Of a stretch of DNA of 64,000 nt, positions 1 to 64,000 are shown in pieces (position 1 is the stretch's first letter; the number at the start of each line of letters is the position of its first letter). Source of the stretch: a virus; IMG/VR virus record IMGVR_UViG_3300042561_002100, positions 62,001-126,000 of that record. One strand, 5' to 3'. The translations under genes and the position numbers were made by a program. The notes beneath the pieces were generated by a model. The model made no database searches and was not told where the DNA came from. It saw only the letters and a program-made list of their open reading frames with translations.

Positions 1-1
1 A

Positions 2-127
2 GAATACGATAGATTGGGTTTTGAAATTAATGAGTATATTGCCTCAGGAGAAAATTTGATAGAATTCGCTCTCGCTATTCATAAGATCGGATTTAATAAA
101 GGTTATGCTACCGGTGCCCAACGGTGA
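2..127 (+). CDS. C-terminal fragment of an unidentified protein
   Basis: An open frame enters from the left edge and ends at a TGA at 125-127, giving the last 41 residues of a protein whose start lies outside the window. No motif is recognisable. It is followed by small genes in the same orientation, so it is probably part of the same operon. Confidence 0.5.
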   Translation, partial: EYDRLGFEINEYIASGENLIEFALAIHKIGFNKGYATGAQR

Positions 128-170
128 TTAAAATAGCCTGCGGCTAAATTCATTCTAAAGCGAATACCAA

Positions 171-389
171 ATGAAAGGAACGGTGTCACCCGAACTACGT
201 TATATTTTAAATGATCCTAAACTACGAGAGAAATTTTATTCGGAATTCTTTAATAGAGATAGAACTGTAGAAAATATCAATATTAAATTGGACGATGATA
301 CTCAAATAGCTATTAAAAACTTTGGAAATTTTACAGCTAGAAAAAATAAAAAATCTCGTAACATATTAGATTTATTACTAGGATTTTAA
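171..389 (+). CDS. Small hypothetical protein (72 aa)
   Basis: ATG start with no clear Shine-Dalgarno sequence. The product is charged, with a Lys/Arg-rich stretch near the C-terminus (ARKNKKSRN) followed by a hydrophobic tail (LDLLLGF). I recognise no family. It sits in a run of short genes upstream of the polymerase gene. Confidence 0.55.
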   Translation: MKGTVSPELRYILNDPKLREKFYSEFFNRDRTVENINIKLDDDTQIAIKNFGNFTARKNKKSRNILDLLLGF

Positions 390-434
390 GCTCACTAACA
401 ATTAAAACATAAACATTTTACACAACACACAATT

Positions 435-662
435 ATGAATCCACACGAATCAGATTTACGCTTTTGCATCTACCAAGAAGCGAGATCAATGCTAGAAAGA
501 GAATATAATGGTAAAATTGAACTAATTGATTTATACCTACGCTCCACAGATAGGGGGATTTGGAGCAATAAACCATTGGACATGAATCCCAAATATCCAT
601 CACCAAAGGACGTTGCTGATTTAGCCAATAGTATTAATAATTTCGTCAATAAAACCGCTTGA
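435..662 (+). CDS. Small hypothetical protein (75 aa)
   Basis: ATG start in an AT-rich leader. The product is soluble and mixed in charge, with no recognised domain. Its last codons overlap the -35 box of the promoter for the next genes. A minus-strand reading of the same region is also open but lacks any support. Confidence 0.6.
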   Translation: MNPHESDLRFCIYQEARSMLEREYNGKIELIDLYLRSTDRGIWSNKPLDMNPKYPSPKDVADLANSINNFVNKTA

Positions 663-687
663 CAAATTAAGAGAAATGTGCTAGAGT
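659..687 (+). promoter_or_regulatory. Sigma70-type promoter, class A
   Basis: TTGACA at 659-664, 17-nt spacer, then TAGAGT at 682-687 preceded by TGC (extended -10). The predicted start near 694 gives a 24-nt leader to the ATG at 718. The same architecture recurs at 13937, 21269, 49559 and 60527. Confidence 0.8.
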
Positions 688-717
688 GGATCTTGTTCAA
701 AAGGCAGTTCCACTCTT

Positions 718-1017
718 ATGAAAATAAAGTTGGTATATTTAAAAACGGGTGAATATGTTGTAACGACATTATACCAAGTAACTGAAGGTGAAGATAAAAG
801 TTTACTTTGTTATGTCTTTGATAATCCAAAATCGGTTCTAACAAATTCTGATTGGAGTAATGAAACCGATAGTCAACTTACGGTTCAAGCTGCTCTTGTT
901 AGTTGGCCGGCATTCACAAAAGATAAACGAATTGAAGTCTTTCCTGATAATGTTGTAGCTGTTGTTGAGCCTTCAGATGAGTTAATTAAGTTATATGAGG
1001 AATCTATAAATGAGTGA
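718..1017 (+). CDS. Hypothetical protein (99 aa), first gene of the polymerase operon
   Basis: ATG about 24 nt after a predicted transcription start. The product is mostly beta-type in appearance and acidic at the C-terminus (VAVVEPSDELIKLYEES). The next gene starts inside its last codons, implying translational coupling. Its C-terminal pattern (AVVEPSDELIKLYEE) resembles that of the following gene (LTMATPKAEVLDEYNKRF), so the two may be distant paralogues. Function unknown. Confidence 0.7.
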   Translation: MKIKLVYLKTGEYVVTTLYQVTEGEDKSLLCYVFDNPKSVLTNSDWSNETDSQLTVQAALVSWPAFTKDKRIEVFPDNVVAVVEPSDELIKLYEESINE

Positions 1018-1360
1018 AAAATTTAATAGTGTTGATTTGAACCAATACGATAAAAAAGATATTCTAACAAAACTTCTGGTTTTTCCTGATGGTTCAGTCT
1101 TAATCAGTAAACTTGTATATATCGCACCTCTTGATATTGGTGAACCTGATATTGTTCTAATTGAGCCACACGTAATTAGTGAAAATATTGTTCAAGATGT
1201 TCTTACTGAAGAAACACAAAGAACAACACCCTCATTGACTCCTTGGTTATTTGATTATGCCGATATCAATCAGAATCAATTCTATATTCACAGTGATAAG
1301 ATTCTGACCATGGCAACACCGAAAGCTGAAGTATTAGATGAGTATAATAAGAGGTTTTGA
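1010..1360 (+). CDS. Hypothetical protein (116 aa)
   Basis: ATG at 1010 overlaps the end of the previous gene by 8 nt, and its own stop overlaps the polymerase start (TGATG). The product contains a beta-rich middle section and a short C-terminal helix. A pair of small genes coupled to gp43 suggests a replication-associated role, but nothing in the sequence proves one. Confidence 0.7.
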   Translation: MSEKFNSVDLNQYDKKDILTKLLVFPDGSVLISKLVYIAPLDIGEPDIVLIEPHVISENIVQDVLTEETQRTTPSLTPWLFDYADINQNQFYIHSDKILTMATPKAEVLDEYNKRF

Positions 1361-3861
1361 TGAAGTGGTACACGAGTGTAAAGAGGTCAGGTAATAAACT
1401 TTATATTAGAGGTAATTATGAAGGTGTTCCTTATTCAGATGTAGTAGAATATCAGCCAACACTTTATCTTCCTTCAAAAACTCCAACTGATTATAAAAAT
1501 CTAGCGGGTGAATACTTAAGACCAATTAAACAACCATCTATTCGGGATCTAAGAGGCTTTCTTGAAAAGTATAAAGATGTAGATGGTTTTAGTGTTTATG
1601 GTAATGAGAATCCGATTTATCAATATATCGCAGACGAGTTTCCGGGTAAAATTGAGTTTGATATGAATAATATCAAAACTTATTATTTGGATATTGAGAC
1701 TACATCCGAACACGGTGGTATTGATGTTGATGCAGCAAGAGAGCAAATTCTTCTTGTTACATTGATGGATTATAAGACCAAAAAATCAATTACCTTCGGA
1801 TCAAGAACGTTCACTAAAAGAGTAGAAAACAACACATATATTGAATGTAAAGACGAAGCTGATCTTCTTAAAAAGTTTCTTATTTTCTGGGAAAAATCTT
1901 ATCCTGAGATTATTTCAGGATGGAATATTGAGACCTTTGACTTACCATATCTGATTCGTAGAATTGAAAAGACTCTAGGTGAAAACAGTGTAAAAATGCT
2001 TTCTCCTTGGAAGATTGTAAGACCAAAGGAGATTATTGATCGCAGAACCGGAAAGACTCAAAATGCCTTTGATATCTTTGGTGTCAATATTATTGACTAT
2101 CTTCCGTTCTTTAAAAAATACGCAGGTATCGGTGTAGAAAATAATAAACTGGATACTGTTGCAAAAGAGGTTCTTAAAGAGAGCAAATTAGATCACGAGG
2201 AATACGATACCTTTGCCGATTTTTATACCAAAAACTGGGATCTGTTTGTAGAGTATAACATCGTTGATACAGTTCTTATTGATAAGCTAGAGAAGAAACT
2301 TAGACTCATTCAGCTTGCTGTTACACTCGCATTAGATTCAAAAGTTAATCCTGAAGACACTCTTTCACAAGGAAGAATGTGGGATGCAATCATCTATAAC
2401 TTTCTTCTGGCTAAAAATATTATTATTCCCGTTCGTTCTGAGCCACAGATTAAAGATGAGAAGTTCAAAGGAGCATTCGTAAAACCACCACAAATCGGTA
2501 AATTTAAGTGGGTAACTACCTTTGACGTTTCTTCTCTGTATCCTTCTCTTATTAGAACATACAATATCAGTCCCGAAACTCTAGTAGAAGAGAGAAATTC
2601 TACCGTTTCTATTGAATCTATTGTTGATGAGACTTTTAAGCTTGAACCGAAATATTCAAATTATTCGGTTTGTCCTAACGGTTCAATGTATAGAAAGGAC
2701 TTTCAGGGATTTCTTCCTAAGATTATGGAGGAGATGTTCAATGAGAGAAGCGTCTATAAGAAAAAAATGCTTGAATACCAAAAGCAATATGAGCTTACTC
2801 CAACTACGGAATTGGAAGAACTTATCGCTACTTATAGAATTCTTCAAGAATCAAAGAAGCAATGTCTTAACTCAGCTTTTGGATCTCTTGGTAATAATTA
2901 CTTTAGATTTTACGACATTAGAAACGCCGAAGCGATTACCAGTTCGGGTCAAGCTGCCATTAAGACCGTAGAAAAGCATATGAACGCTTATCTACAAAAG
3001 ATTTCTGGTAGTAATAAGGATATGGTTATTGCCGGTGATACTGATAGTGCAATCGTTTATCTTGAACCAATAGTAGACAGAATCTTCAAGAATAAAAATC
3101 CAACCGAAGAAGAGATTATTAACTTTCTTTGCTCTATTTGTGATAATCAAGTCCAAAAAGTAATTCAAAATATCTTTAGTGATCTTTCAGAAACTACGAA
3201 TGCATTTGAAAATCATCTGCATATGAAGAGAGAAAAAATCTGCTCATCTGGATTATGGAAAGCTAAAAAGAACTATATTCTTAATGTATGGGATAATGAA
3301 GGTGTTCGCTATTCAGAACCAAAGATTAAAATCAGTGGCATTGAGGCAGTTAAAACCTCAGTTCCCGCTATCTGCCGTGAACGAGTGAGAAAGGCTATTG
3401 ATTGCATTATGAATAAGAACGAGGATGATCTTATTGATTTTATTCAGGAGTTCAGAAAAGAGTTCTTCAGTCTTTCACCTGAGGAGATTGCATCACCAAG
3501 AAGAGTTAGCGATATTGATAAGTGGTCAAGTCCTCTGACTACATACATCAAGGGAACTCCCATTCAAGCCAGAGCCGCGATTCTATACAACAAACTATTA
3601 CAAGAAAAGAATCTTCTAAACAAATATCCAGTCATTAAAAACGGTGAAAATCTTAAATTCTGTTATTTGAGATTACCGAATCCCATAAGAGAAGATGTTA
3701 TCGGTTTTGTTCAAAAATTCCCCAAAGAGCTTGGACTTGAAAAATATGTAAATTATCAGCTTCAGTTTGAATTATCATTCATCAATCCACTTAAGAAAAT
3801 CTTGGATGTTATTGGATGGAGAACTGAAAAATCTTATACCCTAGACGACTTATTCAATTAA
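1360..3861 (+). CDS. 43: DNA polymerase, family B (T4 gp43-like)
   Basis: Replicative DNA polymerase with proofreading exonuclease, 833 aa, close to T4 gp43 in length. Exonuclease motif I is DIETT near residue 110, and motif II is the GWNIETFDLPYL region near residue 189. Polymerase motif A is DVSSLYPS near residue 390, motif B is the KKQCLNSAFGSLG region near residue 503, and motif C is GDTDS near residue 560. The ATG at 1360 overlaps the previous stop; a TTG one codon earlier is also in frame, but the ATG is preferred. It heads the replication block with uvsX and gp41 downstream. Confidence 0.97.
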   Translation: MKWYTSVKRSGNKLYIRGNYEGVPYSDVVEYQPTLYLPSKTPTDYKNLAGEYLRPIKQPSIRDLRGFLEKYKDVDGFSVYGNENPIYQYIADEFPGKIEFDMNNIKTYYLDIETTSEHGGIDVDAAREQILLVTLMDYKTKKSITFGSRTFTKRVENNTYIECKDEADLLKKFLIFWEKSYPEIISGWNIETFDLPYLIRRIEKTLGENSVKMLSPWKIVRPKEIIDRRTGKTQNAFDIFGVNIIDYLPFFKKYAGIGVENNKLDTVAKEVLKESKLDHEEYDTFADFYTKNWDLFVEYNIVDTVLIDKLEKKLRLIQLAVTLALDSKVNPEDTLSQGRMWDAIIYNFLLAKNIIIPVRSEPQIKDEKFKGAFVKPPQIGKFKWVTTFDVSSLYPSLIRTYNISPETLVEERNSTVSIESIVDETFKLEPKYSNYSVCPNGSMYRKDFQGFLPKIMEEMFNERSVYKKKMLEYQKQYELTPTTELEELIATYRILQESKKQCLNSAFGSLGNNYFRFYDIRNAEAITSSGQAAIKTVEKHMNAYLQKISGSNKDMVIAGDTDSAIVYLEPIVDRIFKNKNPTEEEIINFLCSICDNQVQKVIQNIFSDLSETTNAFENHLHMKREKICSSGLWKAKKNYILNVWDNEGVRYSEPKIKISGIEAVKTSVPAICRERVRKAIDCIMNKNEDDLIDFIQEFRKEFFSLSPEEIASPRRVSDIDKWSSPLTTYIKGTPIQARAAILYNKLLQEKNLLNKYPVIKNGENLKFCYLRLPNPIREDVIGFVQKFPKELGLEKYVNYQLQFELSFINPLKKILDVIGWRTEKSYTLDDLFN

Positions 3862-3867
3862 AAATTT

Positions 3868-4917
3868 ATGGATCTTTTAAAGAGTATTATTAAAGAAATC
3901 GGAGCTGAATACGCCAGTGTGGCTTCCGATATTGTTGAAAATGAGACCTTCATTGACACTGGGTCTTATATTCTAAATGCATTAACCTCAGGTAGTATCT
4001 TTGGTGGTCTTTCCCAAAACAAGATTACTTGTCTTGCTGCACCAGAAGCAAGCGGAAAAACCTATATCGCCTTATCGGTTGTTAGAAATTTTCTAGAAAA
4101 AAATCCAGAAGGTTTTTGTATCTATTTTGATACAGAATCTGCGATCACTAAAAAAATGTTAGGTGAACGTAAAATTGATGTCAATAGAGTTATTGTTGTT
4201 GATAAGGTTGCAACGGTAGAGCAATTCAGAATGAAGACTCTTAAGGCCGTTGATGCCTATATGAAACTAGCAGAGAAAGATAGAAAGCCCTGTCTTTTTG
4301 TTCTAGACTCTCTTGGGATGTTATCAACCAATAAGGAAATTAATGACACTCTTGCAGAAAAAGACACAAGAGATATGACCAAGGCCGCGCTTCTTAAGGG
4401 TGCATTTAGAATGTTGACGATCAAATTAGGTGAAGCTAATATTCCATTGATTGTCAATAATCACGTTTATGATCAGATGTCATTATATTCCACAAAGGAA
4501 CTTAGTGGTGGATCAGCTCTTAAATATTCAGCATCAACGATTCTAGAAATTTCTAAATCAAAAGAAAAAGTAGGAACCGAAGTTGCGGGTGTTATTCTAA
4601 GATTCAAAACCAGAAAATCTCGTTTTAGTAAAGAGAATCAAGATGTGGAAGTGCGGCTGTTTTACGATGAGCGAGGATTAGATCGTTATTATGGTTTGAT
4701 TGAACTGGCCGAAGAAGGTGGAATTATTCCTAGAGTCGGAAATCGTTATGAGATTCAAGGTAAGAAGCTAGGTAAAAGACAGATTCTCGCTTCACCGGAA
4801 GAGTATTTCACACAAGATTTGTTAGAGAGAATAGACGAATATGCCAAAACGAAGTTCCAATACGGTAAGTCCGCGAAAACCGAAGAAACAGAAGACCCCG
4901 AAGATCTTTCTGAATGA
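3868..4917 (+). CDS. uvsX: UvsX RecA-like recombinase
   Basis: ATP-dependent strand-exchange protein for recombination-dependent replication, 349 aa. The Walker A motif reads APEASGKT near residue 61, and Walker B is the CLFVLDSLG strand near residue 145. The C-terminus is strongly acidic (KTEETEDPEDLSE), as is usual for UvsX/RecA proteins. Six nt separate it from gp43. The dioxygenase gene starts 77 nt before its end in another frame, a long overlap even for this genome. Confidence 0.95.
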   Translation: MDLLKSIIKEIGAEYASVASDIVENETFIDTGSYILNALTSGSIFGGLSQNKITCLAAPEASGKTYIALSVVRNFLEKNPEGFCIYFDTESAITKKMLGERKIDVNRVIVVDKVATVEQFRMKTLKAVDAYMKLAEKDRKPCLFVLDSLGMLSTNKEINDTLAEKDTRDMTKAALLKGAFRMLTIKLGEANIPLIVNNHVYDQMSLYSTKELSGGSALKYSASTILEISKSKEKVGTEVAGVILRFKTRKSRFSKENQDVEVRLFYDERGLDRYYGLIELAEEGGIIPRVGNRYEIQGKKLGKRQILASPEEYFTQDLLERIDEYAKTKFQYGKSAKTEETEDPEDLSE

Positions 4918-5458
4918 TTTTGTTGAGATTTATGATAATGTTCTAGATCCAACTCAATGTCAAGCTCTCATAAACATTTTTGAATCTCTTCCAGAGAAAC
5001 AAGAAGTTATTGATGACAACAAAAGACCCTCTTTCACTCAACTGAATCTTACTGAGAATACAACGGTAAGTGAAGACATTAAATCTCTTCACGATATTCT
5101 TATCTCAAAGACTTTTGAATATCGCAATCTTTATTATGAGTTTGTAGATGAACGAGTCTTTCCAGATAAACATAACTTTGAGTATTATAGAATCAAAAAG
5201 TATAGAAATAATGGAGAAGATCTGTTTGATACTCATGTAGACGTGAGAAATCACGAATCAGCAAGAAGATTTCTTTCTTTTATGTTCTATCTCAATGATG
5301 TAGAAAAAGGTGGAGAAACACTCTTTGAAGGTCTTACTATTACTCCTAAATGTGGAAGATTAGTTGTCTTTCCTCCACTCTGGTTATTTCCACATAAAGG
5401 TTGTTGCCCTGTTAGTAACGATAAGTATATTTTAACAACGTATCTACATTACAAATAA
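4841..5458 (+). CDS. 2-oxoglutarate/Fe(II)-dependent dioxygenase, prolyl-4-hydroxylase-like
   Basis: Predicted oxygenase of the double-stranded beta-helix fold (205 aa). The iron ligands appear as HVD near residue 129 and a distal His in the FPHKG segment near residue 184. A basic residue in the NDKYILTTY segment could bind 2-oxoglutarate. Related enzymes are common in T4-like cyanophages, but the substrate is not known. The first 25 residues are Lys/Pro-rich and are encoded inside the end of uvsX. The ATG at 4841 is the only upstream ATG in frame; a shorter non-ATG start closer to FLNDF cannot be excluded. Confidence 0.85.
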   Translation: MPKRSSNTVSPRKPKKQKTPKIFLNDFVEIYDNVLDPTQCQALINIFESLPEKQEVIDDNKRPSFTQLNLTENTTVSEDIKSLHDILISKTFEYRNLYYEFVDERVFPDKHNFEYYRIKKYRNNGEDLFDTHVDVRNHESARRFLSFMFYLNDVEKGGETLFEGLTITPKCGRLVVFPPLWLFPHKGCCPVSNDKYILTTYLHYK

Positions 5459-5460
5459 TT

Positions 5461-5730
5461 ATGGACCATTTACAATACCCATGTTTAATTTTTGTTCTTT
5501 ATCCCACAGATGAAAGAACGATCAAAGTTACTGAAGAAGTCAGTAAAGATGCTTCATTATTGGGAGTAGATCTGGAAGTGGGGAAAGAATTTATTATAGA
5601 CCAAAAGTGTGACAGATTTGCTGCATCATCTTTTGATGATATTGTGAAATATTATGAACAAAATAAAGATAAAAAGGTGAGATTTAGTGATAATCTGTTA
5701 AATGAATATTTTGGTATTAAAGTGGAATGA
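5461..5730 (+). CDS. Hypothetical protein (89 aa) between dioxygenase and gp41
   Basis: Starts 2 nt after the dioxygenase stop and overlaps the helicase start by 4 nt (ATGA). It looks like a compact alpha/beta protein. I recognise no domain. Its fixed place ahead of the helicase, with coupled translation, suggests a replication accessory role by context only. Confidence 0.7.
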   Translation: MDHLQYPCLIFVLYPTDERTIKVTEEVSKDASLLGVDLEVGKEFIIDQKCDRFAASSFDDIVKYYEQNKDKKVRFSDNLLNEYFGIKVE

Positions 5731-7088
5731 ATGATAAAGTAGAACTTTTAGTATTGAAAAATTTAATATTTAATGAAGACTATACCCGAAAAGTTCTTCC
5801 TTTTCTTAAGCCTGAATACTTTCAGGATTATTCACAAAGAATATTGTTTGATGAGATCATAACATTCGTAGGTGAATACAATAAGCTACCGTCTAAGGAC
5901 GCATTAGAAATTGAGATAGCAAGACGAACTGATCTTAATGAGAGTTCGTTTAAAGAAATAAATCAGCTTATCACATCATTTGAACCAGAATTAGTAACCG
6001 AAGATTGGTTAATTTCAACAACAGAAAGATGGTGTAAAGATAGAGCTGTTTACCTAGCTCTTATGGATTCTATCCATATCGCAAATGGTGAAGATGAAAA
6101 AAGAACTCGTGATGCAATCCCGGCAATTTTACAAGAAGCCTTATCTGTTTCTTTTGATAGTAATATCGGACATGATTATTTTGAAAACAGTGATGACCGT
6201 TTTGAATATTATCACGATGTAGAGTCAAAAATTTCTTTTGAAATTGAGAGACTTAACATCATCACAAAAGGTGGAGTGAAGAGTAAAACTCTCAATATGA
6301 TTATGGGAACCACTAATGCAGGTAAATCTATTTGTCTTTGTAGTTTTGCATCTTCTTATCTTAAACAAGGTAAGAACGTACTCTACATAACTCTTGAGAT
6401 GTCAGAAGAGGAAATCGCAAAACGAATTGATGCTAATCTTCTTGATGTGAATATTGATCACATTGAAAAAGTATCAAAAAAAGTCTTTGATGATAAAATA
6501 AAAACTCTTCAAAACAGATTGAATGGTAAATTGATCATCAAAGAATATCCGACAGGTGGCGCATCGGTTAATAATTTTAGATCTCTTTTGAATGAGCTTA
6601 ATTTAAAGAAAAAGTTCGTTCCCGATATTATTATTATTGACTATCTGTCTATTTGTGCGTCTTCTCGTTATCGTAAGGGTATGGCGAACTCTTATGAGTA
6701 TGTCGGATCTATTGCAGAAGAGGTAAGAGGTTTAGCAAAAGAATACGATGTTCCAATTTGGTCGGCGATTCAATCAAATAGAGATCAACAAGCCAATAAT
6801 GATCCAACTCTAGCTGGTATTAGTGAATCTGCCAAAATTGGTCACGTATCCGATTTTCTTGTTGCTATTATCTCCAATGAGGAATTAGAGCAACTTGGAC
6901 AGTATATGTTCAAACAAATTAAAAACCGATATAATCAAAAAAGCAAACTAACAAGATTCGTTGTTGGTATTGATTATACAAAAATGAGATTGTATGATGT
7001 TGAACAAGGTGAGCTACCAGAAGATGCTCCGATTGAACAACAACCACAATCATCAACAGCAAAATTCAAAAAATTCAACTTTGATTAA
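5727..7088 (+). CDS. 41: Replicative DNA helicase, DnaB family (T4 gp41-like)
   Basis: Hexameric 5'-3' helicase of the replisome, 453 aa. The N-terminal helical domain (residues 1-160) is followed by a RecA-like ATPase core with Walker A GTTNAGKS near residue 193 and Walker B DIIIIDYLS near residue 295. The C-terminal tail is low in complexity with Gln/Ser/Pro. The ATG overlaps the stop of the upstream gene. Its likely partners here are the gp61 primase (13989) and the gp59 loader (62298). Confidence 0.95.
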   Translation: MNDKVELLVLKNLIFNEDYTRKVLPFLKPEYFQDYSQRILFDEIITFVGEYNKLPSKDALEIEIARRTDLNESSFKEINQLITSFEPELVTEDWLISTTERWCKDRAVYLALMDSIHIANGEDEKRTRDAIPAILQEALSVSFDSNIGHDYFENSDDRFEYYHDVESKISFEIERLNIITKGGVKSKTLNMIMGTTNAGKSICLCSFASSYLKQGKNVLYITLEMSEEEIAKRIDANLLDVNIDHIEKVSKKVFDDKIKTLQNRLNGKLIIKEYPTGGASVNNFRSLLNELNLKKKFVPDIIIIDYLSICASSRYRKGMANSYEYVGSIAEEVRGLAKEYDVPIWSAIQSNRDQQANNDPTLAGISESAKIGHVSDFLVAIISNEELEQLGQYMFKQIKNRYNQKSKLTRFVVGIDYTKMRLYDVEQGELPEDAPIEQQPQSSTAKFKKFNFD

Positions 7089-7095
7089 AACCATT

Positions 7096-7401
7096 ATGAC
7101 AAACGTACAATTTGACAACATTCGTGGATGGGCTGATGCTCGCAATCTTATTGAAGGTAGTAAGCCAATCAATCAAATCTCAAAACTCGTAGAAGAACTA
7201 GGTGAGCTTGCAACAGGTGTAAATAAAGGCAAGAATGATCTTATTGCTGATGGTATTGGTGATGCCGTTGTTGTTCTTACTATTCTTGCAAAACAATGTG
7301 GTATGAACATTGAAGATTGTATTGATCTTGCATGGAACGAGATTAAAGATCGCAAAGGTAGAATGGTTGATGGTATTTTTATTAAGGAGGATGATCTATG
7401 A
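7096..7401 (+). CDS. mazG: MazG-like nucleotide pyrophosphohydrolase
   Basis: 101 aa, one all-alpha MazG domain. The metal-binding pattern is visible as EELGEL near residue 31 followed by DGIGDA near residue 49. These enzymes hydrolyse (d)NTPs, and in cyanophages (p)ppGpp or dNTP pools have been proposed as substrates. I chose the ATG at 7096 because the frame upstream only re-reads the end of gp41. It ends in a coupled overlap with the next gene. Confidence 0.9.
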   Translation: MTNVQFDNIRGWADARNLIEGSKPINQISKLVEELGELATGVNKGKNDLIADGIGDAVVVLTILAKQCGMNIEDCIDLAWNEIKDRKGRMVDGIFIKEDDL

Positions 7402-8360
7402 ATGATAAACAACTAGAATATGTTGTTGAAGTCTTAGAAAGAGAGATTTCCGGTTATTCAAAAGATTATGTACCGGAGAGAATCAGTCTTCTCAGAGAGT
7501 GCGTGAGAGAGTTAAAAGGTGAAGTAACACAATTGACAGATTATCATTTACAAGAACTACAAAAATGTAAAGATGATATTGTTTATTTTGCGGAAAAATA
7601 TGTAACGATCAATAACGTTTTTTCGGGAGCGGTGAGATTTAACCCATATCCTCATCAAAAAGAATTACTTAGGGTTATACAAAATAACAATTATGTTATT
7701 GGTAAATTGATGAGGCAATCTGGGAAAACGGTGTGTGGTATAGTTGCAATTTTACATGAATTGGTGTTTGGTGAACCCAAAACAATCGGAATATTATCAT
7801 ATAAAAAAGAACAATCTAGACAAATTTTGGATACTATAAAATTATATTATAGCTGTCTTCCTGATTGGATGACCTTTAAAATTGTAAAAGATAATAAAGA
7901 ACAATTTCAATTAGAAAAGGGTTCATATGTTGATGTAATAACAGTTCGCTCTTTTTGTGGAAAAACTTATGATACTATTCTTCTTGACGAGTATGCATTT
8001 TTATTTGGGGGTAAAGTATTTCTTTTAGATGATAAACAAAAAAATTCATCAGAAGCTGTTGATCTAAAAGGACTTAAAGAATATAATGATTTTTGGAAAG
8101 TGTTTCTTCCCCTTATGACTTGCCAAAATGACCAAAGAATTTTAATTTTGAGCACCATTTCTTCTACTAATAAAAATCATTACTTTAATAAATTGTGGTT
8201 AGAAAGTTCTAGGGCGAATAACAATTTTGTTGCTTTTGAATCTAACTGGAAAGATTATCCAGAATTAGATGAAAAATGGAGTTCTTCAATTGTTAAAAAT
8301 ATCGGCGAAGGAGCTTTTTCTCTTGAATATGAATGTAAAATTGAAGAAGATAGCCCGTAA
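7398..8360 (+). CDS. Terminase-large-subunit-like ATPase without nuclease domain
   Basis: 320 aa, resembling the N-terminal ATPase domain of T4 gp17. An adenine-binding-type segment (FNPYPHQKELL near residue 80) is followed by Walker A RQSGKT near residue 104, Walker B TILLDEYAF near residue 194, and a coupling-motif-like LILSTISS near residue 250. The protein stops where the RNase H-like nuclease of gp17 (about 610 aa in total) would begin. It has an excellent Shine-Dalgarno sequence (AAGGAGG at 7384). The stop codon lies inside the terminator hairpin. It could be a specialised packaging or DNA-translocation ATPase, or a truncated paralogue; the true terminase is presumably outside this window. 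Confidence 0.8.
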   Translation: MNDKQLEYVVEVLEREISGYSKDYVPERISLLRECVRELKGEVTQLTDYHLQELQKCKDDIVYFAEKYVTINNVFSGAVRFNPYPHQKELLRVIQNNNYVIGKLMRQSGKTVCGIVAILHELVFGEPKTIGILSYKKEQSRQILDTIKLYYSCLPDWMTFKIVKDNKEQFQLEKGSYVDVITVRSFCGKTYDTILLDEYAFLFGGKVFLLDDKQKNSSEAVDLKGLKEYNDFWKVFLPLMTCQNDQRILILSTISSTNKNHYFNKLWLESSRANNNFVAFESNWKDYPELDEKWSSSIVKNIGEGAFSLEYECKIEEDSP

Positions 8361-8371
8361 TGGGCTTTTTT
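8352..8371 (+). terminator. Rho-independent terminator after the replication block
   Basis: AGCCC - 5 nt - GGGCT stem followed by a run of T. The TAA stop of the terminase-like gene lies in the loop. A late box follows within 6 nt, so this marks the border between the replication and virion blocks. Confidence 0.8.
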
Positions 8372-8376
8372 AATGT

Positions 8377-8383
8377 CTAAATA
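8377..8383 (+). promoter_or_regulatory. T4-type late box CTAAATA
   Basis: CTAAATA lies 24 nt upstream of the ATG at 8407. The same box occurs at a similar distance before most predicted virion genes of the window. T4 late promoters use TATAAATA, recognised by gp55 with gp33 and gp45. Confidence 0.7.
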
Positions 8384-8406
8384 ATTCAACTATTAAGTTT
8401 ATTCAA

Positions 8407-9420
8407 ATGGAATATCGGGGCTATAATGGATTGTATGAATCATATCAACAAATCTATAGCGAAGGTAAATCTGATAAGCTTCTAACAAAGTCCATTGATC
8501 GCTCTGATGCGCGAACAGAAAGAGCTGATGGTGATGAGCCAGCTAGAATGCTTAAACATTTTACGACCAGAGGAGTCAAGAAGAAAAAGGGCATCAAAGA
8601 AGAATTAGATTCTGTTATTGAATATCTTATTGATGAAGGATTCACCGATACTGTTGATGGTGCCGAAGTTATTATTACATCTATGAGTGATCATTGGTAT
8701 GAAAGTATTATTGAAGCGACCGATAGTAATAGAGATAAAAACGTTTCACAGCTCAGTTCAGATCTTTCTGGATTAAGAGCTAAACAGAGAGATTATCAAA
8801 ATCGTCTTATTAGAAATCCAAATGATACGACTGCTAAAAATACATTGACTCAGATTATACAACAGATCAAAAATGCGAGTGGTGCTAGAAGCTCACTTGC
8901 ATCCATTCAAGGTGTATCTTCAGCTAATATTTCCACTCCTAAAGCTAAGGCTTCTCCTGAAGAAAAAATGTCACCGGAAGAGCGATCGGCTTTTAGAAGT
9001 ACATCACTCAGAAGCACACAAAAGTCTCCAGAAGAGAAAGCTAAATTACAAGCATCAATTAGAGCTGGTGCAGAGAAAGCCAAAAAGGCTAGATATGGAT
9101 CAACACCACAAACACCTTCTTCTGGTGAAAGAGCAAGACCATCAGGTGAAACCAGAGCACAATCAAGAGCTTCTCAAATGGGTGATGAGTTAGTCGGTGG
9201 ATTATCACCAACTTATTATAATAGAGAAACTGGTAGACGTGAACCCATTAAGGCTGTCGGTGCAACTGAGAAGAATTATGGTGGTCGTGGTAGACAGAGA
9301 ATCACTGGACGTTATCAGCAAGGTGCCACTGGTTCAGGCACCGATAGTCCAACTCCAGCAGGAAGCACTATTGATCCAACACGTAGAAGACTTAGAGGAA
9401 CAGGTAGATCTCTCGGATAA
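8407..9420 (+). CDS. Predicted virion/head-associated protein (337 aa)
   Basis: Late-box-driven gene. The N-terminus (LYESYQQIYSE) resembles a processed prohead targeting segment. Residues 65-100 form an acidic helical module (a YLIDEGF...MSDHWYESIIE pattern) that recurs in the proteins at 10657 and 19419. The rest is Ser/Arg/Lys-rich and probably disordered, ending in an Arg-rich tail. I infer a structural or internal head protein. No enzymatic motif is visible. Confidence 0.7.
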   Translation: MEYRGYNGLYESYQQIYSEGKSDKLLTKSIDRSDARTERADGDEPARMLKHFTTRGVKKKKGIKEELDSVIEYLIDEGFTDTVDGAEVIITSMSDHWYESIIEATDSNRDKNVSQLSSDLSGLRAKQRDYQNRLIRNPNDTTAKNTLTQIIQQIKNASGARSSLASIQGVSSANISTPKAKASPEEKMSPEERSAFRSTSLRSTQKSPEEKAKLQASIRAGAEKAKKARYGSTPQTPSSGERARPSGETRAQSRASQMGDELVGGLSPTYYNRETGRREPIKAVGATEKNYGGRGRQRITGRYQQGATGSGTDSPTPAGSTIDPTRRRLRGTGRSLG

Positions 9421-9423
9421 TTT

Positions 9424-10635
9424 ATGATGAAATCGTTTAGACAATTTTTATCTGAAGCTCGTGGTGGTAAAGCCGCCGAGCAAGCACAAAGAAGTGGATT
9501 GGTTTCTAATGGTCATGGTGAATGGCTGAATAGACAGGGGTTGGTTGTTGCAAAGACAGAAAAAGATAGACTGGTTTTTATTAAACCACAAACACCCAAA
9601 AAGAGTGAGCCTGAACCAGAACCGAAAGGTAAACCAATAACAGCGGGACAAAGAACTACACCTAAACCAAAAAAACCTCAGCCACTACCGAAACCCAAAA
9701 AACAGAAAAAAGAAGAACCCGTTAAAGATATTGATAAACCAAAATCTATAACGGTAGTTTTTGGTAAGTTTAATCCACCAACAGCGGGACATCTACTTCT
9801 TCTTAAAAAAGCAAGAGAAATAGCCGGTGGTTCTGAACTGAGAATTTATCCTTCAAGAATTCAGAATGATCAAAATCCACTTGATGTGAAGAATAAGATT
9901 CGCTATATGCGATTAGCGTATCCCGATTTCGCTGATGATATTATGAACGATCAGGATATGGAAACTATCTTTGACGTTCTTACTCTTCTTAGTGAAGAAG
10001 GTTATAATGAAGTTCAAATTGTGGTTGGCTCACAAAGAGAATCTGAATTTGATCGTCTCGCAAATCAATATAACGGTAATCTTTATGAGTTTGAAAATAT
10101 TGAAGTTATTCCCGCTGGATTAAAGGATCCCGATAGTGATTCTTCAGATGTTCAGTCCTCTGGTGCATTAAGAAAAGCTGCCATCAGTAATGAGTATTTT
10201 AAATTCAGAACAGGTCTTCCACCCAAGATGCAAGAAAAGGAGAAAAGAAATCTCTTCTATGCGGTTCAGCGTTATTATGAGAAAACAACTGTTAAAGAGA
10301 TGTGGAAAGTGGCACCCGAATTAGACTATAAGAATCTCAGAGAAAATTATTATAAAGGAAAAATCTTTAACGTCGGAGATTTAGTTGAAAGCAGATCAAC
10401 TGGAATTGTAGGTGAAATCAAAAGACGTGGACCCAATTATGTAATTTGTGTGAATGAAAAATTGGATCTCATGTTCAAGCCTTGGATTGAAGATATTTCA
10501 GAATGGACTGATAATCAAGGAACAACATATAAAGAAAAAGAAATGGGAACTTCAGAAAGATTGAAATATGTAATGCGTCTTATGGGACTAAAGAAAATAG
10601 ATAACTTCATAAAGCCAACTAAAAAATCTAAATAA
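9424..10635 (+). CDS. Nucleotidyltransferase (HxGH-type) with capsid-targeting-like N-terminus
   Basis: 403 aa. Residues 1-13 read MMKSFRQFLSEAR, very like the T4 internal-protein capsid-targeting sequence (MKTYQEFIAE followed by A), which is cut by the gp21 protease after an L-x-E-type site. After a Pro/Lys-rich linker comes a Rossmann-like nucleotidyltransferase domain (about residues 108-270) with FGKFNPPTAGH and a C-terminal SSGALR signature matching the ISST-type motif. Homologues in T4-like cyanophages are usually annotated as cytidylyltransferase-like. The substrate cannot be read from sequence; NMN, glycerol-phosphate or phosphopantetheine types all share this fold. A C-terminal beta domain (residues 320-375) follows. 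Confidence 0.8.
   Translation: MMKSFRQFLSEARGGKAAEQAQRSGLVSNGHGEWLNRQGLVVAKTEKDRLVFIKPQTPKKSEPEPEPKGKPITAGQRTTPKPKKPQPLPKPKKQKKEEPVKDIDKPKSITVVFGKFNPPTAGHLLLLKKAREIAGGSELRIYPSRIQNDQNPLDVKNKIRYMRLAYPDFADDIMNDQDMETIFDVLTLLSEEGYNEVQIVVGSQRESEFDRLANQYNGNLYEFENIEVIPAGLKDPDSDSSDVQSSGALRKAAISNEYFKFRTGLPPKMQEKEKRNLFYAVQRYYEKTTVKEMWKVAPELDYKNLRENYYKGKIFNVGDLVESRSTGIVGEIKRRGPNYVICVNEKLDLMFKPWIEDISEWTDNQGTTYKEKEMGTSERLKYVMRLMGLKKIDNFIKPTKKSK
10628..10634 (+). promoter_or_regulatory. T4-type late box overlapping a stop codon
   Basis: CTAAATA contains the end of the upstream gene (its TAA is 10633-10635) and lies 23 nt before the ATG at 10657. Confidence 0.65.
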
Positions 10636-10656
10636 TCAAAATAGTGTTTATATCAG

Positions 10657-11886
10657 ATGAATAAAAAACATTTTATTGAGGCTCTAGATTCCGTAGGAAA
10701 AGAAGATTCAGATATTGATAATGATGGTAAGAGTAATACCACATCGGACAAGTATCTTTTAAAGCGTAGAAAAATTAGAGGTGCTGTTATTAATGCCCGT
10801 AAAATGAAAGAAGAATTTATTCCTGAACCTGAATCTTTTTATGATTGGAGATCAACGGTTTCTGAAGATATTGCTGCCGCCATTGAAGATAATAATACTA
10901 AAAAAATTGAAGCCAAAAACGTTGATAACTACGCTAAAAATAAAAGCGGTAAGCGGGTTGTTACTATTAATCCAACTGTAAATTTTAGAGAAGAAGTTGA
11001 ATCTATGGGAGGAGAAGTAGTATCAACAGTTGACATCAATGAAATGTCTGAAGTAGCCGCAGAATATTTTATTAATCTAGGTCTTAATGAAGAAGGTGTT
11101 GAAGTTGTTATGGAAGAGTTAGGTGATGAAGAGTTTTGTGAATGGGTTATTGATATTATGGAAGAAGCAGTTCTTCTAGAAGCTAGAGCAGCTAAAAAGA
11201 GAAAAGGTGGTCCATCTTATGAAGAAGTGAAAGCGAGTATTGAAGCAAAAGAAAAAGCCAAAAAATCCGCGCCCAGAAAAGCTGCAGTAAAAATTGCCAA
11301 AGTGGAGCAAGAAAAAAGAACTCGTCCACCTGGACAAGAAAGAATCATCCGTGGTGCCCAACAAGTTCTTCAGAAGGCCAACTCCCCCGAAACCAAAAAA
11401 GCAGTCGCCAAATCCGTTGCAAACACTCTAGCCAGAGGAGCACTTTCGGCCTGGGAGGGTCATAAGGCAGCAATGCAATCTAAGAAGGAAGGCAAAGGTT
11501 TAATGCATCAAATCGGTAAAGGTGCCGCCGCTACTGCCACATCATTTCTTAAAAAAGGAACCGCTCATCTAAAAGAATATATTGAATATCTTGAAAATGA
11601 AGGGTATGATCTCTCTGAGATTACATTACAGGATCTTTATGAACAGTTAGATTCTTTAGAAGAAAAAGCGGTTTCACAACAACAGCAAAAACTTTTTGGT
11701 CTAGCTCTTGCAGTTCAAAGAGGACAGAAGCCGAAAAGTGAAGTCAGTAAAGATGTTAAAGATCTTGTGGGATCACTACCCGAAAAAGAAATTCGCAAAT
11801 TCGCCAAAACAAAACGTAGCTCATTACCGAAAGAAATGAAAGAAGGATTATCTTTTTCGGATCTTCGTCGTTTCATCGGAGAATAA
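10657..11886 (+). CDS. Predicted virion protein with EF-hand-like loop (409 aa)
   Basis: Residues 17-27 (DSDIDNDGKSN) look like a calcium-binding D-x-D-x-D-G loop, followed by SDKYLLKRRK. This arrangement is common in structural proteins of T4-like cyanophages. Residues 130-165 and 300-330 repeat the acidic helical module (GLNEEGVEVVMEEL; YLENEGYDLSEITLQDLYEQL) seen at 8407 and 19419. The middle section is Lys/Ala-rich. Late-box-driven. A head or core role is inferred. Confidence 0.7.
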   Translation: MNKKHFIEALDSVGKEDSDIDNDGKSNTTSDKYLLKRRKIRGAVINARKMKEEFIPEPESFYDWRSTVSEDIAAAIEDNNTKKIEAKNVDNYAKNKSGKRVVTINPTVNFREEVESMGGEVVSTVDINEMSEVAAEYFINLGLNEEGVEVVMEELGDEEFCEWVIDIMEEAVLLEARAAKKRKGGPSYEEVKASIEAKEKAKKSAPRKAAVKIAKVEQEKRTRPPGQERIIRGAQQVLQKANSPETKKAVAKSVANTLARGALSAWEGHKAAMQSKKEGKGLMHQIGKGAAATATSFLKKGTAHLKEYIEYLENEGYDLSEITLQDLYEQLDSLEEKAVSQQQQKLFGLALAVQRGQKPKSEVSKDVKDLVGSLPEKEIRKFAKTKRSSLPKEMKEGLSFSDLRRFIGE

Positions 11887-11888
11887 GA

Positions 11889-12071
11889 ATGAAATTCAAT
11901 CTATTGTTGTTACTAGCCGAAACTATCATTGACCACTTCTGGAATTCACCCAGAGTCAAAGAGTTTGTTATTCATCTTCTTTCTAAATACGCGAAGAGCA
12001 CTGATAATGATGTTGATGATTTTCTTGTTAGTTTCATCAGAATTAAGTTAATTCCAAACAACACTAAATAA
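11889..12071 (+). CDS. Small hypothetical protein (60 aa), late operon
   Basis: Starts 2 nt after the preceding gene. All-alpha in appearance (RVKEFVIHLLSKYAKS), with an acidic stretch NDVDD. Its stop codon lies in the next late box. Probably co-expressed with virion proteins; function unknown. Confidence 0.65.
   Translation: MKFNLLLLLAETIIDHFWNSPRVKEFVIHLLSKYAKSTDNDVDDFLVSFIRIKLIPNNTK
12064..12070 (+). promoter_or_regulatory. T4-type late box overlapping a stop codon
   Basis: CTAAATA, with the TAA of the upstream gene at 12069-12071, 29 nt before the ATG at 12099. Confidence 0.65.
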
Positions 12072-12098
12072 TTACTAGCAAAAATAGCGGCAATAACA

Positions 12099-12863
12099 AT
12101 GGCACTTTGGGGTATTTCAACAACCACTGAGACTGCGGGTAATAACTTTAATATCCCAAAGTTTCTACAAGAAACCGATAGAAACCGTAGTCCACATAAT
12201 GCATTTGCAGATCAGCGGGGATGGATTTTTCGGCATTATGGAACTGTTATTCATTCTGGAATGTCAACTTCTTTTTATGATGAGGTTTTAGTTCCTGTAG
12301 CCGGACTTAACACTGCTGGTATTGGATCTAATACAATCGGTCTAGGTACTGCTACTCCTGTTGCGCTATTTTTTGAAGATCCTAATCGCTCCAGTCCAAT
12401 CTCAGTTTCTGCTGGTGGAACTACAGGTATCGGTACAGGAAAAACTGGAATCGTACATCTAGTCTTTAATGAGAATGTATATGTCTCTGCCGGTGCAACT
12501 ATTCTAGTTAATCGTTATAATGGCTCAGGTGTTTTTCAAGATGCATTGGTTGCCACTGCCACATCTATGACTCCTAACGTAGAAGTCTTTAATTTTGTCG
12601 ACAATGTTGGTTTCGTGACCTTTAAAAACTATAACGGGCAGGTCACCAATAGAGCATCATTCGCATTTAGTGCTCCTACTACTGGTATTGGTAGCTTTTT
12701 AAGTATTGATACCACTAAGGCATTCACTGGTGTTATTACTGATTTTTCTGGTGGCGCTGGTGTTACTAGCTCTATTACTTCAAATATTTTCCGCAATATT
12801 GGTGGTGCAGGATCTACCGCTGGTGTTGGACTTGGAACTACTACTCTTACTATTACTGCCTGA
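12099..12863 (+). CDS. Predicted virion structural protein (254 aa)
   Basis: Begins MALWGIST, an N-terminus I associate with structural proteins of T4-like cyanophages. The body is Gly/Thr/Ser-rich beta sequence (TGIGTGKTGIV, GAGVTSSITS), as in fibrous or decoration-type virion proteins. Late-box-driven. The exact position in the particle is unknown. Confidence 0.75.
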   Translation: MALWGISTTTETAGNNFNIPKFLQETDRNRSPHNAFADQRGWIFRHYGTVIHSGMSTSFYDEVLVPVAGLNTAGIGSNTIGLGTATPVALFFEDPNRSSPISVSAGGTTGIGTGKTGIVHLVFNENVYVSAGATILVNRYNGSGVFQDALVATATSMTPNVEVFNFVDNVGFVTFKNYNGQVTNRASFAFSAPTTGIGSFLSIDTTKAFTGVITDFSGGAGVTSSITSNIFRNIGGAGSTAGVGLGTTTLTITA

Positions 12864-12869
12864 TAATTA

Positions 12870-13250
12870 ATGATTTTTAATGAATTGACAGAAGATAATT
12901 TTCTTCTATTCGCAATAAAAAATTATCAAAATCCTCAAGGTGTAACAAAGGATGATTTTGAAAAAGACCTTAATCATTTTAAATATGTAAAACGGCTTTT
13001 AAAGAAATACAAAAAAAGCGGAATTCTCAAATTACACCTTCTACTCAATCATTTTATTATTCTTTATAATATTTTTGGTGAAGCGACTACTCCGATGTTA
13101 TTCTTTAAAGTTGATCAAGAATATTGGTCATCTTTGAAAACGATTGTTCAATTCTTAAATCGTTTACCTGAATACCCAAGATGTCATATTCATGAGATAG
13201 AAATAGATGAAGTTTGTTTAGAAATGTTGAGGTCAATCAGCGATGAATAA
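12870..13250 (+). CDS. Conserved T4-like cyanophage hypothetical (126 aa)
   Basis: Helical protein with a distinctive core (HLLLNHFIILYNIFGEATTPMLFF in the middle) that I recognise from many T4-like phages of cyanobacteria, where it also sits next to structural genes. No function is established. It overlaps the next gene by 8 nt. Confidence 0.8.
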   Translation: MIFNELTEDNFLLFAIKNYQNPQGVTKDDFEKDLNHFKYVKRLLKKYKKSGILKLHLLLNHFIILYNIFGEATTPMLFFKVDQEYWSSLKTIVQFLNRLPEYPRCHIHEIEIDEVCLEMLRSISDE

Positions 13251-13470
13251 AAGAGATAGGATTCTCAAAAATCTAAAAGAGATGATGACAGCTAATGCTC
13301 CTGGTGAAAGTGGAGGATTCACATCTTCTGCGAATTCTAAAGGTCCAACTGCGGGCTTTGATCCACTCATGACATACAGAAAAACCAAAAAAGGAATCAT
13401 TGATAGAAGAAGTGTTCCACCTGGACATAAAAAATGGTTACAAAGTGTTAAGGATATTATAAATACTTAA
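13243..13470 (+). CDS. Small conserved hypothetical (75 aa)
   Basis: Starts inside the end of the upstream gene (GATGAATAA). Short basic N-terminal helix, then a Gly/Ser-rich stretch (NAPGESGGFTSSANSKGPTAGFDP), then a basic C-terminus. Similar short proteins accompany the upstream family in T4-like cyanophages. Function unknown. Confidence 0.75.
   Translation: MNKRDRILKNLKEMMTANAPGESGGFTSSANSKGPTAGFDPLMTYRKTKKGIIDRRSVPPGHKKWLQSVKDIINT
13458..13465 (+). promoter_or_regulatory. Exact T4 late box TATAAATA
   Basis: TATAAATA lies inside the last codons of the preceding gene, 63 nt before the ATG at 13529. The distance is longer than for the other late boxes. Confidence 0.55.
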
Positions 13471-13528
13471 TAATTTGGTTGATGATATTGGTGAAGTTTT
13501 AATAATTTAACTTTACCCAAGAGAGGAA

Positions 13529-13972
13529 ATGTATCAAGAACCTTCATGTGAAATAAAAGTCGCAGTATTAGAACAGAAAGTTATTGATCTTAAAGAGATC
13601 GTTCTTAAATTGGAAGACGTTATTGAACGCATCAGTGATGCAAATGCAAACGTTGTAAAAATGTTAGCAGTTCATGAAGAAAGAATTAATAGTAATGAAC
13701 AAAATAACCAATCTGTTTTTGATAAGGTATTAGAATTAGAAGCTAAAATAACTTCTAATAAAGAACAAGCAGTGAAAGAAGTTGGTACCTTAAAGACAGA
13801 TTTAACAAAAGATATCAATACTCTTAGAAATAGACTTATTGCAATCGGGACCGGTTTTGTTGTTATTGGATTTGTTATTAGTAATTCTAGTTTTTTTGGA
13901 AAGCTTTTGAATGAAGAACTCCCCAAGAAAACCCACTTGACAAATTCAGGATCCTATGCTAAGCTGATCTGA
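13529..13972 (+). CDS. Coiled-coil protein with C-terminal membrane anchor (147 aa)
   Basis: Good Shine-Dalgarno sequence (GAGAGGAA) before the ATG. Residues 8-105 form a long heptad-type coiled coil. Residues 110-126 are a hydrophobic segment (LIAIGTGFVVIGFVI), followed by a short tail. The layout suits a membrane-tethered phage protein, for example in lysis or envelope remodelling, but no specific family is recognised. The promoter for the primase gene lies inside its last codons. Confidence 0.7.
   Translation: MYQEPSCEIKVAVLEQKVIDLKEIVLKLEDVIERISDANANVVKMLAVHEERINSNEQNNQSVFDKVLELEAKITSNKEQAVKEVGTLKTDLTKDINTLRNRLIAIGTGFVVIGFVISNSSFFGKLLNEELPKKTHLTNSGSYAKLI
13937..13965 (+). promoter_or_regulatory. 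Sigma70-type promoter, class A, for gp61
   Basis: TTGACA at 13937-13942, 17-nt spacer, TAAGCT at 13960-13965 preceded by TGC. The predicted start near 13972 gives a 17-nt leader to 13989. The flank AACCCACTTGACAAA is shared with the promoter at 60527. Confidence 0.8.
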
Positions 13973-13988
13973 CAGCAAGTGGGTCTGG

Positions 13989-14990
13989 ATGGATAGAATT
14001 GATGAAAAGTATATTGGGATTTTAGAAGGAAGAATTATTAAGTTAAAGAAAGTAAGACAGGGACTTTATAATTGTAGATGCCCATTATGTGGTGATTCAC
14101 AAAGAAATAAGTCAAAAACGAGAGGATACTTTTACCAAAAGAACAACAACACGAATTATAAGTGTCATAATTGTGGCGCGAGTATGTCGTTTAATAATTT
14201 CTTAAAAGTTTTTGATTCAAAATTACATGCTGATTTTTGCTTTGAAAAATATACAGCAGGTTTTACCGGAAAGAATTTTCCAGTAGAAGCTCCAAAGATT
14301 GAATGCAAAAAGCCCGTTTTCAGAGAAAAATTAGATCTACCTTTAGCTTCGTCTAATGATAGTGCAAAAAGTTATCTAGAATCAAGAAAATTGAATCCCG
14401 ATAAATTTTATTATGCTGAAAAGTTTAAAGAATGGACCAATTCTTTAAAACCAACATTTGATGAAGCTACACTAAAATATGAAGAACAAAGAATCGTTAT
14501 TCCCTTACATAGAAACAAAAAACTCATAGGATTTCAGGGAAGAGCCTTAACAAAATCGGAAGTCAAGTATATAACAATTATGTTAGATGAAGACTTCCCG
14601 AAAGTCTATAATATTGATAATGTTGATGTGAGTAAAAATGTTTATATTTTAGAAGGACCATTTGATTCTGAATTCATCAGCAACTCAATCGCGATGTGTG
14701 GTGCTGATATTAATTTAAAACAACTAAATATTTTGCATCCGGTATTTGTTTATGATAACGAACCACGGAATAAAGACATTCTTAAGAGAATGGAGCAAGT
14801 CATAATCCGTGGTGAATCTATAGTCATTTGGCCGGAACATATTCATCAGAAAGACATTAATCTTATGGTAATGTCTGGAGTAGATGTGATGTCTATTATT
14901 GAAAATAATACTTATACTGGTCTAGAAGCAACACTAAAGTTTAATTTTTGGAAGAAAAACAACTATGAGCAATCAAGAGTTAGCGGTTAA
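13989..14990 (+). CDS. 61: DNA primase (T4 gp61-like)
   Basis: Synthesises RNA primers for lagging-strand replication with the gp41 helicase; 333 aa, close to T4 gp61. An N-terminal zinc-binding domain shows CPLCGD near residue 34 and CHNCG near residue 59. A TOPRIM-like region follows, with YILEGPFDSEF near residue 220 and a later FVYDNE acidic motif near residue 254. The leader is short, from the class A promoter. It overlaps nrdA by 26 nt. Confidence 0.92.
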   Translation: MDRIDEKYIGILEGRIIKLKKVRQGLYNCRCPLCGDSQRNKSKTRGYFYQKNNNTNYKCHNCGASMSFNNFLKVFDSKLHADFCFEKYTAGFTGKNFPVEAPKIECKKPVFREKLDLPLASSNDSAKSYLESRKLNPDKFYYAEKFKEWTNSLKPTFDEATLKYEEQRIVIPLHRNKKLIGFQGRALTKSEVKYITIMLDEDFPKVYNIDNVDVSKNVYILEGPFDSEFISNSIAMCGADINLKQLNILHPVFVYDNEPRNKDILKRMEQVIIRGESIVIWPEHIHQKDINLMVMSGVDVMSIIENNTYTGLEATLKFNFWKKNNYEQSRVSG

Positions 14991-17900
14991 AAAGAGAAAT
15001 GGTGCCATTGAACCATTGATGTTAGAGAAGCTTCATCGTATGGTAGAAGAAGCATGTAGTGGTCTTTCGGGTGTATCAATCTCTCAAGTTGAGATGAATT
15101 CGCACATCCAATTCTATGATGGAATTACCACCGACGAGATTCAAAAAATCTTGATCAAATCTGCATCAGATCTTATTAGTCTTGATGCTCCGAATTATCA
15201 ATATGTTGCTGCGAGATTATTACTGTTTTCTATTCGTAAGCAGGTTTATGGTGGTACCGAAATGCCTTCGCTTATTGATCATATTCGTAATTGTGTAGAA
15301 TTGGGTGTTTATGATTCGGAAATCCTAGAGAAATATACCGAAGAAGAATTAGAAAAAGCTGATGGTTTTATTGACCATGATAGAGATTTTCTGTTTACAT
15401 ATGCCGCAATGAAGGAGGCATCAGATAAGTATTTGGTGAAAGATAGAGTTGAGGGTTTTATATATGAAACACCTCAGTTCATGTATCTTATGGTGGCTCT
15501 TGTGGCTTTTTCTAGTTATCCAAAAGAAAGTCGTCTTGGAATGGTGAAAAGATATTATGATCTAGCCAGTAAACATAAAATTAATATACCTACACCTGTA
15601 CTCGCTGGAGTTAGAACACCAGAAAAACAATATTCAAGTTGTACCCTTTTAGATTGTGGTGATTCTATTGATTCTATTATTGCAACAAAATCAGCTCTAG
15701 TAAAATATGTTGCCAATAGAGCTGGAATTGGTCTTAATGTTGGAAGAATTCGTGGTCTTGGTAAGAAAATTCGTGGTGGACGAGCTATTCATACTGGTTT
15801 GGTACCTTTTATCAAATCTTTTGAGGGTGATCTTAACTCCTGTTCTCAGGGGGGCCTGAGAAAGGGCTCAGCTACTTTATTTTTTCCTATTTGGCACCAA
15901 GAGGTTCGTGATCTAATCGTATTAAAAAATGAAAAGGGTAACACCGAAAATAGAGCCAGATCATTGGATTATGCGGTTACCACATCAAGAATTTTTTATG
16001 AAAGGTTTATCCAAAATGGTGTTATTACATTATTTTCTCCTTATGATGTTCCCGGTCTTTATGATGCTTTCGGTACACCAGAGTTTGATGATCTTTATGT
16101 AAAGTATGAAAATGATCCATCTATTCCCAAAACTACTGTTGGTGCTCAGGAATTAACACTATCTATTCTTGAGGAGCGCAGTGATACCGGAAGAATTTAT
16201 ATTTTCAATATTGATCATGCTAATTCTCATGGTCCATATAAAAAAGTCGTAAAGATGAGCAATCTTTGTGTTGCCCCAGAAACACAAATTCTTACAAGAA
16301 ACGGATATCAACCAATTTCCGACCTTGAAGAAGAGTATGTTGATATTTGGAATGGAGAAGAGTGGTCCAATGTTCAAATTAAAAAAACATCAGAAAATCA
16401 AGAATTACTTAAAGTGATAATTGATAACGAAGAAATTGAATGTACTCCATACCATAGATTTTTTGTTGTTGATAAATTAAAAACTTATTCAAAAAATAAA
16501 AAATTCATCGAAAAAGCTGCTTGTGATCTAAAACCTGGAGATAAATTGATAAAGTATGAACTACCCACAATTCAAGGGGAAAAAGAACTTGATCATGCTT
16601 ATACTTTAGGTTTTCACAGTGGAGATGGATCATATTTAAAAGGTTTGCCGATACTAGATCTTTATGGATCTAAAAAAAATATACTAGAAGAATTCAATTA
16701 TACGAAATATTATAATGATCTTAATAACAATAGAATTAGAGTATTTCTTGATATACCACCACATACTAAATTCGTTGTTCCCGATTGTGAATATACAATA
16801 GAATCTCGTTTAAAATGGTTTGCGGGTTTAGTTGATTCAGATGGTAATATTACAAAATGTCAAAATAGTGAAACTATTCAAATTAGCTCCGTTCATTTTG
16901 ACTTTTTAAAAAATATAAAATATATGCTTCAAACTCTTGGAGTAAATTCAAAAATTGTAAATTGTTATCCTGAAGGGATGAGATTGATGCCCGATGGTAA
17001 AGGAGGCAAAAAAGAATATCTATGTAAGCGGTCTTGGAGAATATTAATTTCTAATACTGGTTTGGCGAGGCTCTGTAATTTAAATTTTCATAATTATGTT
17101 AGAAAATCAAATATTTCGTTTAATATCCCCAATAGAAATGCTGGAAGGTTTAATACTGTCGAAGAAGTAATTTATACTGGCCGTTATTCCTCAACATATT
17201 GTTTTGCTGAACCTAAAAGAGGTATGGGAATGTTCAATGGTTTTCTACTCGGGAATTGTCTTGAAATTGCTCTATTAACGGAACCACTTGATCATATTGA
17301 TGATGTGAATGGTGCGATTGCTCTTTGTATTCTTTCAGCCGTTAATGTTGGAACTCTTAAAAATCTAGAAGATTTAGAAGAATATTGTGAAATGATTGTT
17401 CGTTTTCTAGATGAACTTATTGATATTCAAACTTATCCGATAAAAGCGGCAGAATTGGCTACACGAAAAAATCGCCCACTGGGAGTCGGAATTACTGGAT
17501 TAGCGCATTATTTTGCAAGACTGGGGCTGAATTACGAAGATCCAAAAACAGTAAATGTCGCTCATAAACTAGCGGAATATTTCCAATATTATCTACTAAA
17601 AGCCTCTAATCAATTGGCAAAAGAAAAAGGTGCTTGTGAAGGTTTTTATGAGACAAAGTATGCTGATGGTATCTTACCCATTGATACTTACAAGAGAGAC
17701 ATTGACAACTTCTGTGATGAACCATTATACCTTGATTGGGAAGGATTAAGACAAGATATTATGAAGTATGGTTTGAGACATACAACTCTTACTGCAGTAA
17801 TGCCCTGTGAAAGTAGCGCAAAGGTATTAAACACAACTAATGGAATTGAACCACCAAGAGATTGGTTATCAGTAAAACGTAAACTTCGTATCATTGTTCC

Positions 17901-18225
17901 ACAGTATAATAAACTAAAAAATAATTATACTTTAGCTTGGGATATGAAATCTAATGAAGGATATTTCAAGATCGTCGCGGCTTTACAAAAATTCTTTGAT
18001 CAGGCGATTAGTGCGAATTGGACCTATAACCCCGAAAACTATCCAGATAATAAAGTTCCAATGAGTGTGATTCTTAATGACTTTCTTTGTGCTTATAAAT
18101 GGGGACATAAAAGTGCATATTATATGAATACTTATAATGGCAAAAAAGATGATATGGAAATAGAAAATTTTATTAACGAAGTAATAGAAATGGAGGAAGA
18201 AGATTGTGACTCATGTAAACTCTGA
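14965..18225 (+). CDS. nrdA: Ribonucleotide reductase alpha subunit, class Ia, interrupted by an intein
   Basis: Reduces NDPs to dNDPs; the precursor is 1086 aa, and removing a 330-residue intein leaves 756 aa, almost the length of T4 NrdA. An ATP-cone-like N-terminus (KKRNGAIEP) is followed by the catalytic barrel. The first redox Cys lies in SSCTLLDCGDS near residue 225, the radical-site segment is SNL/CLEIALLTEP, its redox partner is in IALCILSAVN, and the C-terminal swinging pair is CDSC. The intein sits exactly before the Cys that corresponds to the thiyl-radical Cys439 of E. coli NrdA, so splicing is required for activity. It is followed by nrdB with a 20-nt overlap. Confidence 0.97.
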   Translation: MSNQELAVKKRNGAIEPLMLEKLHRMVEEACSGLSGVSISQVEMNSHIQFYDGITTDEIQKILIKSASDLISLDAPNYQYVAARLLLFSIRKQVYGGTEMPSLIDHIRNCVELGVYDSEILEKYTEEELEKADGFIDHDRDFLFTYAAMKEASDKYLVKDRVEGFIYETPQFMYLMVALVAFSSYPKESRLGMVKRYYDLASKHKINIPTPVLAGVRTPEKQYSSCTLLDCGDSIDSIIATKSALVKYVANRAGIGLNVGRIRGLGKKIRGGRAIHTGLVPFIKSFEGDLNSCSQGGLRKGSATLFFPIWHQEVRDLIVLKNEKGNTENRARSLDYAVTTSRIFYERFIQNGVITLFSPYDVPGLYDAFGTPEFDDLYVKYENDPSIPKTTVGAQELTLSILEERSDTGRIYIFNIDHANSHGPYKKVVKMSNLCVAPETQILTRNGYQPISDLEEEYVDIWNGEEWSNVQIKKTSENQELLKVIIDNEEIECTPYHRFFVVDKLKTYSKNKKFIEKAACDLKPGDKLIKYELPTIQGEKELDHAYTLGFHSGDGSYLKGLPILDLYGSKKNILEEFNYTKYYNDLNNNRIRVFLDIPPHTKFVVPDCEYTIESRLKWFAGLVDSDGNITKCQNSETIQISSVHFDFLKNIKYMLQTLGVNSKIVNCYPEGMRLMPDGKGGKKEYLCKRSWRILISNTGLARLCNLNFHNYVRKSNISFNIPNRNAGRFNTVEEVIYTGRYSSTYCFAEPKRGMGMFNGFLLGNCLEIALLTEPLDHIDDVNGAIALCILSAVNVGTLKNLEDLEEYCEMIVRFLDELIDIQTYPIKAAELATRKNRPLGVGITGLAHYFARLGLNYEDPKTVNVAHKLAEYFQYYLLKASNQLAKEKGACEGFYETKYADGILPIDTYKRDIDNFCDEPLYLDWEGLRQDIMKYGLRHTTLTAVMPCESSAKVLNTTNGIEPPRDWLSVKRKLRIIVPQYNKLKNNYTLAWDMKSNEGYFKIVAALQKFFDQAISANWTYNPENYPDNKVPMSVILNDFLCAYKWGHKSAYYMNTYNGKKDDMEIENFINEVIEMEEEDCDSCKL
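16267..17256 (+). mobile_element. Intein with LAGLIDADG homing endonuclease inside nrdA
   Basis: 330 codons from Cys435 to Asn764 of the precursor. The N-terminal splicing block begins CVAPETQILTRNGYQPISDL, and block B has ECTPYHRFFV. Endonuclease motifs are LGFHSGDGSY (about 16606) and FAGLVDSDGNI (about 16819). The C-terminal splice junction is FNGFLLGN followed by Cys+1. The penultimate residue is Gly rather than the usual His. Both LAGLIDADG-type acidic residues are kept, so the endonuclease may still be active. An intein is a protein-level mobile element that homes into intein-free nrdA alleles. Confidence 0.93.
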
Positions 18226-19375
18226 AATTCAAGGAATGACCGTATTCAATAGTAATCCTGTTGACACTTTAAAACAACCGATGTTTTTTGGATCACCTTT
18301 GGGTATTCAAAGATATGATGTAAATAAGTTTCCCGTATTTGGTAGATTAACACAAGATCAATGGGGTGCCTTTTGGCGCCCTGAGGCATATGAATATGCG
18401 ATTCCTAAAGATCGCGCCGATTATCAAAAACTTCGCCCGGAACAGAAGCATATTTTCACCTCTAATCTCAAGTATCAGATTATGTTAGATTCTGTTCAAG
18501 GAAGAGCACCCGGTTTAGCATTTTTACCATACTGCTCTCTACCCGAGTTAGAGGCTGCAATGATTGCGTGGGTTTTTATGGAATCAATTCATAGTTATTC
18601 GTACACATTTATTATTAAAAACGTTTATTCTAATCCGTCTGAGGTTTTTGATAATATTGTTATTGATGAAAAGATTCTTGAGCGCTCTAAATCCGTTACC
18701 GAATCCTATGATGATTTTATCCGGGATGCTCAGAATTATGGATCCTCTAATCTTTGGAAGTTTAATAATGAAGGAGTCCAGTTGGGTAAATCTGAATTAT
18801 TGGAAGTAAAAAGGAAGCTTTATCGTGCGGTTGCCAATGTAAACATTTTGGAAGGGGTTCGGTTTTATGTCTCTTTTGCTTGTTCATTTGCTTTCGGTCA
18901 AGATCATTTAATGGAAGGATCAGCAAAAATTATTTCTAAAATTGCGGCCGATGAGAGATTACATTTATTCTTAACTCAGAACATTCTAACCAAATGGAAG
19001 AGTGGTGTAGATGATCCCGATATGAAGATTATTGCTAATGAGGAAGAAGCATATGTTTATAAGATGTTTGAGCGAGCAGTTGATGAGGAAAAACGATGGG
19101 CTTCTTATCTCTTTAAAGATGGTTCAATGTTAGGATTGAATGAAAAATTACTACAAAATTATGTGGAATGGATTGCGAATAGAAGAATGAAAGCTATTAG
19201 TCTGAAACCAATTTATGATGTATCAGCTAATAATAATCCACTTCCTTGGACAGAAGATTGGTTAAATTCAAAGAATACCCAAAACCCACCACAAGAAGAG
19301 CCGAACGAATCTTATATCGTTGGTGGTGTTAAACAAGATATCTCATCAACTACATTCTCTGACTTCAAACTCTAA
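18206..19375 (+). CDS. nrdB: Ribonucleotide reductase beta subunit (radical-generating)
   Basis: 389 aa, matching T4 NrdB (388). The diiron and tyrosyl radical site is seen in the VFMESIHSYSYTF helix (Glu, His and radical Tyr) and in the later ADERLHLF segment. I take the GTG at 18206, because GGAGG lies 9 nt before it and the resulting length fits the family. An ATG at 18236 is the alternative but has no proper ribosome-binding spacing. Partner of NrdA. Confidence 0.95.
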   Translation: MTHVNSEIQGMTVFNSNPVDTLKQPMFFGSPLGIQRYDVNKFPVFGRLTQDQWGAFWRPEAYEYAIPKDRADYQKLRPEQKHIFTSNLKYQIMLDSVQGRAPGLAFLPYCSLPELEAAMIAWVFMESIHSYSYTFIIKNVYSNPSEVFDNIVIDEKILERSKSVTESYDDFIRDAQNYGSSNLWKFNNEGVQLGKSELLEVKRKLYRAVANVNILEGVRFYVSFACSFAFGQDHLMEGSAKIISKIAADERLHLFLTQNILTKWKSGVDDPDMKIIANEEEAYVYKMFERAVDEEKRWASYLFKDGSMLGLNEKLLQNYVEWIANRRMKAISLKPIYDVSANNNPLPWTEDWLNSKNTQNPPQEEPNESYIVGGVKQDISSTTFSDFKL

Positions 19376-19386
19376 TACCTCTTTTT

Positions 19387-19393
19387 CTAAATA
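19387..19393 (+). promoter_or_regulatory. T4-type late box
   Basis: CTAAATA, 26 nt upstream of the ATG at 19419, in the gap after nrdB. Confidence 0.7.
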
Positions 19394-19418
19394 ATACAGA
19401 CGTAAAAACAGTTTAACA

Positions 19419-20645
19419 ATGTCATATTATCTTTCGGAAGCCTATTCAGATCTTTATAATCCTAGAGTAGATTCAAACTTTGACGATAATCTTCGTTTTA
19501 TTGACTCTATGTTGGATGAAGATATTGAAGAAGTTGTGGAATCACTTGTATGGGAAATCTGTGATTATGGTAATAATCTAGATGAATCATTCAATATTCT
19601 TTCATTAGCTGCTTCCGATAAGATTATCACTGAGGCTTACGAAGAACTTGCTGGTGAATATCTTACTGAGTCCAGAAGTGAGGTTATGGCTCGTAGAGCG
19701 ATGGCTAAACAGGGTCTAGAACGGGAGAAAGGTAGACTTCAAAGTGATCTTCGTAAAGATGCACGTAGAGCCAGAGTTGATGGTGCGATTTCTAGAGTTA
19801 AATCTGCTATTGCTGGTGCTCGTGGTGGAATGGGTAGAGCTGCTAAAAATTTAGGTGGTGCTATTGCAAAAGCACGCACTGATGGTAAGGCTCGTTTAGG
19901 ACAACTTCTTCGTCGGGGAGTCAAGTCAACTGGTAGACTTTTAGGCTCTGCTGGTAAAGCTGTTCAATCCGCTGGTCAAAAATCTTCCGCTTCTGGTTTA
20001 GCTACTCGTAGAGCGGGTAAAGTGGAAAAAGGCGGTCAAATGTCCCTGGTGCTAGAACCCTCCACTAAAGAAAAAACTGGTGGAGCATTATCTAAAATTG
20101 GTCGCGGAATGCGCAAGGCGGGAGTAGCTGTTGGTAGATTGACTAAATCAAAATCATCTAGTATGACTAGAAGTGATTATGATAAGCGTAAATCTGAAAG
20201 AGAATCTGTCGCTAGAGAGAAAGTTGGTAAAGCTTTTGCTCCTAATGGTATGAAAAAACCACCTCTTCCTCCTCGCCCAGAAACCAAAAAACCAGTTGCA
20301 TCTCTACCTCCCGCTGGTGGAACTAAAGGACGGGAGATGTCTCCCCGTCGTAAAGAAGCATTAGAAAAAATCCAAAAAGCTGCTGTAGGTAAAACCGAAA
20401 AGGGTCGTAGATTCTCTGCTCCTGGTGGAATTGCTTCTACAAAAAGAGCCCACACTGATATTCAAGGTCAAGCTGGTAGATTCGCTCGTAAAGCACTTAA
20501 GGAATACGAAGAAATTCTAGATTCTATTCTTGATAGTCTAGTAGAAGAAAAATATGCAGTAGATCATGATAGTGCTCTTAATATTTTCTTGAATCTTTCA
20601 GAAGATATGGTATATGATCTAACTGAAGAGTTTCTTGTTGATTGA
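19419..20645 (+). CDS. Predicted virion/head-associated protein (408 aa)
   Basis: N-terminus MSYYLSEAYSDLY resembles the start of the protein at 8407 and contains an L-S-E/A site like those cut by T4 prohead protease. Acidic helical modules occupy residues 25-90 and the last 30 residues (ILDSLVEEKYAVDHDSALNIF...), flanking a long, strongly basic Lys/Arg/Ala/Gly region (residues 95-370). Acidic ends with a basic middle suggest a DNA-associated or scaffold-type internal head protein. Late-box-driven. No enzymatic motif seen. Confidence 0.7.
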   Translation: MSYYLSEAYSDLYNPRVDSNFDDNLRFIDSMLDEDIEEVVESLVWEICDYGNNLDESFNILSLAASDKIITEAYEELAGEYLTESRSEVMARRAMAKQGLEREKGRLQSDLRKDARRARVDGAISRVKSAIAGARGGMGRAAKNLGGAIAKARTDGKARLGQLLRRGVKSTGRLLGSAGKAVQSAGQKSSASGLATRRAGKVEKGGQMSLVLEPSTKEKTGGALSKIGRGMRKAGVAVGRLTKSKSSSMTRSDYDKRKSERESVAREKVGKAFAPNGMKKPPLPPRPETKKPVASLPPAGGTKGREMSPRRKEALEKIQKAAVGKTEKGRRFSAPGGIASTKRAHTDIQGQAGRFARKALKEYEEILDSILDSLVEEKYAVDHDSALNIFLNLSEDMVYDLTEEFLVD

Positions 20646-20661
20646 TAATAAGTAATACAAT

Positions 20662-20668
20662 CTAAATA
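20662..20668 (+). promoter_or_regulatory. CTAAATA late-type box next to a terminator
   Basis: The box is 31 nt before the ATG at 20700, but a terminator hairpin lies between them. A transcript from here would start at about the hairpin. Lower confidence for that reason. Confidence 0.45.
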
Positions 20669-20670
20669 AG

Positions 20671-20693
20671 AGAGCCAATCATAGGCTCTTTTT
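20671..20693 (+). terminator. Rho-independent terminator after the 19419 gene
   Basis: AGAGCC - 7 nt - GGCTCT stem followed by a T run (20689-20693). Confidence 0.8.
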
Positions 20694-20699
20694 AATGAC

Positions 20700-20852
20700 A
20701 TGGTAGAACTTACCGATCTATATTCCTTTAAGGCTAAGGTGTATAAACTCAAATTAAAACTCAGTGTTGATAAGGGTTCTGAGGAACAAAAATCCCTTGC
20801 AGACCAATATCTCAATGAGGTACTTTTTCTACTAGAAGAGTTGAAGATTTGA
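20700..20852 (+). CDS. Small conserved protein (50 aa)
   Basis: ATG right after the terminator T run. The product is helical and Lys/Leu-rich (LYSFKAKVYKLKLKLSVDKGSEEQ), a pattern I recall from short T4-like cyanophage genes. It converges with the minus-strand gene and their ends overlap by 41 nt. Function unknown. Confidence 0.65.
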   Translation: MVELTDLYSFKAKVYKLKLKLSVDKGSEEQKSLADQYLNEVLFLLEELKI

Positions 20853-21258
20853 CAATACTGTAAATATTATCTTTTTCTGAACTAAAGAATTTTCCTTCAA
20901 CATTAGTGTTATAATAATCTTCTCTCAATATTACATTTCTTTTAAATTGTTCGTATGTCTCATAATAGGACATACTTTTTTTATGAGGACAAAGATAAAG
21001 AATGGTTCTTTTAAAGTTCTGTTTACCTAGTTCTTTTACGTCTTTAATTAGTTCATCACAAGAACCGTAATAATTTCTCCAACCGCTTTCTTTTTTTCTC
21101 CGTCTTCCAGTCTTGGGATCTTTACGTCTCTCCCAGAAGTTCTTTTTTCCGATATATTTTTTATTATTGGTGTTATTTTCTATGAGATAAACAAATCCTT
21201 CCATTCCTTCTGGAACTTCATCCAATTCTTGTTCGTTAAAAAGCCAGTCCAATTCCAA
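20812..21258 (-). CDS. Putative GIY-YIG-like (Seg-type) homing endonuclease
   Basis: 148 aa on the minus strand. The N-terminal segment GFVYLIENNTNNKKYIGKK matches the GIY-YIG pattern (Val-Tyr, then Tyr-Ile-Gly, at about residues 22-38). A basic stretch (RRKDPKTGRRRKKE) and GWRNYYGSCDEL follow, as in Seg-like proteins of T4-like phages. Opposite orientation to its neighbours and insertion between unrelated genes fit a freestanding mobile endonuclease. The catalytic Arg and Glu assignments are not certain by eye. Confidence 0.75.
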   Translation of the reverse strand: MELDWLFNEQELDEVPEGMEGFVYLIENNTNNKKYIGKKNFWERRKDPKTGRRRKKESGWRNYYGSCDELIKDVKELGKQNFKRTILYLCPHKKSMSYYETYEQFKRNVILREDYYNTNVEGKFFSSEKDNIYSIVKSSTLLVEKVPH

Positions 21259-21268
21259 AAGTGTCCTA

Positions 21269-21297
21269 TTGACAACGTAGACTATTTATGCTATAGT
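21269..21297 (+). promoter_or_regulatory. Sigma70-type promoter, class A
   Basis: TTGACA at 21269-21274, 17-nt spacer, TATAGT at 21292-21297 preceded by TGC. The predicted start near 21304 gives a 16-nt leader to the ATG at 21320. It lies back-to-back with the minus-strand endonuclease gene. Confidence 0.8.
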
Positions 21298-21319
21298 GAG
21301 ACAGATAAACAAAAAAACA

Positions 21320-21493
21320 ATGAACAAAGAACAGATTATTGAAGATCTTGTAGATTGGTGTCTTGATAGAACTGAAGAATTAACCGATGAAGATGATGAA
21401 CTCTCCCTATTGCAGGAGTTTGATGAGTGGATTTGTTATAAAAATGGTGAGATTGCAACTTCCGATTTCATGTACTTGGAGTGTTTAATCTAA
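21320..21493 (+). CDS. Small acidic hypothetical protein (57 aa)
   Basis: ATG chosen because the upstream in-frame GTG at 21296 lies in the -10 box of the promoter. Strongly acidic helical protein (DRTEELTDEDDELSLLQEFDEW). Small acidic early proteins in phages are sometimes host-protein inhibitors or DNA mimics, but no such activity can be read here. Its stop codon lies in a late box. Confidence 0.65.
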   Translation: MNKEQIIEDLVDWCLDRTEELTDEDDELSLLQEFDEWICYKNGEIATSDFMYLECLI

Positions 21494-21496
21494 ATA
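21490..21496 (+). promoter_or_regulatory. T4-type late box overlapping a stop codon
   Basis: CTAAATA, 25 nt before the ATG at 21521. The TAA of the upstream early gene is 21491-21493. Confidence 0.65.
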
Positions 21497-21520
21497 TCTA
21501 GAGTGTCTTCTAGTTGTGTG

Positions 21521-22786
21521 ATGGAAATAGAATTACTTAACTTTTTTAAATTTTTTGATGAGAAAAATCCAAATCATTTAAAAGCTGTTAGTGAATTTGC
21601 TACAGCTTTATCTAAAAAAGCTCCAGATGAACTTACCAATAAATCTGGTTGGGTTATTACTTATCGTACACCAGTAATAAAAGCTCAACCTAAAAGAGTA
21701 GTTCCTTGGTATCCACAAACCGATAATTATACACAAGCAGATAGAACTTGTAATAGTTCTTCTTGTGCGATGTGTCTAGAATATTATTTACCCGGCTCAC
21801 TGCCATCGGGACCAAAAGGCGATGATGCATATCTTAAGAAAGTTTTATCATTAGGTGATAGTACAGATCATAATGTTCAGACCAGAGCATTGACATCTTA
21901 TGGTTTAAATTCAACCTGGTTGAAAAATCTGACTTTTGAACAGTTAGACGAACATTTAGAAACCGTTGGTCCTATTGTAGCCGGTATTTTACATCGCGGA
22001 CCAAATGATAATCCTACTAGAAATGGTGGTCATATGATCGTCATTCACACTAAATTGCCCAATGGTAATTATATCTGTAACGATCCATACGGTAGCTATA
22101 ATAATGGATACACTACTTCTGTTGAAGCAGGAAAAAATGTTGTTTATGATCGCAAAGTATTAGCAAAACGTTGGACTGCTGATGGTCCAAATACTGGTTG
22201 GGGGCGGATATTTTATCCAAAAAAGCCACAACAATCTGAGATGAATTCTAATGCTTCTCATATTGTAAGTAAAACACAACTTGCTCGTATTTGGAATTGT
22301 GGTGAATCTCTTATAGATGATTCAGAAGTAGTAGAACTAAATCGTTGTCTTGAACAATTTGAAATAACTACTCCAGTGAGACTAAGACATTTTCTTTCAC
22401 AGATTTCTCATGAATCTGGTGGAGGTCGTTATAAAAGAGAGTTAGCTAGTGGTGATGCATATGAAGGAAGAAAAGATCTCGGTAATACTCAACCTGGCGA
22501 CGGTAGAAAATACAAAGGAGCTGGATATATCCAATTAACAGGTAGAGCTAACTATCAAGCTTTTGCGAACTTTATGAAGGATCCAAAGGTCATGGAAGGA
22601 GTTGATTATGTTGCTGAAAATTATCCATTTACATCGGCTGGTTTTTGGTGGTCTAATAATAAGATGAATCAGTTGTGTGATAAAAATCCAACCGTTGAAC
22701 AAGTAACATTACGAGTCAATGGTGGCTATAATGGACTATCCGATCGCAAAAAATATTATTCTCGTTGTCTAGAAATAATTCGCTAG
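21521..22786 (+). CDS. Two-domain lysin: C39-like peptidase plus GH19-type lysozyme/chitinase
   Basis: 421 aa, predicted cell-wall hydrolase. The N-terminal half looks like a papain-fold C39-type peptidase (Cys in [13 protein letters not shown] near residue 79, His in NGGHMIVIH near residue 172, and NDPYG). The C-terminal half resembles glycoside hydrolase family 19 ([15 protein letters not shown] with a likely catalytic Glu, then [17 protein letters not shown]). Two bond specificities would cut peptide and glycan of peptidoglycan. Driven by a late box, so an endolysin or virion lysin is likely. The ATG at 21521 is preferred to a GTG at 21503 between box and gene. Confidence 0.82.
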
Positions 22787-22788
22787 AA

Positions 22789-22796
22789 TATAAATA
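22789..22796 (+). promoter_or_regulatory. Exact T4 late box TATAAATA
   Basis: TATAAATA directly after the lysin gene, 28 nt before the GTG start at 22824. Confidence 0.75.
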
Positions 22797-22823
22797 GAAT
22801 AAGGTGTTGTAGATTTTATTGCA

Positions 22824-23162
22824 GTGTACGAAATCAACTCTTTACAAATTGATAAGGGTGCTGATTTTGATGAGACCTTTAAAATTTATAATGAAGACGG
22901 AACTGTTTTAGAATTAAATTCTAGTTTTGATGGAAAATCTAAAATTAGTAAATATCCAACTTCTCCTATATCTTTTCCCTTTAATGTCTTATTAGATACC
23001 GAAAATAACGAAGTCAACATTTCTATGGCAGCGACAGTAACTGACACTTTACCGTTTTCCAATAGATGTTATTTTGATGTCGTTTTAACTTATGGTTATG
23101 TAACACCAAAGACGAAAAAAGTTCTGAGAGGAACTATATTAGTTAACGATACGGTATCCTAG
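22824..23162 (+). CDS. Small tail/baseplate-type structural protein (112 aa)
   Basis: GTG start 28 nt after a perfect late box; no in-frame ATG is available before conserved-looking sequence. Beta-rich protein (DFDETFKIYNEDGT..., FDVVLTYG...KVLRGTILVND). Similar short beta proteins precede fibre genes in T4-like cyanophages. Two nt separate it from the fibre gene, so a tail attachment role is inferred. Confidence 0.7.
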   Translation: MYEINSLQIDKGADFDETFKIYNEDGTVLELNSSFDGKSKISKYPTSPISFPFNVLLDTENNEVNISMAATVTDTLPFSNRCYFDVVLTYGYVTPKTKKVLRGTILVNDTVS

Positions 23163-23164
23163 AT

Positions 23165-25552
23165 ATGAGCGGGTATAAAGTAGTTCAGTTAGGAACAGTA
23201 ACACCGAGAAAGTTTGATCAACTTCTAGATGTCAATATGACAGGAGTTGAGGATGGCAATCTTGTTGCTTATGCTGCATCAACTAAAACTTTTGTTCCTT
23301 ATGTGGGAAGTGGTGATATTCCACCTAACCTTACTATTTCAAATATCAACGTTTCTGGAGTCTCCACATTTGGTGGTGTCACAATCAGTAACGGTATCAT
23401 AACATCTAGTAATCCTGGATTTTCTAGTGTTGTTTATTATGGGGATGGAAGTAAGCTTACTGGAATCGTTGGTATCTCTAGTTATGTTCCCACTGCTGGT
23501 TTTGCTACTGTTTCTGGAATTTCTAGTTATTCTAATATATCAGGGTATTCAACAAGCTCTGGAATTTCTTCTTATTCTAATATATCAGGATATTCAACGT
23601 TTTCTGGAATATCTTCTTATTCAGCAACATCTGGAATAGCAACTTATTCTACTTCTTCTGGTTTCTCAACATATTCTAATATATCAGGGTATTCAACAAC
23701 ATCTGGAATAGCGACATATTCTAATGTTTCTGGAATTGCGACCTTTGCATCTACTTCTGGATATTCAACATCTTCTGGTATCTCATCATATTCTAATACT
23801 TCTGGTGTAGCTAATACCTCTTATAATATTTCAGGTGGTCAATCTGGAAATCTTATATACCAAGTTTCACCCGGAATATCTTCCTTTTTACCTAACGGTG
23901 TATTTGGTCAGGTTTTAGGTTTTAATGATGGCTATCCGGTTTGGCAAAATATATCTGCAGTTTCTGGTGGAACTGGCATCAGTGTCTACGATGAGGATGT
24001 TCTTGTAGGAACAGGTGGAAGTATTTCGGCCTTGAATTTTACTGGAACTAATGTTAGTGCGATAGTGTCACCAGTAACAGGTGGGATTTCCACTATAAAA
24101 ATAAATGACAATCTTGTTGGTATATCTTTATCCATATCAGGCATATCAACTTTTAATAGTTCTGTTAGTGTAGGTGGAAGCTTTACTGCAGTTGAATTTT
24201 ATGGATCGGGTAAATCCCTTACTGGAGTTTTAACAGAATCAAGAGGTCTTAGGATTTTTGATGAAGGTAACATAGTAGGTAGTGGATATAGTTTCACTAA
24301 TTTAAATTTTGTTGGAGATAATGTTACTGTTTCTGGAATAGGAACGACTGCGACCGTTACGATAAATTCTGGTGTAGTAGGATACTCCTCTATATCAGGA
24401 ATTTCATCCTATGCCACAATATCGGGGTATTCTACTTTTTCTGGTGTATCAACATTTTCGAATGTTTCTGACATCGCTACATATGCGACTAATAGTGGCT
24501 TCTCCACCGGATCAGGAATTTCTTCATATGCTATTATTTCTGGATTATCTACATACTCCACTTTTTCCGGAATAGCAACATATTCAACTAATTCTGGTTA
24601 CTCAACATCATCTGGTATTGCCACCTTTGCTAATGTTGCTGGTTATTCAACATCATCTGGTATTGCCACCTTTGCTGCGGTATCAGGCTTAACAACCTTC
24701 GCTAATGTTTCTGGTTACTCAACATCATCTGGTATTGCTACCTTTGCTAATGTCGCTGGAATAGCATCGTTTGTTGCCCCTGGCGGCACCAGTGGTCAGG
24801 GGCAATATAACCTGTCTGGCATACTCACTGGCGCCGCCGGGTTGACATTTGACGGCAGCGGAAACATCGATCTGGGAGAGTTCACTGGTCGGCTGCGGAT
24901 TCCACTTTCGGTGAGTGGTTCGGCCGCTGCGGGCCATGTTTATCTGGACAGCGGCGATGGCTTCGTGCGTTTTCGTGATGGCGGGAATACAGAACGGCGG
25001 CCGATGATTGCGGATCGGTTTAATCCGGGGTACGCGACCGGTGCATGGATTGGGCCACCGCTGAATGCGGCGCCATCTACAGCAACTGCGGCATTGCAAT
25101 TTTTAAGATTTCCTTGGAGCACCTATATTGCGGAGCCGAGAACATTTCAGATTGCCGTCAGGACGGCATCAACGTTTACGGGGTCAACAACTTTCAGGCT
25201 CTGCGTATTTAGCAATGCTAACGCTAGGCCGCTTGCCGTAGTGTTTGATAGTGGCGACATAACTGCAACCGCAGCATCCACCAACTACGTCAGTTCCAGT
25301 ACAGTAACCCTGCAGCCTGGTTTTTATCATTTTGGATTCCTAGCAACTGCGATTTCCGGCACAGCAGCATTTCAGGGCACGGGCGCGAACGTGCGATCGG
25401 CGGGCACTAACTACGGTGAATTTAGCAGTACCACAACCGTAGTAAACACAACTTCATTAGCTTCTCAGACATCGATACCAGCGACGATAGATCCAGCCAC
25501 GCTGACCACTACCAACCAGGGTTATATTATTCCATTTCTAATCCCGCAATGA
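23165..25552 (+). CDS. Tail fibre / receptor-binding protein with a GC-rich C-terminal domain
   Basis: 795 aa. The N-terminal 100 residues (attachment-like, VTPRKFDQLLDVNM) are followed by two long arrays of Ser/Gly/Tyr/Thr repeats (residues about 115-225 and 405-540) alternating with beta modules. From about residue 538 to the end both composition and base content change sharply: the DNA becomes GC-rich and the protein becomes varied (RFPWSTYIAEPRTF, LCVFSNANARPL). This is the expected pattern for a recently exchanged receptor-binding tip. Its TGA overlaps the ATG of the next gene. Confidence 0.85.
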   Translation: MSGYKVVQLGTVTPRKFDQLLDVNMTGVEDGNLVAYAASTKTFVPYVGSGDIPPNLTISNINVSGVSTFGGVTISNGIITSSNPGFSSVVYYGDGSKLTGIVGISSYVPTAGFATVSGISSYSNISGYSTSSGISSYSNISGYSTFSGISSYSATSGIATYSTSSGFSTYSNISGYSTTSGIATYSNVSGIATFASTSGYSTSSGISSYSNTSGVANTSYNISGGQSGNLIYQVSPGISSFLPNGVFGQVLGFNDGYPVWQNISAVSGGTGISVYDEDVLVGTGGSISALNFTGTNVSAIVSPVTGGISTIKINDNLVGISLSISGISTFNSSVSVGGSFTAVEFYGSGKSLTGVLTESRGLRIFDEGNIVGSGYSFTNLNFVGDNVTVSGIGTTATVTINSGVVGYSSISGISSYATISGYSTFSGVSTFSNVSDIATYATNSGFSTGSGISSYAIISGLSTYSTFSGIATYSTNSGYSTSSGIATFANVAGYSTSSGIATFAAVSGLTTFANVSGYSTSSGIATFANVAGIASFVAPGGTSGQGQYNLSGILTGAAGLTFDGSGNIDLGEFTGRLRIPLSVSGSAAAGHVYLDSGDGFVRFRDGGNTERRPMIADRFNPGYATGAWIGPPLNAAPSTATAALQFLRFPWSTYIAEPRTFQIAVRTASTFTGSTTFRLCVFSNANARPLAVVFDSGDITATAASTNYVSSSTVTLQPGFYHFGFLATAISGTAAFQGTGANVRSAGTNYGEFSSTTTVVNTTSLASQTSIPATIDPATLTTTNQGYIIPFLIPQ
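23510..24760 (+). repeat. Low-complexity tandem-type repeats in the fibre gene
   Basis: Two blocks (about 23510-23815 and 24385-24760) of imperfect 30-45-nt units, each encoding variants of SGYSTSSGIATYSN. One unit around 24590-24690 is duplicated nearly exactly (GGTTA(T/C)TCAACATCATC...). They form the predicted fibrous shaft, and the repeats give homology for recombination between fibre genes. Confidence 0.8.
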
Positions 25553-25917
25553 CCACTATTCCAAACAAGACTTTCTATTTTCAAGATGGCCAGCTGGTCG
25601 CCGAGACTACAGAGATGGTTCCGGCGCCTCCTAACTGGGAGAGGTTTATTGAGAAGATGATGGGTAGTGAGCTTGCAAATGCATTACATCACGAGGCGAT
25701 GAAGATTCCTGGTGTATCGCTAGCAGCGTCAAGTTTGCCGGGTGAAATTCTCAATGTCTCAAAAGGAGGAGATACATCTTTGTTGAGACGGGCATGGCTA
25801 CTGCTTTTATCCACTGGTGTTCTACCTCAGGTTTTCCTTGAGTCAGTGTTGCAGGAGGCGGTTGACTCCAATTTACCACAACATGTAGTAGAAGCCCTAC
25901 AGCCTCCTAGTTCGTAA
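25549..25917 (+). CDS. Probable tail-fibre accessory or assembly protein (122 aa)
   Basis: Begins by ATGA overlap with the fibre stop and shares the raised GC content of the fibre tip, so the two probably moved together. The N-terminus (NKTFYFQDGQLVAETTEMVPAPPNWERF) is followed by a helical C-terminal half. Position and size suit a fibre chaperone or adhesin tip protein, but no family motif is recognised. Confidence 0.65.
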   Translation: MTTIPNKTFYFQDGQLVAETTEMVPAPPNWERFIEKMMGSELANALHHEAMKIPGVSLAASSLPGEILNVSKGGDTSLLRRAWLLLLSTGVLPQVFLESVLQEAVDSNLPQHVVEALQPPSS

Positions 25918-25952
25918 TTATATGTTTATCGCTCTGTATTCTGACCGAATAA

Positions 25953-26189
25953 TCAATCTTCCATTTTAGTCTTAAGAGCAATAATGGTATTCAATAACAA
26001 GAATAACGCATCATAAGCCCTTTTGTCCGATTCACTACATTTTTCATCTAATGGTTTTTTGATGTTACCATACAAAGAATTACCATAAAGAGAAAATGGT
26101 AATGAGAAATTGCAGTTAATAAAATTTATTCCAATAATACATATAAATGCACAACAAATGATAAAGATTAGATTGTTAAGTTTAGGCAT
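25953..26189 (-). CDS. Small membrane-anchored/exported protein (78 aa)
   Basis: Minus strand, overlapping the end of the gene at 26182-26391 by 8 nt. The N-terminal hydrophobic segment NLIFIICCAFICIIGINFI would be a signal-anchor; Cys residues inside it could alternatively be lipidated. The C-terminal half is soluble (PLDEKCSESDKRAYDALF). The position next to fibre and lysin genes makes a lysis (spanin-like) role possible, but that is inference. Confidence 0.65.
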   Translation of the reverse strand: MPKLNNLIFIICCAFICIIGINFINCNFSLPFSLYGNSLYGNIKKPLDEKCSESDKRAYDALFLLLNTIIALKTKMED

Positions 26190-26391
26190 CTGATTTCTCT
26201 TTTATATGTTCTTGTCTATGAATCCAAGATTTCAAATCGTTTACATAACATCTTAAAATTTTTGATTGTTCATTATGAAATTCGTCGCCTGATTGGAGAT
26301 ATAATTTGGTGTGTTGATCTATCGCTTTTATGATAACATGGATCTTATCATTCCAGGGATCTCTAGTGTTATTACTCCATTCTCTCGGCAT
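26182..26391 (-). CDS. Small conserved hypothetical (69 aa)
   Basis: Minus strand, first of a two-gene unit. Helical soluble protein ending in a segment (YVNDLKSWIHRQEHIKE) that I recall from small T4-like cyanophage proteins. A CTAAATA box lies just upstream on the same strand. Function unknown. Confidence 0.65.
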   Translation of the reverse strand: MPREWSNNTRDPWNDKIHVIIKAIDQHTKLYLQSGDEFHNEQSKILRCYVNDLKSWIHRQEHIKEKSDA

Positions 26392-26399
26392 TTTATAAT

Positions 26400-26406
26400 T
26401 ATTTAG
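26400..26406 (-). promoter_or_regulatory. Possible late box on the minus strand
   Basis: CTAAATA on the minus strand, only 9 nt upstream of the ATG at 26391. This is shorter than the other box-to-gene distances and would leave a leader of very few nucleotides. Confidence 0.4.
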
Positions 26407-26410
26407 GAAT

Positions 26411-26468
26411 GGGACGGCGAAGAAACTGGCACATCAGCTACCTGTTTGACGGGTTGTCGTGTTATGGT
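26411..26468 (+). promoter_or_regulatory. Class B promoter: shared 22-bp element plus extended -10
   Basis: The element at 26411-26432 has the class hallmarks (GAC at positions 3-5, AAACTG at 13-18). Its centre is 41.5 nt before the -10 TATGGT at 26463-26468, which has an upstream TG. No -35 box is seen. The predicted start near 26475 fits the ATG at 26491 with a 16-nt leader. Confidence 0.7.
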
Positions 26469-26490
26469 TGTTTTGTCCGTAGAAGAATCC

Positions 26491-26682
26491 ATGTCACCAG
26501 AAAGCGAAAAATTTTTATTCATATTAGATAAACTTAAAAGCGAGTTCGGATTCAATGTATCCGAAAGTTTACGCAAAGGAGTAAATCTTCTGTTTGTGGC
26601 GAAAAGACAAGAACAGCAAGGGCTCCGGGTTGCTTTTATTGACGATAGTAATAATATTGTGATGGAGATTCAATCACTATGA
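26491..26682 (+). CDS. Small ribbon-helix-helix-like protein (63 aa), candidate regulator
   Basis: The ATG at 26491 is chosen because an upstream ATG at 26464 lies inside the promoter -10. The helix pair VSESLRKGVNLLFVAKRQ followed by a C-terminal strand (RVAFIDDSNNIVMEI) recalls small ribbon-helix-helix proteins of cyanobacteria. A similar tail is seen in the protein at 37917. The gene is under a class B promoter, so autoregulation is possible. The fold assignment is tentative. Confidence 0.6.
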   Translation: MSPESEKFLFILDKLKSEFGFNVSESLRKGVNLLFVAKRQEQQGLRVAFIDDSNNIVMEIQSL

Positions 26683-26738
26683 CATTAGAAACGGATCTGT
26701 GTAATTTTGTTCATCCGACTCAATAATCAATTATTAAA

Positions 26739-27068
26739 ATGACACATCTAAATTATCTTTTCACACATTGTATTCCCACAGGAATCCATAACATCAGATA
26801 CGCATTCATTTTATGGATTAAACTTCTTCAGGGTGATTATTCAGACTATCAGATTTATAATAGGCATTATGAGATGTATAATGAACAAGAACTTTTTGAA
26901 ATGCTTAGAGCTGATTTTTGGGATCGGCTAGAAGATGATGTGTTAGATAAAGTTTTTTTTGAATATCTTATCAAAATTAATAATGATGCAATTTCTGGAA
27001 AGATTGAAACCACTCCATGGAACATTGATGATTTTCTAGAAGATTTATATGAGGATATTGAAGAATGA
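26739..27068 (+). CDS. Hypothetical protein (109 aa)
   Basis: Aromatic-rich N-terminal half (MTHLNYLFTHCIPTGIHNIRYAFILWIKLL), then an acidic helical C-terminus (DDFLEDLYEDIEE). It overlaps the next gene by 4 nt. No family recognised. Confidence 0.65.
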   Translation: MTHLNYLFTHCIPTGIHNIRYAFILWIKLLQGDYSDYQIYNRHYEMYNEQELFEMLRADFWDRLEDDVLDKVFFEYLIKINNDAISGKIETTPWNIDDFLEDLYEDIEE

Positions 27069-27403
27069 AGGATGAAATGTGTTATAAGACAGTTTTGAGT
27101 CCATCATACAAAGGGCGCACCACTTTCAGGCGAGTTTATTATCACCCGAAGACAGGTTATCAGATTGCTGTTGTTACTCGATTTGGTATTTTGATGCCAG
27201 TGGACCGTTTTATGGGATATTGGAATCGTTATTGGGTATCTTTTCCTGCTGAAACTCCCAACGCTTTTACCTTTCGCGTGGTTAGTCTGAGGATCGCTGA
27301 GAGACACATTAGAAGAGAATATACTCCTTCTGGTAGATTGATGAACCGGATTATTGTTACTATGGCAAACGCTCAAGAAAAACTGCCGAGATATTATTAC
27401 TAA
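27065..27403 (+). CDS. Hypothetical basic protein (112 aa)
   Basis: Coupled to the upstream gene by ATGA-type overlap. Rich in Arg, Tyr and Phe (TTFRRVYYHPKTGYQIAVV, IAERHIRREY), consistent with nucleic-acid binding, though no motif proves it. A minus-strand frame over the same DNA is open but is judged a shadow. Confidence 0.65.
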   Translation: MKDEMCYKTVLSPSYKGRTTFRRVYYHPKTGYQIAVVTRFGILMPVDRFMGYWNRYWVSFPAETPNAFTFRVVSLRIAERHIRREYTPSGRLMNRIIVTMANAQEKLPRYYY

Positions 27404-27454
27404 CAATTTTTAAAATTTGAACACATTTTATCAACTTTTCATTGGAGACTTATT

Positions 27455-28495
27455 ATGAAAGACTTTGAACTACTTCTATCTAATGACTATGACCCGAGGC
27501 TACAGCAATCGTTTTCTACCTTCTGGATTCGTAACAACATTCCATATACTTCTCGGGTGATTATAGTTTGTTGTGATGAATCATGGAAATCAGAAATTTT
27601 AGAATTCTCAAAAAACATTGGAGAAAATATTATTATTATTACCAATCATGGTGATATTTGGGAAGGCATCTACCCACATGTTACTGTCTATTCAAAACAA
27701 TATAAATTTTATGTTCAAATTATTAAACAAGATAAGGTGTTACAAGTTAAAATTTTAGCGGAAAATGATGTATATGAGAATATTGTAAATGATCTCTTGG
27801 AAAAATTCAATATTCAACAGAAAGGTCTTACGGCACAATGGTTGATGATGTCTGGTACTGGATTAACAACTAAATCTGTTGATATTGATATCAATAATGA
27901 AATTCATTCAGAAATGTATCCTTTTCTTCAGGAACGAAATACAACTTTGGATGAATATTACGATGCCTTTAAAAATTCTTCTCCCAAAATTCTTCTGTTG
28001 ATGGGTGAACGGGGTACAGGAAAAACAAGTTTTATTCGTGGATTATTGAAGAGACATCGTTGGGATGCGATGATTTCGTATGATGAAAGAGTATTAACAG
28101 ATGATTACACTCTTATTAGATTTTTAGAATCTTCTTCCGATTGTTTCGTAATTGAAGACTCTGATAATCTCATCTACAAAAGAGAACAAGGTAATAACTT
28201 CGTTCATAAGTTTCTCAATCTAGGAGATGGTCTTATTACAAAAAGTGGTAAAAAATTGATTTTGTCTACGAATATTACTTCTACCGATGAGATTGATTCC
28301 GCTCTTATTCGCCCAGGTAGATGTTTTGACGTTCTACAGTTCAATAAGCTCACCCAGGATCAAGCAAGAAATTTGATTGAAACAAGAAATCTGGATATTA
28401 CACCACCAGATAGAGATGTATCTATTGCAGAACTCTTCAATCAACAACCGAAATTCTCTTCTGATAAACTAAAGAGAAGAGTGGGATTTCTTTGA
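27455..28495 (+). CDS. AAA+ ATPase (346 aa)
   Basis: Good Shine-Dalgarno sequence (TTGGAGA). The N-terminal 165 residues match no domain I know. The AAA+ core (about 175-330) has Walker A GERGTGKT near residue 187, a Walker B-like CFVIEDSDNL near residue 228, sensor-1 LILSTN, and an arginine-finger-type segment SALIRPGRCFD, closest in style to FtsH/proteasome/BCS1-type ATPases. A substrate-remodelling or unfolding role is inferred. No protease domain is present, so it may supply a host protease or remodel a complex directly. Confidence 0.82.
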   Translation: MKDFELLLSNDYDPRLQQSFSTFWIRNNIPYTSRVIIVCCDESWKSEILEFSKNIGENIIIITNHGDIWEGIYPHVTVYSKQYKFYVQIIKQDKVLQVKILAENDVYENIVNDLLEKFNIQQKGLTAQWLMMSGTGLTTKSVDIDINNEIHSEMYPFLQERNTTLDEYYDAFKNSSPKILLLMGERGTGKTSFIRGLLKRHRWDAMISYDERVLTDDYTLIRFLESSSDCFVIEDSDNLIYKREQGNNFVHKFLNLGDGLITKSGKKLILSTNITSTDEIDSALIRPGRCFDVLQFNKLTQDQARNLIETRNLDITPPDRDVSIAELFNQQPKFSSDKLKRRVGFL

Positions 28496-28501
28496 GGGGG
28501 G

Positions 28502-28565
28502 TCTTATGTGTCAATAATCAAACTGGCACATAAGATATCCATTATAAGAAAAAGTGTGCTAGAGT
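28502..28565 (+). promoter_or_regulatory. Class B promoter inside a long inverted repeat
   Basis: The 22-bp class element is at 28508-28529, and the -10 TAGAGT at 28560-28565 has TGTGC before it. Centre-to--10 distance is 41.5 nt. The element lies within an 11-bp inverted repeat (arms TCTTATGTG and CACATAAGA, 28502-28535). With no T run following, this is more likely an operator than a terminator. The leader to 28593 is about 21 nt. Confidence 0.75.
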
Positions 28566-28592
28566 AAAACCACTTCACAACAAGAACAAATA

Positions 28593-28976
28593 ATGAAAGA
28601 AATTTGGTGTTTAAGGCATCCTGATCCAAACAAAATACCTCATTATATCATTACTGATTTTTGTCCTGGACCCGAATGGATTAAGGTTGACGAAAGAAAT
28701 GATCAGAGAAAACAACAGTTAGAGGAGTTATTTGCGACAGCTTATCAAGTTGTTGGTGCTGCTGGTGGTCCAGTTGAATTGTTGGATAATCTATATGCCG
28801 CAACCAATGGAGATGAATTACCTCATAGTCCAGATGCAGGTCTTCCTTGGGTACCAGCTTATGGAGTTGCAACCGATGCTGACATTGACTTTATCAAGTC
28901 TATGATTTCTTCGCGGATATTCACGGATGAATACACAGAAAAACTCAACAACATTCTAAAAATTATTAGCAAATGA
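28593..28976 (+). CDS. Hypothetical protein (127 aa)
   Basis: First gene behind a class B promoter. The N-terminus WCLRHPDPNKIPHYIITDFCPGPEW is followed by a Gly/Ala loop (VVGAAGGPVELLDNLYAATNG) and a helical end. No family recognised. Coupled to the next gene by ATGA. Confidence 0.68.
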   Translation: MKEIWCLRHPDPNKIPHYIITDFCPGPEWIKVDERNDQRKQQLEELFATAYQVVGAAGGPVELLDNLYAATNGDELPHSPDAGLPWVPAYGVATDADIDFIKSMISSRIFTDEYTEKLNNILKIISK

Positions 28977-29296
28977 ATATTGAACGTTTCAAACTTTCAG
29001 AACACTCCAAACGTGTTCTAGAAAAGGAACAAATTCCGATTCCTTCTTATAATATGTTTGATAATCCAGAGGCAGTTCTTATCACTCAAAGAGAGCGTAT
29101 AACAGATGATCTGATTCCTGTTATTGAGTATGTTATTACTGTGAACAAAGAAGCAATTAAGGATCACACTAGCTTCTGGTTGCCCGTTTATAGACATCTT
29201 CATCTTCATTTAGAAGAACAGTCAAGTGAAGCACTAAGCCGTGATATTCAATTTGGTATTGCAGAAAAATTCAAAAAATACTTAACTAACTCTTGA
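28973..29296 (+). CDS. Hypothetical protein (107 aa)
   Basis: Starts in the stop of the preceding gene. Helical, with a His-rich patch (VYRHLHLHLEEQ). Function unknown; part of the accessory operon starting at 28593. Confidence 0.65.
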   Translation: MNIERFKLSEHSKRVLEKEQIPIPSYNMFDNPEAVLITQRERITDDLIPVIEYVITVNKEAIKDHTSFWLPVYRHLHLHLEEQSSEALSRDIQFGIAEKFKKYLTNS

Positions 29297-29298
29297 TT

Positions 29299-29529
29299 AT
29301 GGATATTGTTATTGAACGAGATCTTAATGGTAATCCATTTGAGGTGATTTTTAAATCTGATGTTGATGGAAGAACAGCGTTTACTATTAGGGTAATAAAT
29401 GATCATACTTTAGACATTAGTGGTGGATTTACCACAAAAGATTCTGAAGGTGTATTATATTCAGAACGTCTACAGATTAAACCGAGAGCATCTAATGTGG
29501 TTCTTATTGAAAAACAGAGGTATGAATGA
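29299..29529 (+). CDS. Hypothetical beta-rich protein (76 aa)
   Basis: ATG at 29299, preferred over an in-frame TTG at 29293. Beta-type sequence (IVIERDLNGNPFEVIFKSDVDGRTAFTIRV). Its TGA overlaps the ATG of the next reading frame. Function unknown. Confidence 0.65.
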   Translation: MDIVIERDLNGNPFEVIFKSDVDGRTAFTIRVINDHTLDISGGFTTKDSEGVLYSERLQIKPRASNVVLIEKQRYE

Positions 29530-29654
29530 TGGAACAGGAAAATTCAATTACAGTATTAGAAAAAATCGCTCGTAAACATCTTAGTATTCCAACATTAGAA
29601 ACAAGAAAGAAGGATTCTTTGGATTTTTATGATGTTTCAGTGTGGGGGTGTTAA
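29529..29654 (+). pseudogene. N-terminal part of a DUF6900-like protein, cut off by a frameshift
   Basis: The 41-codon frame contains ARKHLSIPTLETRKKDSLDFYDVSVW, which I recognise as the DUF6900-type signature. It hits a stop just after a GGGGG run (29644-29648). Removing one G continues the domain without break into the next frame as WGVKAALMEAYN, exactly the expected family sequence. The two frames are therefore one gene split by a single-base difference. Confidence 0.75.
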
Positions 29655-30102
29655 AGCTGCACTGATGGAAGCTTATAATATAGATAGAATCTCTGATTCT
29701 ACAGATCTTAGGTGTTTATTTAAATATAGAGACGAACTCAATCAAAAAATCGCAGATTATTTCAACTGGGATGGTGTTGGGTTGGAATCTATTAGTGATT
29801 TTACTGATCTTTATTGGGTAGAATGCGACGATTGTATTTTTTGTGATGATAAAATAGAAGATTTTGATAATCCTATTGTCATACCTCTATTATCCAAATG
29901 TTTTACTGAAAGAAATGAGTTTATCGCCGTTACGAGTTGTATTTTATATCAAGATCAAAAACAAGATAATACTGTGGTAAATCATTTGATTGGATATCCT
30001 AGTTGTACTGAATATATAATTTTGGATAAAAATAAAAAAATTGATAAGGATGTCGCTGACCTTAGAAAAGAATTTAGCATGGTCTTGAAGTACGAAAAAT
30101 AA
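29629..30102 (+). CDS. C-terminal continuation of the frameshifted DUF6900-like gene
   Basis: 157 codons from the ATG at 29629, but the biologically sensible product begins at 29529 in the other frame and joins here at the G run. After the domain end (GVKAALMEAYN), the sequence runs on through about 135 residues with several Cys (VECDDCIFCDD) and acidic stretches that match nothing I know. As annotated from 29629, the first residues would be an artefact. Confidence 0.6.
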   Translation: MMFQCGGVKAALMEAYNIDRISDSTDLRCLFKYRDELNQKIADYFNWDGVGLESISDFTDLYWVECDDCIFCDDKIEDFDNPIVIPLLSKCFTERNEFIAVTSCILYQDQKQDNTVVNHLIGYPSCTEYIILDKNKKIDKDVADLRKEFSMVLKYEK

Positions 30103-30106
30103 TAAC

Positions 30107-30607
30107 ATGACTTATTCCACAACACATACATCAACAAACTATTGGCAACCGATCCACACCGCACCAAAAACTGAGAATTATGATTCTATTCTATTAGGAT
30201 TTGCCCAGGATGAAGAAGGATACGATCTACCATCAAGAGAAGGATTTTGGAATTGTAGACTTAATAGATGGGTCTCCGCACTGGATCCAGAAGATTCCAA
30301 TTCAGCACAACCGACTCATTGGCAACCTTTACCTGAATCACCAAAACCTTCGTATAAAGTACATCTAACATACTTCAAAGCCGGTGGTAAGTATTATTGT
30401 GAAGGTGAACTGATGGCGTCTTCTCAATTGATGCCATATCAGATTGGTGATGTTATACGAAAAAGACGCGCAAGTGGTGATCTACCTGGATTGATTAAAG
30501 GTCATAGTCTCAATCACTACACCATTCATGTTAATGTACCAGATCATCCATCTAACGTACCATTCTTAATAATGGCAGAAATTCACTTACAAGGAGGAAA
30601 ACAATGA
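30107..30607 (+). CDS. Protein with DUF551-like domain (166 aa)
   Basis: The N-terminal half shows the pattern WQPIHTAPK...ILLG...W...PTHWQPLPESP, typical of DUF551-like phage proteins. The C-terminal half (residues 85-166) is a separate beta-rich segment ending in PFLIMAEIHLQGG. A strong Shine-Dalgarno (AAGGAGG) at its end serves the next gene. Function unknown. Confidence 0.72.
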   Translation: MTYSTTHTSTNYWQPIHTAPKTENYDSILLGFAQDEEGYDLPSREGFWNCRLNRWVSALDPEDSNSAQPTHWQPLPESPKPSYKVHLTYFKAGGKYYCEGELMASSQLMPYQIGDVIRKRRASGDLPGLIKGHSLNHYTIHVNVPDHPSNVPFLIMAEIHLQGGKQ

Positions 30608-30879
30608 TCGGTTTTAGTTTTGATTTATATAATCCTTTTATTAGCCGATATAAATGCATTTATGAGAAATCAGGCATTCTAGAAAATTCTTATAAAGAAT
30701 ATAGTATAATTATTGAAGAGCGATCTGTTATTATTAGTTTTAGTTTTGATTTAACTATCCGTCAACATCATGCCGGAGCAAACTTAAGTTTTGGTGTCTT
30801 GGGTTGGTACATTTCTTTTAACATTTCAGACACGCGCCATTGGAATTATACTAAAGGAGAATGGGAAACATATGACTGA
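30604..30879 (+). CDS. Hypothetical beta-rich protein (91 aa)
   Basis: Preceded by AAGGAGG, with ATGA overlap to the upstream gene. Repeats a FSFDL strand at both ends of its first 55 residues. It is the sort of short protein often seen in phage accessory operons; no known function. Confidence 0.68.
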   Translation: MIGFSFDLYNPFISRYKCIYEKSGILENSYKEYSIIIEERSVIISFSFDLTIRQHHAGANLSFGVLGWYISFNISDTRHWNYTKGEWETYD

Positions 30880-31183
30880 TGTTCAATGGACAAACACTGA
30901 ATTTTGTGATCCACCACACCGAGTAACACATCCAGAAAAGTTTTTTGAATTATTAGAAATGTTTAAAAAAAATGGATGGGATACTAATCATCCTCCACTT
31001 CTAGGATATTGGTTGGAAGACAAAATACAATTGATTTCGGGTTCCCATCGTTGGGCGGCGGCCAAAGAAGCGGAGATAAAAATTCCAATTTTATTACATA
31101 CATACGAGAAAATTTTTAATATTTGGGGAACCGAAGAATGGCTACACCTATTACAAAGTGTTTATAATATTAAGTATGAATAG
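30872..31183 (+). CDS. ParB/sulfiredoxin-fold protein (103 aa)
   Basis: The ATG at 30872 overlaps the upstream gene by 8 nt; the frame upstream of it only re-reads that gene. The segment LGYWLEDKIQLISGSHRWAAAKEAEI matches the G-x-HR-x-x-A core of the ParB N-terminal/Srx fold. Such single-domain ParB-like proteins in phages may be nucleases or regulators. The CTP-binding and partner-binding parts of true ParB are absent. Confidence 0.75.
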   Translation: MTDVQWTNTEFCDPPHRVTHPEKFFELLEMFKKNGWDTNHPPLLGYWLEDKIQLISGSHRWAAAKEAEIKIPILLHTYEKIFNIWGTEEWLHLLQSVYNIKYE

Positions 31184-31508
31184 TCACTCACAATGTCCAG
31201 GAGAAGCGTATGATAGCTTCTGGGAAGAAGAAAATAATCAACCAACACTTAATGTTGATAAGTTGGTAAAGGATCTTCATTGGAACGGTACTGAATTCGT
31301 TAAAACCGAAACAATTTACCGAATTAATTATTATCGTGGATTCATTCCCTCTAAACAATTTGAATCAGATATTTACCAATTATATCTTAAATATGCATCA
31401 ACACAAGAATTAGAAAATGATATTGTTTTTTATAATACGATGCTTAAAATGTATAATGAGATAAAAGAACTGAATTTGCGTTTGTACAAGACGGAAATAA
31501 TCAGTTGA
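31176..31508 (+). CDS. Hypothetical protein (110 aa)
   Basis: ATG at 31176, overlapping the previous stop by 8 nt; a GTG at 31158 is less likely. Tyr-rich middle (YRINYYRGF) and a helical C-terminus. No family recognised. Confidence 0.65.
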   Translation: MNSHSQCPGEAYDSFWEEENNQPTLNVDKLVKDLHWNGTEFVKTETIYRINYYRGFIPSKQFESDIYQLYLKYASTQELENDIVFYNTMLKMYNEIKELNLRLYKTEIIS

Positions 31509-31516
31509 ATCTCTCT

Positions 31517-31574
31517 ATGACACTTTAGAAACCGTCACATCTTTGTGAACACTCTTTCTAACATGTGCTACTCT
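31517..31574 (+). promoter_or_regulatory. Class B promoter: shared element plus extended -10
   Basis: The element at 31517-31538 has GAC and AAACCG in register. Its centre is 41.5 nt from the -10 TACTCT (31569-31574), which has TGTGC before it. The predicted start near 31581 gives a 16-nt leader to 31597. Confidence 0.7.
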
Positions 31575-31596
31575 AATAAAAATTGCAAAGAACCTA

Positions 31597-31797
31597 ATGT
31601 TTGAAATTCTTCTTGTTGTTTTATTGGCAATCACCCCAGGATTGTTTATTAATTATGGAAAGGATCTTGGAAGATCCGAAGCGAGAGATGAAACCATTAT
31701 CAGATGTAATAAAGAACCCAAATGGTGCAAAGATCAATATACATTTTTAATGTTGAAAGAAAAGGTTGAAAGAGAAGAAGCAAAGAGAAACCCATGA
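31597..31797 (+). CDS. Small membrane protein (66 aa)
   Basis: One N-terminal transmembrane segment (ILLVVLLAITPGLFINYG), then a charged cytoplasmic tail with two Cys (IIRCNKEPKWCKDQY). First gene after a class B promoter. Function unknown. Confidence 0.68.
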   Translation: MFEILLVVLLAITPGLFINYGKDLGRSEARDETIIRCNKEPKWCKDQYTFLMLKEKVEREEAKRNP

Positions 31798-31907
31798 GTA
31801 GATGTAATTATTGGGATTGTGGCTGGTGTTATGCACCCGATACTGTTGAAATTAATGCAGAAAAAGTTCTGCCTGTACTAATCCATCGGAGTGTCCTTAT
31901 ATGTTAA
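31794..31907 (+). pseudogene. Cys-rich N-terminal fragment, probably frameshifted
   Basis: 37 codons starting MSRCNYWDCGWCYAPDTVEINAEK, then out of register. In the -1 frame after the A run (31861-31865) the sequence reads SSACTNPSECPYML and flows directly into the next gene. This restores a plausible Cys-rich zinc-binding module (C-x4-C-x2-C and later C...C). One base missing from the A run would explain it. Confidence 0.5.
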
Positions 31908-32221
31908 AACCCGAACCACCAAAACCCAGACTTATTGAAGAATCTTTTCTTCCAACAAAAAGAGATAACCTAAAAATGAATTGGAGAATTAAGAAATTCC
32001 ATCACACCAATAACATTTATTATGTTATTCAAAAGAAAGGATTTTTAGGATTGTGGTATGATCATAATTTTGGCTACTGTGACTATTATACTTCTTATCA
32101 ACAAGCTAACGCTACTCTGTGTAGAGAATTAAATCGTGAGTGCAATAAAATAGAATATTTTGAACCCGATTTTGATCATCCTGAATTTGATAAATGTTTA
32201 CCACCACCGAAAAATCCTTGA
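31901..32221 (+). CDS. Hypothetical protein (106 aa), possibly the C-terminal part of a frameshifted gene
   Basis: The frame from ATG 31901 gives a protein with Pro-rich start (KPEPPKPR) and an aromatic core (YYVIQKKGFLGLWYDHNFGYCDYY). Its frame extends upstream in phase with the Cys motif of the preceding fragment, so the true gene may start at 31794. Function unknown. Confidence 0.65.
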   Translation: MLKPEPPKPRLIEESFLPTKRDNLKMNWRIKKFHHTNNIYYVIQKKGFLGLWYDHNFGYCDYYTSYQQANATLCRELNRECNKIEYFEPDFDHPEFDKCLPPPKNP

Positions 32222-32224
32222 ATT

Positions 32225-32548
32225 ATGAACCCTGAACTAAAAAAATTGTGGCTAGAAGCTCTACGTTCTGGTAATTATGAACAGACTCGCTTTTATTTAA
32301 GATTTGGAGATGGATATTGTTGTCTTGGTGTTTTGTGTGATTTACATCCCGATGTAGATTGGATCAGAAATATTTCTGAGTGCGCATTTTATCCCTTTGG
32401 AGTGGAGGAGAGAGATTTGGGAAACCTTCCAGATAAAGCATCCTCTTGGTCTGGTTTAACAAATGACCAAAAAAATATTCTTATGAGTATGAATGACTGG
32501 GGTAAATCTTTTGAAGAAATTGCTGATTATATTGAGAAAAATTTATAA
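32225..32548 (+). CDS. Widespread phage hypothetical (107 aa)
   Basis: The pattern MNPELKKLWLEALRSGNYEQ, GYCCLGVLCDL, and C-terminal MNDWGKSFEEIADYIEKNL is one I recognise from many unrelated phages. No biochemical role is established. Starts 3 nt after the previous stop. Confidence 0.8.
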   Translation: MNPELKKLWLEALRSGNYEQTRFYLRFGDGYCCLGVLCDLHPDVDWIRNISECAFYPFGVEERDLGNLPDKASSWSGLTNDQKNILMSMNDWGKSFEEIADYIEKNL

Positions 32549-32550
32549 TT

Positions 32551-33246
32551 ATGAATAAAACAAAATATTTTAATTTGGGAAATTTACATCTTGTGATTAC
32601 TAGTTCCCAACCATTTAACTGCCTTCATCTAGGAATTAATTTATCTGATGATTGTGAGCACACTATATCATTTTCCTTATCATTACCATATATCTTTAAC
32701 TTCAATTTGTATTATAATAGTATAAATTTGGTGAGATCAAACTGGTGGAAGAACTTTTTGCGGGTTGAATATGGAAAAAGAGAAACCTCATTCTCAGTGT
32801 GGAAAGAAAAAGATGCTGTTGAAGGGGGATATAATTTATGTTTGTGTGTTTGGGATGCTGATTTTGCCGGTTGCAATAATCGGCGAGGATTTAGTAAATT
32901 CTTAAACACTACAACTTTGATTTATGGACATTTTGACTGTAAAACTACAATTCTAAATGAATCAACTAAGAGAGTTTTCATTCCCGGAATAAAAAATTAC
33001 AATGGTGATTTTTATGATTTGATAATCAAAGAAGAGCTATATTCATATGTTTGGAGAAGATTTAATAAAAGAATGAGTTTTACGAAATATAGTGTTGATT
33101 GTGAATCCGGCGTTCCTTATGGATTTAAATGGGGCCACCCCGATAGAACTTATGGTATTACGTTCGGTAGTGGCACTTGTAATTCAGAACAAGAAGCGGT
33201 TGAAGCTTTTATTGAAGATATACGACAGTCTAGATTAAAAATCTAA
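32551..33246 (+). CDS. Hypothetical protein (231 aa)
   Basis: Beta-rich protein with many Asn, Phe and Cys residues (YNLCLCVWDADFAGCNNRRGF). The C-terminal 70 residues form a separate-looking segment (YGFKWGHPDRTYGITFGSGTCNSEQEAVEAFI). No family recognised. Its stop codon lies within a late box. Confidence 0.7.
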   Translation: MNKTKYFNLGNLHLVITSSQPFNCLHLGINLSDDCEHTISFSLSLPYIFNFNLYYNSINLVRSNWWKNFLRVEYGKRETSFSVWKEKDAVEGGYNLCLCVWDADFAGCNNRRGFSKFLNTTTLIYGHFDCKTTILNESTKRVFIPGIKNYNGDFYDLIIKEELYSYVWRRFNKRMSFTKYSVDCESGVPYGFKWGHPDRTYGITFGSGTCNSEQEAVEAFIEDIRQSRLKI

Positions 33247-33249
33247 ATA
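33243..33249 (+). promoter_or_regulatory. T4-type late box overlapping a stop codon
   Basis: CTAAATA, TAA of the upstream gene at 33244-33246, 17 nt before the ATG at 33266. It is isolated among early-type genes. Confidence 0.65.
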
Positions 33250-33265
33250 ATCCAAAAGCAAACTA

Positions 33266-33496
33266 ATGAAATCATTCAAACAATTTCTCTTTGAAGCTAA
33301 GAAAAAAAAGAAAGAAAAACTTTTTAAAGTGATTCGTAAAAGTGTTAAGAAACAAGGGGATTCTCCTGTGGTGAGAATTGATATTGGTTCTAAGCCTAAT
33401 TCAAAAGAAAGAAAAGCTGAAATTGAATATATGATGAAACATCATGGAGTTAGAGCCTTGAGACGACAGTTGGCCAATAATCAAACTGTCCACTGA
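33266..33496 (+). CDS. Small basic internal-head-type protein with capsid-targeting N-terminus (76 aa)
   Basis: Starts MKSFKQFLFEAKKKKKEK, almost the same as the N-terminus of the 9424 protein and very like the T4 internal-protein targeting peptide, which ends in an E/A cleavage site. The remainder is small and strongly basic, as expected of a protein packed with DNA and injected. A late box 17 nt upstream places it with virion genes despite its accessory surroundings. Confidence 0.72.
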   Translation: MKSFKQFLFEAKKKKKEKLFKVIRKSVKKQGDSPVVRIDIGSKPNSKERKAEIEYMMKHHGVRALRRQLANNQTVH

Positions 33497-33549
33497 CGCC
33501 ACCACCGGCCCATTTCTTCCACTACTATTGGTGAAAATTCAACTTCGTC

Positions 33550-34146
33550 ATGAGAGAGCAAATCTACCTCGCATTGGATCTGGAGTACAATTGTGACGGT
33601 AAAAATCCAACTGAAGATATTATTCAAGTTGGTGTTGCAATCGGATCTCCATCTAACAACGTTTTCTTGCAAGAATCGTATCTTGTGAGACCCAAAGATA
33701 AAACTGTAACTCTTCATCCTTTTATCACAGAACTTACTGGAATTACTCAGGAGACATATGATCAAGAAGCCGTCTCTTGGGAAGTGGTTGTTGAACGTAT
33801 TGCTAAACTTCATACTCATTACCATCCATTTGTGAATCCCGTCACTTGGGGATTGACCGATGCAAGTGATTTAATCAGCACTGTTAAGACAGAAGGAATT
33901 GAGTTTCCATTCTTCGGCCGCAGAATTATTGATGTCAAGCACTTCTTTCTTTTTATTGAGGCCGCGAAAGGTCGTTCAATGAGTGGTGGTCTTAGAAGTT
34001 CAATGAAAAAGCATCATCTTAAATTCAACGGAACTCCACATAGAGCTGATGTGGATGCCAATAATACTCTCAGATTCTTCTTTCATCTACTCAAAAGACA
34101 ATCATTATTAGAAGAAACCGTTAATAATATGAAAACCCTGTCTTGA
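33550..34146 (+). CDS. DnaQ-like 3'-5' exonuclease (198 aa)
   Basis: Exonuclease fold of the DEDDh type: motif I LALDLEYN with paired acidics (residues 8-13), motif II in the WGLTDASDLIS region near residue 101, and motif III HRADVDA near residue 167 (His and Asp). A stand-alone proofreading or RNA/DNA-trimming enzyme. It is not fused to a polymerase, and gp43 already carries its own exonuclease. A role in nucleic-acid turnover is inferred. Confidence 0.8.
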   Translation: MREQIYLALDLEYNCDGKNPTEDIIQVGVAIGSPSNNVFLQESYLVRPKDKTVTLHPFITELTGITQETYDQEAVSWEVVVERIAKLHTHYHPFVNPVTWGLTDASDLISTVKTEGIEFPFFGRRIIDVKHFFLFIEAAKGRSMSGGLRSSMKKHHLKFNGTPHRADVDANNTLRFFFHLLKRQSLLEETVNNMKTLS

Positions 34147-34203
34147 TGGACACCTTTGAAACTGTCCAATAACACATCCAATTCTACCGATCCGTGCTAA
34201 TCT
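34147..34203 (+). promoter_or_regulatory. Class B promoter with perfect-arm palindrome
   Basis: TGGACA - 10 nt - TGTCCA (34147-34168), then the extended -10 TGC-TAATCT (34198-34203). Centre-to--10 distance is 40.5 nt. The leader to the RNA ligase ATG at 34225 is about 15 nt. This is the cleanest palindrome of the class. Confidence 0.78.
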
Positions 34204-34224
34204 AATTCTAGTTACCATTAAAAC

Positions 34225-35574
34225 ATGTCACTAAAAATTTCCGAAAAAGCAAATAAAAATTATCTCGCAAAAATCATCCGGCTTGATAATCTTCGTAAGC
34301 ATCCAAATGCCGATCGTCTTCAGATCACAACTGTAGATGGTAACAATGTTATTACCGGACTAAATGCCCGTGAAGGAATGATGTATGTGTACTTTCCTCT
34401 GGAGTGTGCCATCAATAAAGATTACTTGAAGTACAGTAATTCTTTTCAAGATAGTAATCTTAATAAAGATACCGAAGTGAAAGGTTATTTTCCTTCTACC
34501 GGAAGAGTGAGAGCAACACGTCTTCGTGGTCAAAAGTCGGAAGGTTATGTTGTTCCAGTAAGTGATATTACTGAATGGCTTAAAAATGATCTTAATCTTT
34601 CTTTTGAGATCACAGAAGATCATGTGAACACCGAGTTCAATATGATCTTTGATATTGAACTTTGTAAAAAGTATGTTGTTAAGTATGTGAGAGAGCAATC
34701 TACACAAAAGAATCAGAAGAAAAAGGCGAAAGTCAGCCGTCTTGTTGATGAACAATTCCACTTCCATATTGATACACCTCAACTAAGAAAGTTTATTAGT
34801 GAGGTTCATCCTGAGGATTATATTTCTATTACCAGAAAACTACATGGAACTTCCGCAGTGTTCAGTAAAGTTCTATGTGTGAAGCCACTTAATAGGCTTG
34901 AAAAACTTCTGAAGTGGCTGGGTGTGAATATCGTAGATACTCATTATGATCTTGTCTATAGTAGCCGAAAAGTCGTGAAGAATGGTTATCTGGATCCTTC
35001 GGAAGCCAATTATAATCACTTCTACTCTAGTGATATTTGGGGCCAATGTGCTCGCAAGTATGATGCCTTTATGAAGAATGGAATTTCACTTTATGGTGAG
35101 ATTGTCGGTTATACTCCTGAAGGAGCCGAGATTCAGAAAGGTTATGATTACGGCTGTGATCCCAATACTTTTGATTTCTACGTCTATCGTGTAACAATTA
35201 CTTCTGTTTCGGGTGATGTCTATGAGATGTCACCTAGAGAGATGAAGACCTATTGTGATCGTTATGGTATCAAAACGGTTCCTGAGATCTATTATGGAAA
35301 GGCTAAGGATTTTTATGATCTTTCTGTAAATGATCACTGGCATCAGAACTTTCTTGAGAAACTCAGTGATGATTATCTTGAAAAAGACTGTGATCTTTGT
35401 CAAAATTCAGTACCCGATGAGGGAATCTGTCTTCGTGTAGATAAACCTCTTGATATTGAAATCTACAAATTGAAGTCCTTTGCTTTTCTTGAGCGAGAAA
35501 CTAAGATGTTAGATCGCGGTGAAGTTGACATGGAAACAGTAGAATCTGAAGAGGGTGCACCGAATGAAAGTTGA
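34225..35574 (+). CDS. RNA ligase (Rnl5/DraRnl-like)
   Basis: 449 aa. An N-terminal OB-fold-like domain (residues 10-120, with RKHPNADRLQI) is followed by a nucleotidyltransferase domain with motif I KLHGTS (adenylated Lys near residue 209), motif IIIa-type LYGEIVGY near residue 293, and later conserved Lys/Glu positions (RVDKPLDIEIYKLKS). This layout resembles Deinococcus DraRnl, which seals nicks with a 3'-OH RNA end. Phage RNA ligases typically repair tRNAs cut by host anticodon nucleases. It is under its own class B promoter. Confidence 0.85.
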   Translation: MSLKISEKANKNYLAKIIRLDNLRKHPNADRLQITTVDGNNVITGLNAREGMMYVYFPLECAINKDYLKYSNSFQDSNLNKDTEVKGYFPSTGRVRATRLRGQKSEGYVVPVSDITEWLKNDLNLSFEITEDHVNTEFNMIFDIELCKKYVVKYVREQSTQKNQKKKAKVSRLVDEQFHFHIDTPQLRKFISEVHPEDYISITRKLHGTSAVFSKVLCVKPLNRLEKLLKWLGVNIVDTHYDLVYSSRKVVKNGYLDPSEANYNHFYSSDIWGQCARKYDAFMKNGISLYGEIVGYTPEGAEIQKGYDYGCDPNTFDFYVYRVTITSVSGDVYEMSPREMKTYCDRYGIKTVPEIYYGKAKDFYDLSVNDHWHQNFLEKLSDDYLEKDCDLCQNSVPDEGICLRVDKPLDIEIYKLKSFAFLERETKMLDRGEVDMETVESEEGAPNES

Positions 35575-35791
35575 ATTGTGCCCAAAATGTTCATCCCGTG
35601 TTTGGAGAGATTCAGTGGATGTTGGAGTTGGAGTGATTCATGGTCCTTATGGATGTCCTCAATGTGGATGGTCTGAATCAAAAGAATATGATCTTAGCAA
35701 TGGACCTTCACCGGCTCAATTAGAAAATCCACAGCATAAGGTAGATCAATGGGGAACTCTTTATCCTAATGCCAATAAAAAACTTTTCTGA
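35564..35791 (+). CDS. Small zinc-ribbon protein (75 aa)
   Basis: ATG inside the end of the ligase gene. Two Cys pairs, CPKC near residue 6 and CPQC near residue 31, form a zinc ribbon. The rest is unstructured. It may bind nucleic acid or protein; no specific family. Confidence 0.72.
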   Translation: MKVELCPKCSSRVWRDSVDVGVGVIHGPYGCPQCGWSESKEYDLSNGPSPAQLENPQHKVDQWGTLYPNANKKLF

Positions 35792-35802
35792 AATTTAAAC
35801 TA

Positions 35803-36039
35803 ATGAAACTCTATTGCGTAAAAATCACACGTTCAGCATATGTTTTAGCTGAAAATAAAAAAGAAGTCAACATACACATGTCTAATATTGAAAGATATGA
35901 AGAACCTGATACTGAAATTTATGAGACTCACTCTAATGACTTAGGATGGGATAAAGAATGTCTGGTCTATCATTCGAAATCATCAACAGATGATATTGAC
36001 CTGAGCGAAGCACTACAACTTGTGAACGGGGGCAAATGA
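35803..36039 (+). CDS. Hypothetical protein (78 aa)
   Basis: Alpha/beta appearance (LYCVKITRSAYVLAENKKEV), acidic C-terminal half. Followed after 4 nt by another small gene. Function unknown. Confidence 0.65.
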   Translation: MKLYCVKITRSAYVLAENKKEVNIHMSNIERYEEPDTEIYETHSNDLGWDKECLVYHSKSSTDDIDLSEALQLVNGGK

Positions 36040-36043
36040 AATC

Positions 36044-36271
36044 ATGAGTGATTATCTTTCTATTCTATTAACATTTGTCAATTCTTTTGATCAATTAGTT
36101 AAGATTGCCGTAAGAGTACCCAACTCTAAATTAGATGAAGACTGTCTTCTCTATTATAACGAACCCGAAAACCGCGTCAAATATCTGGAGTTGATTCCAG
36201 AAGAACAAAGAACGGATCTACGTCTTGTTGAGATTCGTTTTTTGTCTGATATCGTTATCGTAAACTCTTAA
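36044..36271 (+). CDS. Hypothetical protein (75 aa)
   Basis: Mixed alpha/beta, ending in a hydrophobic strand (VEIRFLSDIVIVNS). No recognised family. Lies directly before the nicotinamide phosphoribosyltransferase gene. Confidence 0.65.
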   Translation: MSDYLSILLTFVNSFDQLVKIAVRVPNSKLDEDCLLYYNEPENRVKYLELIPEEQRTDLRLVEIRFLSDIVIVNS

Positions 36272-36280
36272 TTTTTCATC

Positions 36281-37699
36281 ATGAACAAAACTTCTTTCAC
36301 CGAAACCGAATTTCAAGTTCTTGAAAATTCCATTCTTATTGATACGGATGGATATAAATTTTCTCATCCTTACATGTTGATTCCTGGCACTACAAATGAG
36401 AGTGCATACATCGCACCTCGCGGTGGAGATTGGGAACAGATTGTGCATTTTGGGCCACAGATGTTCTTCAAAAAATATCTAACTCGTAAAATCACAAACG
36501 AGGAAGTGGATGTTGCTACTAAATTTGCATTCATGCAAGGTACCAGTTTCAACACTGAAGGTTATAAGTACATCGTAGATCAACATGGTGGCAAATTGCC
36601 AGTCAGAATCAAATCTCTACCAGAAGGAACCGTCGTTAATCCAAAAACAATCGTTGGTAATATTGAAGTTACGGATCCGAAGTGTGCCTGGCTAGTCAGT
36701 CCTTTGGAATCTCCTCTTCTTCGTGCATTTTGGTATCCTTCTACTGTTGCTACCCGATCGTTTAATGCAAAAAGAATTATTCAGCGTTATCTGATTAAAA
36801 CTGGAGATCCAAATCTTCTGGATTATAAGGTATCTGATTTTGGTCTAAGAGGTGTAAGTAGTAAAGAATCTGCCGGTATTGGTGGTGCCGCACACCTCTC
36901 TTCTTTTAGAATCACCGATAATAATACTGGTGCTCTTTGGGCAATGATGTACTATAATGAAGATGTTACGAATACCACTATTGATGCAACTCAACACTCT
37001 ATTTCTTGCCAATGGAAACAAGATAAAGAAGAAGATTATATTCGTCACATTATACGAGTTTGTGCCAACGAAGGTGGATTATTCGCCATGGTTGCCGACA
37101 CTTATAACGTTTATGATTTTTGTCATAAAGTTGGTGTTCTAAAAGAAGAGATTGAGATGGCGGATGCGACACTCATCATTCGTCCCGATAGTGGATTTCC
37201 ACCTGAAGTTGCACTTGGTTGTCTTAACATTTTGGAATCCTATTTTGGTTCTACTTCCAATGGCAAGGGCTATAAGGTTCTCAATACCGTTCGGATGATT
37301 TATGGTGACAGTATTGACTGTTCCATGATTGATCGTGTTCTTTATAAGCTTACCAGTAATGGATTTTCTGCCGATAACATGACTTTCGGATGGGGCCATA
37401 AGCTGCTTCAAGAAGCCGCCCGCGACGACCACCAGTACGCTCAGAAGACTTCTGCAATGGAGCGAGATGGTCAATGGATCGGCCAACAGAAAAAGCCCAT
37501 TACAGCGGCAGGAAAGGGTTCCCTAGAAGGACGATACTCTGTAGTTCAGAATGAAGACCGAACTTTCTCCAATATCAGAAACGATGACGATCGCATTATT
37601 TCTGGAGATCTACTATTGCCTCATTTTGAGAACGGTGAACTTTTGATTGATTATGATCTTTCTGAAGTTCGTGAAACCATTAACTCCTATTTGTTTTGA
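36281..37699 (+). CDS. nadV: Nicotinamide phosphoribosyltransferase (NAMPT/NadV)
   Basis: Makes NMN from nicotinamide and PRPP, the first step of NAD+ salvage; 472 aa, normal for the family. Recognisable segments are DTDGYKFSHPYM near residue 21, YIAPRGG, the SPLESPLLRAFWYPSTVATRSF helix, DFGLRGVSSKESAGIGGAAHL near residue 185, and IIRPDSGFPPE near residue 295. It could keep NAD+ high during infection or restore NAD+ depleted by host defence. An NMN adenylyltransferase is needed to finish the pathway; the nucleotidyltransferase at 9424 is a possible but unproven partner. Confidence 0.93.
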   Translation: MNKTSFTETEFQVLENSILIDTDGYKFSHPYMLIPGTTNESAYIAPRGGDWEQIVHFGPQMFFKKYLTRKITNEEVDVATKFAFMQGTSFNTEGYKYIVDQHGGKLPVRIKSLPEGTVVNPKTIVGNIEVTDPKCAWLVSPLESPLLRAFWYPSTVATRSFNAKRIIQRYLIKTGDPNLLDYKVSDFGLRGVSSKESAGIGGAAHLSSFRITDNNTGALWAMMYYNEDVTNTTIDATQHSISCQWKQDKEEDYIRHIIRVCANEGGLFAMVADTYNVYDFCHKVGVLKEEIEMADATLIIRPDSGFPPEVALGCLNILESYFGSTSNGKGYKVLNTVRMIYGDSIDCSMIDRVLYKLTSNGFSADNMTFGWGHKLLQEAARDDHQYAQKTSAMERDGQWIGQQKKPITAAGKGSLEGRYSVVQNEDRTFSNIRNDDDRIISGDLLLPHFENGELLIDYDLSEVRETINSYLF

Positions 37700-37710
37700 A
37701 TATTATTTTT

Positions 37711-37920
37711 ATGGAAGAAGAACAACCGGTTAAAAATTGTAGAACGTGTGCTCATGTAGTCCGTGCTTCTAATCCAAGACATGATTGTTGTTTATTGTGT
37801 GGCCATTATTGTATAACTCAGCGGAAGTATCCCAGTTCGCCATGTGACGAAAACCTGAGTGGCTGGACTCCTCGCCCACCGTCGTTGCTTCAGCGTATTC
37901 TGGGGAGGTTGTTTCCTTGA
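37711..37920 (+). CDS. Small Cys-rich protein (69 aa)
   Basis: ATG at 37711, 11 nt after the upstream stop. Seven or eight Cys in CRTCAHVV...CCLLCGHYC...CDEN suggest two zinc sites. Higher GC than its neighbours. The C-terminus is Pro/Leu-rich (RPPSLLQRILGRLF). Function unknown. Confidence 0.65.
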   Translation: MEEEQPVKNCRTCAHVVRASNPRHDCCLLCGHYCITQRKYPSSPCDENLSGWTPRPPSLLQRILGRLFP

Positions 37921-38153
37921 ACCTTCCATTCAATCCTCCAATGGGCAAAGTCAATCGCCGATTTGACGTTATGATGTCAACTGAGTTAGCACAAGATATG
38001 CAAAATCTTGTAGAAAAAACAGGTTTACTTCGGACTGAAATTTTTCGGGATGCTATGGCACTCTATAAAAAAGCGAAAGAAATCCAAATGACCGGAGGTA
38101 ATGTCATCATGCGCCAGGAAGACGGTACACTAAAAGAAATTATTGGATTCTGA
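37917..38153 (+). CDS. Ribbon-helix-helix-like DNA-binding protein (70-78 aa)
   Basis: RRFDVMMSTELAQDMQNLVEKTG...TEIFRDAMALYKKAKE matches the strand-helix-helix pattern of ribbon-helix-helix regulators, followed by a short beta tail (NVIMRQEDGTLKEI). Start: TTG at 37917 with GGGAGG 9 nt upstream and overlap with the previous stop, or ATG at 37941 without a ribosome site. I favour the TTG. It is a candidate for binding the palindromic operators of this phage. Confidence 0.72.
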   Translation: MNLPFNPPMGKVNRRFDVMMSTELAQDMQNLVEKTGLLRTEIFRDAMALYKKAKEIQMTGGNVIMRQEDGTLKEIIGF

Positions 38154-38189
38154 TATCCATTTCTAACATCACCAATCCACTGAACTGTA

Positions 38190-38375
38190 ATGAACCACTT
38201 TATCTGCATCACAAGTAGCGGCGGCTACATCGGTCGTTTCGCTTGGTGTAACACCGGGTCGCCCATGTCGTATGCCACTGACGGATGGGGATGTGTCGCA
38301 TTCTTCCCTGTTACCATTCTTGGCACATGGGCTGGATCAATTTCGCTGGTTCGCAGGATGGTCACATGGCATTGA
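38190..38375 (+). CDS. Doubtful small protein (61 aa)
   Basis: Open frame in a GC-richer patch, with Gly/Trp-rich sequence (TDGWGCVAFF, TWAGSISLV). No ribosome site and no recognised family. An overlapping frame from 38272 is also open, so only one or neither is real. The 38153-38420 interval otherwise holds nothing I can identify. Confidence 0.35.
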   Translation: MNHFICITSSGGYIGRFAWCNTGSPMSYATDGWGCVAFFPVTILGTWAGSISLVRRMVTWH

Positions 38376-38419
38376 ACCCACTAGCTTATTAACATTCACA
38401 TTTATTCGGAGATTTTATT

Positions 38420-38572
38420 ATGAAAACATTAGGCATTGCACTCGCTATCAATCTCTCATCTGTTGCTGCCGTAGTTTGCGCTTTGTTAGCTGCAATTCAT
38501 GGTGTAACGGGTTGGGGGTGGTTTTTATTCATTGCAGTGTTGGTTTCTAAGGATTATCGGAGTGAGGACTAA
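38420..38572 (+). CDS. Small membrane protein (50 aa)
   Basis: ATG with GGAG 9 nt upstream. Two hydrophobic segments (ALAINLSSVAAVVCALLAAI and GWGWFLFIAVLV) separated by HGVT, ending KDYRSED. The GVTGWGWFLF pattern is frequent in tiny phage membrane proteins. Function unknown. Confidence 0.65.
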   Translation: MKTLGIALAINLSSVAAVVCALLAAIHGVTGWGWFLFIAVLVSKDYRSED

Positions 38573-38623
38573 AACTATTGCTTGTCATAACATCCATCAT
38601 TTACCCAATCCATTAAAATTCTC

Positions 38624-38892
38624 ATGAAAAACAAACTCCCGAATATTGAAAATCTTTCACGCTTTGAATTAGTGCAATTAGATAGCGAAATCAAAAAAAA
38701 CTTCTATCAGAAAAGAAGAAAGTTATTGAGTTTAGAGTTAGGATTGTGTCTAACACTGGTCGCTTCACTGATCACGATCTTAGTTTCGATAAAACTGCAG
38801 AATCACTTGTTGATACAATCACAGATTATTATGACCTTTACCCAGATGTATCTGTGGAGATTTTTGATATAAAAGAAGTGGACGCACCATAA
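38624..38892 (+). CDS. Small protein whose frame shifts at an A AAA AAC slippery site
   Basis: Starts MKNKLPNIENLSRFELVQLDSEIKK. The zero frame then gives a hydrophobic tail ending at 38872. From the heptamer A AAA AAC (38695-38701) the -1 frame gives a soluble continuation, LLSEKKKVIEFRVRIVSN... ending DIKEVDAP at 38892, whose codon use looks like that of neighbouring genes. Either a -1 frameshift is programmed or one base of the A8 run is wrong. I give the span of the longer product. Confidence 0.6.
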
Positions 38893-38937
38893 ACTGTCAC
38901 ATCACCCAACCATCTTCAAGCCAGGAAACACTAAGAT
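38879..38937 (+). promoter_or_regulatory. Probable class B promoter
   Basis: The element at 38879-38900 fits the class (GAC, AAACTGTCAC). The -10 is weaker (TAAGAT at 38932-38937, no TGC), 42.5 nt from the centre. It overlaps an ATG at 38936, which argues that the next gene starts at 38960. Confidence 0.5.
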
Positions 38938-38959
38938 GATAGAGTCCCAACGAGTTCTA

Positions 38960-39184
38960 ATGAAACACTTAACATATCTAGGAAGAGGAGTCATTTCTAG
39001 TCTTAACTTCCACAAAGCACCATACGGTGCCCTTACACTATTCATATGGAATATTTTCTGGTTGATTATTATTGATAGTATAAGCGATTATGAAGTATAT
39101 GGAACAAAATTTGTAATAAGTTTAATGCTATTGATTTATCTCTTTCTATGTTATCTTAACGGTAAAGCTGAGCTAAAAGAGTGA
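38960..39184 (+). CDS. Small two-helix membrane protein (74-82 aa)
   Basis: Two transmembrane segments (ALTLFIWNIFWLIIIDSI and VISLMLLIYLFLCYL). I choose ATG 38960, 16 nt after the predicted transcription start; ATG 38936 would add 8 residues but lies in the -10 box. Function unknown. Confidence 0.62.
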   Translation: MKHLTYLGRGVISSLNFHKAPYGALTLFIWNIFWLIIIDSISDYEVYGTKFVISLMLLIYLFLCYLNGKAELKE

Positions 39185-39190
39185 TCTTCA

Positions 39191-39276
39191 TCGGAGCATG
39201 GCGGAATTGGTAGACGCAACGCACTTAAAATGCGTAGGTCGTAAGACTGTGGGAGTTCAAGTCTCCCTGCTCCGAT
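39191..39276 (+). tRNA. tRNA-Leu (anticodon TAA)
   Basis: Acceptor arms TCGGAGC and GCTCCGA pair perfectly. The D-arm GGCGGAATTGGTAGAC and T-arm GGAGTTCAAGTCTCC are clear. The anticodon stem GCGCA/TGCGT holds loop CTTAAAA (TAA), and a long variable arm fits Leu. CCA is not encoded. TTA is a favoured Leu codon in this AT-rich phage. Confidence 0.95.
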
Positions 39277-39283
39277 CTTCCTT

Positions 39284-39290
39284 CTAAATA
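39284..39290 (+). promoter_or_regulatory. T4-type late box
   Basis: CTAAATA 8 nt after the tRNA, 13 nt before the ATG at 39303. Confidence 0.55.
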
Positions 39291-39302
39291 ATCCATCAAA
39301 TA

Positions 39303-39560
39303 ATGATGGATATTATGGAAGAACTAAGAATACTCTGCAAATGCTGTAACACCGAAATCGTAAAAACTGGTACTTGTGGATGTCCCAATATGGCATCAAT
39401 TCGTAACGATAGAATTTCTGCAGTTGACATGACTCAGATTGTTTTATTAACACCAATCAAATCTAAGACTTACAACAGCATCTTCTCTCCAACAGATCTG
39501 GCCGATCAAGAATCCAGAAGAAAGAGAAAAGTTCGTAAGCTAGAATTTGAAGTTCGCTAA
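39303..39560 (+). CDS. Small zinc-ribbon-like protein (85 aa)
   Basis: Cys cluster CKCCNTEI...CGCPN near residues 13-28, then ISAVDMTQIVLL. I recognise this combination from short T4-like cyanophage proteins. The start could be either of two adjacent ATGs. Late-box-driven. Function unknown. Confidence 0.72.
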   Translation: MMDIMEELRILCKCCNTEIVKTGTCGCPNMASIRNDRISAVDMTQIVLLTPIKSKTYNSIFSPTDLADQESRRKRKVRKLEFEVR

Positions 39561-39577
39561 TCTCTTCACTCAAACTT

Positions 39578-39730
39578 ATGGACGACCGAATTAAACAAAA
39601 CTGGCAAAAAATTAAAGAGGCATTAGAAGCCTCAGGTAAAACAGATTGCCTCTTTTATCGCAGAGCGGTTTCTATTGTTAACACTGGTCATGATCCGTTT
39701 GAATCCGTTTTAAATAAAAATGAACCCTGA
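39578..39730 (+). CDS. Small hypothetical protein (50 aa)
   Basis: ATG 18 nt after the upstream stop. Helical start (DDRIKQNWQKIKEALEASGKTDCLFYRRAVSIV) of a type I recall from small cyanophage genes. The next frame starts inside its end. Confidence 0.62.
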   Translation: MDDRIKQNWQKIKEALEASGKTDCLFYRRAVSIVNTGHDPFESVLNKNEP

Positions 39731-39851
39731 AGAAATTGAAAAACCGATTGATAACAAGATTCGCCAACATGAGATCAGAGTTGGATGGATTAGTGGTGTT
39801 ATTGGCGCATTATTTACTTTTGGGGGTAATTCATGCTATCTGGTTGATTAA
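39720..39851 (+). pseudogene. Small membrane protein interrupted at a G5 run
   Basis: Reads MNPEEIEKPIDN...RVGWISGVIGALFTFGG and then falls into NSCYLVD. Dropping one G from 39822-39826 gives FGVIHAIWLIKQWIL, a complete transmembrane end, with the stop at 39867 overlapping the next gene. The gene is best read as one 48-residue membrane protein split by one base. Confidence 0.55.
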
Positions 39852-39854
39852 ACA

Positions 39855-40274
39855 ATGGATTCTTTGAATAATTCAGATATTATGGATATTTTTGATGATC
39901 CAAACACATCTCAAGAAACACTAAGAAAATTAGCGACTGATGAGAATTGGGAGGTTCGTTTGCGATTAGCAGGACATCCAAACACACCACCAGAAACTTT
40001 AGAACATCTAGCCGTAGATAAGTGTTACACTGTTCGTATGAATGTGGCACATAATCTAAGGACATCAACAAAAACACTAAAATTATTGGCGGAGGATAAA
40101 GATTTTCGTGTTCGTTGGGCAGTAGCACTAAACCGAAACACACCAATAAAAACACTAGAATTATTGGCGATGGATGAGGAGGCTGGTGTTCGTTATCGGG
40201 TAACAAATAACAAAATCTGCCCACATTATATCAAGAAGTTTCTTAAAATTCAAAAGCATCTGGCTAGATTATGA
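39855..40274 (+). CDS. LRV repeat protein 1 (139 aa, 4 repeats)
   Basis: Four 26-residue leucine-rich-variant repeats of the form N-P-N-T-P-P-x-x-L-E-x-L-A-T-D-E-x-x-x-V-R-x-x-V-A-x, then the family C-terminal cap (HYIKKFLKIQKHLARL). Repeats here are the most diverged of the family. It overlaps the next LRV gene by 4 nt (ATGA), forming a coupled pair. LRV repeats build a curved alpha-solenoid used for binding. The Cys-rich iron-sulfur cap of the Azotobacter LRV protein is absent. Confidence 0.88.
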   Translation: MDSLNNSDIMDIFDDPNTSQETLRKLATDENWEVRLRLAGHPNTPPETLEHLAVDKCYTVRMNVAHNLRTSTKTLKLLAEDKDFRVRWAVALNRNTPIKTLELLAMDEEAGVRYRVTNNKICPHYIKKFLKIQKHLARL

Positions 40275-40828
40275 GAAAAGTTAAACAAGCTAAAGATCCA
40301 TACACTTCAACCGAAATTCTAGAACAACTAGCGACCGATGAGGATTCTAGTGTTCGTTGGAATGTAGTACGTAATCCAAACACACCACCAGAAGCTCTAG
40401 AACAATTAGCGACTGACAAGAATCCTGGGGTTCGTTGGGAGGTAGCGAGAAATCCAAACACACCACCAGAAGCTCTAGAACAATTAGCGACTGACAAGAA
40501 TCCTGGGGTTCGTTGGGCAGTAGCACTACATCCAAACACCCCACCAACAACATTAGAACTTCTAGCGACCGATGATGATGATTATGTTCGTCAGGGAGTA
40601 GCACTACATCCAAACACCCCACCAAAAGCACTAGAAATTCTAGCGACCGATATGGATTATCGTGTTCGTTGGCGGGTAGCAAGATTACCAAATATACAAC
40701 CAAAATTATTAGAAATCTTAGCTACCGATGAGAATCCATATGTTCGTATATGGCTAGCACAAAATCCAAACACACCACGCTACATCAAAAAGTATCTTAA
40801 AATTCAAGAACAACTTCAAAAATTATGA
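40271..40828 (+). CDS. LRV repeat protein 2 (185 aa, 6 repeats)
   Basis: Six 26-residue repeats and the cap RYIKKYLKIQEQLQKL. Repeats 2 and 3 are virtually identical at DNA level over a 78-nt unit (about 40375-40530), showing recent duplication. Variation is concentrated at the loop between the two helices (positions 16-19) and at positions 22-23. Second gene of a coupled pair; its stop overlaps the next small gene by ATGA. Confidence 0.9.
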   Translation: MRKVKQAKDPYTSTEILEQLATDEDSSVRWNVVRNPNTPPEALEQLATDKNPGVRWEVARNPNTPPEALEQLATDKNPGVRWAVALHPNTPPTTLELLATDDDDYVRQGVALHPNTPPKALEILATDMDYRVRWRVARLPNIQPKLLEILATDENPYVRIWLAQNPNTPRYIKKYLKIQEQLQKL

Positions 40829-40956
40829 CGACTTCCTTTGATGATAACGATCCACCACAGCTTAACTTTGATAAATTATACGAACGAATAAAACAACAAA
40901 GAATGGAAGAACTCTTTTCTGAGCCCTATGATGGTGATATGGAAGAAGAGGATTGA
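40825..40956 (+). CDS. Small acidic protein (43 aa)
   Basis: ATGA overlap with the LRV gene. Acidic at both ends (FDDNDPP, YDGDMEEED) around a helix (FDKLYERIKQQRMEELF). Nine nt before a tRNA. Coupling to the LRV pair suggests joint expression; function unknown. Confidence 0.6.
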   Translation: MTTSFDDNDPPQLNFDKLYERIKQQRMEELFSEPYDGDMEEED

Positions 40957-40964
40957 ATTTATTC

Positions 40965-41037
40965 GCTCGTCTAGCCATCCGGTGAAGGCAACGAACTCAT
41001 AATTCGTAGGAGGTGGGTTCGATCCCCACGACGAGCA
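40965..41037 (+). tRNA. tRNA with anticodon CAT (Met, or Ile if modified)
   Basis: Acceptor arms GCTCGTC/GACGAGC, T-arm GGTGGGTTCGATCCCCAC, anticodon stem ACGAA/TTCGT with loop CTCATAA. CAT could be elongator Met or the Ile2 type with modified C. No CCA encoded. Confidence 0.92.
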
Positions 41038-41041
41038 TTGT

Positions 41042-41099
41042 GTGACAGTCAATAAACTGTACACAAATATCAACACTCTCAAGTGTTGTATGCTACTAT
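41042..41099 (+). promoter_or_regulatory. Class B promoter with a second inverted repeat
   Basis: The element at 41042-41063 includes the palindrome ACAGT-N6-ACTGT. The -10 TACTAT (41094-41099) has TGC, and the distance is 41.5 nt. A second perfect repeat CAACACT-CTCA-AGTGTTG (41071-41088) occupies the place of the -35. The leader to 41157 is about 51 nt and begins with hairpin GGTC-AAAA-GACC. Confidence 0.75.
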
Positions 41100-41156
41100 A
41101 AAAACGGTCAAAAGACCAATTGTTCCTTTATCTATTTTTTCTCATAATCGTTTAAA

Positions 41157-41384
41157 ATGACAAGAAAACCGTTTGATGGCAAGTTCAGTAAGGATATTCA
41201 TATTCTTACTCGTGCAACTAAAGGAGAAGTCTATCTCGGCGACTATCCCAAAATCATCAAAAAACTTAAACGTTATTTTACTGAGCAATATTCTGATATC
41301 CAATTCTATAATGAACCCGAATCCGATAATTTTTATTTATTGGATCTGATTCGGAATGAACTAGAAATTGATGTAGTGGTGTGA
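41157..41384 (+). CDS. Hypothetical protein (75 aa)
   Basis: Basic N-terminal half, acidic C-terminal half (YNEPESDNFYLLDLIRNELEIDVVV). First gene behind the class B promoter at 41042. No family recognised. Confidence 0.67.
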   Translation: MTRKPFDGKFSKDIHILTRATKGEVYLGDYPKIIKKLKRYFTEQYSDIQFYNEPESDNFYLLDLIRNELEIDVVV

Positions 41385-41387
41385 ATT

Positions 41388-41819
41388 ATGGATACCAATC
41401 TTTTTTGGAATCTGAGAGGTAATTATTCAGAACGTAAAGAAAAACTTTCTAAGATGTCTCGTGAGTATTTGGAAGCCTCTGTCTTAGATTCATGTTATAA
41501 TAACTTCATCACCAATATAGAGGAAAATAATACTACTGGCGTAAAGAGAATTCCTTATATTGGATGGTATTGGCGCCATGTAACATTTAGCGATTTTACC
41601 AATATCCGTATTGGAGATTGTGGTCAATTTGTTGGATTTATGGAGAGCAATAAGTGGGATCATCCAGAAAGATATCTTACCGAAGATGAGGGGTGTAGTA
41701 TTATTGCATTTATTGATAATGCAATGAGAATTCAAGAGGGAGCTAGTTCCGAGACAACTCTTGATATCGTTCTTCAAAATCTATGGGATTATATGCAAAC
41801 TTTGAAAATTGAAAGATGA
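41388..41819 (+). CDS. Hypothetical protein (143 aa)
   Basis: Starts 3 nt after the previous gene. Contains NLRGNYSERKEKLSKMSREYLEASVLDSC and WYWRHVTF-type aromatic segments. No family recognised. ATGA overlap to the next gene. Confidence 0.68.
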   Translation: MDTNLFWNLRGNYSERKEKLSKMSREYLEASVLDSCYNNFITNIEENNTTGVKRIPYIGWYWRHVTFSDFTNIRIGDCGQFVGFMESNKWDHPERYLTEDEGCSIIAFIDNAMRIQEGASSETTLDIVLQNLWDYMQTLKIER

Positions 41820-41998
41820 CTAATCTATTTGTAGGTGAATCCGATTTCCGAGAATGGTTGGAAGCTAATAATTTTTGGATTTATTCCTCATATAAAGATG
41901 ATCCATGGAATGAATGTAATTGGTATGCGTGTCGGCGGGTTGCCCCGGAAAGCCGAAGATGTGATTGTAATGATGAAAACCCGGATTACAATTGGTAA
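41816..41998 (+). CDS. Small Trp/Cys-rich protein (60 aa)
   Basis: Coupled start. Trp-rich (FREWLEANNFWIYSS, NECNWYACRR) with a C-terminal CDCNDENPD. No family recognised. Confidence 0.6.
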   Translation: MTNLFVGESDFREWLEANNFWIYSSYKDDPWNECNWYACRRVAPESRRCDCNDENPDYNW

Positions 41999-42180
41999 TC
42001 AGGCCATATCATTCCACCTATTTTACTAATTCTAGAACTGCTACATTTGAAATTATCGGGAAAACAAAAGGAATTTGGTATAATCTAACAGCTTATTCTA
42101 TCAATATTGATGATGTTCCTGAAAAAATAGACGAAGTTTCAGAATCACTTGCTCGCGCCTGGGAGGCTCTTGTTCTATGA
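41992..42180 (+). CDS. Hypothetical protein with TTG start (62 aa)
   Basis: The TTG at 41992 overlaps the upstream stop, and no ATG is available in frame. The product has a strand-rich start (TATFEIIGKTKGIWYNLTAYSIN) and helical end (VSESLARAWEALVL). The start is uncertain. Confidence 0.5.
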   Translation: MVIRPYHSTYFTNSRTATFEIIGKTKGIWYNLTAYSINIDDVPEKIDEVSESLARAWEALVL

Positions 42181-42320
42181 TACCAGAATTAATGATTCTT
42201 GGATTCCTATTGATTATTGCTTCTTTTTCTGGTAACGGAAGTAGTTCAATATCTTTTGAAAATAAAAATAAGCCAAAAGGGCCACCACTAAAATTTAAAA
42301 AAATCACAAAGGAAAAATAA
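42177..42320 (+). CDS. Small membrane protein (47 aa)
   Basis: ATGA overlap with the previous gene. One hydrophobic segment (LMILGFLLIIASF), then a basic tail (KPKGPPLKFKKITKEK). AAAGGAAAAA at its end serves as ribosome site for the next gene. Confidence 0.58.
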   Translation: MIPELMILGFLLIIASFSGNGSSSISFENKNKPKGPPLKFKKITKEK

Positions 42321-42608
42321 ATGAGTAACACATTACATGTCTATGCACAGTCAGCACCACATGACAGTGTTTTTATCTGTGGAACTAAAGAATCACTAGA
42401 AAAACTAAGAGAAACATTAGATAATATTCTTACTGAAGATCTTAAGTTTGGTGCTTATGATGAGTTTACTAATGATGGCGAGGGATATAACGTACATATT
42501 GATTTGTTATCTGAAGAGAAAATGGAGCAGATGGCCGTTCCCTATAGTGATGAGATTTTCTGGAATAATGAATCCAATAAAACAAAAGTGTATCCTTGGT
42601 ATCTTTGA
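42321..42608 (+). CDS. Hypothetical protein (95 aa)
   Basis: ATG directly after the previous stop. Contains VFICGTKESLEKLRETLDNIL and a DGEGYNVHIDLL strand, a pattern seen in small phage proteins of unknown role. Confidence 0.7.
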   Translation: MSNTLHVYAQSAPHDSVFICGTKESLEKLRETLDNILTEDLKFGAYDEFTNDGEGYNVHIDLLSEEKMEQMAVPYSDEIFWNNESNKTKVYPWYL

Positions 42609-42642
42609 ATAATAATCACCAACAAATAATGAATTTTGTATT

Positions 42643-42900
42643 ATGGATTACGGATTAACGCCATATTGTTTATCAAGAAATCCAAACACACCACCAAAAG
42701 CCCTAGAACAACTAGCGACCGATGAGTGGGGTCCTATTCGTTGTTGGGTAGCACTAAACCCAAACACTCCACCAACAACATTAAAACAACTAGCAACCGA
42801 TGAGGAATGGTATGTTCGTTGGGGTGTAGCACGAAATCCAAATACTCCACGCTATCTCAAGAAGTATCTTAAAATTCAAGAACATTTGGTGAGATTATGA
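42643..42900 (+). CDS. LRV repeat protein 3 (85 aa, 2 repeats)
   Basis: Two 26-residue LRV repeats and the cap RYLKKYLKIQEHLVRL. One of the two shortest family members. Overlaps the next LRV gene by 4 nt, forming a short-plus-long coupled pair. Confidence 0.87.
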   Translation: MDYGLTPYCLSRNPNTPPKALEQLATDEWGPIRCWVALNPNTPPTTLKQLATDEEWYVRWGVARNPNTPRYLKKYLKIQEHLVRL

Positions 42901-43454
42901 ACAAATTTGAACAAGCTAGAGATCCAAATACACCACAAGAAGAGTTAGAGCGTCTAGCTACTGATGATGAGTATCTGGTTCGTTGTGGTGTAGCACGAAA
43001 TCCATCCACACCAACAAAAGCCCTAGAACAACTAGCGACTGATAAGTGTGGTAATGCTCGTGAAGGAGTAGCAGATAATCCAAACACTCCACCAGAAATC
43101 CTAGAACAATTAGCGACCGATGAGGATTATTGGGTTCGTTGGAGAGTAGCACATAATCCAAACACACCACCAAAAGCCCTAGAACAACTAGCGACCGATG
43201 AGGATTCTAGTGTTCGTTATTGGGTAGCAGAAAATCCAAACACACCACCAAAAGCTCTAGAACAACTAGAGACCGATGAGAATTCTGATGTTCGTTGGAG
43301 TGTAGCAGATAATCCAAACACACCACCAAAAGCTCTAGAACAACTAGCGACCGATGAGAATTCTGATGTTCGTTGGAGTGTAGCAGATAATCCAAACACT
43401 CCACGCTATCTCAAAAAGTATCTTAAAATTCAAGAACATCTAGCTAAATTATGA
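42897..43454 (+). CDS. LRV repeat protein 4 (185 aa, 6 repeats)
   Basis: Starts MNKFEQARDPNTPQEELERL, an N-terminal cap shared with the 53611 and 56486 proteins. Six repeats, then the cap RYLKKYLKIQEHLAKL. Repeats 5 and 6 (about 43225-43380) are almost identical in DNA, with one clear difference (GAGACC versus GCGACC), so duplication is very recent. Variable residues lie at repeat positions 16-19 and 22-23. Confidence 0.9.
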   Translation: MNKFEQARDPNTPQEELERLATDDEYLVRCGVARNPSTPTKALEQLATDKCGNAREGVADNPNTPPEILEQLATDEDYWVRWRVAHNPNTPPKALEQLATDEDSSVRYWVAENPNTPPKALEQLETDENSDVRWSVADNPNTPPKALEQLATDENSDVRWSVADNPNTPRYLKKYLKIQEHLAKL

Positions 43455-43771
43455 ACGCTATGGAAAAAGAAGAACAACTTCAAAGATTAGAATCTTATTT
43501 TGATCGTATTAAAAACACTCTTGAATTATGTGGCCCAAGTCAGGAGTTTATTGAAGAAGTAAGAGAACTTTTAGGATTTTCTCATGTAATAAGTGGAGTT
43601 GCTTGCTCAGAATGTGATGGATCCGGATATAAAGTCTATGGTTCTACTGCAGGATGGGCCGGAGGCATTGGTGGACAGACAATAACGACGAGTGTATGTG
43701 ATTGTTGCTGGGGAAGTGGAAGAAGTGATAAAAAATTCGGAGATTTAAGAAAACTTAGATCCATGTCTTAA
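43451..43771 (+). CDS. DnaJ-type zinc-finger protein (106 aa)
   Basis: ATGA overlap with the LRV gene. A helical start (residues 1-48) is followed by CSECDGSGY near residue 52 and CDCCWGSGR near residue 82, matching the C-x-x-C-x-G-x-G pairs of DnaJ-like zinc fingers. There is no J-domain. Chaperone-like binding is possible; function unknown. Confidence 0.75.
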   Translation: MNAMEKEEQLQRLESYFDRIKNTLELCGPSQEFIEEVRELLGFSHVISGVACSECDGSGYKVYGSTAGWAGGIGGQTITTSVCDCCWGSGRSDKKFGDLRKLRSMS

Positions 43772-43797
43772 ATAGTTAAAACGTGTATAATGGAAGA

Positions 43798-44022
43798 ATG
43801 GACCGTTCAACTTTTTTACGCTACATAGGTAACATTTTTCTTATCGTTGGTTATTTCATTCTTCTTCATGTTGATATGACGGCTGGCCTTTTGATAAAAT
43901 GCATCGGTGGTTTCTTGACTGTTCCGTTTGCTGTTAAATACAAACTGTGGGATGTTGTCTTTATATGGGGCTTCTTCAGCTTTATTGAAATCGCCAAAAT
44001 TATTGAATTGCTTACTAAATGA
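43798..44022 (+). CDS. Small membrane protein (74 aa)
   Basis: ATG with GGAAGA upstream; a GTG at 43783 is the alternative. Two or three hydrophobic segments (YIGNIFLIVGYFILLHV, LLIKCIGGFLTVPFAV, VFIWGFFSFIEIAKII). I recall similar tiny integral proteins from cyanophages. It precedes the sugar-transferase cluster. Confidence 0.67.
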   Translation: MDRSTFLRYIGNIFLIVGYFILLHVDMTAGLLIKCIGGFLTVPFAVKYKLWDVVFIWGFFSFIEIAKIIELLTK

Positions 44023-44025
44023 ACT

Positions 44026-44823
44026 ATGTTAGCTAATAACTCAATAGGAAATCTCGGGAGACTCGGCAATCAAATGTTTCAATATGCTGCTCTTAGAGGA
44101 ATAGCGGTGGAACATAATTATGAGTATTGTCTTCCACCATTGAATTTCATTGCAACTCAAGATCCTAATTGTGCAACTAGCGATTGCACTATTTTTGATT
44201 GTTTTATGTTACCCGAAGCACCAAGACGACTGCTTTCTGGACCGATTCTAGAAGAATCTTCTTTTGAGTTTGACAATAATCTATGGAATTCGTGTCCTGA
44301 TAACGTTTCTCTTTATGGTTATTTTCAAAGCGAAAAATACTTTAACCATATAAAAGAGAACATAAGAAACTCTTTTCGGTTCAAAGAAACTTCTGAAATA
44401 TCTTATGCTTCTAGTTTCTTTAATGAGGAATTCAATAATACCTCAGTGATCTCCTTACACATTAGAAGAGGAGATTATCTTAAATACACTCATCATCCAA
44501 CTCTTCCGATGAGTTATTATGAAGACGCTCTTAGTCAGTTGCCTGATGTTCCAGTTTTTGTTTTTTCGGATGATGTGAATTGGTGTAAACAAGAAGTGTC
44601 ATTTCGTTCGGATAGATTTTATATTTCAGAATCTAACAGTACGGCAGTTGATCTTTATCTTCAATCCAGATGTAGTCATCATATTATTGCAAACAGTTCC
44701 TTTAGTTGGTGGGGAGCGTGGTTAGCTAAAAGTCAAAAAGTTATTGCACCGAAGCAATGGTTCGGACCACCACTAACACATAATACAAAAGATCTTTACT
44801 GTGAGGATTGGATTCAATGCTAA
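44026..44823 (+). CDS. Alpha-1,2-fucosyltransferase-like glycosyltransferase (GT11)
   Basis: 265 aa. The family signature GRLGNQMFQYAALRG is at residues 10-24, HIRRGDYL (donor-binding) is near residue 145, and NSSFSWWGAWLA is near residue 223. It would transfer fucose or a related sugar from a GDP-sugar. First of eight adjacent sugar-modifying genes, coupled to the next by overlap. Confidence 0.9.
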   Translation: MLANNSIGNLGRLGNQMFQYAALRGIAVEHNYEYCLPPLNFIATQDPNCATSDCTIFDCFMLPEAPRRLLSGPILEESSFEFDNNLWNSCPDNVSLYGYFQSEKYFNHIKENIRNSFRFKETSEISYASSFFNEEFNNTSVISLHIRRGDYLKYTHHPTLPMSYYEDALSQLPDVPVFVFSDDVNWCKQEVSFRSDRFYISESNSTAVDLYLQSRCSHHIIANSSFSWWGAWLAKSQKVIAPKQWFGPPLTHNTKDLYCEDWIQC

Positions 44824-45434
44824 TTTCATTATCTGAAATGATAACAAAATATAATATGAATATTCGGGGTGTTATTCATATTGGCGCTCATTATGGCGAA
44901 GAGGTTCCCGAATACATTAAAAATGGAATTTCTGAACTTCATCTGTTTGAACCTCTGTCGGAAAACTATAAAATTTTAAGGAATAATCTCCAAGACCTAA
45001 AGATTAATTGGGCAACTTATCACTGTGCATTGGGAAATAAAAACGAAAGAGTTACAATGTTTGTTAGTGATAACCAACAACAAAGTAGCTCAATTCTTTC
45101 ACCGAAAGATCATCTAACACATCATCCAAATGTGAGATTTCCTACAACGGAAGAAGTTTTAGTCACTACTTTGGACTCTCAAGAAATTGAAAATTGTAAC
45201 TTCATTAATATGGATGTGCAGGGTTATGAGTTGGAAGTTCTTAAAGGTGCATCTAAAACTTTAGAACATGTTGAATATGTTTATTGTGAAGTCAATAGAG
45301 CCGAAGTTTATGAAAATAATGCTTTCGTAGAAGAGATTGATGAGTTCCTTTCTCAATACAATATGATCAGAGTGGAAACAGATTGGGCAGGAGAAATCTG
45401 GGGTGATGCACTTTATGTGAGAACCGAGAGATGA
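44817..45434 (+). CDS. FkbM-type SAM-dependent methyltransferase
   Basis: 205 aa. Motif I GVIHIGAHYGEEVPEYI near residue 18, acidic HLFEPLSENYKIL near residue 42, NMDVQGYELEVLKGA near residue 130, all typical of FkbM. Members O-methylate sugars or similar groups. The ATG at 44817 is preferred to a TTG at 44808. Lies in the glycosyltransferase cluster, so a glycan is the likely substrate. Confidence 0.88.
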   Translation: MLISLSEMITKYNMNIRGVIHIGAHYGEEVPEYIKNGISELHLFEPLSENYKILRNNLQDLKINWATYHCALGNKNERVTMFVSDNQQQSSSILSPKDHLTHHPNVRFPTTEEVLVTTLDSQEIENCNFINMDVQGYELEVLKGASKTLEHVEYVYCEVNRAEVYENNAFVEEIDEFLSQYNMIRVETDWAGEIWGDALYVRTER

Positions 45435-46069
45435 AAACTTTAAATGATTATTTTGATGAGATTTATTGTATTAATCTTGATAGACGAGTAGATCGTTGGA
45501 AACAAGTAGAACAAGAGTTTATTAAACATTCAATAACAGTTAATCGTTATTCTGCTATTGATGGTCAAGAACTCAATATGGGATTATTTTCATATTCAAC
45601 AAACTTTGAGACTCCCGGACAATTAGCGTGTTTTATCTCACACTACAATATCATAAAAACTGCAAGATATAAAAATCTTTCTTCTGTTCTTATTCTTGAA
45701 GATGATGTCGTATTTTCTGAAAATTTTGATTCTCAATTAGAGCAGAAGATGCCAGATGTTCCCGAAAATTGGGATATGCTTTTCTTTGGTGCCAATCATA
45801 TTAGTGGTCCGATCCGAATCACAGATAATGTTTATAAGATGACAAGAGCTTATTCTGCACACTGTTATGCGATTAAGAATACGATGTTTGATATTCTTCT
45901 AGAACATCTTTGTCAATTCCGAGAACCTCTAGATGTCGTTTATGCTAATTTACAATCATCTATCAATTCTTATGTTCTTAATCCTCATTTAGTATGGCAG
46001 AATCCTGGATATTCTGATATCTGCGAACAGTCAGTAGATTATACACACGTTCATAAAATTTCATTTTGA
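45431..46069 (+). CDS. Glycosyltransferase family 25 (LPS-type)
   Basis: 212 aa. YCINLDRRVDRWKQVEQEF near residue 13, AIDGQE, GQLACFISHYNI near residue 59, and VLILEDDVVF (metal-binding acidic motif) near residue 82 are family hallmarks. ATGA overlaps on both sides. Related to the last gene of the cluster at 48750. Confidence 0.87.
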   Translation: MKTLNDYFDEIYCINLDRRVDRWKQVEQEFIKHSITVNRYSAIDGQELNMGLFSYSTNFETPGQLACFISHYNIIKTARYKNLSSVLILEDDVVFSENFDSQLEQKMPDVPENWDMLFFGANHISGPIRITDNVYKMTRAYSAHCYAIKNTMFDILLEHLCQFREPLDVVYANLQSSINSYVLNPHLVWQNPGYSDICEQSVDYTHVHKISF

Positions 46070-46071
46070 CT

Positions 46072-46716
46072 ATGTACGATAACGTAACACTCGTTTTAAC
46101 AAGTTGTGGAAGATTAGATCTTCTAGAACAAACTATCAATTCAATTAGTAAAGGTGTATTGTATAATATTCCAACAAAAATTATTGTAGACGATTCTACA
46201 GACCCCGAAGTTTATAAAAATATCAAAAAAGCTTCTTATTTAAGAGGATGGAAGAAAATTCTCAATAAAGAAAAATTGGGACAAGCTGCTTCTATTGACA
46301 GTGCTTATGCTTATGTCAAGACCGATTATGTCTTCCATTGCGAAGATGATTGGCATTTTGATGACTTTGATTTTGTTGGTCCATCATTGAGTATTCTGGA
46401 GAAATATGATAATCTGGTTCAAGTGACCTTCAGAAAAGATTCACCTCATCCTACACATGAAGAGATCTACGAAAAAGAGGAAAATCCTTTTAAGGTTCTG
46501 ATTCCAGGATATAATGGGTGGCCAGGATTTACTTATAATCCAAATATCTTTCGTTTTTCTGCATATAAAAAATTGGGTTCTTGTGCTGGAATGTCTGAAA
46601 AAGATGTTGGAATCTTTTATAAAGATAATCAACTTTATACTGCTGCACTTGAGACTCGTGTTGTCTCTCATCTTGGTGATGGCAGACACGTTTATGATAC
46701 AATTAGCGGAGTTTGA
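46072..46716 (+). CDS. Glycosyltransferase family 2-like
   Basis: 214 aa. VTLVLTSCGRLDLLEQTINSI near the start, IIVDDSTDP near residue 36, KLGQAASIDSAYAYV, and YVFHCEDDWHF (DxD-like) near residue 92 indicate a GT-A fold. The ATG at 46072 is preferred to a TTG two codons upstream. Confidence 0.82.
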   Translation: MYDNVTLVLTSCGRLDLLEQTINSISKGVLYNIPTKIIVDDSTDPEVYKNIKKASYLRGWKKILNKEKLGQAASIDSAYAYVKTDYVFHCEDDWHFDDFDFVGPSLSILEKYDNLVQVTFRKDSPHPTHEEIYEKEENPFKVLIPGYNGWPGFTYNPNIFRFSAYKKLGSCAGMSEKDVGIFYKDNQLYTAALETRVVSHLGDGRHVYDTISGV

Positions 46717-46719
46717 ATT

Positions 46720-47475
46720 ATGAAAAAGGTTGCAGCCTTGATGATGGTAAAAGATGAGATTGATATTATTGAACAAAATATTCACTATCTTTTAACTCAA
46801 AATCTTGATTTTGTGTGTGTCTATGATAACGGTTCAACCGATGGAACACGACAGAAGTTAGACGACTTAGCTTATTTTTATGAAGAGGAATTATTGGTAT
46901 TTGATGATCCAGAAACAGGATATTATCAATCAACGAAGATGAATAATTGGGCAAACGAACTCTTTCAAGATGATGTAGATGTTGTTATTCCTATTGATGC
47001 TGATGAGATTTGGTACTCAAAGAATCCAAATTATACTCTAGGTGAAATCATAAGAAATACTGATGCAGATATTTTTGTTGCAGATTCGGTGGATTATATT
47101 CCAACTGTTTTTGATGACTTTAATGAGAGAAATTTTATTCAAAGAATGAAACAACGAAAAGTCAATTCAAATTCTTTTTCAGCCGTTGCATTTAATTATA
47201 GTCCGGGATTTTATCTTGAAATGGGTAACCATGATGTGCATAATCATTCGGGAAAAAGAGTTCACGATAAAATTGGTATTCGGCATTATCAATATCGTAC
47301 TTTTGACCAATTTGCAAAAAAAGTTCGCAATGGAAAGAAAGCATATGATGCAACAACTCTTCCTGATTTTATGGGAAGCCACTGGAGAAAACTGGGTGCG
47401 ATGGATGATTCTGAACTCAGAAAATACTGGGTGGATTATTGTTCGGTAGAAACTGTTGAGGATCCAGTTGTATGA
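46720..47475 (+). CDS. Glycosyltransferase family 2-like
   Basis: 251 aa. The pattern MMVKDEIDIIEQNIHYLL, VCVYDNGSTDGTRQKL and VVIPIDADEIWY (DxD) is typical of the GT2_4 type. A central His-rich stretch (NHDVHNHSGKRVHDKIGIRHY) follows. Coupled to the next gene. Confidence 0.86.
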   Translation: MKKVAALMMVKDEIDIIEQNIHYLLTQNLDFVCVYDNGSTDGTRQKLDDLAYFYEEELLVFDDPETGYYQSTKMNNWANELFQDDVDVVIPIDADEIWYSKNPNYTLGEIIRNTDADIFVADSVDYIPTVFDDFNERNFIQRMKQRKVNSNSFSAVAFNYSPGFYLEMGNHDVHNHSGKRVHDKIGIRHYQYRTFDQFAKKVRNGKKAYDATTLPDFMGSHWRKLGAMDDSELRKYWVDYCSVETVEDPVV

Positions 47476-48173
47476 CTAGATTATCAATAGCTATTCCAAC
47501 ATATAATTATCATGGTAAAGGTGAACAGTTTCTTGACGATCTTCTAAGAACTATCCAGATACAAACTTTTAAGGATTTTGAGGTAGTTATATCAGACCAT
47601 AGCGAAGACGAAAATATCAAAAGCAAGGCAGAGGAGTATTCAGATTTTTTCTCCGTCAAATACCTTACAAACACTGAAAAGCGTGGTAACAGTCCTGCTA
47701 ACTTGAATCATGCAATTTCTCACTGCACTGGAGAAATTATCAAGCCTATGTTTCAAGATGATTTCTTTTATGATGATGAGGCATTAGCCAAGATTTATTA
47801 TAATCTAGCTGGAGATCGCAATAAATTCTGGCTTCTTAACGGAACTAATCATACGAGAGATAACGGCCACACATTTTTCTGGAATCTTTTTCCGAGATTT
47901 AATCCGAATCTTCTAACTGGAGTAAACACAATAAGTTCACCATCTGTTGTTGCATATAAGAGAGAAGTTGAAATTAAATTTGATGAAGATTTGGTTTACT
48001 TGATGGATATTGATTTTTATTATAATATGAGAGAAACTTATGGTGAACCAATTTATTATGATGATATCTTGGTAACAAATAGAATTCATCCTGATAGCAT
48101 CTCTAGCACATTAAAAAACAGAGATGAATTACTTCAAAAAGAATCCATTTATTGTAAAGAAAAATATGATTGA
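47472..48173 (+). CDS. Glycosyltransferase family 2
   Basis: 233 aa. IAIPTYNYHGKGEQFLDDLLRTI, VVISDHSEDENI, NSPANLNHAISHCTGEIIKPMFQDDFFYDD (DDxF-type metal site). ATGA start inside the upstream stop. Confidence 0.87.
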   Translation: MTRLSIAIPTYNYHGKGEQFLDDLLRTIQIQTFKDFEVVISDHSEDENIKSKAEEYSDFFSVKYLTNTEKRGNSPANLNHAISHCTGEIIKPMFQDDFFYDDEALAKIYYNLAGDRNKFWLLNGTNHTRDNGHTFFWNLFPRFNPNLLTGVNTISSPSVVAYKREVEIKFDEDLVYLMDIDFYYNMRETYGEPIYYDDILVTNRIHPDSISSTLKNRDELLQKESIYCKEKYD

Positions 48174-48750
48174 TTTTATTGTACCTAGTATTGGGCGAGA
48201 AACAATTACTCGTTCATTAAATTCGTTGATCCAACAAACTGATTCAGATTGGAGATGTTTTGTTGGATTTGATGGTTTATCAAAAGATCAGATTGATTCC
48301 GATCTTCTGATTGATGATTCAAGAATTCACTATCTCTATTTGAAAGAAAAATTGGGAACCTCATCTTTTCATGGTAATGCTGGAAGAGTGAGAAATAAGA
48401 TTATTGAATCTATTGACACTCCATCTGAATGGATTGGATTTCTGGATGACGATGACTCTCTTTCATCATATTATGTTGAAATTTTAAAACGACAGATGAC
48501 ATTAGATGAATCAGATTGTTATGTGTTTCGTATGAATAATAATGGTGTAATTATTCCATCTTATGATATGAATGAACTGCGGCAGAATCATGTCGGTATT
48601 TCCTTTTGTCTTAAAAGTTCATTCTTGAGACAAAAAAATCTTCAATTCCAGAATGATAATGCCGAAGATTTTCTGTTTTTACAGAACATTAAAGAACAAG
48701 ATGGTGTTATTAACATTCTTCCTTATGTCGGTTATTTTGTGGGAATCTAA
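48166..48750 (+). CDS. Glycosyltransferase family 2-like
   Basis: 194 aa from the ATG at 48166, which starts directly on the conserved first strand (IDFIVPSIGRETITRSLNSLI). Acidic site WIGFLDDDDSLS near residue 86. Overlaps the previous stop by 8 nt; an in-frame ATG at 48124 only re-reads upstream coding DNA. Confidence 0.83.
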   Translation: MIDFIVPSIGRETITRSLNSLIQQTDSDWRCFVGFDGLSKDQIDSDLLIDDSRIHYLYLKEKLGTSSFHGNAGRVRNKIIESIDTPSEWIGFLDDDDSLSSYYVEILKRQMTLDESDCYVFRMNNNGVIIPSYDMNELRQNHVGISFCLKSSFLRQKNLQFQNDNAEDFLFLQNIKEQDGVINILPYVGYFVGI

Positions 48751-49538
48751 TGGACAGAAACAAAGCATCATATAAACTTCAGGGATTTGGTCCGGTTTAT
48801 TATATTAATCTTGATGATCAAGAAGATCGGAGAACTTTTATGGAAGCTCAGTTTAACTACTGGGAGATAAAAAACTATGAGAGAATTTCGGCCTTTGATG
48901 GTAGAAACAGTGATTTAAGTGAATATATTGTTGGAAAATATCCAGAAGGAATCACAACAGCGGAACTTGGTTGTACTCTTTCACATTTGAAAGCTATTAA
49001 ACATTGGTATGAGACTTCTACGAGTCCTTATGCTATTATTTGTGAAGATGATGGTCTTATTGACATTTCGAAATATTGGAATTTTACATGGCAAGAATTT
49101 ATCTCTAGAGTTCCTTATTGTTGGGATTGTCTGCAGCTGGCAATAATCTCAACGGGGAATATTTCGGTGAATATTCATAATCGCTTTGTCAACAGTTTTT
49201 CAACTGCGGTTTATTGTATTAACCGTCGTTATGCCGAAAAGTTGATTCATTTTCATTGTAGAGGTGATAAGTTCATCTTGGATCAAAATATTAAACCGAG
49301 AGCTGTTGCCGACGATTTAATCTATAATGGTGGTCTGACATTTTCAACACCTTTATTTCTTTATGAGTTGCGTCTTGGTAGTTCTATTCACGATGAACAT
49401 ATTGAGGTGTTTCATAAAAATTCTTATAATGGAGTTCTTGCTTTCTGGCAGAATGAAGGAAAGGAACTAACAGTAGATCAGATCACTAATTTTGATCCTT
49501 ACTTCAATAAGATCAGTAATCCAACTCCGACCGAGTGA
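48750..49538 (+). CDS. Glycosyltransferase family 25
   Basis: 262 aa. GPVYYINLDDQEDRRTFMEAQF near residue 14, AFDGRNSD, TTAELGCTLSHLKAIKHW near residue 70, AIICEDDGLI near residue 92. Closest in the window to the gene at 45431. Last gene of the cluster; it ends just inside the next promoter region. Confidence 0.86.
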   Translation: MDRNKASYKLQGFGPVYYINLDDQEDRRTFMEAQFNYWEIKNYERISAFDGRNSDLSEYIVGKYPEGITTAELGCTLSHLKAIKHWYETSTSPYAIICEDDGLIDISKYWNFTWQEFISRVPYCWDCLQLAIISTGNISVNIHNRFVNSFSTAVYCINRRYAEKLIHFHCRGDKFILDQNIKPRAVADDLIYNGGLTFSTPLFLYELRLGSSIHDEHIEVFHKNSYNGVLAFWQNEGKELTVDQITNFDPYFNKISNPTPTE

Positions 49539-49587
49539 CAATTCGTAAACTGGACCGCTTGACAAACGGTTGTTCCTATGCTACGGT
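49535..49587 (+). promoter_or_regulatory. Hybrid promoter: class B element plus class A -35/-10
   Basis: The shared 22-bp element (49535-49556) is immediately followed by TTGACA (49559-49564), a 17-nt spacer, and TACGGT (49582-49587) with TGC. Centre-to--10 distance is 36.5 nt, 4-5 nt shorter than in pure class B promoters. It drives the long leader and the RlpA-like gene. Confidence 0.78.
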
Positions 49588-49724
49588 GTACCCGAACCTC
49601 AAAAGTTCAAACTAAATACTTATTCGTAATGAATGAGTGAAATCTAAGAGCCGTGGATGTTGGCCTTCTGGGAAGTTGGCAGTGACACTTCATCTAACAC
49701 GGATGCCGAATTCTATTCAAATTA
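49588..49724 (+). ncRNA. Structured 5' leader before the RlpA-like gene, riboswitch-like
   Basis: About 131 nt from the predicted start (near 49594) to the ATG, when most other leaders here are 14-24 nt. Visible pairings: GAAC/GTTC hairpin; ATTC/GAAT hairpin; a long stem CCGTG+GATG (49651-49659) with CATC (49691-49694) and CACGG (49698-49702) across a TAA bulge; and an inner hairpin CTTC-TGG-GAAG (49665-49675). A CTAAATA late-type box lies inside at 49612-49618. I cannot name an RNA class. c-di-AMP (ydaO) riboswitches control similar cell-wall genes, so that class is worth testing. Confidence 0.5.
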
Positions 49725-50192
49725 ATGCTTTTTAACAAAACAATTTCAACTCTTCTTGCTTGTGGTATGGTTGGAGCCGCAACGATGACTCCCACAATTT
49801 CACAAGCAATTTCAGTATCTACCTACATCCCCGAGCAATACACTCAGGATTCTAAATGGGAGAAAAGATTTACACCACAACAACCAACTTATAAAGTTCC
49901 TCTCGCTAGTGTTTATTTTGGTCAAGCAAGTTGGTATGGTCCTGGATTTTATGGTAACCGAACTGCCAATGGTGAAGTGTATCGTCCAGGAAGAATGACA
50001 GCGGCACATAAATATCTGCCATTCGGAACTCGCGTAAGAGTAACTAACCGTTATAATGGTAGAAGTGCTATCGTTAGAATCAATGATCGTGGTCCCTATG
50101 TGGGTGGTCGTGTTATTGATCTTTCTGAAGCTGCAGCTAATGTTCTAGGTGTTGATGGTGTTGCATCTGTAAAACTGGAAGTGTTGGATTGA
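49725..50192 (+). CDS. RlpA-like septal-ring lytic-transglycosylase-type protein
   Basis: 155 aa with an N-terminal signal peptide (MLFNKTISTLLACGMVGAAT...SQA) and a C-terminal double-psi beta-barrel: GQASWYGPGFYGNRTANGE near residue 66, TAAHKYLPFGTRVRVTN, and IVRINDRGPYVGGRVIDLSEAAA with the conserved Asp-Arg-Gly. Exported RlpA proteins cleave denuded glycan strands. It is probably host-derived. It lies behind a structured leader and before a peptidase-like gene, suggesting envelope modification or lysis. Confidence 0.88.
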   Translation: MLFNKTISTLLACGMVGAATMTPTISQAISVSTYIPEQYTQDSKWEKRFTPQQPTYKVPLASVYFGQASWYGPGFYGNRTANGEVYRPGRMTAAHKYLPFGTRVRVTNRYNGRSAIVRINDRGPYVGGRVIDLSEAAANVLGVDGVASVKLEVLD

Positions 50193-50193
50193 G

Positions 50194-50649
50194 ATGTTTT
50201 ATCAAATAGAAGACGTAAAATTTATTGAACCTGATTATTATCAGGTCTTTACTGAAAACCGAAACAAATTTAATCAATTCAATGGTTATCGCAACAACTG
50301 CGCTAACACCGTAAAAACTTATCTTTCTCTTATTGGTCTGGATACATCAAAAGTGACTGCCTGGGCGGATACTGTTCGCAATCTTGGTCAAGTTCTTTAT
50401 GATCCAGATAAACTTCAAGAAGGTGATGTTGTTGCAATGGGCCGCCCCGGCAATACTTGGCATGTGGGAGTTTATTTGGGAGAAGGAAAGATTCTTCATC
50501 AATCTGCGATGAGAGGTTATGTTGTTGGAGCATTCAAAGATCTCAATGCCTTCATTCGTGATCGCCGAGGCTTTTATATCGTAAGACCTTATAATTCTTA
50601 TAATGACATCTTACAAGGTCAATTTTACTTATTTCCCCAACTAACATAA
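50194..50649 (+). CDS. NlpC/P60-like or CHAP-like cysteine peptidase
   Basis: 151 aa. A Cys in NGYRNNCANTVKTYL near residue 36 and a His in GNTWHVGVYLGEGKILHQS near residue 92 fit a papain-type Cys/His peptidase, preceded by the typical LQEGDVVAMG strand. No signal peptide. One nt after the RlpA-like gene; the two probably act on the same wall. Confidence 0.75.
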   Translation: MFYQIEDVKFIEPDYYQVFTENRNKFNQFNGYRNNCANTVKTYLSLIGLDTSKVTAWADTVRNLGQVLYDPDKLQEGDVVAMGRPGNTWHVGVYLGEGKILHQSAMRGYVVGAFKDLNAFIRDRRGFYIVRPYNSYNDILQGQFYLFPQLT

Positions 50650-51144
50650 ATGAAAGAAGCAACATTATATACGATTAATACTACTAAAGTAATGATTGTT
50701 CGGGATGATTATGTCACAGTTTCTGGTTGTAATCCTGTAGATTTAACAAAATGTGCTAAAGTGGGCATTGGTGAATTTCTAATCGCTCCCATGTATTCTA
50801 AAATTGATTTGCCACTTTATAGAATTAACAGAGTAATACAACCCACACAACCATTCATTAACTCGTGTCCTAGTGATATCCCAAAAACTAAAGAATTTTT
50901 TATTGCAATTGAACCAGCTCTCGCCGAAATTTTAGAAGCACCTTATTCTAGTAAGATGTCCCGTATATCAAATGAGTTATTTAAAATTGAAGAGCAGTAC
51001 AAAAAATCCACTGAAGAATGTGAATTTTGGAAGAGTGAGTGTGAAAGAATTAAAACACAAGCACATGGAGAAATTGAAGCTCTTAAAAACCAATCACTTA
51101 AACAAAAACTCGTTTCTTTAGTGAGACAGATTTTCAATAAATAA
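50650..51144 (+). CDS. Hypothetical protein with C-terminal coiled coil (164 aa)
   Basis: Beta-rich first 75 residues, then a Pro-containing linker and a heptad-type helix (residues 100-155, NELFKIEEQYKKSTEECEFWK). No family recognised. Follows the peptidase gene directly. Confidence 0.67.
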   Translation: MKEATLYTINTTKVMIVRDDYVTVSGCNPVDLTKCAKVGIGEFLIAPMYSKIDLPLYRINRVIQPTQPFINSCPSDIPKTKEFFIAIEPALAEILEAPYSSKMSRISNELFKIEEQYKKSTEECEFWKSECERIKTQAHGEIEALKNQSLKQKLVSLVRQIFNK

Positions 51145-51162
51145 GAAAAACGCTTCTTGTTT

Positions 51163-51450
51163 ATGATCGGCTTTATTACGAAGGATGGATATGCAGCAGT
51201 TCCTTATGGTAAACAATTAATGATAATTTTTAACAACGAACAGTTAGAAGTTGTTAAGACGATTAAACAAGCAGAGTTATTCATCAATAATCATAAAGCC
51301 GGTCCACAAACTGCCACACCAAAACTCAGAACACCTAAAAAATCTGCTATGGTAGACGCTACTGATATAAAAACTCAAAATGGAAAAGAAAAGAGTAGTA
51401 AAATTAAGACAAGCAAAAGCAACTCAAGACGAAGTAAAAAACTTGTGTGA
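51163..51450 (+). CDS. Hypothetical protein with basic Ser-rich tail (95 aa)
   Basis: ATG 51163, preferred to a TTG 6 nt upstream. A small folded part (FITKDGYAAVPYGKQLMIIF...) is followed by a Lys/Ser/Thr tail (KEKSSKIKTSKSNSRRSKK) that overlaps the next gene by 71 nt. The tail resembles disordered nucleic-acid-binding ends. Confidence 0.62.
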   Translation: MIGFITKDGYAAVPYGKQLMIIFNNEQLEVVKTIKQAELFINNHKAGPQTATPKLRTPKKSAMVDATDIKTQNGKEKSSKIKTSKSNSRRSKKLV

Positions 51451-51733
51451 GTTCTTGAATATGATTGATGAAGTTCTACATTTAAGAACATACACGAGCG
51501 AAGACGAAGAAACAGAAAAAATTCCAACAAATGATAGATTCGTAGAACTTATTGAACAGTTTTGGTGTGGTGATCTTATTAATATAACAACTGGAATCAG
51601 TAATTCATGGAGAAGAATTGTCTTTGGATATGTGACACTTTTTGACAATGCATGTGATCCAAATTCTGAATTTCTAGAGTGGAGAGAAGACATCGCGGAA
51701 TTTCTTGAGAATAAAAATGACGATACCAATTGA
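51380..51733 (+). CDS. Hypothetical helical protein (117 aa)
   Basis: ATG inside the preceding gene. Basic N-terminus (MEKKRVVKLRQAKATQ), acidic body, and a C-terminus rich in Trp and Asp/Glu. The long overlap makes the exact start uncertain. No family recognised. Confidence 0.62.
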   Translation: MEKKRVVKLRQAKATQDEVKNLCEFLNMIDEVLHLRTYTSEDEETEKIPTNDRFVELIEQFWCGDLINITTGISNSWRRIVFGYVTLFDNACDPNSEFLEWREDIAEFLENKNDDTN

Positions 51734-51920
51734 AGAATATCACGCTCTTTCTAATACCATGAGACTTCTTTATGAACTCGTTGATCCCAAAAAATCTCCT
51801 GATGTTCCTAAAAATATTAGAAACAAAGCTGCTCTTTGTCTGAGACATTTTCCAACACCGGTAAGACTTGACGAGATTTACCAATCCGAATCTTACAATA
51901 AAATTCCAAAGAGATACTAA
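51717..51920 (+). CDS. Small conserved helical protein (67 aa)
   Basis: ATG at 51717, overlapping the upstream gene by 17 nt. EEYHALSNTMRLLYELVDPKKSPDVPKNIRNKAALCLRHFP resembles a small family found in phages and bacteria (BPSL0761-like as I recall it). Function unknown. Confidence 0.68.
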   Translation: MTIPIEEYHALSNTMRLLYELVDPKKSPDVPKNIRNKAALCLRHFPTPVRLDEIYQSESYNKIPKRY

Positions 51921-51921
51921 A

Positions 51922-52083
51922 ATGGAATTTCTTTTAGCAACAACTATTACCTGTGCTCATCTTAATGCCATTCTGATTCGTTTATATCGGAATTTGGATC
52001 TAACACCGATTCAGAAAATGGAAGTCGCTAAAGAATTAAAAAGCTACATCAAAATCTGTCCTATAGAAATCAAAAAAGACTGA
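51922..52083 (+). CDS. Small protein with signal-like N-terminus (53 aa)
   Basis: ATG one nt after the previous stop. Hydrophobic start MEFLLATTITCAHLNAILI may be a signal peptide, followed by a short helical body with one Cys. Similar short exported-looking proteins occur in cyanophages. Coupled by overlap to the next gene. Confidence 0.66.
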   Translation: MEFLLATTITCAHLNAILIRLYRNLDLTPIQKMEVAKELKSYIKICPIEIKKD

Positions 52084-52331
52084 TGAACTCACTCTACTAT
52101 TATGGCCTTCTGTCAGTATTCTGTGTTGTTGTCTATATGATGGTAGTAGATAAAAACGTGGCGGATTATATAGTTCTTATGTTTAAGCTTTTTCTTATTA
52201 ATGTTGAAAGATTAAAGTGGCTGATCATTCATCATCCTAAAAATCCTATTACGAGATGGTGGATGGATCGTAAGTTCAAAAAGTTTATCAAAGAGATGCA
52301 GGACACTTCACAAACTGGTCCATCTGAGTGA
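52083..52331 (+). CDS. Small membrane protein (82 aa)
   Basis: N-terminal transmembrane segment (YYYGLLSVFCVVVYMMVV), a second amphipathic stretch (VLMFKLFLINVERLKWLI), then a basic tail. The class B element for the next gene lies inside its 3' end. Confidence 0.64.
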   Translation: MNSLYYYGLLSVFCVVVYMMVVDKNVADYIVLMFKLFLINVERLKWLIIHHPKNPITRWWMDRKFKKFIKEMQDTSQTGPSE

Positions 52332-52357
52332 GTTCCGGATCTGTTCTGTGCTACTAT
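52300..52357 (+). promoter_or_regulatory. Class B promoter inside the end of a gene
   Basis: The element at 52300-52321 (GGAC ... GTCC arms, AAACTG) and -10 TACTAT (52352-52357) with TGTGC are 41.5 nt apart. The leader to the ATG at 52378 is 14 nt. Confidence 0.75.
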
Positions 52358-52377
52358 GAACACAGTTGAGCAAAACC

Positions 52378-52977
52378 ATGACTGATAGTTTTGATATGAG
52401 CGGTCTTCTTGATCGCATCAATAAGATCAAAAAAGAAGGAGAAAAATCAACCGAATTTACTCTAGAATGCTTACAATGTCTTCTTGAACGCCACGATCTA
52501 AAATATTCTATTCATCTCGATTTTGAAGTTGTTGATGTTCCTTTTGTTATTCTAGAATCTCTAAGACAAGGAATTCTACCATCAAAAGAACAGATTTGTC
52601 TACTAGATGATGAAGTTCAATCTAACTTTATTGCCGAAATGATCTGGGTTTGTGGAATGAATACCATTTCTTATTATACCAGAGACATTCCACCAGATGA
52701 AGATGGAGAAACAGTTCTTGATCAGTTTTTGGTAATGTTGGAAGTTAGTGAAAGTCATTTTATTGGATGTTATTTAATCTCAGCCTTGACGCTTCTTATG
52801 GGAAATATTCCATCCATTGAGATGATTGAAACCATTACAGATAACTTCAACAACAACCCACAACATATAGCAAAAAGTCTAGAAATTTTCTATGAATTCA
52901 TCAGAGCGATTCACTCTCGATGGAAAGAAGATAAACTCAACTATGAATCATTCACACAAAATTTTAAAGAGGTATAA
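52378..52977 (+). CDS. Hypothetical acidic helical protein (199 aa)
   Basis: ATG 14 nt after the predicted start; an in-frame TTG at 52366 lies next to that start. Mostly helices with many Glu/Asp (LLDRINKIKKEGEKSTEFTLECLQCLLERHDL), resembling a small solenoid. No family recognised. Two nt before the next gene. Confidence 0.66.
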   Translation: MTDSFDMSGLLDRINKIKKEGEKSTEFTLECLQCLLERHDLKYSIHLDFEVVDVPFVILESLRQGILPSKEQICLLDDEVQSNFIAEMIWVCGMNTISYYTRDIPPDEDGETVLDQFLVMLEVSESHFIGCYLISALTLLMGNIPSIEMIETITDNFNNNPQHIAKSLEIFYEFIRAIHSRWKEDKLNYESFTQNFKEV

Positions 52978-52979
52978 AA

Positions 52980-53192
52980 ATGGCGCTATCAAATTCTGTT
53001 AATGAGAGTCTAGATGAGGCTCAATCACAACTTAAGAATGCATTGGCCTATGCTGCTCGTCAAGAAGCACCTTATGTAATGGTCGGTATCGCTAGAATTA
53101 TCCATGAAATTGATACGATTAAAAAGACAGATTCTGCGCATGAGCAACTTCAAAAATTTATTAATCAAATTAATCCTGACATTCAACTTTGA
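52980..53192 (+). CDS. Small helical protein (70 aa)
   Basis: All-alpha (NESLDEAQSQLKNALAYAARQ...). No family recognised. Immediately upstream of LRV repeat protein 5 and probably co-transcribed with it. Confidence 0.66.
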   Translation: MALSNSVNESLDEAQSQLKNALAYAARQEAPYVMVGIARIIHEIDTIKKTDSAHEQLQKFINQINPDIQL

Positions 53193-53227
53193 TTCTTTTT
53201 CTTCTACCTATCCGTATTCGTGAAGAG

Positions 53228-53614
53228 ATGACACTAAATCCAAACACACCAACAAAAGCTCTAGAACAACTAGCGACCGATGAGGATTCTTGGGTTCGTT
53301 GTTGTGTAGCACTAAACCCAAACACACCACCAGAAGCTCTAGGACAATTAGCGACTGATGAAAATCCTAATGTTCGTTATTGGGTAGCAGAAAACCCAAA
53401 CACACCACCAGAAGCTCTAGGACAATTAGCGACTGATAAGAATCCTTATGTTCGTTATTGGGTAGCAGAAAACCCAAACACACCAATAAAAATCCTAGAA
53501 CAACTAGCTACCGATAAGGATTCTCTGGTTCGTCGTGGTGTTGTACAAAATCCAAACGCACCTCACTATCTCAAGAAGTATCTTAAAATTCAAGAACAAC
53601 TGGCGATGTTATGA
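53228..53614 (+). CDS. LRV repeat protein 5 (128 aa, 4 repeats)
   Basis: Four 26-residue repeats and the cap HYLKKYLKIQEQLAML. ATG 53228 starts MTLNPNTPTKALEQL, directly on repeat 1. A TTG at 53189 would add 13 hydrophobic residues that no other member has. Repeats 2 and 3 share YWVAENPNTPPEALGQLATD almost unchanged. ATGA-coupled to LRV 6. Confidence 0.86.
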   Translation: MTLNPNTPTKALEQLATDEDSWVRCCVALNPNTPPEALGQLATDENPNVRYWVAENPNTPPEALGQLATDKNPYVRYWVAENPNTPIKILEQLATDKDSLVRRGVVQNPNAPHYLKKYLKIQEQLAML

Positions 53615-54096
53615 ACAAATTTGAACAAGCTGGAGATCCAAACACTCAACCAAAAACCCTAGAACAACTAGCGACTGATGAGGAATATTTGGTTCGTTGT
53701 TGTGTAGCAAATAATCCAAACTCTTCACCCAAAACTCTAGAGCTTCTAGCGACCGATGAGGATTATCGTGTCCGTATTGTTGTAGCAGAAAATCTAAACA
53801 CTCCACTAGAAATCCTAGAACAACTGGCAACCGATGAGAATTCTGGTGTTCGTTATAATATAGCAAATAATCCAAACACACCACCAAAAGCCCTAGAACA
53901 ACTAGCGACCGATAGGTATTATGAGGTTCGTTGGAGGGTAGCATGTAATCAAAACATTCCACCAAAAGCTCTAGAACAACTAGCGACCGATGGGAATTGG
54001 GATGTTCGTTGTGAAGTAGCACTAAACCCAAACACACCACATTACATCAAAAAGTATATTAAAATTAAACAATACCTATCATGTCTACATTTTTAA
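53611..54096 (+). CDS. LRV repeat protein 6 (161 aa, 5 repeats)
   Basis: N-terminal cap MNKFEQAGDPNTQPK, five repeats with relatively high divergence, and a slightly altered C-terminal cap (HYIKKYIKIKQYLSCLHF). Overlaps the glutaredoxin gene by 16 nt. Confidence 0.88.
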   Translation: MNKFEQAGDPNTQPKTLEQLATDEEYLVRCCVANNPNSSPKTLELLATDEDYRVRIVVAENLNTPLEILEQLATDENSGVRYNIANNPNTPPKALEQLATDRYYEVRWRVACNQNIPPKALEQLATDGNWDVRCEVALNPNTPHYIKKYIKIKQYLSCLHF

Positions 54097-54320
54097 TTTA
54101 TTCAAAACCCGGTTGTCCTTATTGTGTTAAAATTAAACAGGTAATGGACCTCAAGGAACTAAAACATGTTCTTTATACTCTAGATCAAGATTTCACTAAA
54201 GAAGAGTTTTACAATAAATTCGGCAATGGATCAACCTTCCCTCAGGTAGTCTATAATGATCAAAATCTCGGTGGTTGTGTTGACACGATCAAATATTTAA
54301 AAGAAAATAATATAATCTAA
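54081..54320 (+). CDS. Glutaredoxin
   Basis: 79 aa, single thioredoxin-fold domain. Redox centre CPYC at residues 12-15, cis-Pro in STFPQVVYN near residue 53, and the GG-containing LGGCVDTIKYL end. Could supply electrons to the NrdAB ribonucleotide reductase encoded in this window. Confidence 0.9.
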   Translation: MSTFLIYSKPGCPYCVKIKQVMDLKELKHVLYTLDQDFTKEEFYNKFGNGSTFPQVVYNDQNLGGCVDTIKYLKENNII

Positions 54321-54683
54321 ATGGATGAAATTTATTACGATCTCCAACAGGCAATTGATTTTGCTTTCGTACAAAATAAGTATGTACTAAATTCTTTTTC
54401 TTATTTGAAAGTCAAAGATGTAAGACGAGTTGATGCACAAGAATTGTTAAGATCATCTTTAGTGCAGGAACTATACTCCTATATCAATGATCTTAATCTT
54501 TATCTGAAGAATAGTCAAGATCCAGATGTTCTTTATGCAGAAGAAGCTTATGGTTTTCTTACCAAAGCCGATGCCAAAAGAATTTCTACTTATTTTGATA
54601 ACATTATAGAAGGAATAAAAAAGTACATTCAAGAGAGAAAAGGTGCAACAAAAAAACCAAAACCCAGAACCAAATCTAAATAA
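54321..54683 (+). CDS. Hypothetical helical protein with basic tail (120 aa)
   Basis: Starts immediately after the glutaredoxin stop. Helical body; tail KKYIQERKGATKKPKPRTKSK. No family recognised. Its stop lies in a late box. Confidence 0.66.
   Translation: MDEIYYDLQQAIDFAFVQNKYVLNSFSYLKVKDVRRVDAQELLRSSLVQELYSYINDLNLYLKNSQDPDVLYAEEAYGFLTKADAKRISTYFDNIIEGIKKYIQERKGATKKPKPRTKSK
54676..54682 (+). promoter_or_regulatory. T4-type late box overlapping a stop codon
   Basis: CTAAATA, TAA of the previous gene at 54681-54683, 24 nt before the ATG at 54706. Confidence 0.6.
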
Positions 54684-54705
54684 AGTTGACAGGGGTTTAG
54701 TTTTC

Positions 54706-54837
54706 ATGCTCCAACCCAAGCAAAAGGAGGGCTCAATCTTTAGCTTAGTATGGTACAAGATGGTCGCTCTTTTCAACAAGGAATACCATCTTCGTTTTGA
54801 GTTTCAAGTTAAACCAAAAGGAGGATTAAACAAATGA
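54706..54837 (+). CDS. Small basic protein (43 aa)
   Basis: ATG 24 nt after a late box. Basic peptide (LQPKQKEGSIFSLVWYKM...). AAAGGAGGA near its end is the ribosome site of the next gene, which overlaps by ATGA. Its reality rests on promoter spacing and coupling. Confidence 0.5.
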   Translation: MLQPKQKEGSIFSLVWYKMVALFNKEYHLRFEFQVKPKGGLNK

Positions 54838-55076
54838 TTACGTTCGCAATAATCACACTTAGTATTCTTGTTCTTGTTGCATTCTTGGGTATCGGCGTTA
54901 TCACAGGTTATCTTGTTCGCCAATATTTTGAAGAGAATAAACCAGTTTATGCTACACATCCCGAATTATGGGATAGAGAAACCGGAAGACTTATTGTAGA
55001 TTCAGAAATTCTGGCTATTAGAGTTGAAAACGAAAGCGGTGTTGAAATCGCTCCTGACGAATTAGAAGATGTTTGA
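54834..55076 (+). CDS. Small membrane-anchored protein (80 aa)
   Basis: Strong Shine-Dalgarno (AAAGGAGG). One N-terminal transmembrane helix (FAIITLSILVLVAFLGIGVITGYLV) and a soluble acidic C-terminal half. A familiar layout among cyanophage small genes; function unknown. Confidence 0.7.
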   Translation: MITFAIITLSILVLVAFLGIGVITGYLVRQYFEENKPVYATHPELWDRETGRLIVDSEILAIRVENESGVEIAPDELEDV

Positions 55077-55088
55077 AAATAAACAATT

Positions 55089-55652
55089 ATGACAACAGAA
55101 ACAACAACAAAACCAAAGACTACCAGAGCTAAACCGATTGAAAAGCTCTCATCTAATCCTTTCATGTTTGAGATTTTAGATCTGGTTATTAAGCAAAAAA
55201 CAAAAGCTAAAAAAATTGAAGTTTTAAATGAATATCGTTATGATGGAATGCTGATGATCTTTCTGTGGAATTATGTTCCAACACTGGAGTCCGCTCTGCC
55301 TCCTGGAGATGTTCCCTACTCAACACTGAAGGAGTTGGAGCTGGGTAACGACACGCTCTCAGAGACCGTCAGAAAGCAGATTGACGCGGATCAGATGGTG
55401 GACGCTCTAGGATCCAACATGAGAACCAGCATTCGTAGAGAGCATCAGATTTTTTACAACTTTCTTAAAGGTGGTAATCCAAGTCTGGCTAGTATCCGAA
55501 GAGAGACAATGTTTATCAATCTTCTAGAAGGTCTTCATCCGAGAGAAGCTGAAATTCTTATTCTTACAAAAGATAAGAGACTTACCGACAAGTATCCTAT
55601 TCCTTTTGAACTTCTTCGTGAAGCTTATCCTGATGTGAAGTGGGACCGATGA
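55089..55652 (+). CDS. Conserved T4-like hypothetical, DUF6433-like (187 aa)
   Basis: KQKTKAKKIEVLNEYRYDGMLMIFLWNYVPTLE in the N-terminal third, RREHQIFYNFLKGGNPSLASIRRETMFINLLEGLHPREAEILIL in the C-terminal half. I recognise this family from T4-like cyanophages, where it lies near late-transcription or replication genes. A short stretch (55280-55440) has raised GC. Function unknown. Confidence 0.8.
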   Translation: MTTETTTKPKTTRAKPIEKLSSNPFMFEILDLVIKQKTKAKKIEVLNEYRYDGMLMIFLWNYVPTLESALPPGDVPYSTLKELELGNDTLSETVRKQIDADQMVDALGSNMRTSIRREHQIFYNFLKGGNPSLASIRRETMFINLLEGLHPREAEILILTKDKRLTDKYPIPFELLREAYPDVKWDR

Positions 55653-55954
55653 TGTGGACTGAAGAAGAGAGAAAAAGTGTTCCTTCTCAATATAATTGTG
55701 AACTTCTTTTTCATAATGCCAATGATGATCAACTAAAGAATCCAGAGCTTCCGAGTGATGCCTATATTGTAGAGTATAATACAGATAGTGGTTCTTTTAT
55801 TGATCTTTGTAGATCTAGTAAAATGTCTAATATCTTTGATTTATATTATGATAAAGTGGGCAATAACATCCGCCGCATTGATTTTGGTTATGGGCGGATG
55901 AATCCAAGACTTTGGGGTAACCCAGTTCCAGAACAGAAGAAGAGAAAAAGATGA
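55649..55954 (+). CDS. Hypothetical protein (101 aa)
   Basis: ATGA overlap with the upstream stop. Acidic first half, then FGYGRMNPRLWGNPVPEQKKRKR at the end, a basic tail. No family recognised. Confidence 0.66.
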   Translation: MMWTEEERKSVPSQYNCELLFHNANDDQLKNPELPSDAYIVEYNTDSGSFIDLCRSSKMSNIFDLYYDKVGNNIRRIDFGYGRMNPRLWGNPVPEQKKRKR

Positions 55955-56139
55955 GTGAAGGATTTAATAAACTAAGAGTTAATATTAACAAAGACGAGTT
56001 CAATAAGATTATCCGAAAATATAAAAACGCAAAACGTTATATGAAATCTGGAATTTTTGCTGTTAGAACGATGAACGGAACAGAAGAATATATTTCTGGT
56101 CTTCTCAAAGAAACCGACAATCCTTCACTAATGAATTAA
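55951..56139 (+). CDS. Small basic hypothetical protein (62 aa)
   Basis: ATGA-coupled start. Lys/Arg/Asn-rich (KLRVNINKDEFNKIIRKYKNAKRYMKS). Ends directly at the SpeD start. Confidence 0.64.
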   Translation: MSEGFNKLRVNINKDEFNKIIRKYKNAKRYMKSGIFAVRTMNGTEEYISGLLKETDNPSLMN

Positions 56140-56466
56140 ATGGGTAAGCATTATCTACTGAATCTTTATGGTTGTGATCCACTTCTTCTTAATGATATGG
56201 ATTTTGTTGTTAAGATGTTGTCTGATGCAGCTTTATTTTGTAATGCGACTATATTAAATGTTGCATCGCATAAGTTTGAGCCTTGTGGTCTTACAGTAGT
56301 TTTAATGCTTGCCGAATCGCATATTAGTATGCATACATGGCCCGATAGACATACCGCAGCGTGTGATGTTTATACTTGTTCTAAGACCGATCCAAAGATT
56401 GGATGTGATTTTATTATTGAAAAACTTCGTCCAATTAAAAACGATTTGATCTTTATTCAGAGATAA
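56140..56466 (+). CDS. speD: S-adenosylmethionine decarboxylase (SpeD-like)
   Basis: 108 aa, the short bacterial form. The pyruvoyl-forming cleavage site is AESHISMHTWPD near residue 65 (Ser after Glu), followed by the conserved Cys in AACDVYTC near residue 83. It would provide decarboxylated SAM for spermidine synthesis, a known cyanophage auxiliary function; polyamines are thought to help DNA compaction and host metabolism. Confidence 0.93.
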   Translation: MGKHYLLNLYGCDPLLLNDMDFVVKMLSDAALFCNATILNVASHKFEPCGLTVVLMLAESHISMHTWPDRHTAACDVYTCSKTDPKIGCDFIIEKLRPIKNDLIFIQR

Positions 56467-56485
56467 CTTATTGAGCTATTTTATT

Positions 56486-57043
56486 ATGAACGAACTTGAC
56501 CAGGCTATAGATCCTAACACACCATCAACAATATTAGAACAACTAGCGACCGATGAGGATTGTGGTGTTCGTTGTTGTGTAGCACAAAATCCAAACACTT
56601 CATCAGAAATTCTAGAACAACTAGCAACTAATGATGAATGGTATGTTCGTTATTATGTATCATATAATCCAAACACATCACCGACAACATTAGAAGTTCT
56701 AGCGACAGATGAGGAATATTGGGTTCGTCGTGATGTAGCGTGTCATTCAAACACACCACCAACAACATTAGAACAACTAGCGACCGATGTGTATTCTAAT
56801 GTTCGTCATGGTGTAGCAGATAATCCAAATACTCCACCAAAAGTCTTAGAAATTCTAGCGACCGATGAGGAATATTGTGTTCGTTGGAGAGTAGCAGATA
56901 ATCCAAACACACCACCAAAAATCTTAGAACAACTAGCGACCGATGATGATTGGGATGTTCGTTGGAGGGTAGCAGGAAATCCAAACACACCACACTATAT
57001 CAAGAAGTATCTTAAAATTCAAGAACATTTGGCTAGATTATGA
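56486..57043 (+). CDS. LRV repeat protein 7 (185 aa, 6 repeats)
   Basis: ATG 56486 gives MNELDQAIDPNTPSTILEQL, matching the N-terminal cap of LRV 4 and 6, so it is preferred to a TTG at 56471. Six repeats, cap HYIKKYLKIQEHLARL. ATGA overlap to the next gene. Confidence 0.89.
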   Translation: MNELDQAIDPNTPSTILEQLATDEDCGVRCCVAQNPNTSSEILEQLATNDEWYVRYYVSYNPNTSPTTLEVLATDEEYWVRRDVACHSNTPPTTLEQLATDVYSNVRHGVADNPNTPPKVLEILATDEEYCVRWRVADNPNTPPKILEQLATDDDWDVRWRVAGNPNTPHYIKKYLKIQEHLARL

Positions 57044-57300
57044 ACAAAAAGAAACTAATACTTCATCTTAATAGTATTCAAAATCTTATTGATACCATAA
57101 GACTTGAATTAGAAGAGGAAGAAAATGTTATTGATTCTCAACCAAATAATACCATAAGTATTCCAGATTTTATTAGATCCGCTAATGTTGATTTAGAAGA
57201 TGATGTTCAATATGCAGAAGAATCTGATGACGGACCACCAATACTGTTGAATAGTAAGGCTGAGCGGGATTTTTATGAAAGATTTAGATTAGGAGATTGA
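57040..57300 (+). CDS. Small acidic protein (86 aa)
   Basis: Coupled to LRV 7. A helix (LILHLNSIQNLIDTIRLELEEEE) is followed by an acidic, probably disordered region (DVQYAEESDDGPP) and a short helix. No family recognised. Confidence 0.66.
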   Translation: MNKKKLILHLNSIQNLIDTIRLELEEEENVIDSQPNNTISIPDFIRSANVDLEDDVQYAEESDDGPPILLNSKAERDFYERFRLGD

Positions 57301-57351
57301 TTGAGATATTATATTTGTGTTTTATGAAACTTGACTGTATAATAAATTATT

Positions 57352-57645
57352 ATGATCAAATCGTATCTTGACCAACAACAGAATAATTGGAGAGAATATT
57401 GTAATAATTTTCTTTTAGCCGAAAATCCAAACACTTCACCTGAAATCCTAGAACAACTAGCGTCTGATGAGAGTTTTTATGTTCGTCGCTGTGTAGCGAG
57501 TCATCCAAACACACCACCAAAAGTCCTAGAACAACTAGCGACCGATGAGGAATATTATGTTCGTTGGAGTGTAGCACTAAATCCAAACACACCACGCTAT
57601 CTCAAAAAATATCTTAAAATTCAAGAACATCTAAAAACATTATAA
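57352..57645 (+). CDS. LRV repeat protein 8 (97 aa, 2 repeats)
   Basis: A unique 20-residue start (MIKSYLDQQQNNWREYCNNF) precedes two repeats and the cap RYLKKYLKIQEHLKTL. A TATAAT at 57338-57343 with TTGTGT 17 nt before it could be its own promoter, but would leave almost no leader. Confidence 0.85.
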   Translation: MIKSYLDQQQNNWREYCNNFLLAENPNTSPEILEQLASDESFYVRRCVASHPNTPPKVLEQLATDEEYYVRWSVALNPNTPRYLKKYLKIQEHLKTL

Positions 57646-57670
57646 ACACATCAATCAGGAGAACGTATCA

Positions 57671-58423
57671 ATGATCGGTAAACTACTAGAATCTATTAAT
57701 AAGCTTCTGCCAAAAAAACAAAATAGCAAAAGTGATCCAGAATTACCAAAAGTAAAACTCGTCTCCATTACTCGGGGTGTTGGAGATCTTATGAATACTA
57801 GCGCCCAGGAAGTTATTTCATATATTGCCAGAGTGAGTAATCCAAATAATCAACTCAATTTTGATACAGCAGAGGGTCTTATTCGTTATTGTATTAAAAA
57901 CAAACATGTGAGCATTTTTGAACATGCTTATATGACTCTTGAGATTAATACAACGAGAGCTATTGCAGCTCAGATTTTAAGACATAGAAGTTTCACATTT
58001 CAGGAATATAGTTTACGGTATATGGACATAACCGCTCTTTCCGATAATCCATTAATTCCTGAACTAAGACGACAAGATAATAAGAATCGGCAAAATTCTA
58101 TTGATGATTTTTCCGAAGATGAGCAATTAAAAATGCAAAAAGAGATTCAGCAGTATTTTGATACTGGTATGAAGCTTTATGAAAAATTACTCTCAAACGG
58201 TGTCGCAAAAGAGTGTGCAAGATTTATTCTGCCATTATCAACTCCAACAAGAATTTATATGACGGGTAACGTAAGATCCTGGATAACTTATATTGCTCTT
58301 AGAGAAAAAAATGGAACTCAGAAGGAACATAAGGACATCGCCAAGGCATGTAAAGAAATCTTTGCGGAGCAGTTTCCAACCTGTTATGAGGCTCTCGGAG
58401 GAGACGAAGAATGGGCTATCTAG
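57671..58423 (+). CDS. thyX: Flavin-dependent thymidylate synthase ThyX
   Basis: Makes dTMP from dUMP with FAD and folate; 250 aa. The ThyX motif is RHRSFTFQEYSLRY near residue 101, with a second dUMP/FAD segment ECARFILPLSTPTRIYMTGNVRSW near residue 178. The N-terminal 30 residues are an extra Lys-rich extension. ATCAGGAGAA provides the ribosome site. Works with NrdAB to supply dNTPs. Confidence 0.95.
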   Translation: MIGKLLESINKLLPKKQNSKSDPELPKVKLVSITRGVGDLMNTSAQEVISYIARVSNPNNQLNFDTAEGLIRYCIKNKHVSIFEHAYMTLEINTTRAIAAQILRHRSFTFQEYSLRYMDITALSDNPLIPELRRQDNKNRQNSIDDFSEDEQLKMQKEIQQYFDTGMKLYEKLLSNGVAKECARFILPLSTPTRIYMTGNVRSWITYIALREKNGTQKEHKDIAKACKEIFAEQFPTCYEALGGDEEWAI

Positions 58424-59343
58424 AATACTTACAACAATACCGTGAAAAATATCATTTAGATGATATCTTCAATCACGATAATAGCGCCGATGAAGAACAA
58501 GTAACGGAGTATATTGGGGAATTATGTGGATGGTCTGGCGAATTCCTTTGTTTGTGGTATGGCGAACATAGGGACAAATATTACAAAAGTGGAAGGTCGT
58601 TTCCGGCCAATATCTATAGGTTTATTGTAAAAAATAGTGTATTAGAAAATACTCTTAAAAAACCGAAGGACATTGATTATCTTACCAGATTCTTAGTAAC
58701 AACATTAGATCATCCTGATTGTCTTATTTTAGATTCAATCGCAAAAGAGAATAATCCATTAATAAACAAAAACATCTCACGCCACAAGAATACATCTAGC
58801 GACACTTTATTGTATCTTGCATCTTATAGTTTCCTTGGATTTAATATTTTTAATAATAAAAATTCAAATGATGATGTTTTATTGGAAGTAACTAATACCA
58901 TATTGCGCGATTTAAGCAATAAAATTTACGAGGATATAATTCCAGAAAATGGGGACTGGGGAATTGATCAAGATATAGAAAGTTACATTAGAGAATATAA
59001 GCCCGGATTTCACTTCGTTCGTCATAGAACCTTAGATAAAATGGAATGGGTCGCCCAGCATTTTAAAATCACCGAAAGTATTTGTAATAAAATTATTTCG
59101 GCAGATCAGGAAACACTAAAAACTTTAGAATGGTATCACATTTTTTATGCTATGGGTCGGAATCCTTTTACACCAGAAACAATTTTAGAAATACTTTCTG
59201 AACGGAAACCCTTGACTACATTTAAACCCTCAAGCCTAATCGGCGTTCTTGAAAATCCCAATGCACCCGAGCATATATTAGAAAAACATTTAGATCATTA
59301 CCCCAATATAAAACATTGGAGATATGTTAATTTCGGAAAATAA
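58411..59343 (+). CDS. Diverged LRV-like repeat protein (310 aa)
   Basis: Overlaps thyX by 13 nt. Scattered degenerate units resemble LRV repeats (SRHKNTSSDTLLYLASYSF; GRNPFTPETILEILSE; LENPNAPEHILEKHLDHYP) but there is no regular 26-residue array or family cap. N-terminal part: YIGELCGWSGEFLCLWYGEH. It may be an old relative of the LRV family or a different alpha-solenoid. Confidence 0.7.
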   Translation: MGYLEYLQQYREKYHLDDIFNHDNSADEEQVTEYIGELCGWSGEFLCLWYGEHRDKYYKSGRSFPANIYRFIVKNSVLENTLKKPKDIDYLTRFLVTTLDHPDCLILDSIAKENNPLINKNISRHKNTSSDTLLYLASYSFLGFNIFNNKNSNDDVLLEVTNTILRDLSNKIYEDIIPENGDWGIDQDIESYIREYKPGFHFVRHRTLDKMEWVAQHFKITESICNKIISADQETLKTLEWYHIFYAMGRNPFTPETILEILSERKPLTTFKPSSLIGVLENPNAPEHILEKHLDHYPNIKHWRYVNFGK

Positions 59344-59400
59344 TCTTCCTTCTTTCGCATAGATAGTTCATAATAACAAAGGAAATGAAGAATGGACAAT

Positions 59401-59407
59401 CTAAATA
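59401..59407 (+). promoter_or_regulatory. T4-type late box
   Basis: CTAAATA, 23 nt before the ATG at 59430. The 59343-59430 gap holds nothing else that I can identify. Confidence 0.68.
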
Positions 59408-59429
59408 ACGTCACATATTATTAAATCTT

Positions 59430-59672
59430 ATGGCAATTTATCCTATTAAAAATAAAGAAACAGGTGAAACAAAAGTGATTGAAATGAGTGTTCATGAGAT
59501 CACACAATGGTACAAGAACAATCCTCAATGGCAACGAGATTGGTCACAAGGATGTGCGACACCAGCCGAAGTTGGAGAATGGCGAGACAAACTCGCTAAG
59601 GCACATCCTAGTTGGAATGAAGTTTTAGGCAAAGTCAGTAAGGCACCAAATTCAAAAGTAAAAAAGATCTAA
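59430..59672 (+). CDS. Conserved small late protein (80 aa)
   Basis: IYPIKNKETGETKVIEMSVHEITQWYKNNPQWQRDWSQGCATPAEVGEWRDKL is a pattern I recall from T4-like cyanophages. Helical, basic C-terminus. Late-box-driven. Function unknown; 6 nt before phoH. Confidence 0.75.
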   Translation: MAIYPIKNKETGETKVIEMSVHEITQWYKNNPQWQRDWSQGCATPAEVGEWRDKLAKAHPSWNEVLGKVSKAPNSKVKKI

Positions 59673-59677
59673 TCTCT

Positions 59678-60430
59678 ATGGCAAGAAAAAGAAAGAGTTC
59701 ACAACAAGTCGGCATTAGTACAGCATATAAGAATAGAAGAAAACCCCAACAAATCACACTGGATCAGATGGTTGAATTGCAGCCATTGACCGATAATCAA
59801 GAAAAACTTTTTGACTCTTACGATAAAGGTAAATGTATTGTCGCTCATGGCGCCGCCGGTACAGGAAAGAGTCTTATTACCATCTATAAGGCTCTTGAAG
59901 AAGTATTGGATCCATCAACACCTTACGAAAAAGTTATTATTGTTCGCTCTATTGTTCCAACAAGAGATATTGGCTTTCTTAAGGGTTCTATTGAAGATAA
60001 GCAATCAGAATACGAAAAGCCATACAAGTACATGATTAAAAAGCTTTTCAATCTGAATTCCGATGAAGAATATGAGCTTCTTTATGCTAATCTAAAAGCA
60101 CAAAAGTCATTCTATTTCATGTCAACAAGCTTCATTCGCGGAATGACTTTTGATGATTGTATTATTATTGTGGATGAATTCCAAAATCTTTCTGGTCATG
60201 AACTTGATTCAATAATCACTCGTATTGGAGAAAACTCCAAGATTATGTTCTGTGGTGATGTCACACAATCTGATTTGATTAAAACAAATGATAGAAATGG
60301 TATTATTGATTTTATGAAGATTTTGAGAGAGATGCCATCGGTTGATATTATTGAATTTCAACTAGAAGATGTTGTGCGCTCTGGATTTGTTAAGGAATAT
60401 CTCACTGTTAAATATAGTCTTAATTTATGA
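59678..60430 (+). CDS. phoH: PhoH-like ATPase
   Basis: 250 aa. Walker A GAAGTGKSLI near residue 59, the IVRSIVPTRDIGFLKGSIEDK segment near residue 88, Walker B CIIIVDEFQNL near residue 162, and a downstream FCGDVTQSDL segment are typical of PhoH, common in cyanophages. The precise role (RNA-related or phosphate-stress ATPase) is unsettled. Confidence 0.93.
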   Translation: MARKRKSSQQVGISTAYKNRRKPQQITLDQMVELQPLTDNQEKLFDSYDKGKCIVAHGAAGTGKSLITIYKALEEVLDPSTPYEKVIIVRSIVPTRDIGFLKGSIEDKQSEYEKPYKYMIKKLFNLNSDEEYELLYANLKAQKSFYFMSTSFIRGMTFDDCIIIVDEFQNLSGHELDSIITRIGENSKIMFCGDVTQSDLIKTNDRNGIIDFMKILREMPSVDIIEFQLEDVVRSGFVKEYLTVKYSLNL

Positions 60431-60526
60431 TAAGTGAAAACCCAAAGTGTATTAAATCTTGAAATCTTATGTATATTATCAGCTACTTCTCAATGTGACT
60501 GATAATTATTCCACCTCAAAACCCAC

Positions 60527-60555
60527 TTGACAAAACCGGCTTCCTGTGCTAGGCT
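60527..60555 (+). promoter_or_regulatory. Sigma70-type promoter, class A
   Basis: TTGACA at 60527-60532, 17-nt spacer, TAGGCT at 60550-60555 with TGC. Flank CCCACTTGACAAA is identical to the gp61 promoter. The predicted start near 60562 gives a 17-nt leader to 60579. Confidence 0.8.
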
Positions 60556-60578
60556 GGAAGCCGTTTCAAAAAGACCTC

Positions 60579-60872
60579 ATGGACAATCCAGCATACCAAA
60601 AGAGATATCATTTCGACGTGTTAGATCTCGATTGTGAAATATCTTTGTTACCCGATGAACTAGGAGTAGAAATTAGCATTGAACATGATTATATGCTAGC
60701 CGATAATGCCTATATGATAAAAAAAGATAAGTGGGGATGGGAAGGTGGTCTCATTGCTGATGAAAAAGATATTAAATATTCTGACTCCATTTTAAAATAT
60801 CTTAATGAGAATGGAACACCTTTTGATGATGTTATTTTGCAAGCTAGAAAAGAGTTAATATTAAATGAATAA
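60579..60872 (+). CDS. Hypothetical protein (97 aa)
   Basis: ATG 17 nt after the predicted start; an upstream in-frame GTG at 60546 lies in the promoter. Acidic protein (FDVLDLDCEISLLPDELGVEISIEHDY). First gene of the exonuclease/gp33/gp59 operon. No family recognised. Confidence 0.68.
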   Translation: MDNPAYQKRYHFDVLDLDCEISLLPDELGVEISIEHDYMLADNAYMIKKDKWGWEGGLIADEKDIKYSDSILKYLNENGTPFDDVILQARKELILNE

Positions 60873-60894
60873 TTCAATACCTCTCTGAAAGATA

Positions 60895-61032
60895 ATGAAA
60901 GTTCCACTAACACCACTGATGAAGAAACTTCTTCAAGATAAAGAAGCGAGTGAACAACTCCAACAAGCTCTAATAGATCACAATAAAACAATAACAGTTG
61001 ACGGTAAAACATATAAATTAGAATCTATTTAA
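60895..61032 (+). CDS. Small helical protein (45 aa)
   Basis: PLTPLMKKLLQDKEASEQLQQALIDHNKTITVDGKTYKLESI; the stop overlaps the ATG of the exonuclease gene (TAATG). Too short to classify. Confidence 0.58.
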   Translation: MKVPLTPLMKKLLQDKEASEQLQQALIDHNKTITVDGKTYKLESI

Positions 61033-62048
61033 TGGAAAGAAAAATATTCAACCACAATCCAATAACACTACCAAAATTAAAACAGGTTAACGTTCCGGGA
61101 CTTCGTTATTACACAACAGAAAGTAGTAAAAACAAGTTCGTCTCAATTACGTCTATCATTTCTCATAACACAAAACATAAATTCGTCAAATGGCGAAAAG
61201 ATGTTGGAGAAAAAGAGGCAAATAGAGTCACTAATCGTTCAACACTAAGAGGAACCAAAACCCACTCGCTTATTGAGGCATATGTTGGAAATGAAGAACA
61301 ACCTCTTTTAGAAAGCATCTTTAAACCAGAAGAAGACGAAAAAATTGAAAGGCTTCTTAATCCTTACGATAGAATCTGCGCTCTGAATAATAAGCTGGTC
61401 ATAGAGATCTTTAAAAATAGCGAAAATCTATTGAGAGTTAAAATCTCAGGAAACAATAAATCAGCTAATCTTTTTCTAGATCTCATCTACGACCAATTCG
61501 GTGAGATTCTTTTTGAGCCTGGTACCAATCCAGATGGCTACAATAAACACATTTTAGTTCAGGCCGAGTATCAAAATTTTATTGATTTTTCTCTTGAATC
61601 TATTGATGGTGCTACACTCTATCCCGAGACAGTAGAATCTTATAAAAATCTGCCTTTTAGGCTCTTTGATAATCTTAGACCGGAACTCAATAAAATTGAT
61701 AACGTTCTGGGTATTGAGATTCCTCTTTATAGTGAATACTTTGGAATCGCTGGAACTTCTGACTGTATTGCGGAATATAATGGAATTCTGAGTATCATTG
61801 ACTATAAGACTTCCGATTATATCAAACGTAAAGAATGGATTCTAGATTATTTTGTACAGGCTGTTGCTTATCGCTACATGTTAAAGGAGCGAACGGGATT
61901 AGATGCACAGCAACTTGTTATTTTTATGGCTGCGGAAAACGGAGAGATCAAGCCTTTTATTGAGACCGATTTCACTCCTTATTCTAAGAAACTTGTTCAA
62001 TATATCAATAATTACAAAAATGAAAAAATCAAAGAAGTTGAATCTTGA
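61032..62048 (+). CDS. PD-(D/E)XK (RecB-type) exonuclease
   Basis: 338 aa. KKFVKWRKDVGEKEANRVTNRSTLRGTKTHSLIE-like N-terminal segment (His near residue 78), then GIAGTSDCIAEYNGILSIIDYKTSD near residue 240 (catalytic Asp, and D-x-K), and YFVQAVAYRYML (Gln motif) near residue 275. This matches the exonuclease that precedes gp33 in T4-like cyanophages. Residues about 95-195 look like an extra inserted module compared with homologues I remember at about 230-250 aa. Confidence 0.85.
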   Translation: MERKIFNHNPITLPKLKQVNVPGLRYYTTESSKNKFVSITSIISHNTKHKFVKWRKDVGEKEANRVTNRSTLRGTKTHSLIEAYVGNEEQPLLESIFKPEEDEKIERLLNPYDRICALNNKLVIEIFKNSENLLRVKISGNNKSANLFLDLIYDQFGEILFEPGTNPDGYNKHILVQAEYQNFIDFSLESIDGATLYPETVESYKNLPFRLFDNLRPELNKIDNVLGIEIPLYSEYFGIAGTSDCIAEYNGILSIIDYKTSDYIKRKEWILDYFVQAVAYRYMLKERTGLDAQQLVIFMAAENGEIKPFIETDFTPYSKKLVQYINNYKNEKIKEVES

Positions 62049-62301
62049 TCAGGAACTAGAGAAAGAGTACAATAAGAAGTTCATCTCACAAGAAAAGTTT
62101 GCAGAACAGATTGAACAATATTGTCATGACAATGGTTATGAGAATTACATTTCTGCAATAGCCGATTATTGTGAGCTTAATAATATTGATATTGATTCTG
62201 TTCCCAAGCTAATATCAAAACAATTCAAACAAAAGATTCAACATCAGGCAACGAAACTGAATTTTCTAAAGATTAAACCTCTACCAGAATTACCAATTTG
62301 A
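62020..62301 (+). CDS. 33: Probable late-transcription co-activator (T4 gp33-like)
   Basis: 93 aa from the ATG at 62020, overlapping the exonuclease end. ENYISAIADYCELNNIDIDSVPKLISKQFKQKIQHQATKLNFL matches the helical core that lets gp33 bind the RNA polymerase beta flap, as in T4 and cyanophage gp33. In T4, gp33 links polymerase to the sliding clamp at late promoters, consistent with the late boxes seen here. Its place before gp59 supports the call. Confidence 0.75.
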   Translation: MKKSKKLNLDQELEKEYNKKFISQEKFAEQIEQYCHDNGYENYISAIADYCELNNIDIDSVPKLISKQFKQKIQHQATKLNFLKIKPLPELPI

Positions 62302-62894
62302 AGCCGACACCATATGAATGTTACACAATATATCTTGCCTTAAAACAACATTTCTCCAATGAGAATTACGACTTCTTTCAATACAATGGAAAAGTCAGAA
62401 CATCAATAAAAACTTATAACAAAAGAAACGACCGATATTTTTTTGAGAAACTGAGCAGAAAATACGACAAACAAGAAATCATTGAGTATTTTGCTGCATC
62501 ATTTATTATGGCTCCAGATCCGGGAAACTTATGGATCGGAGATTTAAGAACAAAAGGTGAAGAAAATTATAATACCTGGAAAGCTAACACATCATCGCTC
62601 GCTTATAGATTCAATGAAGAGATAAAAAGTCTTACAGAATCAAAACATCTATATGAGTGTGTGAAGTTTATTGACAATAAACATCCGCAGATTATCAAAG
62701 CTTTTCTGAGAAACGAAGTGTCATTAGAGACTTTGTTTATACTTGAAGATATTCTACATTTTATGAAAAGTTCCGATTATGATCCGATTCTAAAATTGAT
62801 TGAATTTAAGATCAAAAAATATCGTCCGTTCTTTGAATATAACAAACCATATTTCATAGAACAGATGAAGACCATATGCTTTCAGACGAGTTAG
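62298..62894 (+). CDS. 59: Helicase loader (T4 gp59-like)
   Basis: 198 aa; T4 gp59 is 217 aa. ECYTIYLALKQHF...YDFFQYNGKVRTSI..., KRNDRYFFEKLSRKY, and WIGDLR correspond closely to gp59 segments. It loads gp41 onto forked DNA coated with gp32. The TTG start at 62298 overlaps the gp33 stop; no ATG exists near the conserved N-terminus. Confidence 0.87.
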   Translation: MKPTPYECYTIYLALKQHFSNENYDFFQYNGKVRTSIKTYNKRNDRYFFEKLSRKYDKQEIIEYFAASFIMAPDPGNLWIGDLRTKGEENYNTWKANTSSLAYRFNEEIKSLTESKHLYECVKFIDNKHPQIIKAFLRNEVSLETLFILEDILHFMKSSDYDPILKLIEFKIKKYRPFFEYNKPYFIEQMKTICFQTS

Positions 62895-63460
62895 TAGAAG
62901 AGATAGAAAGACGAGTAAGAGATCATCATAAACTGTACGATTTAAGTGTAAAAGGTGAATATTGGGAAGAGATTTTAGCGAAGTCAATAATTGTAACCGG
63001 AGGACAATCAGATTGGCTAGCGGAAAGAACACACACAATCGGTAAAGATCAGATCTGCAGTTGGGGATCTTACGAGAACAAAAGAATATCAAACAAAAGC
63101 GGAGTCTATACGATTTCCTCAAATACATTAAAAATCAATGGTTCAAGAAGCACCACTTATTCAACATTAGAAGATAAGATCGCTTATTTTTCAGATAAAA
63201 AAGAAGACTTCTATTTTTGCCTTGCCACATCAACACTCAAGAAAGATTTAAATTATTATCTATTTTGTTTTGAGACAAATATTCTTGATTATAAAAAAGC
63301 TGATTGGCAAGAGCATTACAATGATAAAAAAGAGCTTATGGGTTGGAAGTGTACAACACCAATCTACAATGCCTGGATTAAACGTAATATGTCAGATCAA
63401 TTATGGACACACATAAAATTGGATGTCGCTAATATTAAACCCACATGCATAACACGATAA
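62876..63460 (+). CDS. Putative restriction-endonuclease-like protein (194 aa)
   Basis: Overlaps gp59 by 19 nt and the methyltransferase start by 16 nt. A helical N-terminus is followed by DQICSWGSYENKRISNKSG, whose E-x-K could be part of a PD-(D/E)XK site, then a strand-rich region (YTISSNTLKINGSRSTTYSTLEDKI). Pairing with a DNA methyltransferase suggests a restriction-modification unit. No family is recognised with certainty. Confidence 0.55.
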   Translation: MLSDELVEEIERRVRDHHKLYDLSVKGEYWEEILAKSIIVTGGQSDWLAERTHTIGKDQICSWGSYENKRISNKSGVYTISSNTLKINGSRSTTYSTLEDKIAYFSDKKEDFYFCLATSTLKKDLNYYLFCFETNILDYKKADWQEHYNDKKELMGWKCTTPIYNAWIKRNMSDQLWTHIKLDVANIKPTCITR

Positions 63461-64000
63461 GATTATTCCACGGTGATTGTCTAGATTTATTACCTCAGAT
63501 AGAAGATAATTCGGTTGATATGGTGATGTGTGATCTGCCTTATGAGAAAACCATCTTATCCTGGGATTCCATTATTGATCTGAATAGATTATGGCCGGAA
63601 TACAACAGAATCTGTAAGCTCAATGCAGCCATGGTCTTTACCGCAGTACAGCCATTCACTTCATTATTAGTTCAATCCAATGTTGCTAATTTTCGTTATG
63701 AATGGATCTGGGAAAAACCACAAGGAACCAATCCTCTCAATAAGGATTCCATGCCTTTGAGATCACATGAAAATATTTTGGTCTTTTATCGCAAACCACC
63801 TATCTACAATCCACAGATGGAAAAGGGTAGTCCCTACAAGGGTTTCAGCTCACAGAAATCCAAAATCGGGGAAGTCTATGGTTCAGCCAAAAGTATGCAC
63901 CGAGACAATGAAGAAGGCACAAGATATCCAAAAACCGTTCTTAAATTTAAGCAAGAAAAAGGATTACATCCAACTCAGAAACCAGTTTCTTTGATGGAAT
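63445..64000 (+). CDS. DNA methyltransferase (N6-adenine/N4-cytosine type), 3' truncated by the window
   Basis: ATG at 63445 (MHNTIRLFHGDCLDLLPQI), open to the right edge, 185 residues seen. Catalytic motif IV is CDLPYEKT near residue 31. HPTQKPVSLME near residue 176 begins the SAM-binding region, the order typical of the beta class. It may protect phage DNA from host restriction or act with the upstream gene. The end lies beyond the window. Confidence 0.85.
   Translation, partial: MHNTIRLFHGDCLDLLPQIEDNSVDMVMCDLPYEKTILSWDSIIDLNRLWPEYNRICKLNAAMVFTAVQPFTSLLVQSNVANFRYEWIWEKPQGTNPLNKDSMPLRSHENILVFYRKPPIYNPQMEKGSPYKGFSSQKSKIGEVYGSAKSMHRDNEEGTRYPKTVLKFKQEKGLHPTQKPVSLME

What the first reader, a model, noticed from the sequence alone, without database searches (positions are those of the whole stretch)
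7398..8360. Terminase-like packaging ATPase without a nuclease domain, in the replication operon
The protein has the gp17 ATPase motifs (RQSGKT, TILLDEYAF, LILSTISS) but ends at about 320 residues, and sits next to mazG and gp41 rather than in the packaging/head module. The strong ribosome site and a terminator fused to its stop argue against simple decay. It may be a DNA translocase with a role other than genome packaging, or half of a split terminase.
Basis: partly seen in the sequence, partly recalled or inferred. Interest (0 to 1): 0.62.

Follow-up and report, generated by a model that had tools for sequence, protein, structure and literature searches.

The report
Nuclease-less terminase paralogue, swapped accessory gene
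A T4-like virus carries, besides its complete DNA-packaging enzyme, a second shortened gene holding only the ATPase half of that enzyme; it sits in a fast-changing gene slot at the end of the early genes, so it is probably an accessory factor and not part of the packaging motor, and its exact job is untested.

Summary
In detail: window 7398-8360 encodes an intact 320-aa protein with the gp17/TerL ATPase domain (Pfam Terminase_6N above its cut-off; AlphaFold model matches T4 gp17 ATPase 2o0j) and no nuclease domain. It is not half of a split terminase and not a frameshift. The same genome has a full gp17 (997-aa ORF, nuclease present, LAGLIDADG intein at motif III) 39 kb away, and only one nuclease domain. 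Relatives show that the locus is a variable slot. One contig with 96-98% identical flanking DNA has a 43%-identical allele, with Walker A GKT changed to GKD and Walker B LDE to LNE. Others have a separate 29%-identical ATPase gene plus a 52-66-aa small gene, or only the small gene. The window protein is that small gene fused to an ATPase domain. The strong ribosome site and the terminator belong to the small gene, so they say little about the ATPase. The short ATPases form one lineage apart from all gp17s sampled, keep reading frame under purifying selection, and evolve fast. The best reading is an accessory TerL mimic in phage-host or phage-phage conflict; a DNA translocase remains possible. 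New variant of a known kind; no function shown.

The parts
7398..8360 (+). 320-aa fusion: small-protein-like N-terminus plus TerL/gp17-type ATPase domain, no nuclease domain
   Evidence: ORF; Pfam; PHROGs; structure
7398..7523 (+). N-terminal region (res 1-42) homologous to a free-standing 52-66-aa small gene of relatives
7527..8345 (+). ATPase domain (res 44-316), gp17 N-terminal domain type
7713..7730 (+). Walker A RQSGKT (res 106-111)
   Evidence: sequence; alignment
7974..7991 (+). Walker B and catalytic Glu, TILLDE (res 193-198)
   Evidence: sequence; alignment
8136..8183 (+). motif III region RILILSTISSTNKNHY; the T-P-x-G of gp17 is replaced and 3 residues are added
   Evidence: alignment
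7384..7390 (+). ribosome-binding site AAGGAGG, inside the end of mazG, shared with L015 (similar purine-rich runs in L012, L014)
8352..8366 (+). intrinsic terminator hairpin holding the stop codon; conserved in relatives without the ATPase
8376..8384 (+). TCTAAATAA, T4-type late-promoter-like box, read by eye (TATAAATAA in L014, L016, L026): border between early operon and the next unit
   Evidence: sequences; not tested statistically
7096..7401 (+). MazG-like gene immediately upstream (ATGA overlap with the fusion gene)
5727..7088 (+). gp41-like replicative helicase
   Evidence: assigned from sequence and synteny

Best explanation
Shown: an old, fast-evolving paralogue of the TerL/gp17 ATPase domain, without nuclease, occupies a variable accessory slot at the 3' end of the replication operon of one clade of T4-like phages, here fused to the slot's resident small protein. 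It is a second copy beside a complete gp17. Inferred: it is expressed early, before gp17 and the virion genes, and acts by binding as a TerL mimic in phage-host or phage-phage conflict. It could occupy a host sensor of terminase (such as Avs-type STAND NTPases), or engage the packaging components or DNA of a co-infecting phage, without packaging or cutting DNA itself. ATP binding may stabilise the mimic, but turnover appears dispensable because one allele has lost it by sequence.
For: Complete gp17 elsewhere, so packaging does not need this copy. Slot contents vary: ATPase fused (window, L015), separate (L009-L011), absent (L012, L014, L088, L089), or other genes (L016, L026, L087). Allele swap: DNA identity with L056 is 96-100% up to about 7440 and from about 8350 on, but about 50% between; dS is about 1.5 in the gene against 0.05-0.2 in the flanking genes mazG and d1-d4. 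This is typical of accessory or conflict genes. ORFs are kept: 19 amino-acid changes against 27.2 expected at random in L009 vs L011, p=0.0008, dN/dS 0.27. One lineage, 98/98 support; a sister relation to the own gp17 is rejected, p 0.025. L015 has GKD and LNE. Avs1-3 are reported to recognise TerL (PMC12724215, PMC12931631).
Against: No defence system, host or interaction partner was tested; the host is unknown. The window copy keeps all ATPase catalytic residues, which a pure decoy would not need. The variable alleles could also reflect hitchhiking of neutral cargo. Early expression is inferred from gene order and a promoter box read by eye. Only three lineages and seven contigs were seen. 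PADLOC and NCBIfam give no useful hit.
Confidence: 0.4

Rival explanations
1. It is an active ATP-driven DNA-binding or translocating enzyme used in replication, recombination or early genome handling. The TerL ATPase domain alone hydrolyses ATP and can act on DNA.
For: Walker A, Walker B, catalytic Glu and the Arg of the Walker A region are all intact in the window copy and in L009/L011. It lies in the uvsX-gp41-mazG operon. The isolated ATPase domain of D6E TerL is about 50-fold more active than the full protein (PMC5727402); the T4 gp17 ATPase domain is reported to bind DNA (Alam and Rao 2008, title cited there).
Against: The L015 allele has GKD and LNE, and conservative changes at the catalytic sites abolish T4 packaging (PMC9958956). 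The P-x-G turn after motif III is lost in all short copies. The gene is absent in close relatives with the same operon (L012, L014), so it is not essential for replication.
Confidence: 0.3
2. It is cargo of a recombination hot spot: a stray TerL fragment carried in a slot that also receives other genes, with little function, now decaying in some alleles.
For: The same slot holds a DUF7487 protein in L026 and other unrelated ORFs in L016 and L087; the catalytic motifs of L015 are degenerate.
Against: Three diverged versions all keep open frames; random placement of the same substitutions would put a stop in 83% of cases for L009 vs L011, and amino-acid changes are below chance, p=0.0008. Motifs are intact in the window copy and L009/L011.
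Confidence: 0.2
3. It is a packaging accessory: it forms mixed rings with gp17 or regulates it, for example by tuning packaging start.
For: Fold match to the T4 gp17 ATPase domain; TerL works as a pentamer ring (T4 motor, PMC8589836, abstract).
Against: It sits outside the packaging module, is absent in relatives, and is very diverged from the own gp17 (about 32-38% over the ATPase). No partner data.
Confidence: 0.08
4. It is half of a split terminase, with the nuclease encoded elsewhere, or a frameshift or intron product of gp17.
For: It ends at the ATPase-nuclease border.
Against: Only one Terminase_6C domain exists in the held genome, inside the complete gp17; relatives have no nuclease here; the following gene is unrelated.
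Confidence: 0.02

Closest known systems
T4 gp17 / TerL N-terminal ATPase domain (Pfam Terminase_6N; PDB 2o0j, 2o0h)
   Same: Fold (TM-score 0.72 by query, E 9e-20), Walker A with Arg-Gln, Walker B, catalytic Glu, adenine-motif Gln
   Different: No nuclease domain, extra N-terminal small-protein region, P-x-G turn after motif III lost, outside the packaging module, second copy beside a full gp17
phrog_5989 (347 positions, called terminase large subunit)
   Same: Best PHROG match (E 8e-40) and profile ends near the same point
   Different: The own full gp17 matches it even better (193 bits), so the match does not mark ATPase-only paralogues; its members were not inspected
Own gp17 of this phage (G000:C1:30613-33606)
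   Same: 37.5% identical over a 160-residue stretch of the ATPase domain
   Different: 997-aa ORF with intein at motif III and an intact nuclease domain; late structural neighbourhood

Membership tests
TerL/gp17 large terminase | ASCE ATPase domain with Walker A, Walker B and catalytic Glu | tested here: met
TerL/gp17 large terminase | C-terminal RNase H-like nuclease domain | tested here: not met
   ORF ends at the domain border; only one Terminase_6C in the genome, in gp17
TerL/gp17 large terminase | coupling motif III followed by P-x-G turn | tested here: not met
   core S-T kept in the window copy and L015, P-x-G lost in all short copies
TerL/gp17 large terminase | located with tail/head and small terminase genes | tested here: not met
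   lies after gp41-mazG
TerL/gp17 large terminase | powers DNA packaging at the portal | not testable with these tools
   needs biochemistry
Split terminase | separate nuclease-domain gene and no complete TerL | tested here: not met
   complete gp17 present
Free-standing homing endonuclease in an insertion slot | endonuclease domain | tested here: not met
   no such domain in Pfam or PHROGs
Counter-defence decoy of a TerL sensor | binds a TerL-sensing defence protein and blocks it | not testable with these tools
   inference only; PADLOC gives no match

The most novel reading that the evidence does not exclude
The gene is an early-made terminase decoy or TerL mimic: a nuclease-less, rapidly swapped ATPase-domain paralogue that blunts host immune receptors which detect TerL, or sabotages packaging by competing phages.
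Probability: 0.25. Interest if true: 0.78.

Novelty: new variant of a known kind. Interest (0 to 1): 0.5.

Why it matters
TerL is one of the most conserved phage proteins and a target of bacterial immune receptors. A phage lineage that keeps a complete TerL and also a separate, fast-swapping copy of its ATPase half would show that the packaging ATPase fold can be recruited for another job. If it acts as a decoy, it would give a directly testable counter-defence strategy against TerL sensors.

Tried and rejected
Split terminase: rejected by the complete gp17 and the single nuclease domain. Frameshift product: no relative has a nuclease at this locus. Recent partial duplication of the own gp17: a sister relation is rejected, p 0.025, though a wider grouping with L015 is not (p 0.31). 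Ribosome site and terminator as evidence of selection on the ATPase: rejected, they belong to the small gene. Looking for other ATPase-only copies: the 77 other IMG/VR gp17-like loci kept are full gp17s or cut by contig ends, 76 with nuclease visible and one cut before it; only the best 80 of 348 were kept. None in bacterial genome contigs at that sensitivity, none in plasmids. In GenBank phages only gp17s were listed; second places in a few records could not be listed. Small protein: no family match and no phage hit. A first tree held two wrong rows and was replaced. The gp41 row is out of frame and is not used. Literature searches found no report of such a gene.

Full report
What is there. 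Window 7398-8360 encodes a 320-aa protein. Its residues 44-316 are the ATPase domain of a gp17-type large terminase: Terminase_6N above cut-off, terminase PHROGs, T4 gp17 in the PDB at E 3.6e-25, and about 30% identity to gp17s of cyanophages and Stenotrophomonas phages. An AlphaFold model (pLDDT 77) matches the T4 gp17 ATPase domain best (2o0j, E 9e-20, TM 0.72). No nuclease domain follows.

The genome has a complete gp17. The window is G000:C1:62001-126000 of a 179,526-base virus record. A gp17 lies at G000:C1:30613-33606. Its 997-aa frame holds ATPase, LAGLIDADG and nuclease domains; a 440-aa intein is inserted at motif III (VS / CVTKD...LGHQ / TPQG). Terminase_6C occurs only once in the held genome, in that gene. 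The short gene is therefore a paralogue and not half of a split enzyme.

The locus is a variable slot. Related contigs found through gp41, MazG, the small gene and the ATPase show these states after mazG: L004 and L005, identical to the window; L015/L056, a fused 292-aa allele; L009-L011, a separate 258-aa ATPase (29% identical) followed by a 52-66-aa small gene; L012, L014, L088 and L089, the small gene only; L016, L026 and L087, other genes before the small gene (a 165-aa ORF, a DUF7487 protein, a 97-aa thioredoxin-like ORF named by eye). Residues 3-40 of the window protein are homologous to the small gene. Its ribosome site region and its terminator with P-stop are found in relatives that lack the ATPase, so the ATPase domain appears to have been joined in frame to the small gene, between its helical part and its terminator.

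Allele replacement. Against L056 the DNA is 96-100% identical up to about 7440 and again from about 8350, and about 50% in between (blastn segments). In the cassette dS is about 1.5 (near saturation) against 0.05-0.2 in mazG and d1-d4. The first 42 codons also have high dS (0.96), so already fused, long-separated alleles have been exchanged.

Selection and motifs. L009 and L011 differ by 37 bases and 19 amino acids against 27.2 expected (p=0.0008), dN/dS 0.27; their gp41 has 0.05. The frame is kept by selection but evolves fast. The window copy and L009/L011 have intact Walker A, Walker B and catalytic Glu. L015 has GKD and LNE and is probably inactive as an ATPase. All short copies have lost the P-x-G turn after motif III seen in every aligned gp17. 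In T4, changes in catalytic and coupling motifs abolish packaging (PMC9958956).

Origin. In a tree of ATPase domains the four short sequences form one side of a branch against all gp17s (98/98), with long branches as a caution; a window-own gp17 sister pair is rejected (p 0.025), while a group of window, L015 and own gp17 is not (p 0.31).

How it most likely works. Shown: structure class, absence of nuclease, second copy, slot variation, allele exchange, purifying selection. Inferred: early expression (it closes the uvsX-gp41-mazG operon, before a terminator and a late-promoter-like TCTAAATAA/TATAAATAA box read by eye) and action by binding as a TerL mimic in a conflict. Avs1-3 immune receptors recognise TerL (stated in PMC12724215; Avs1-Avs4 and packaging proteins in PMC12931631), which makes a decoy a natural hypothesis. 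The main rival is an active DNA-stimulated ATPase: the isolated ATPase domain of D6E TerL is about 50-fold more active than the whole enzyme (PMC5727402).

Limits. All related copies are metagenome contigs, the host is unknown, L015 is one contig, only the best 80 of 348 loci were kept, and nothing here measures function.

Noticed in passing
G000:C1:30613-33606 (L006:2614-5607), outside the window: The full gp17 carries a 440-aa LAGLIDADG intein exactly at motif III (C...GHQ / T).
   Followed up: partly
L006:8541-10001: A large gene downstream of gp17 (portal-like by eye) contains an intein-like start (GGCLAMNTKVSLLDGRELSISEIENEM).
   Followed up: no
L089:1506-2213: The gp41-like gene of this relative is interrupted by an intein-like segment (LGLDTLVKTKTGEEIKLRDI...DILTHNSGMN).
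   Followed up: no
L026:9902-10858: A 318-aa DUF7487 protein, homing-endonuclease-like in style, sits in the same slot before the small gene.
   Followed up: partly
window 16245-19584: The nrdA/nrdB-like region (named by eye) differs strongly from L056 (68% DNA identity from 17288) although the preceding genes are about 96-97% identical.
   Followed up: no
window 7398-7523 and L012:9669-9839: A conserved 52-66-aa gene of unknown function (YSxExxPER motif) closes the early operon in this phage group; no family match.
   Followed up: partly
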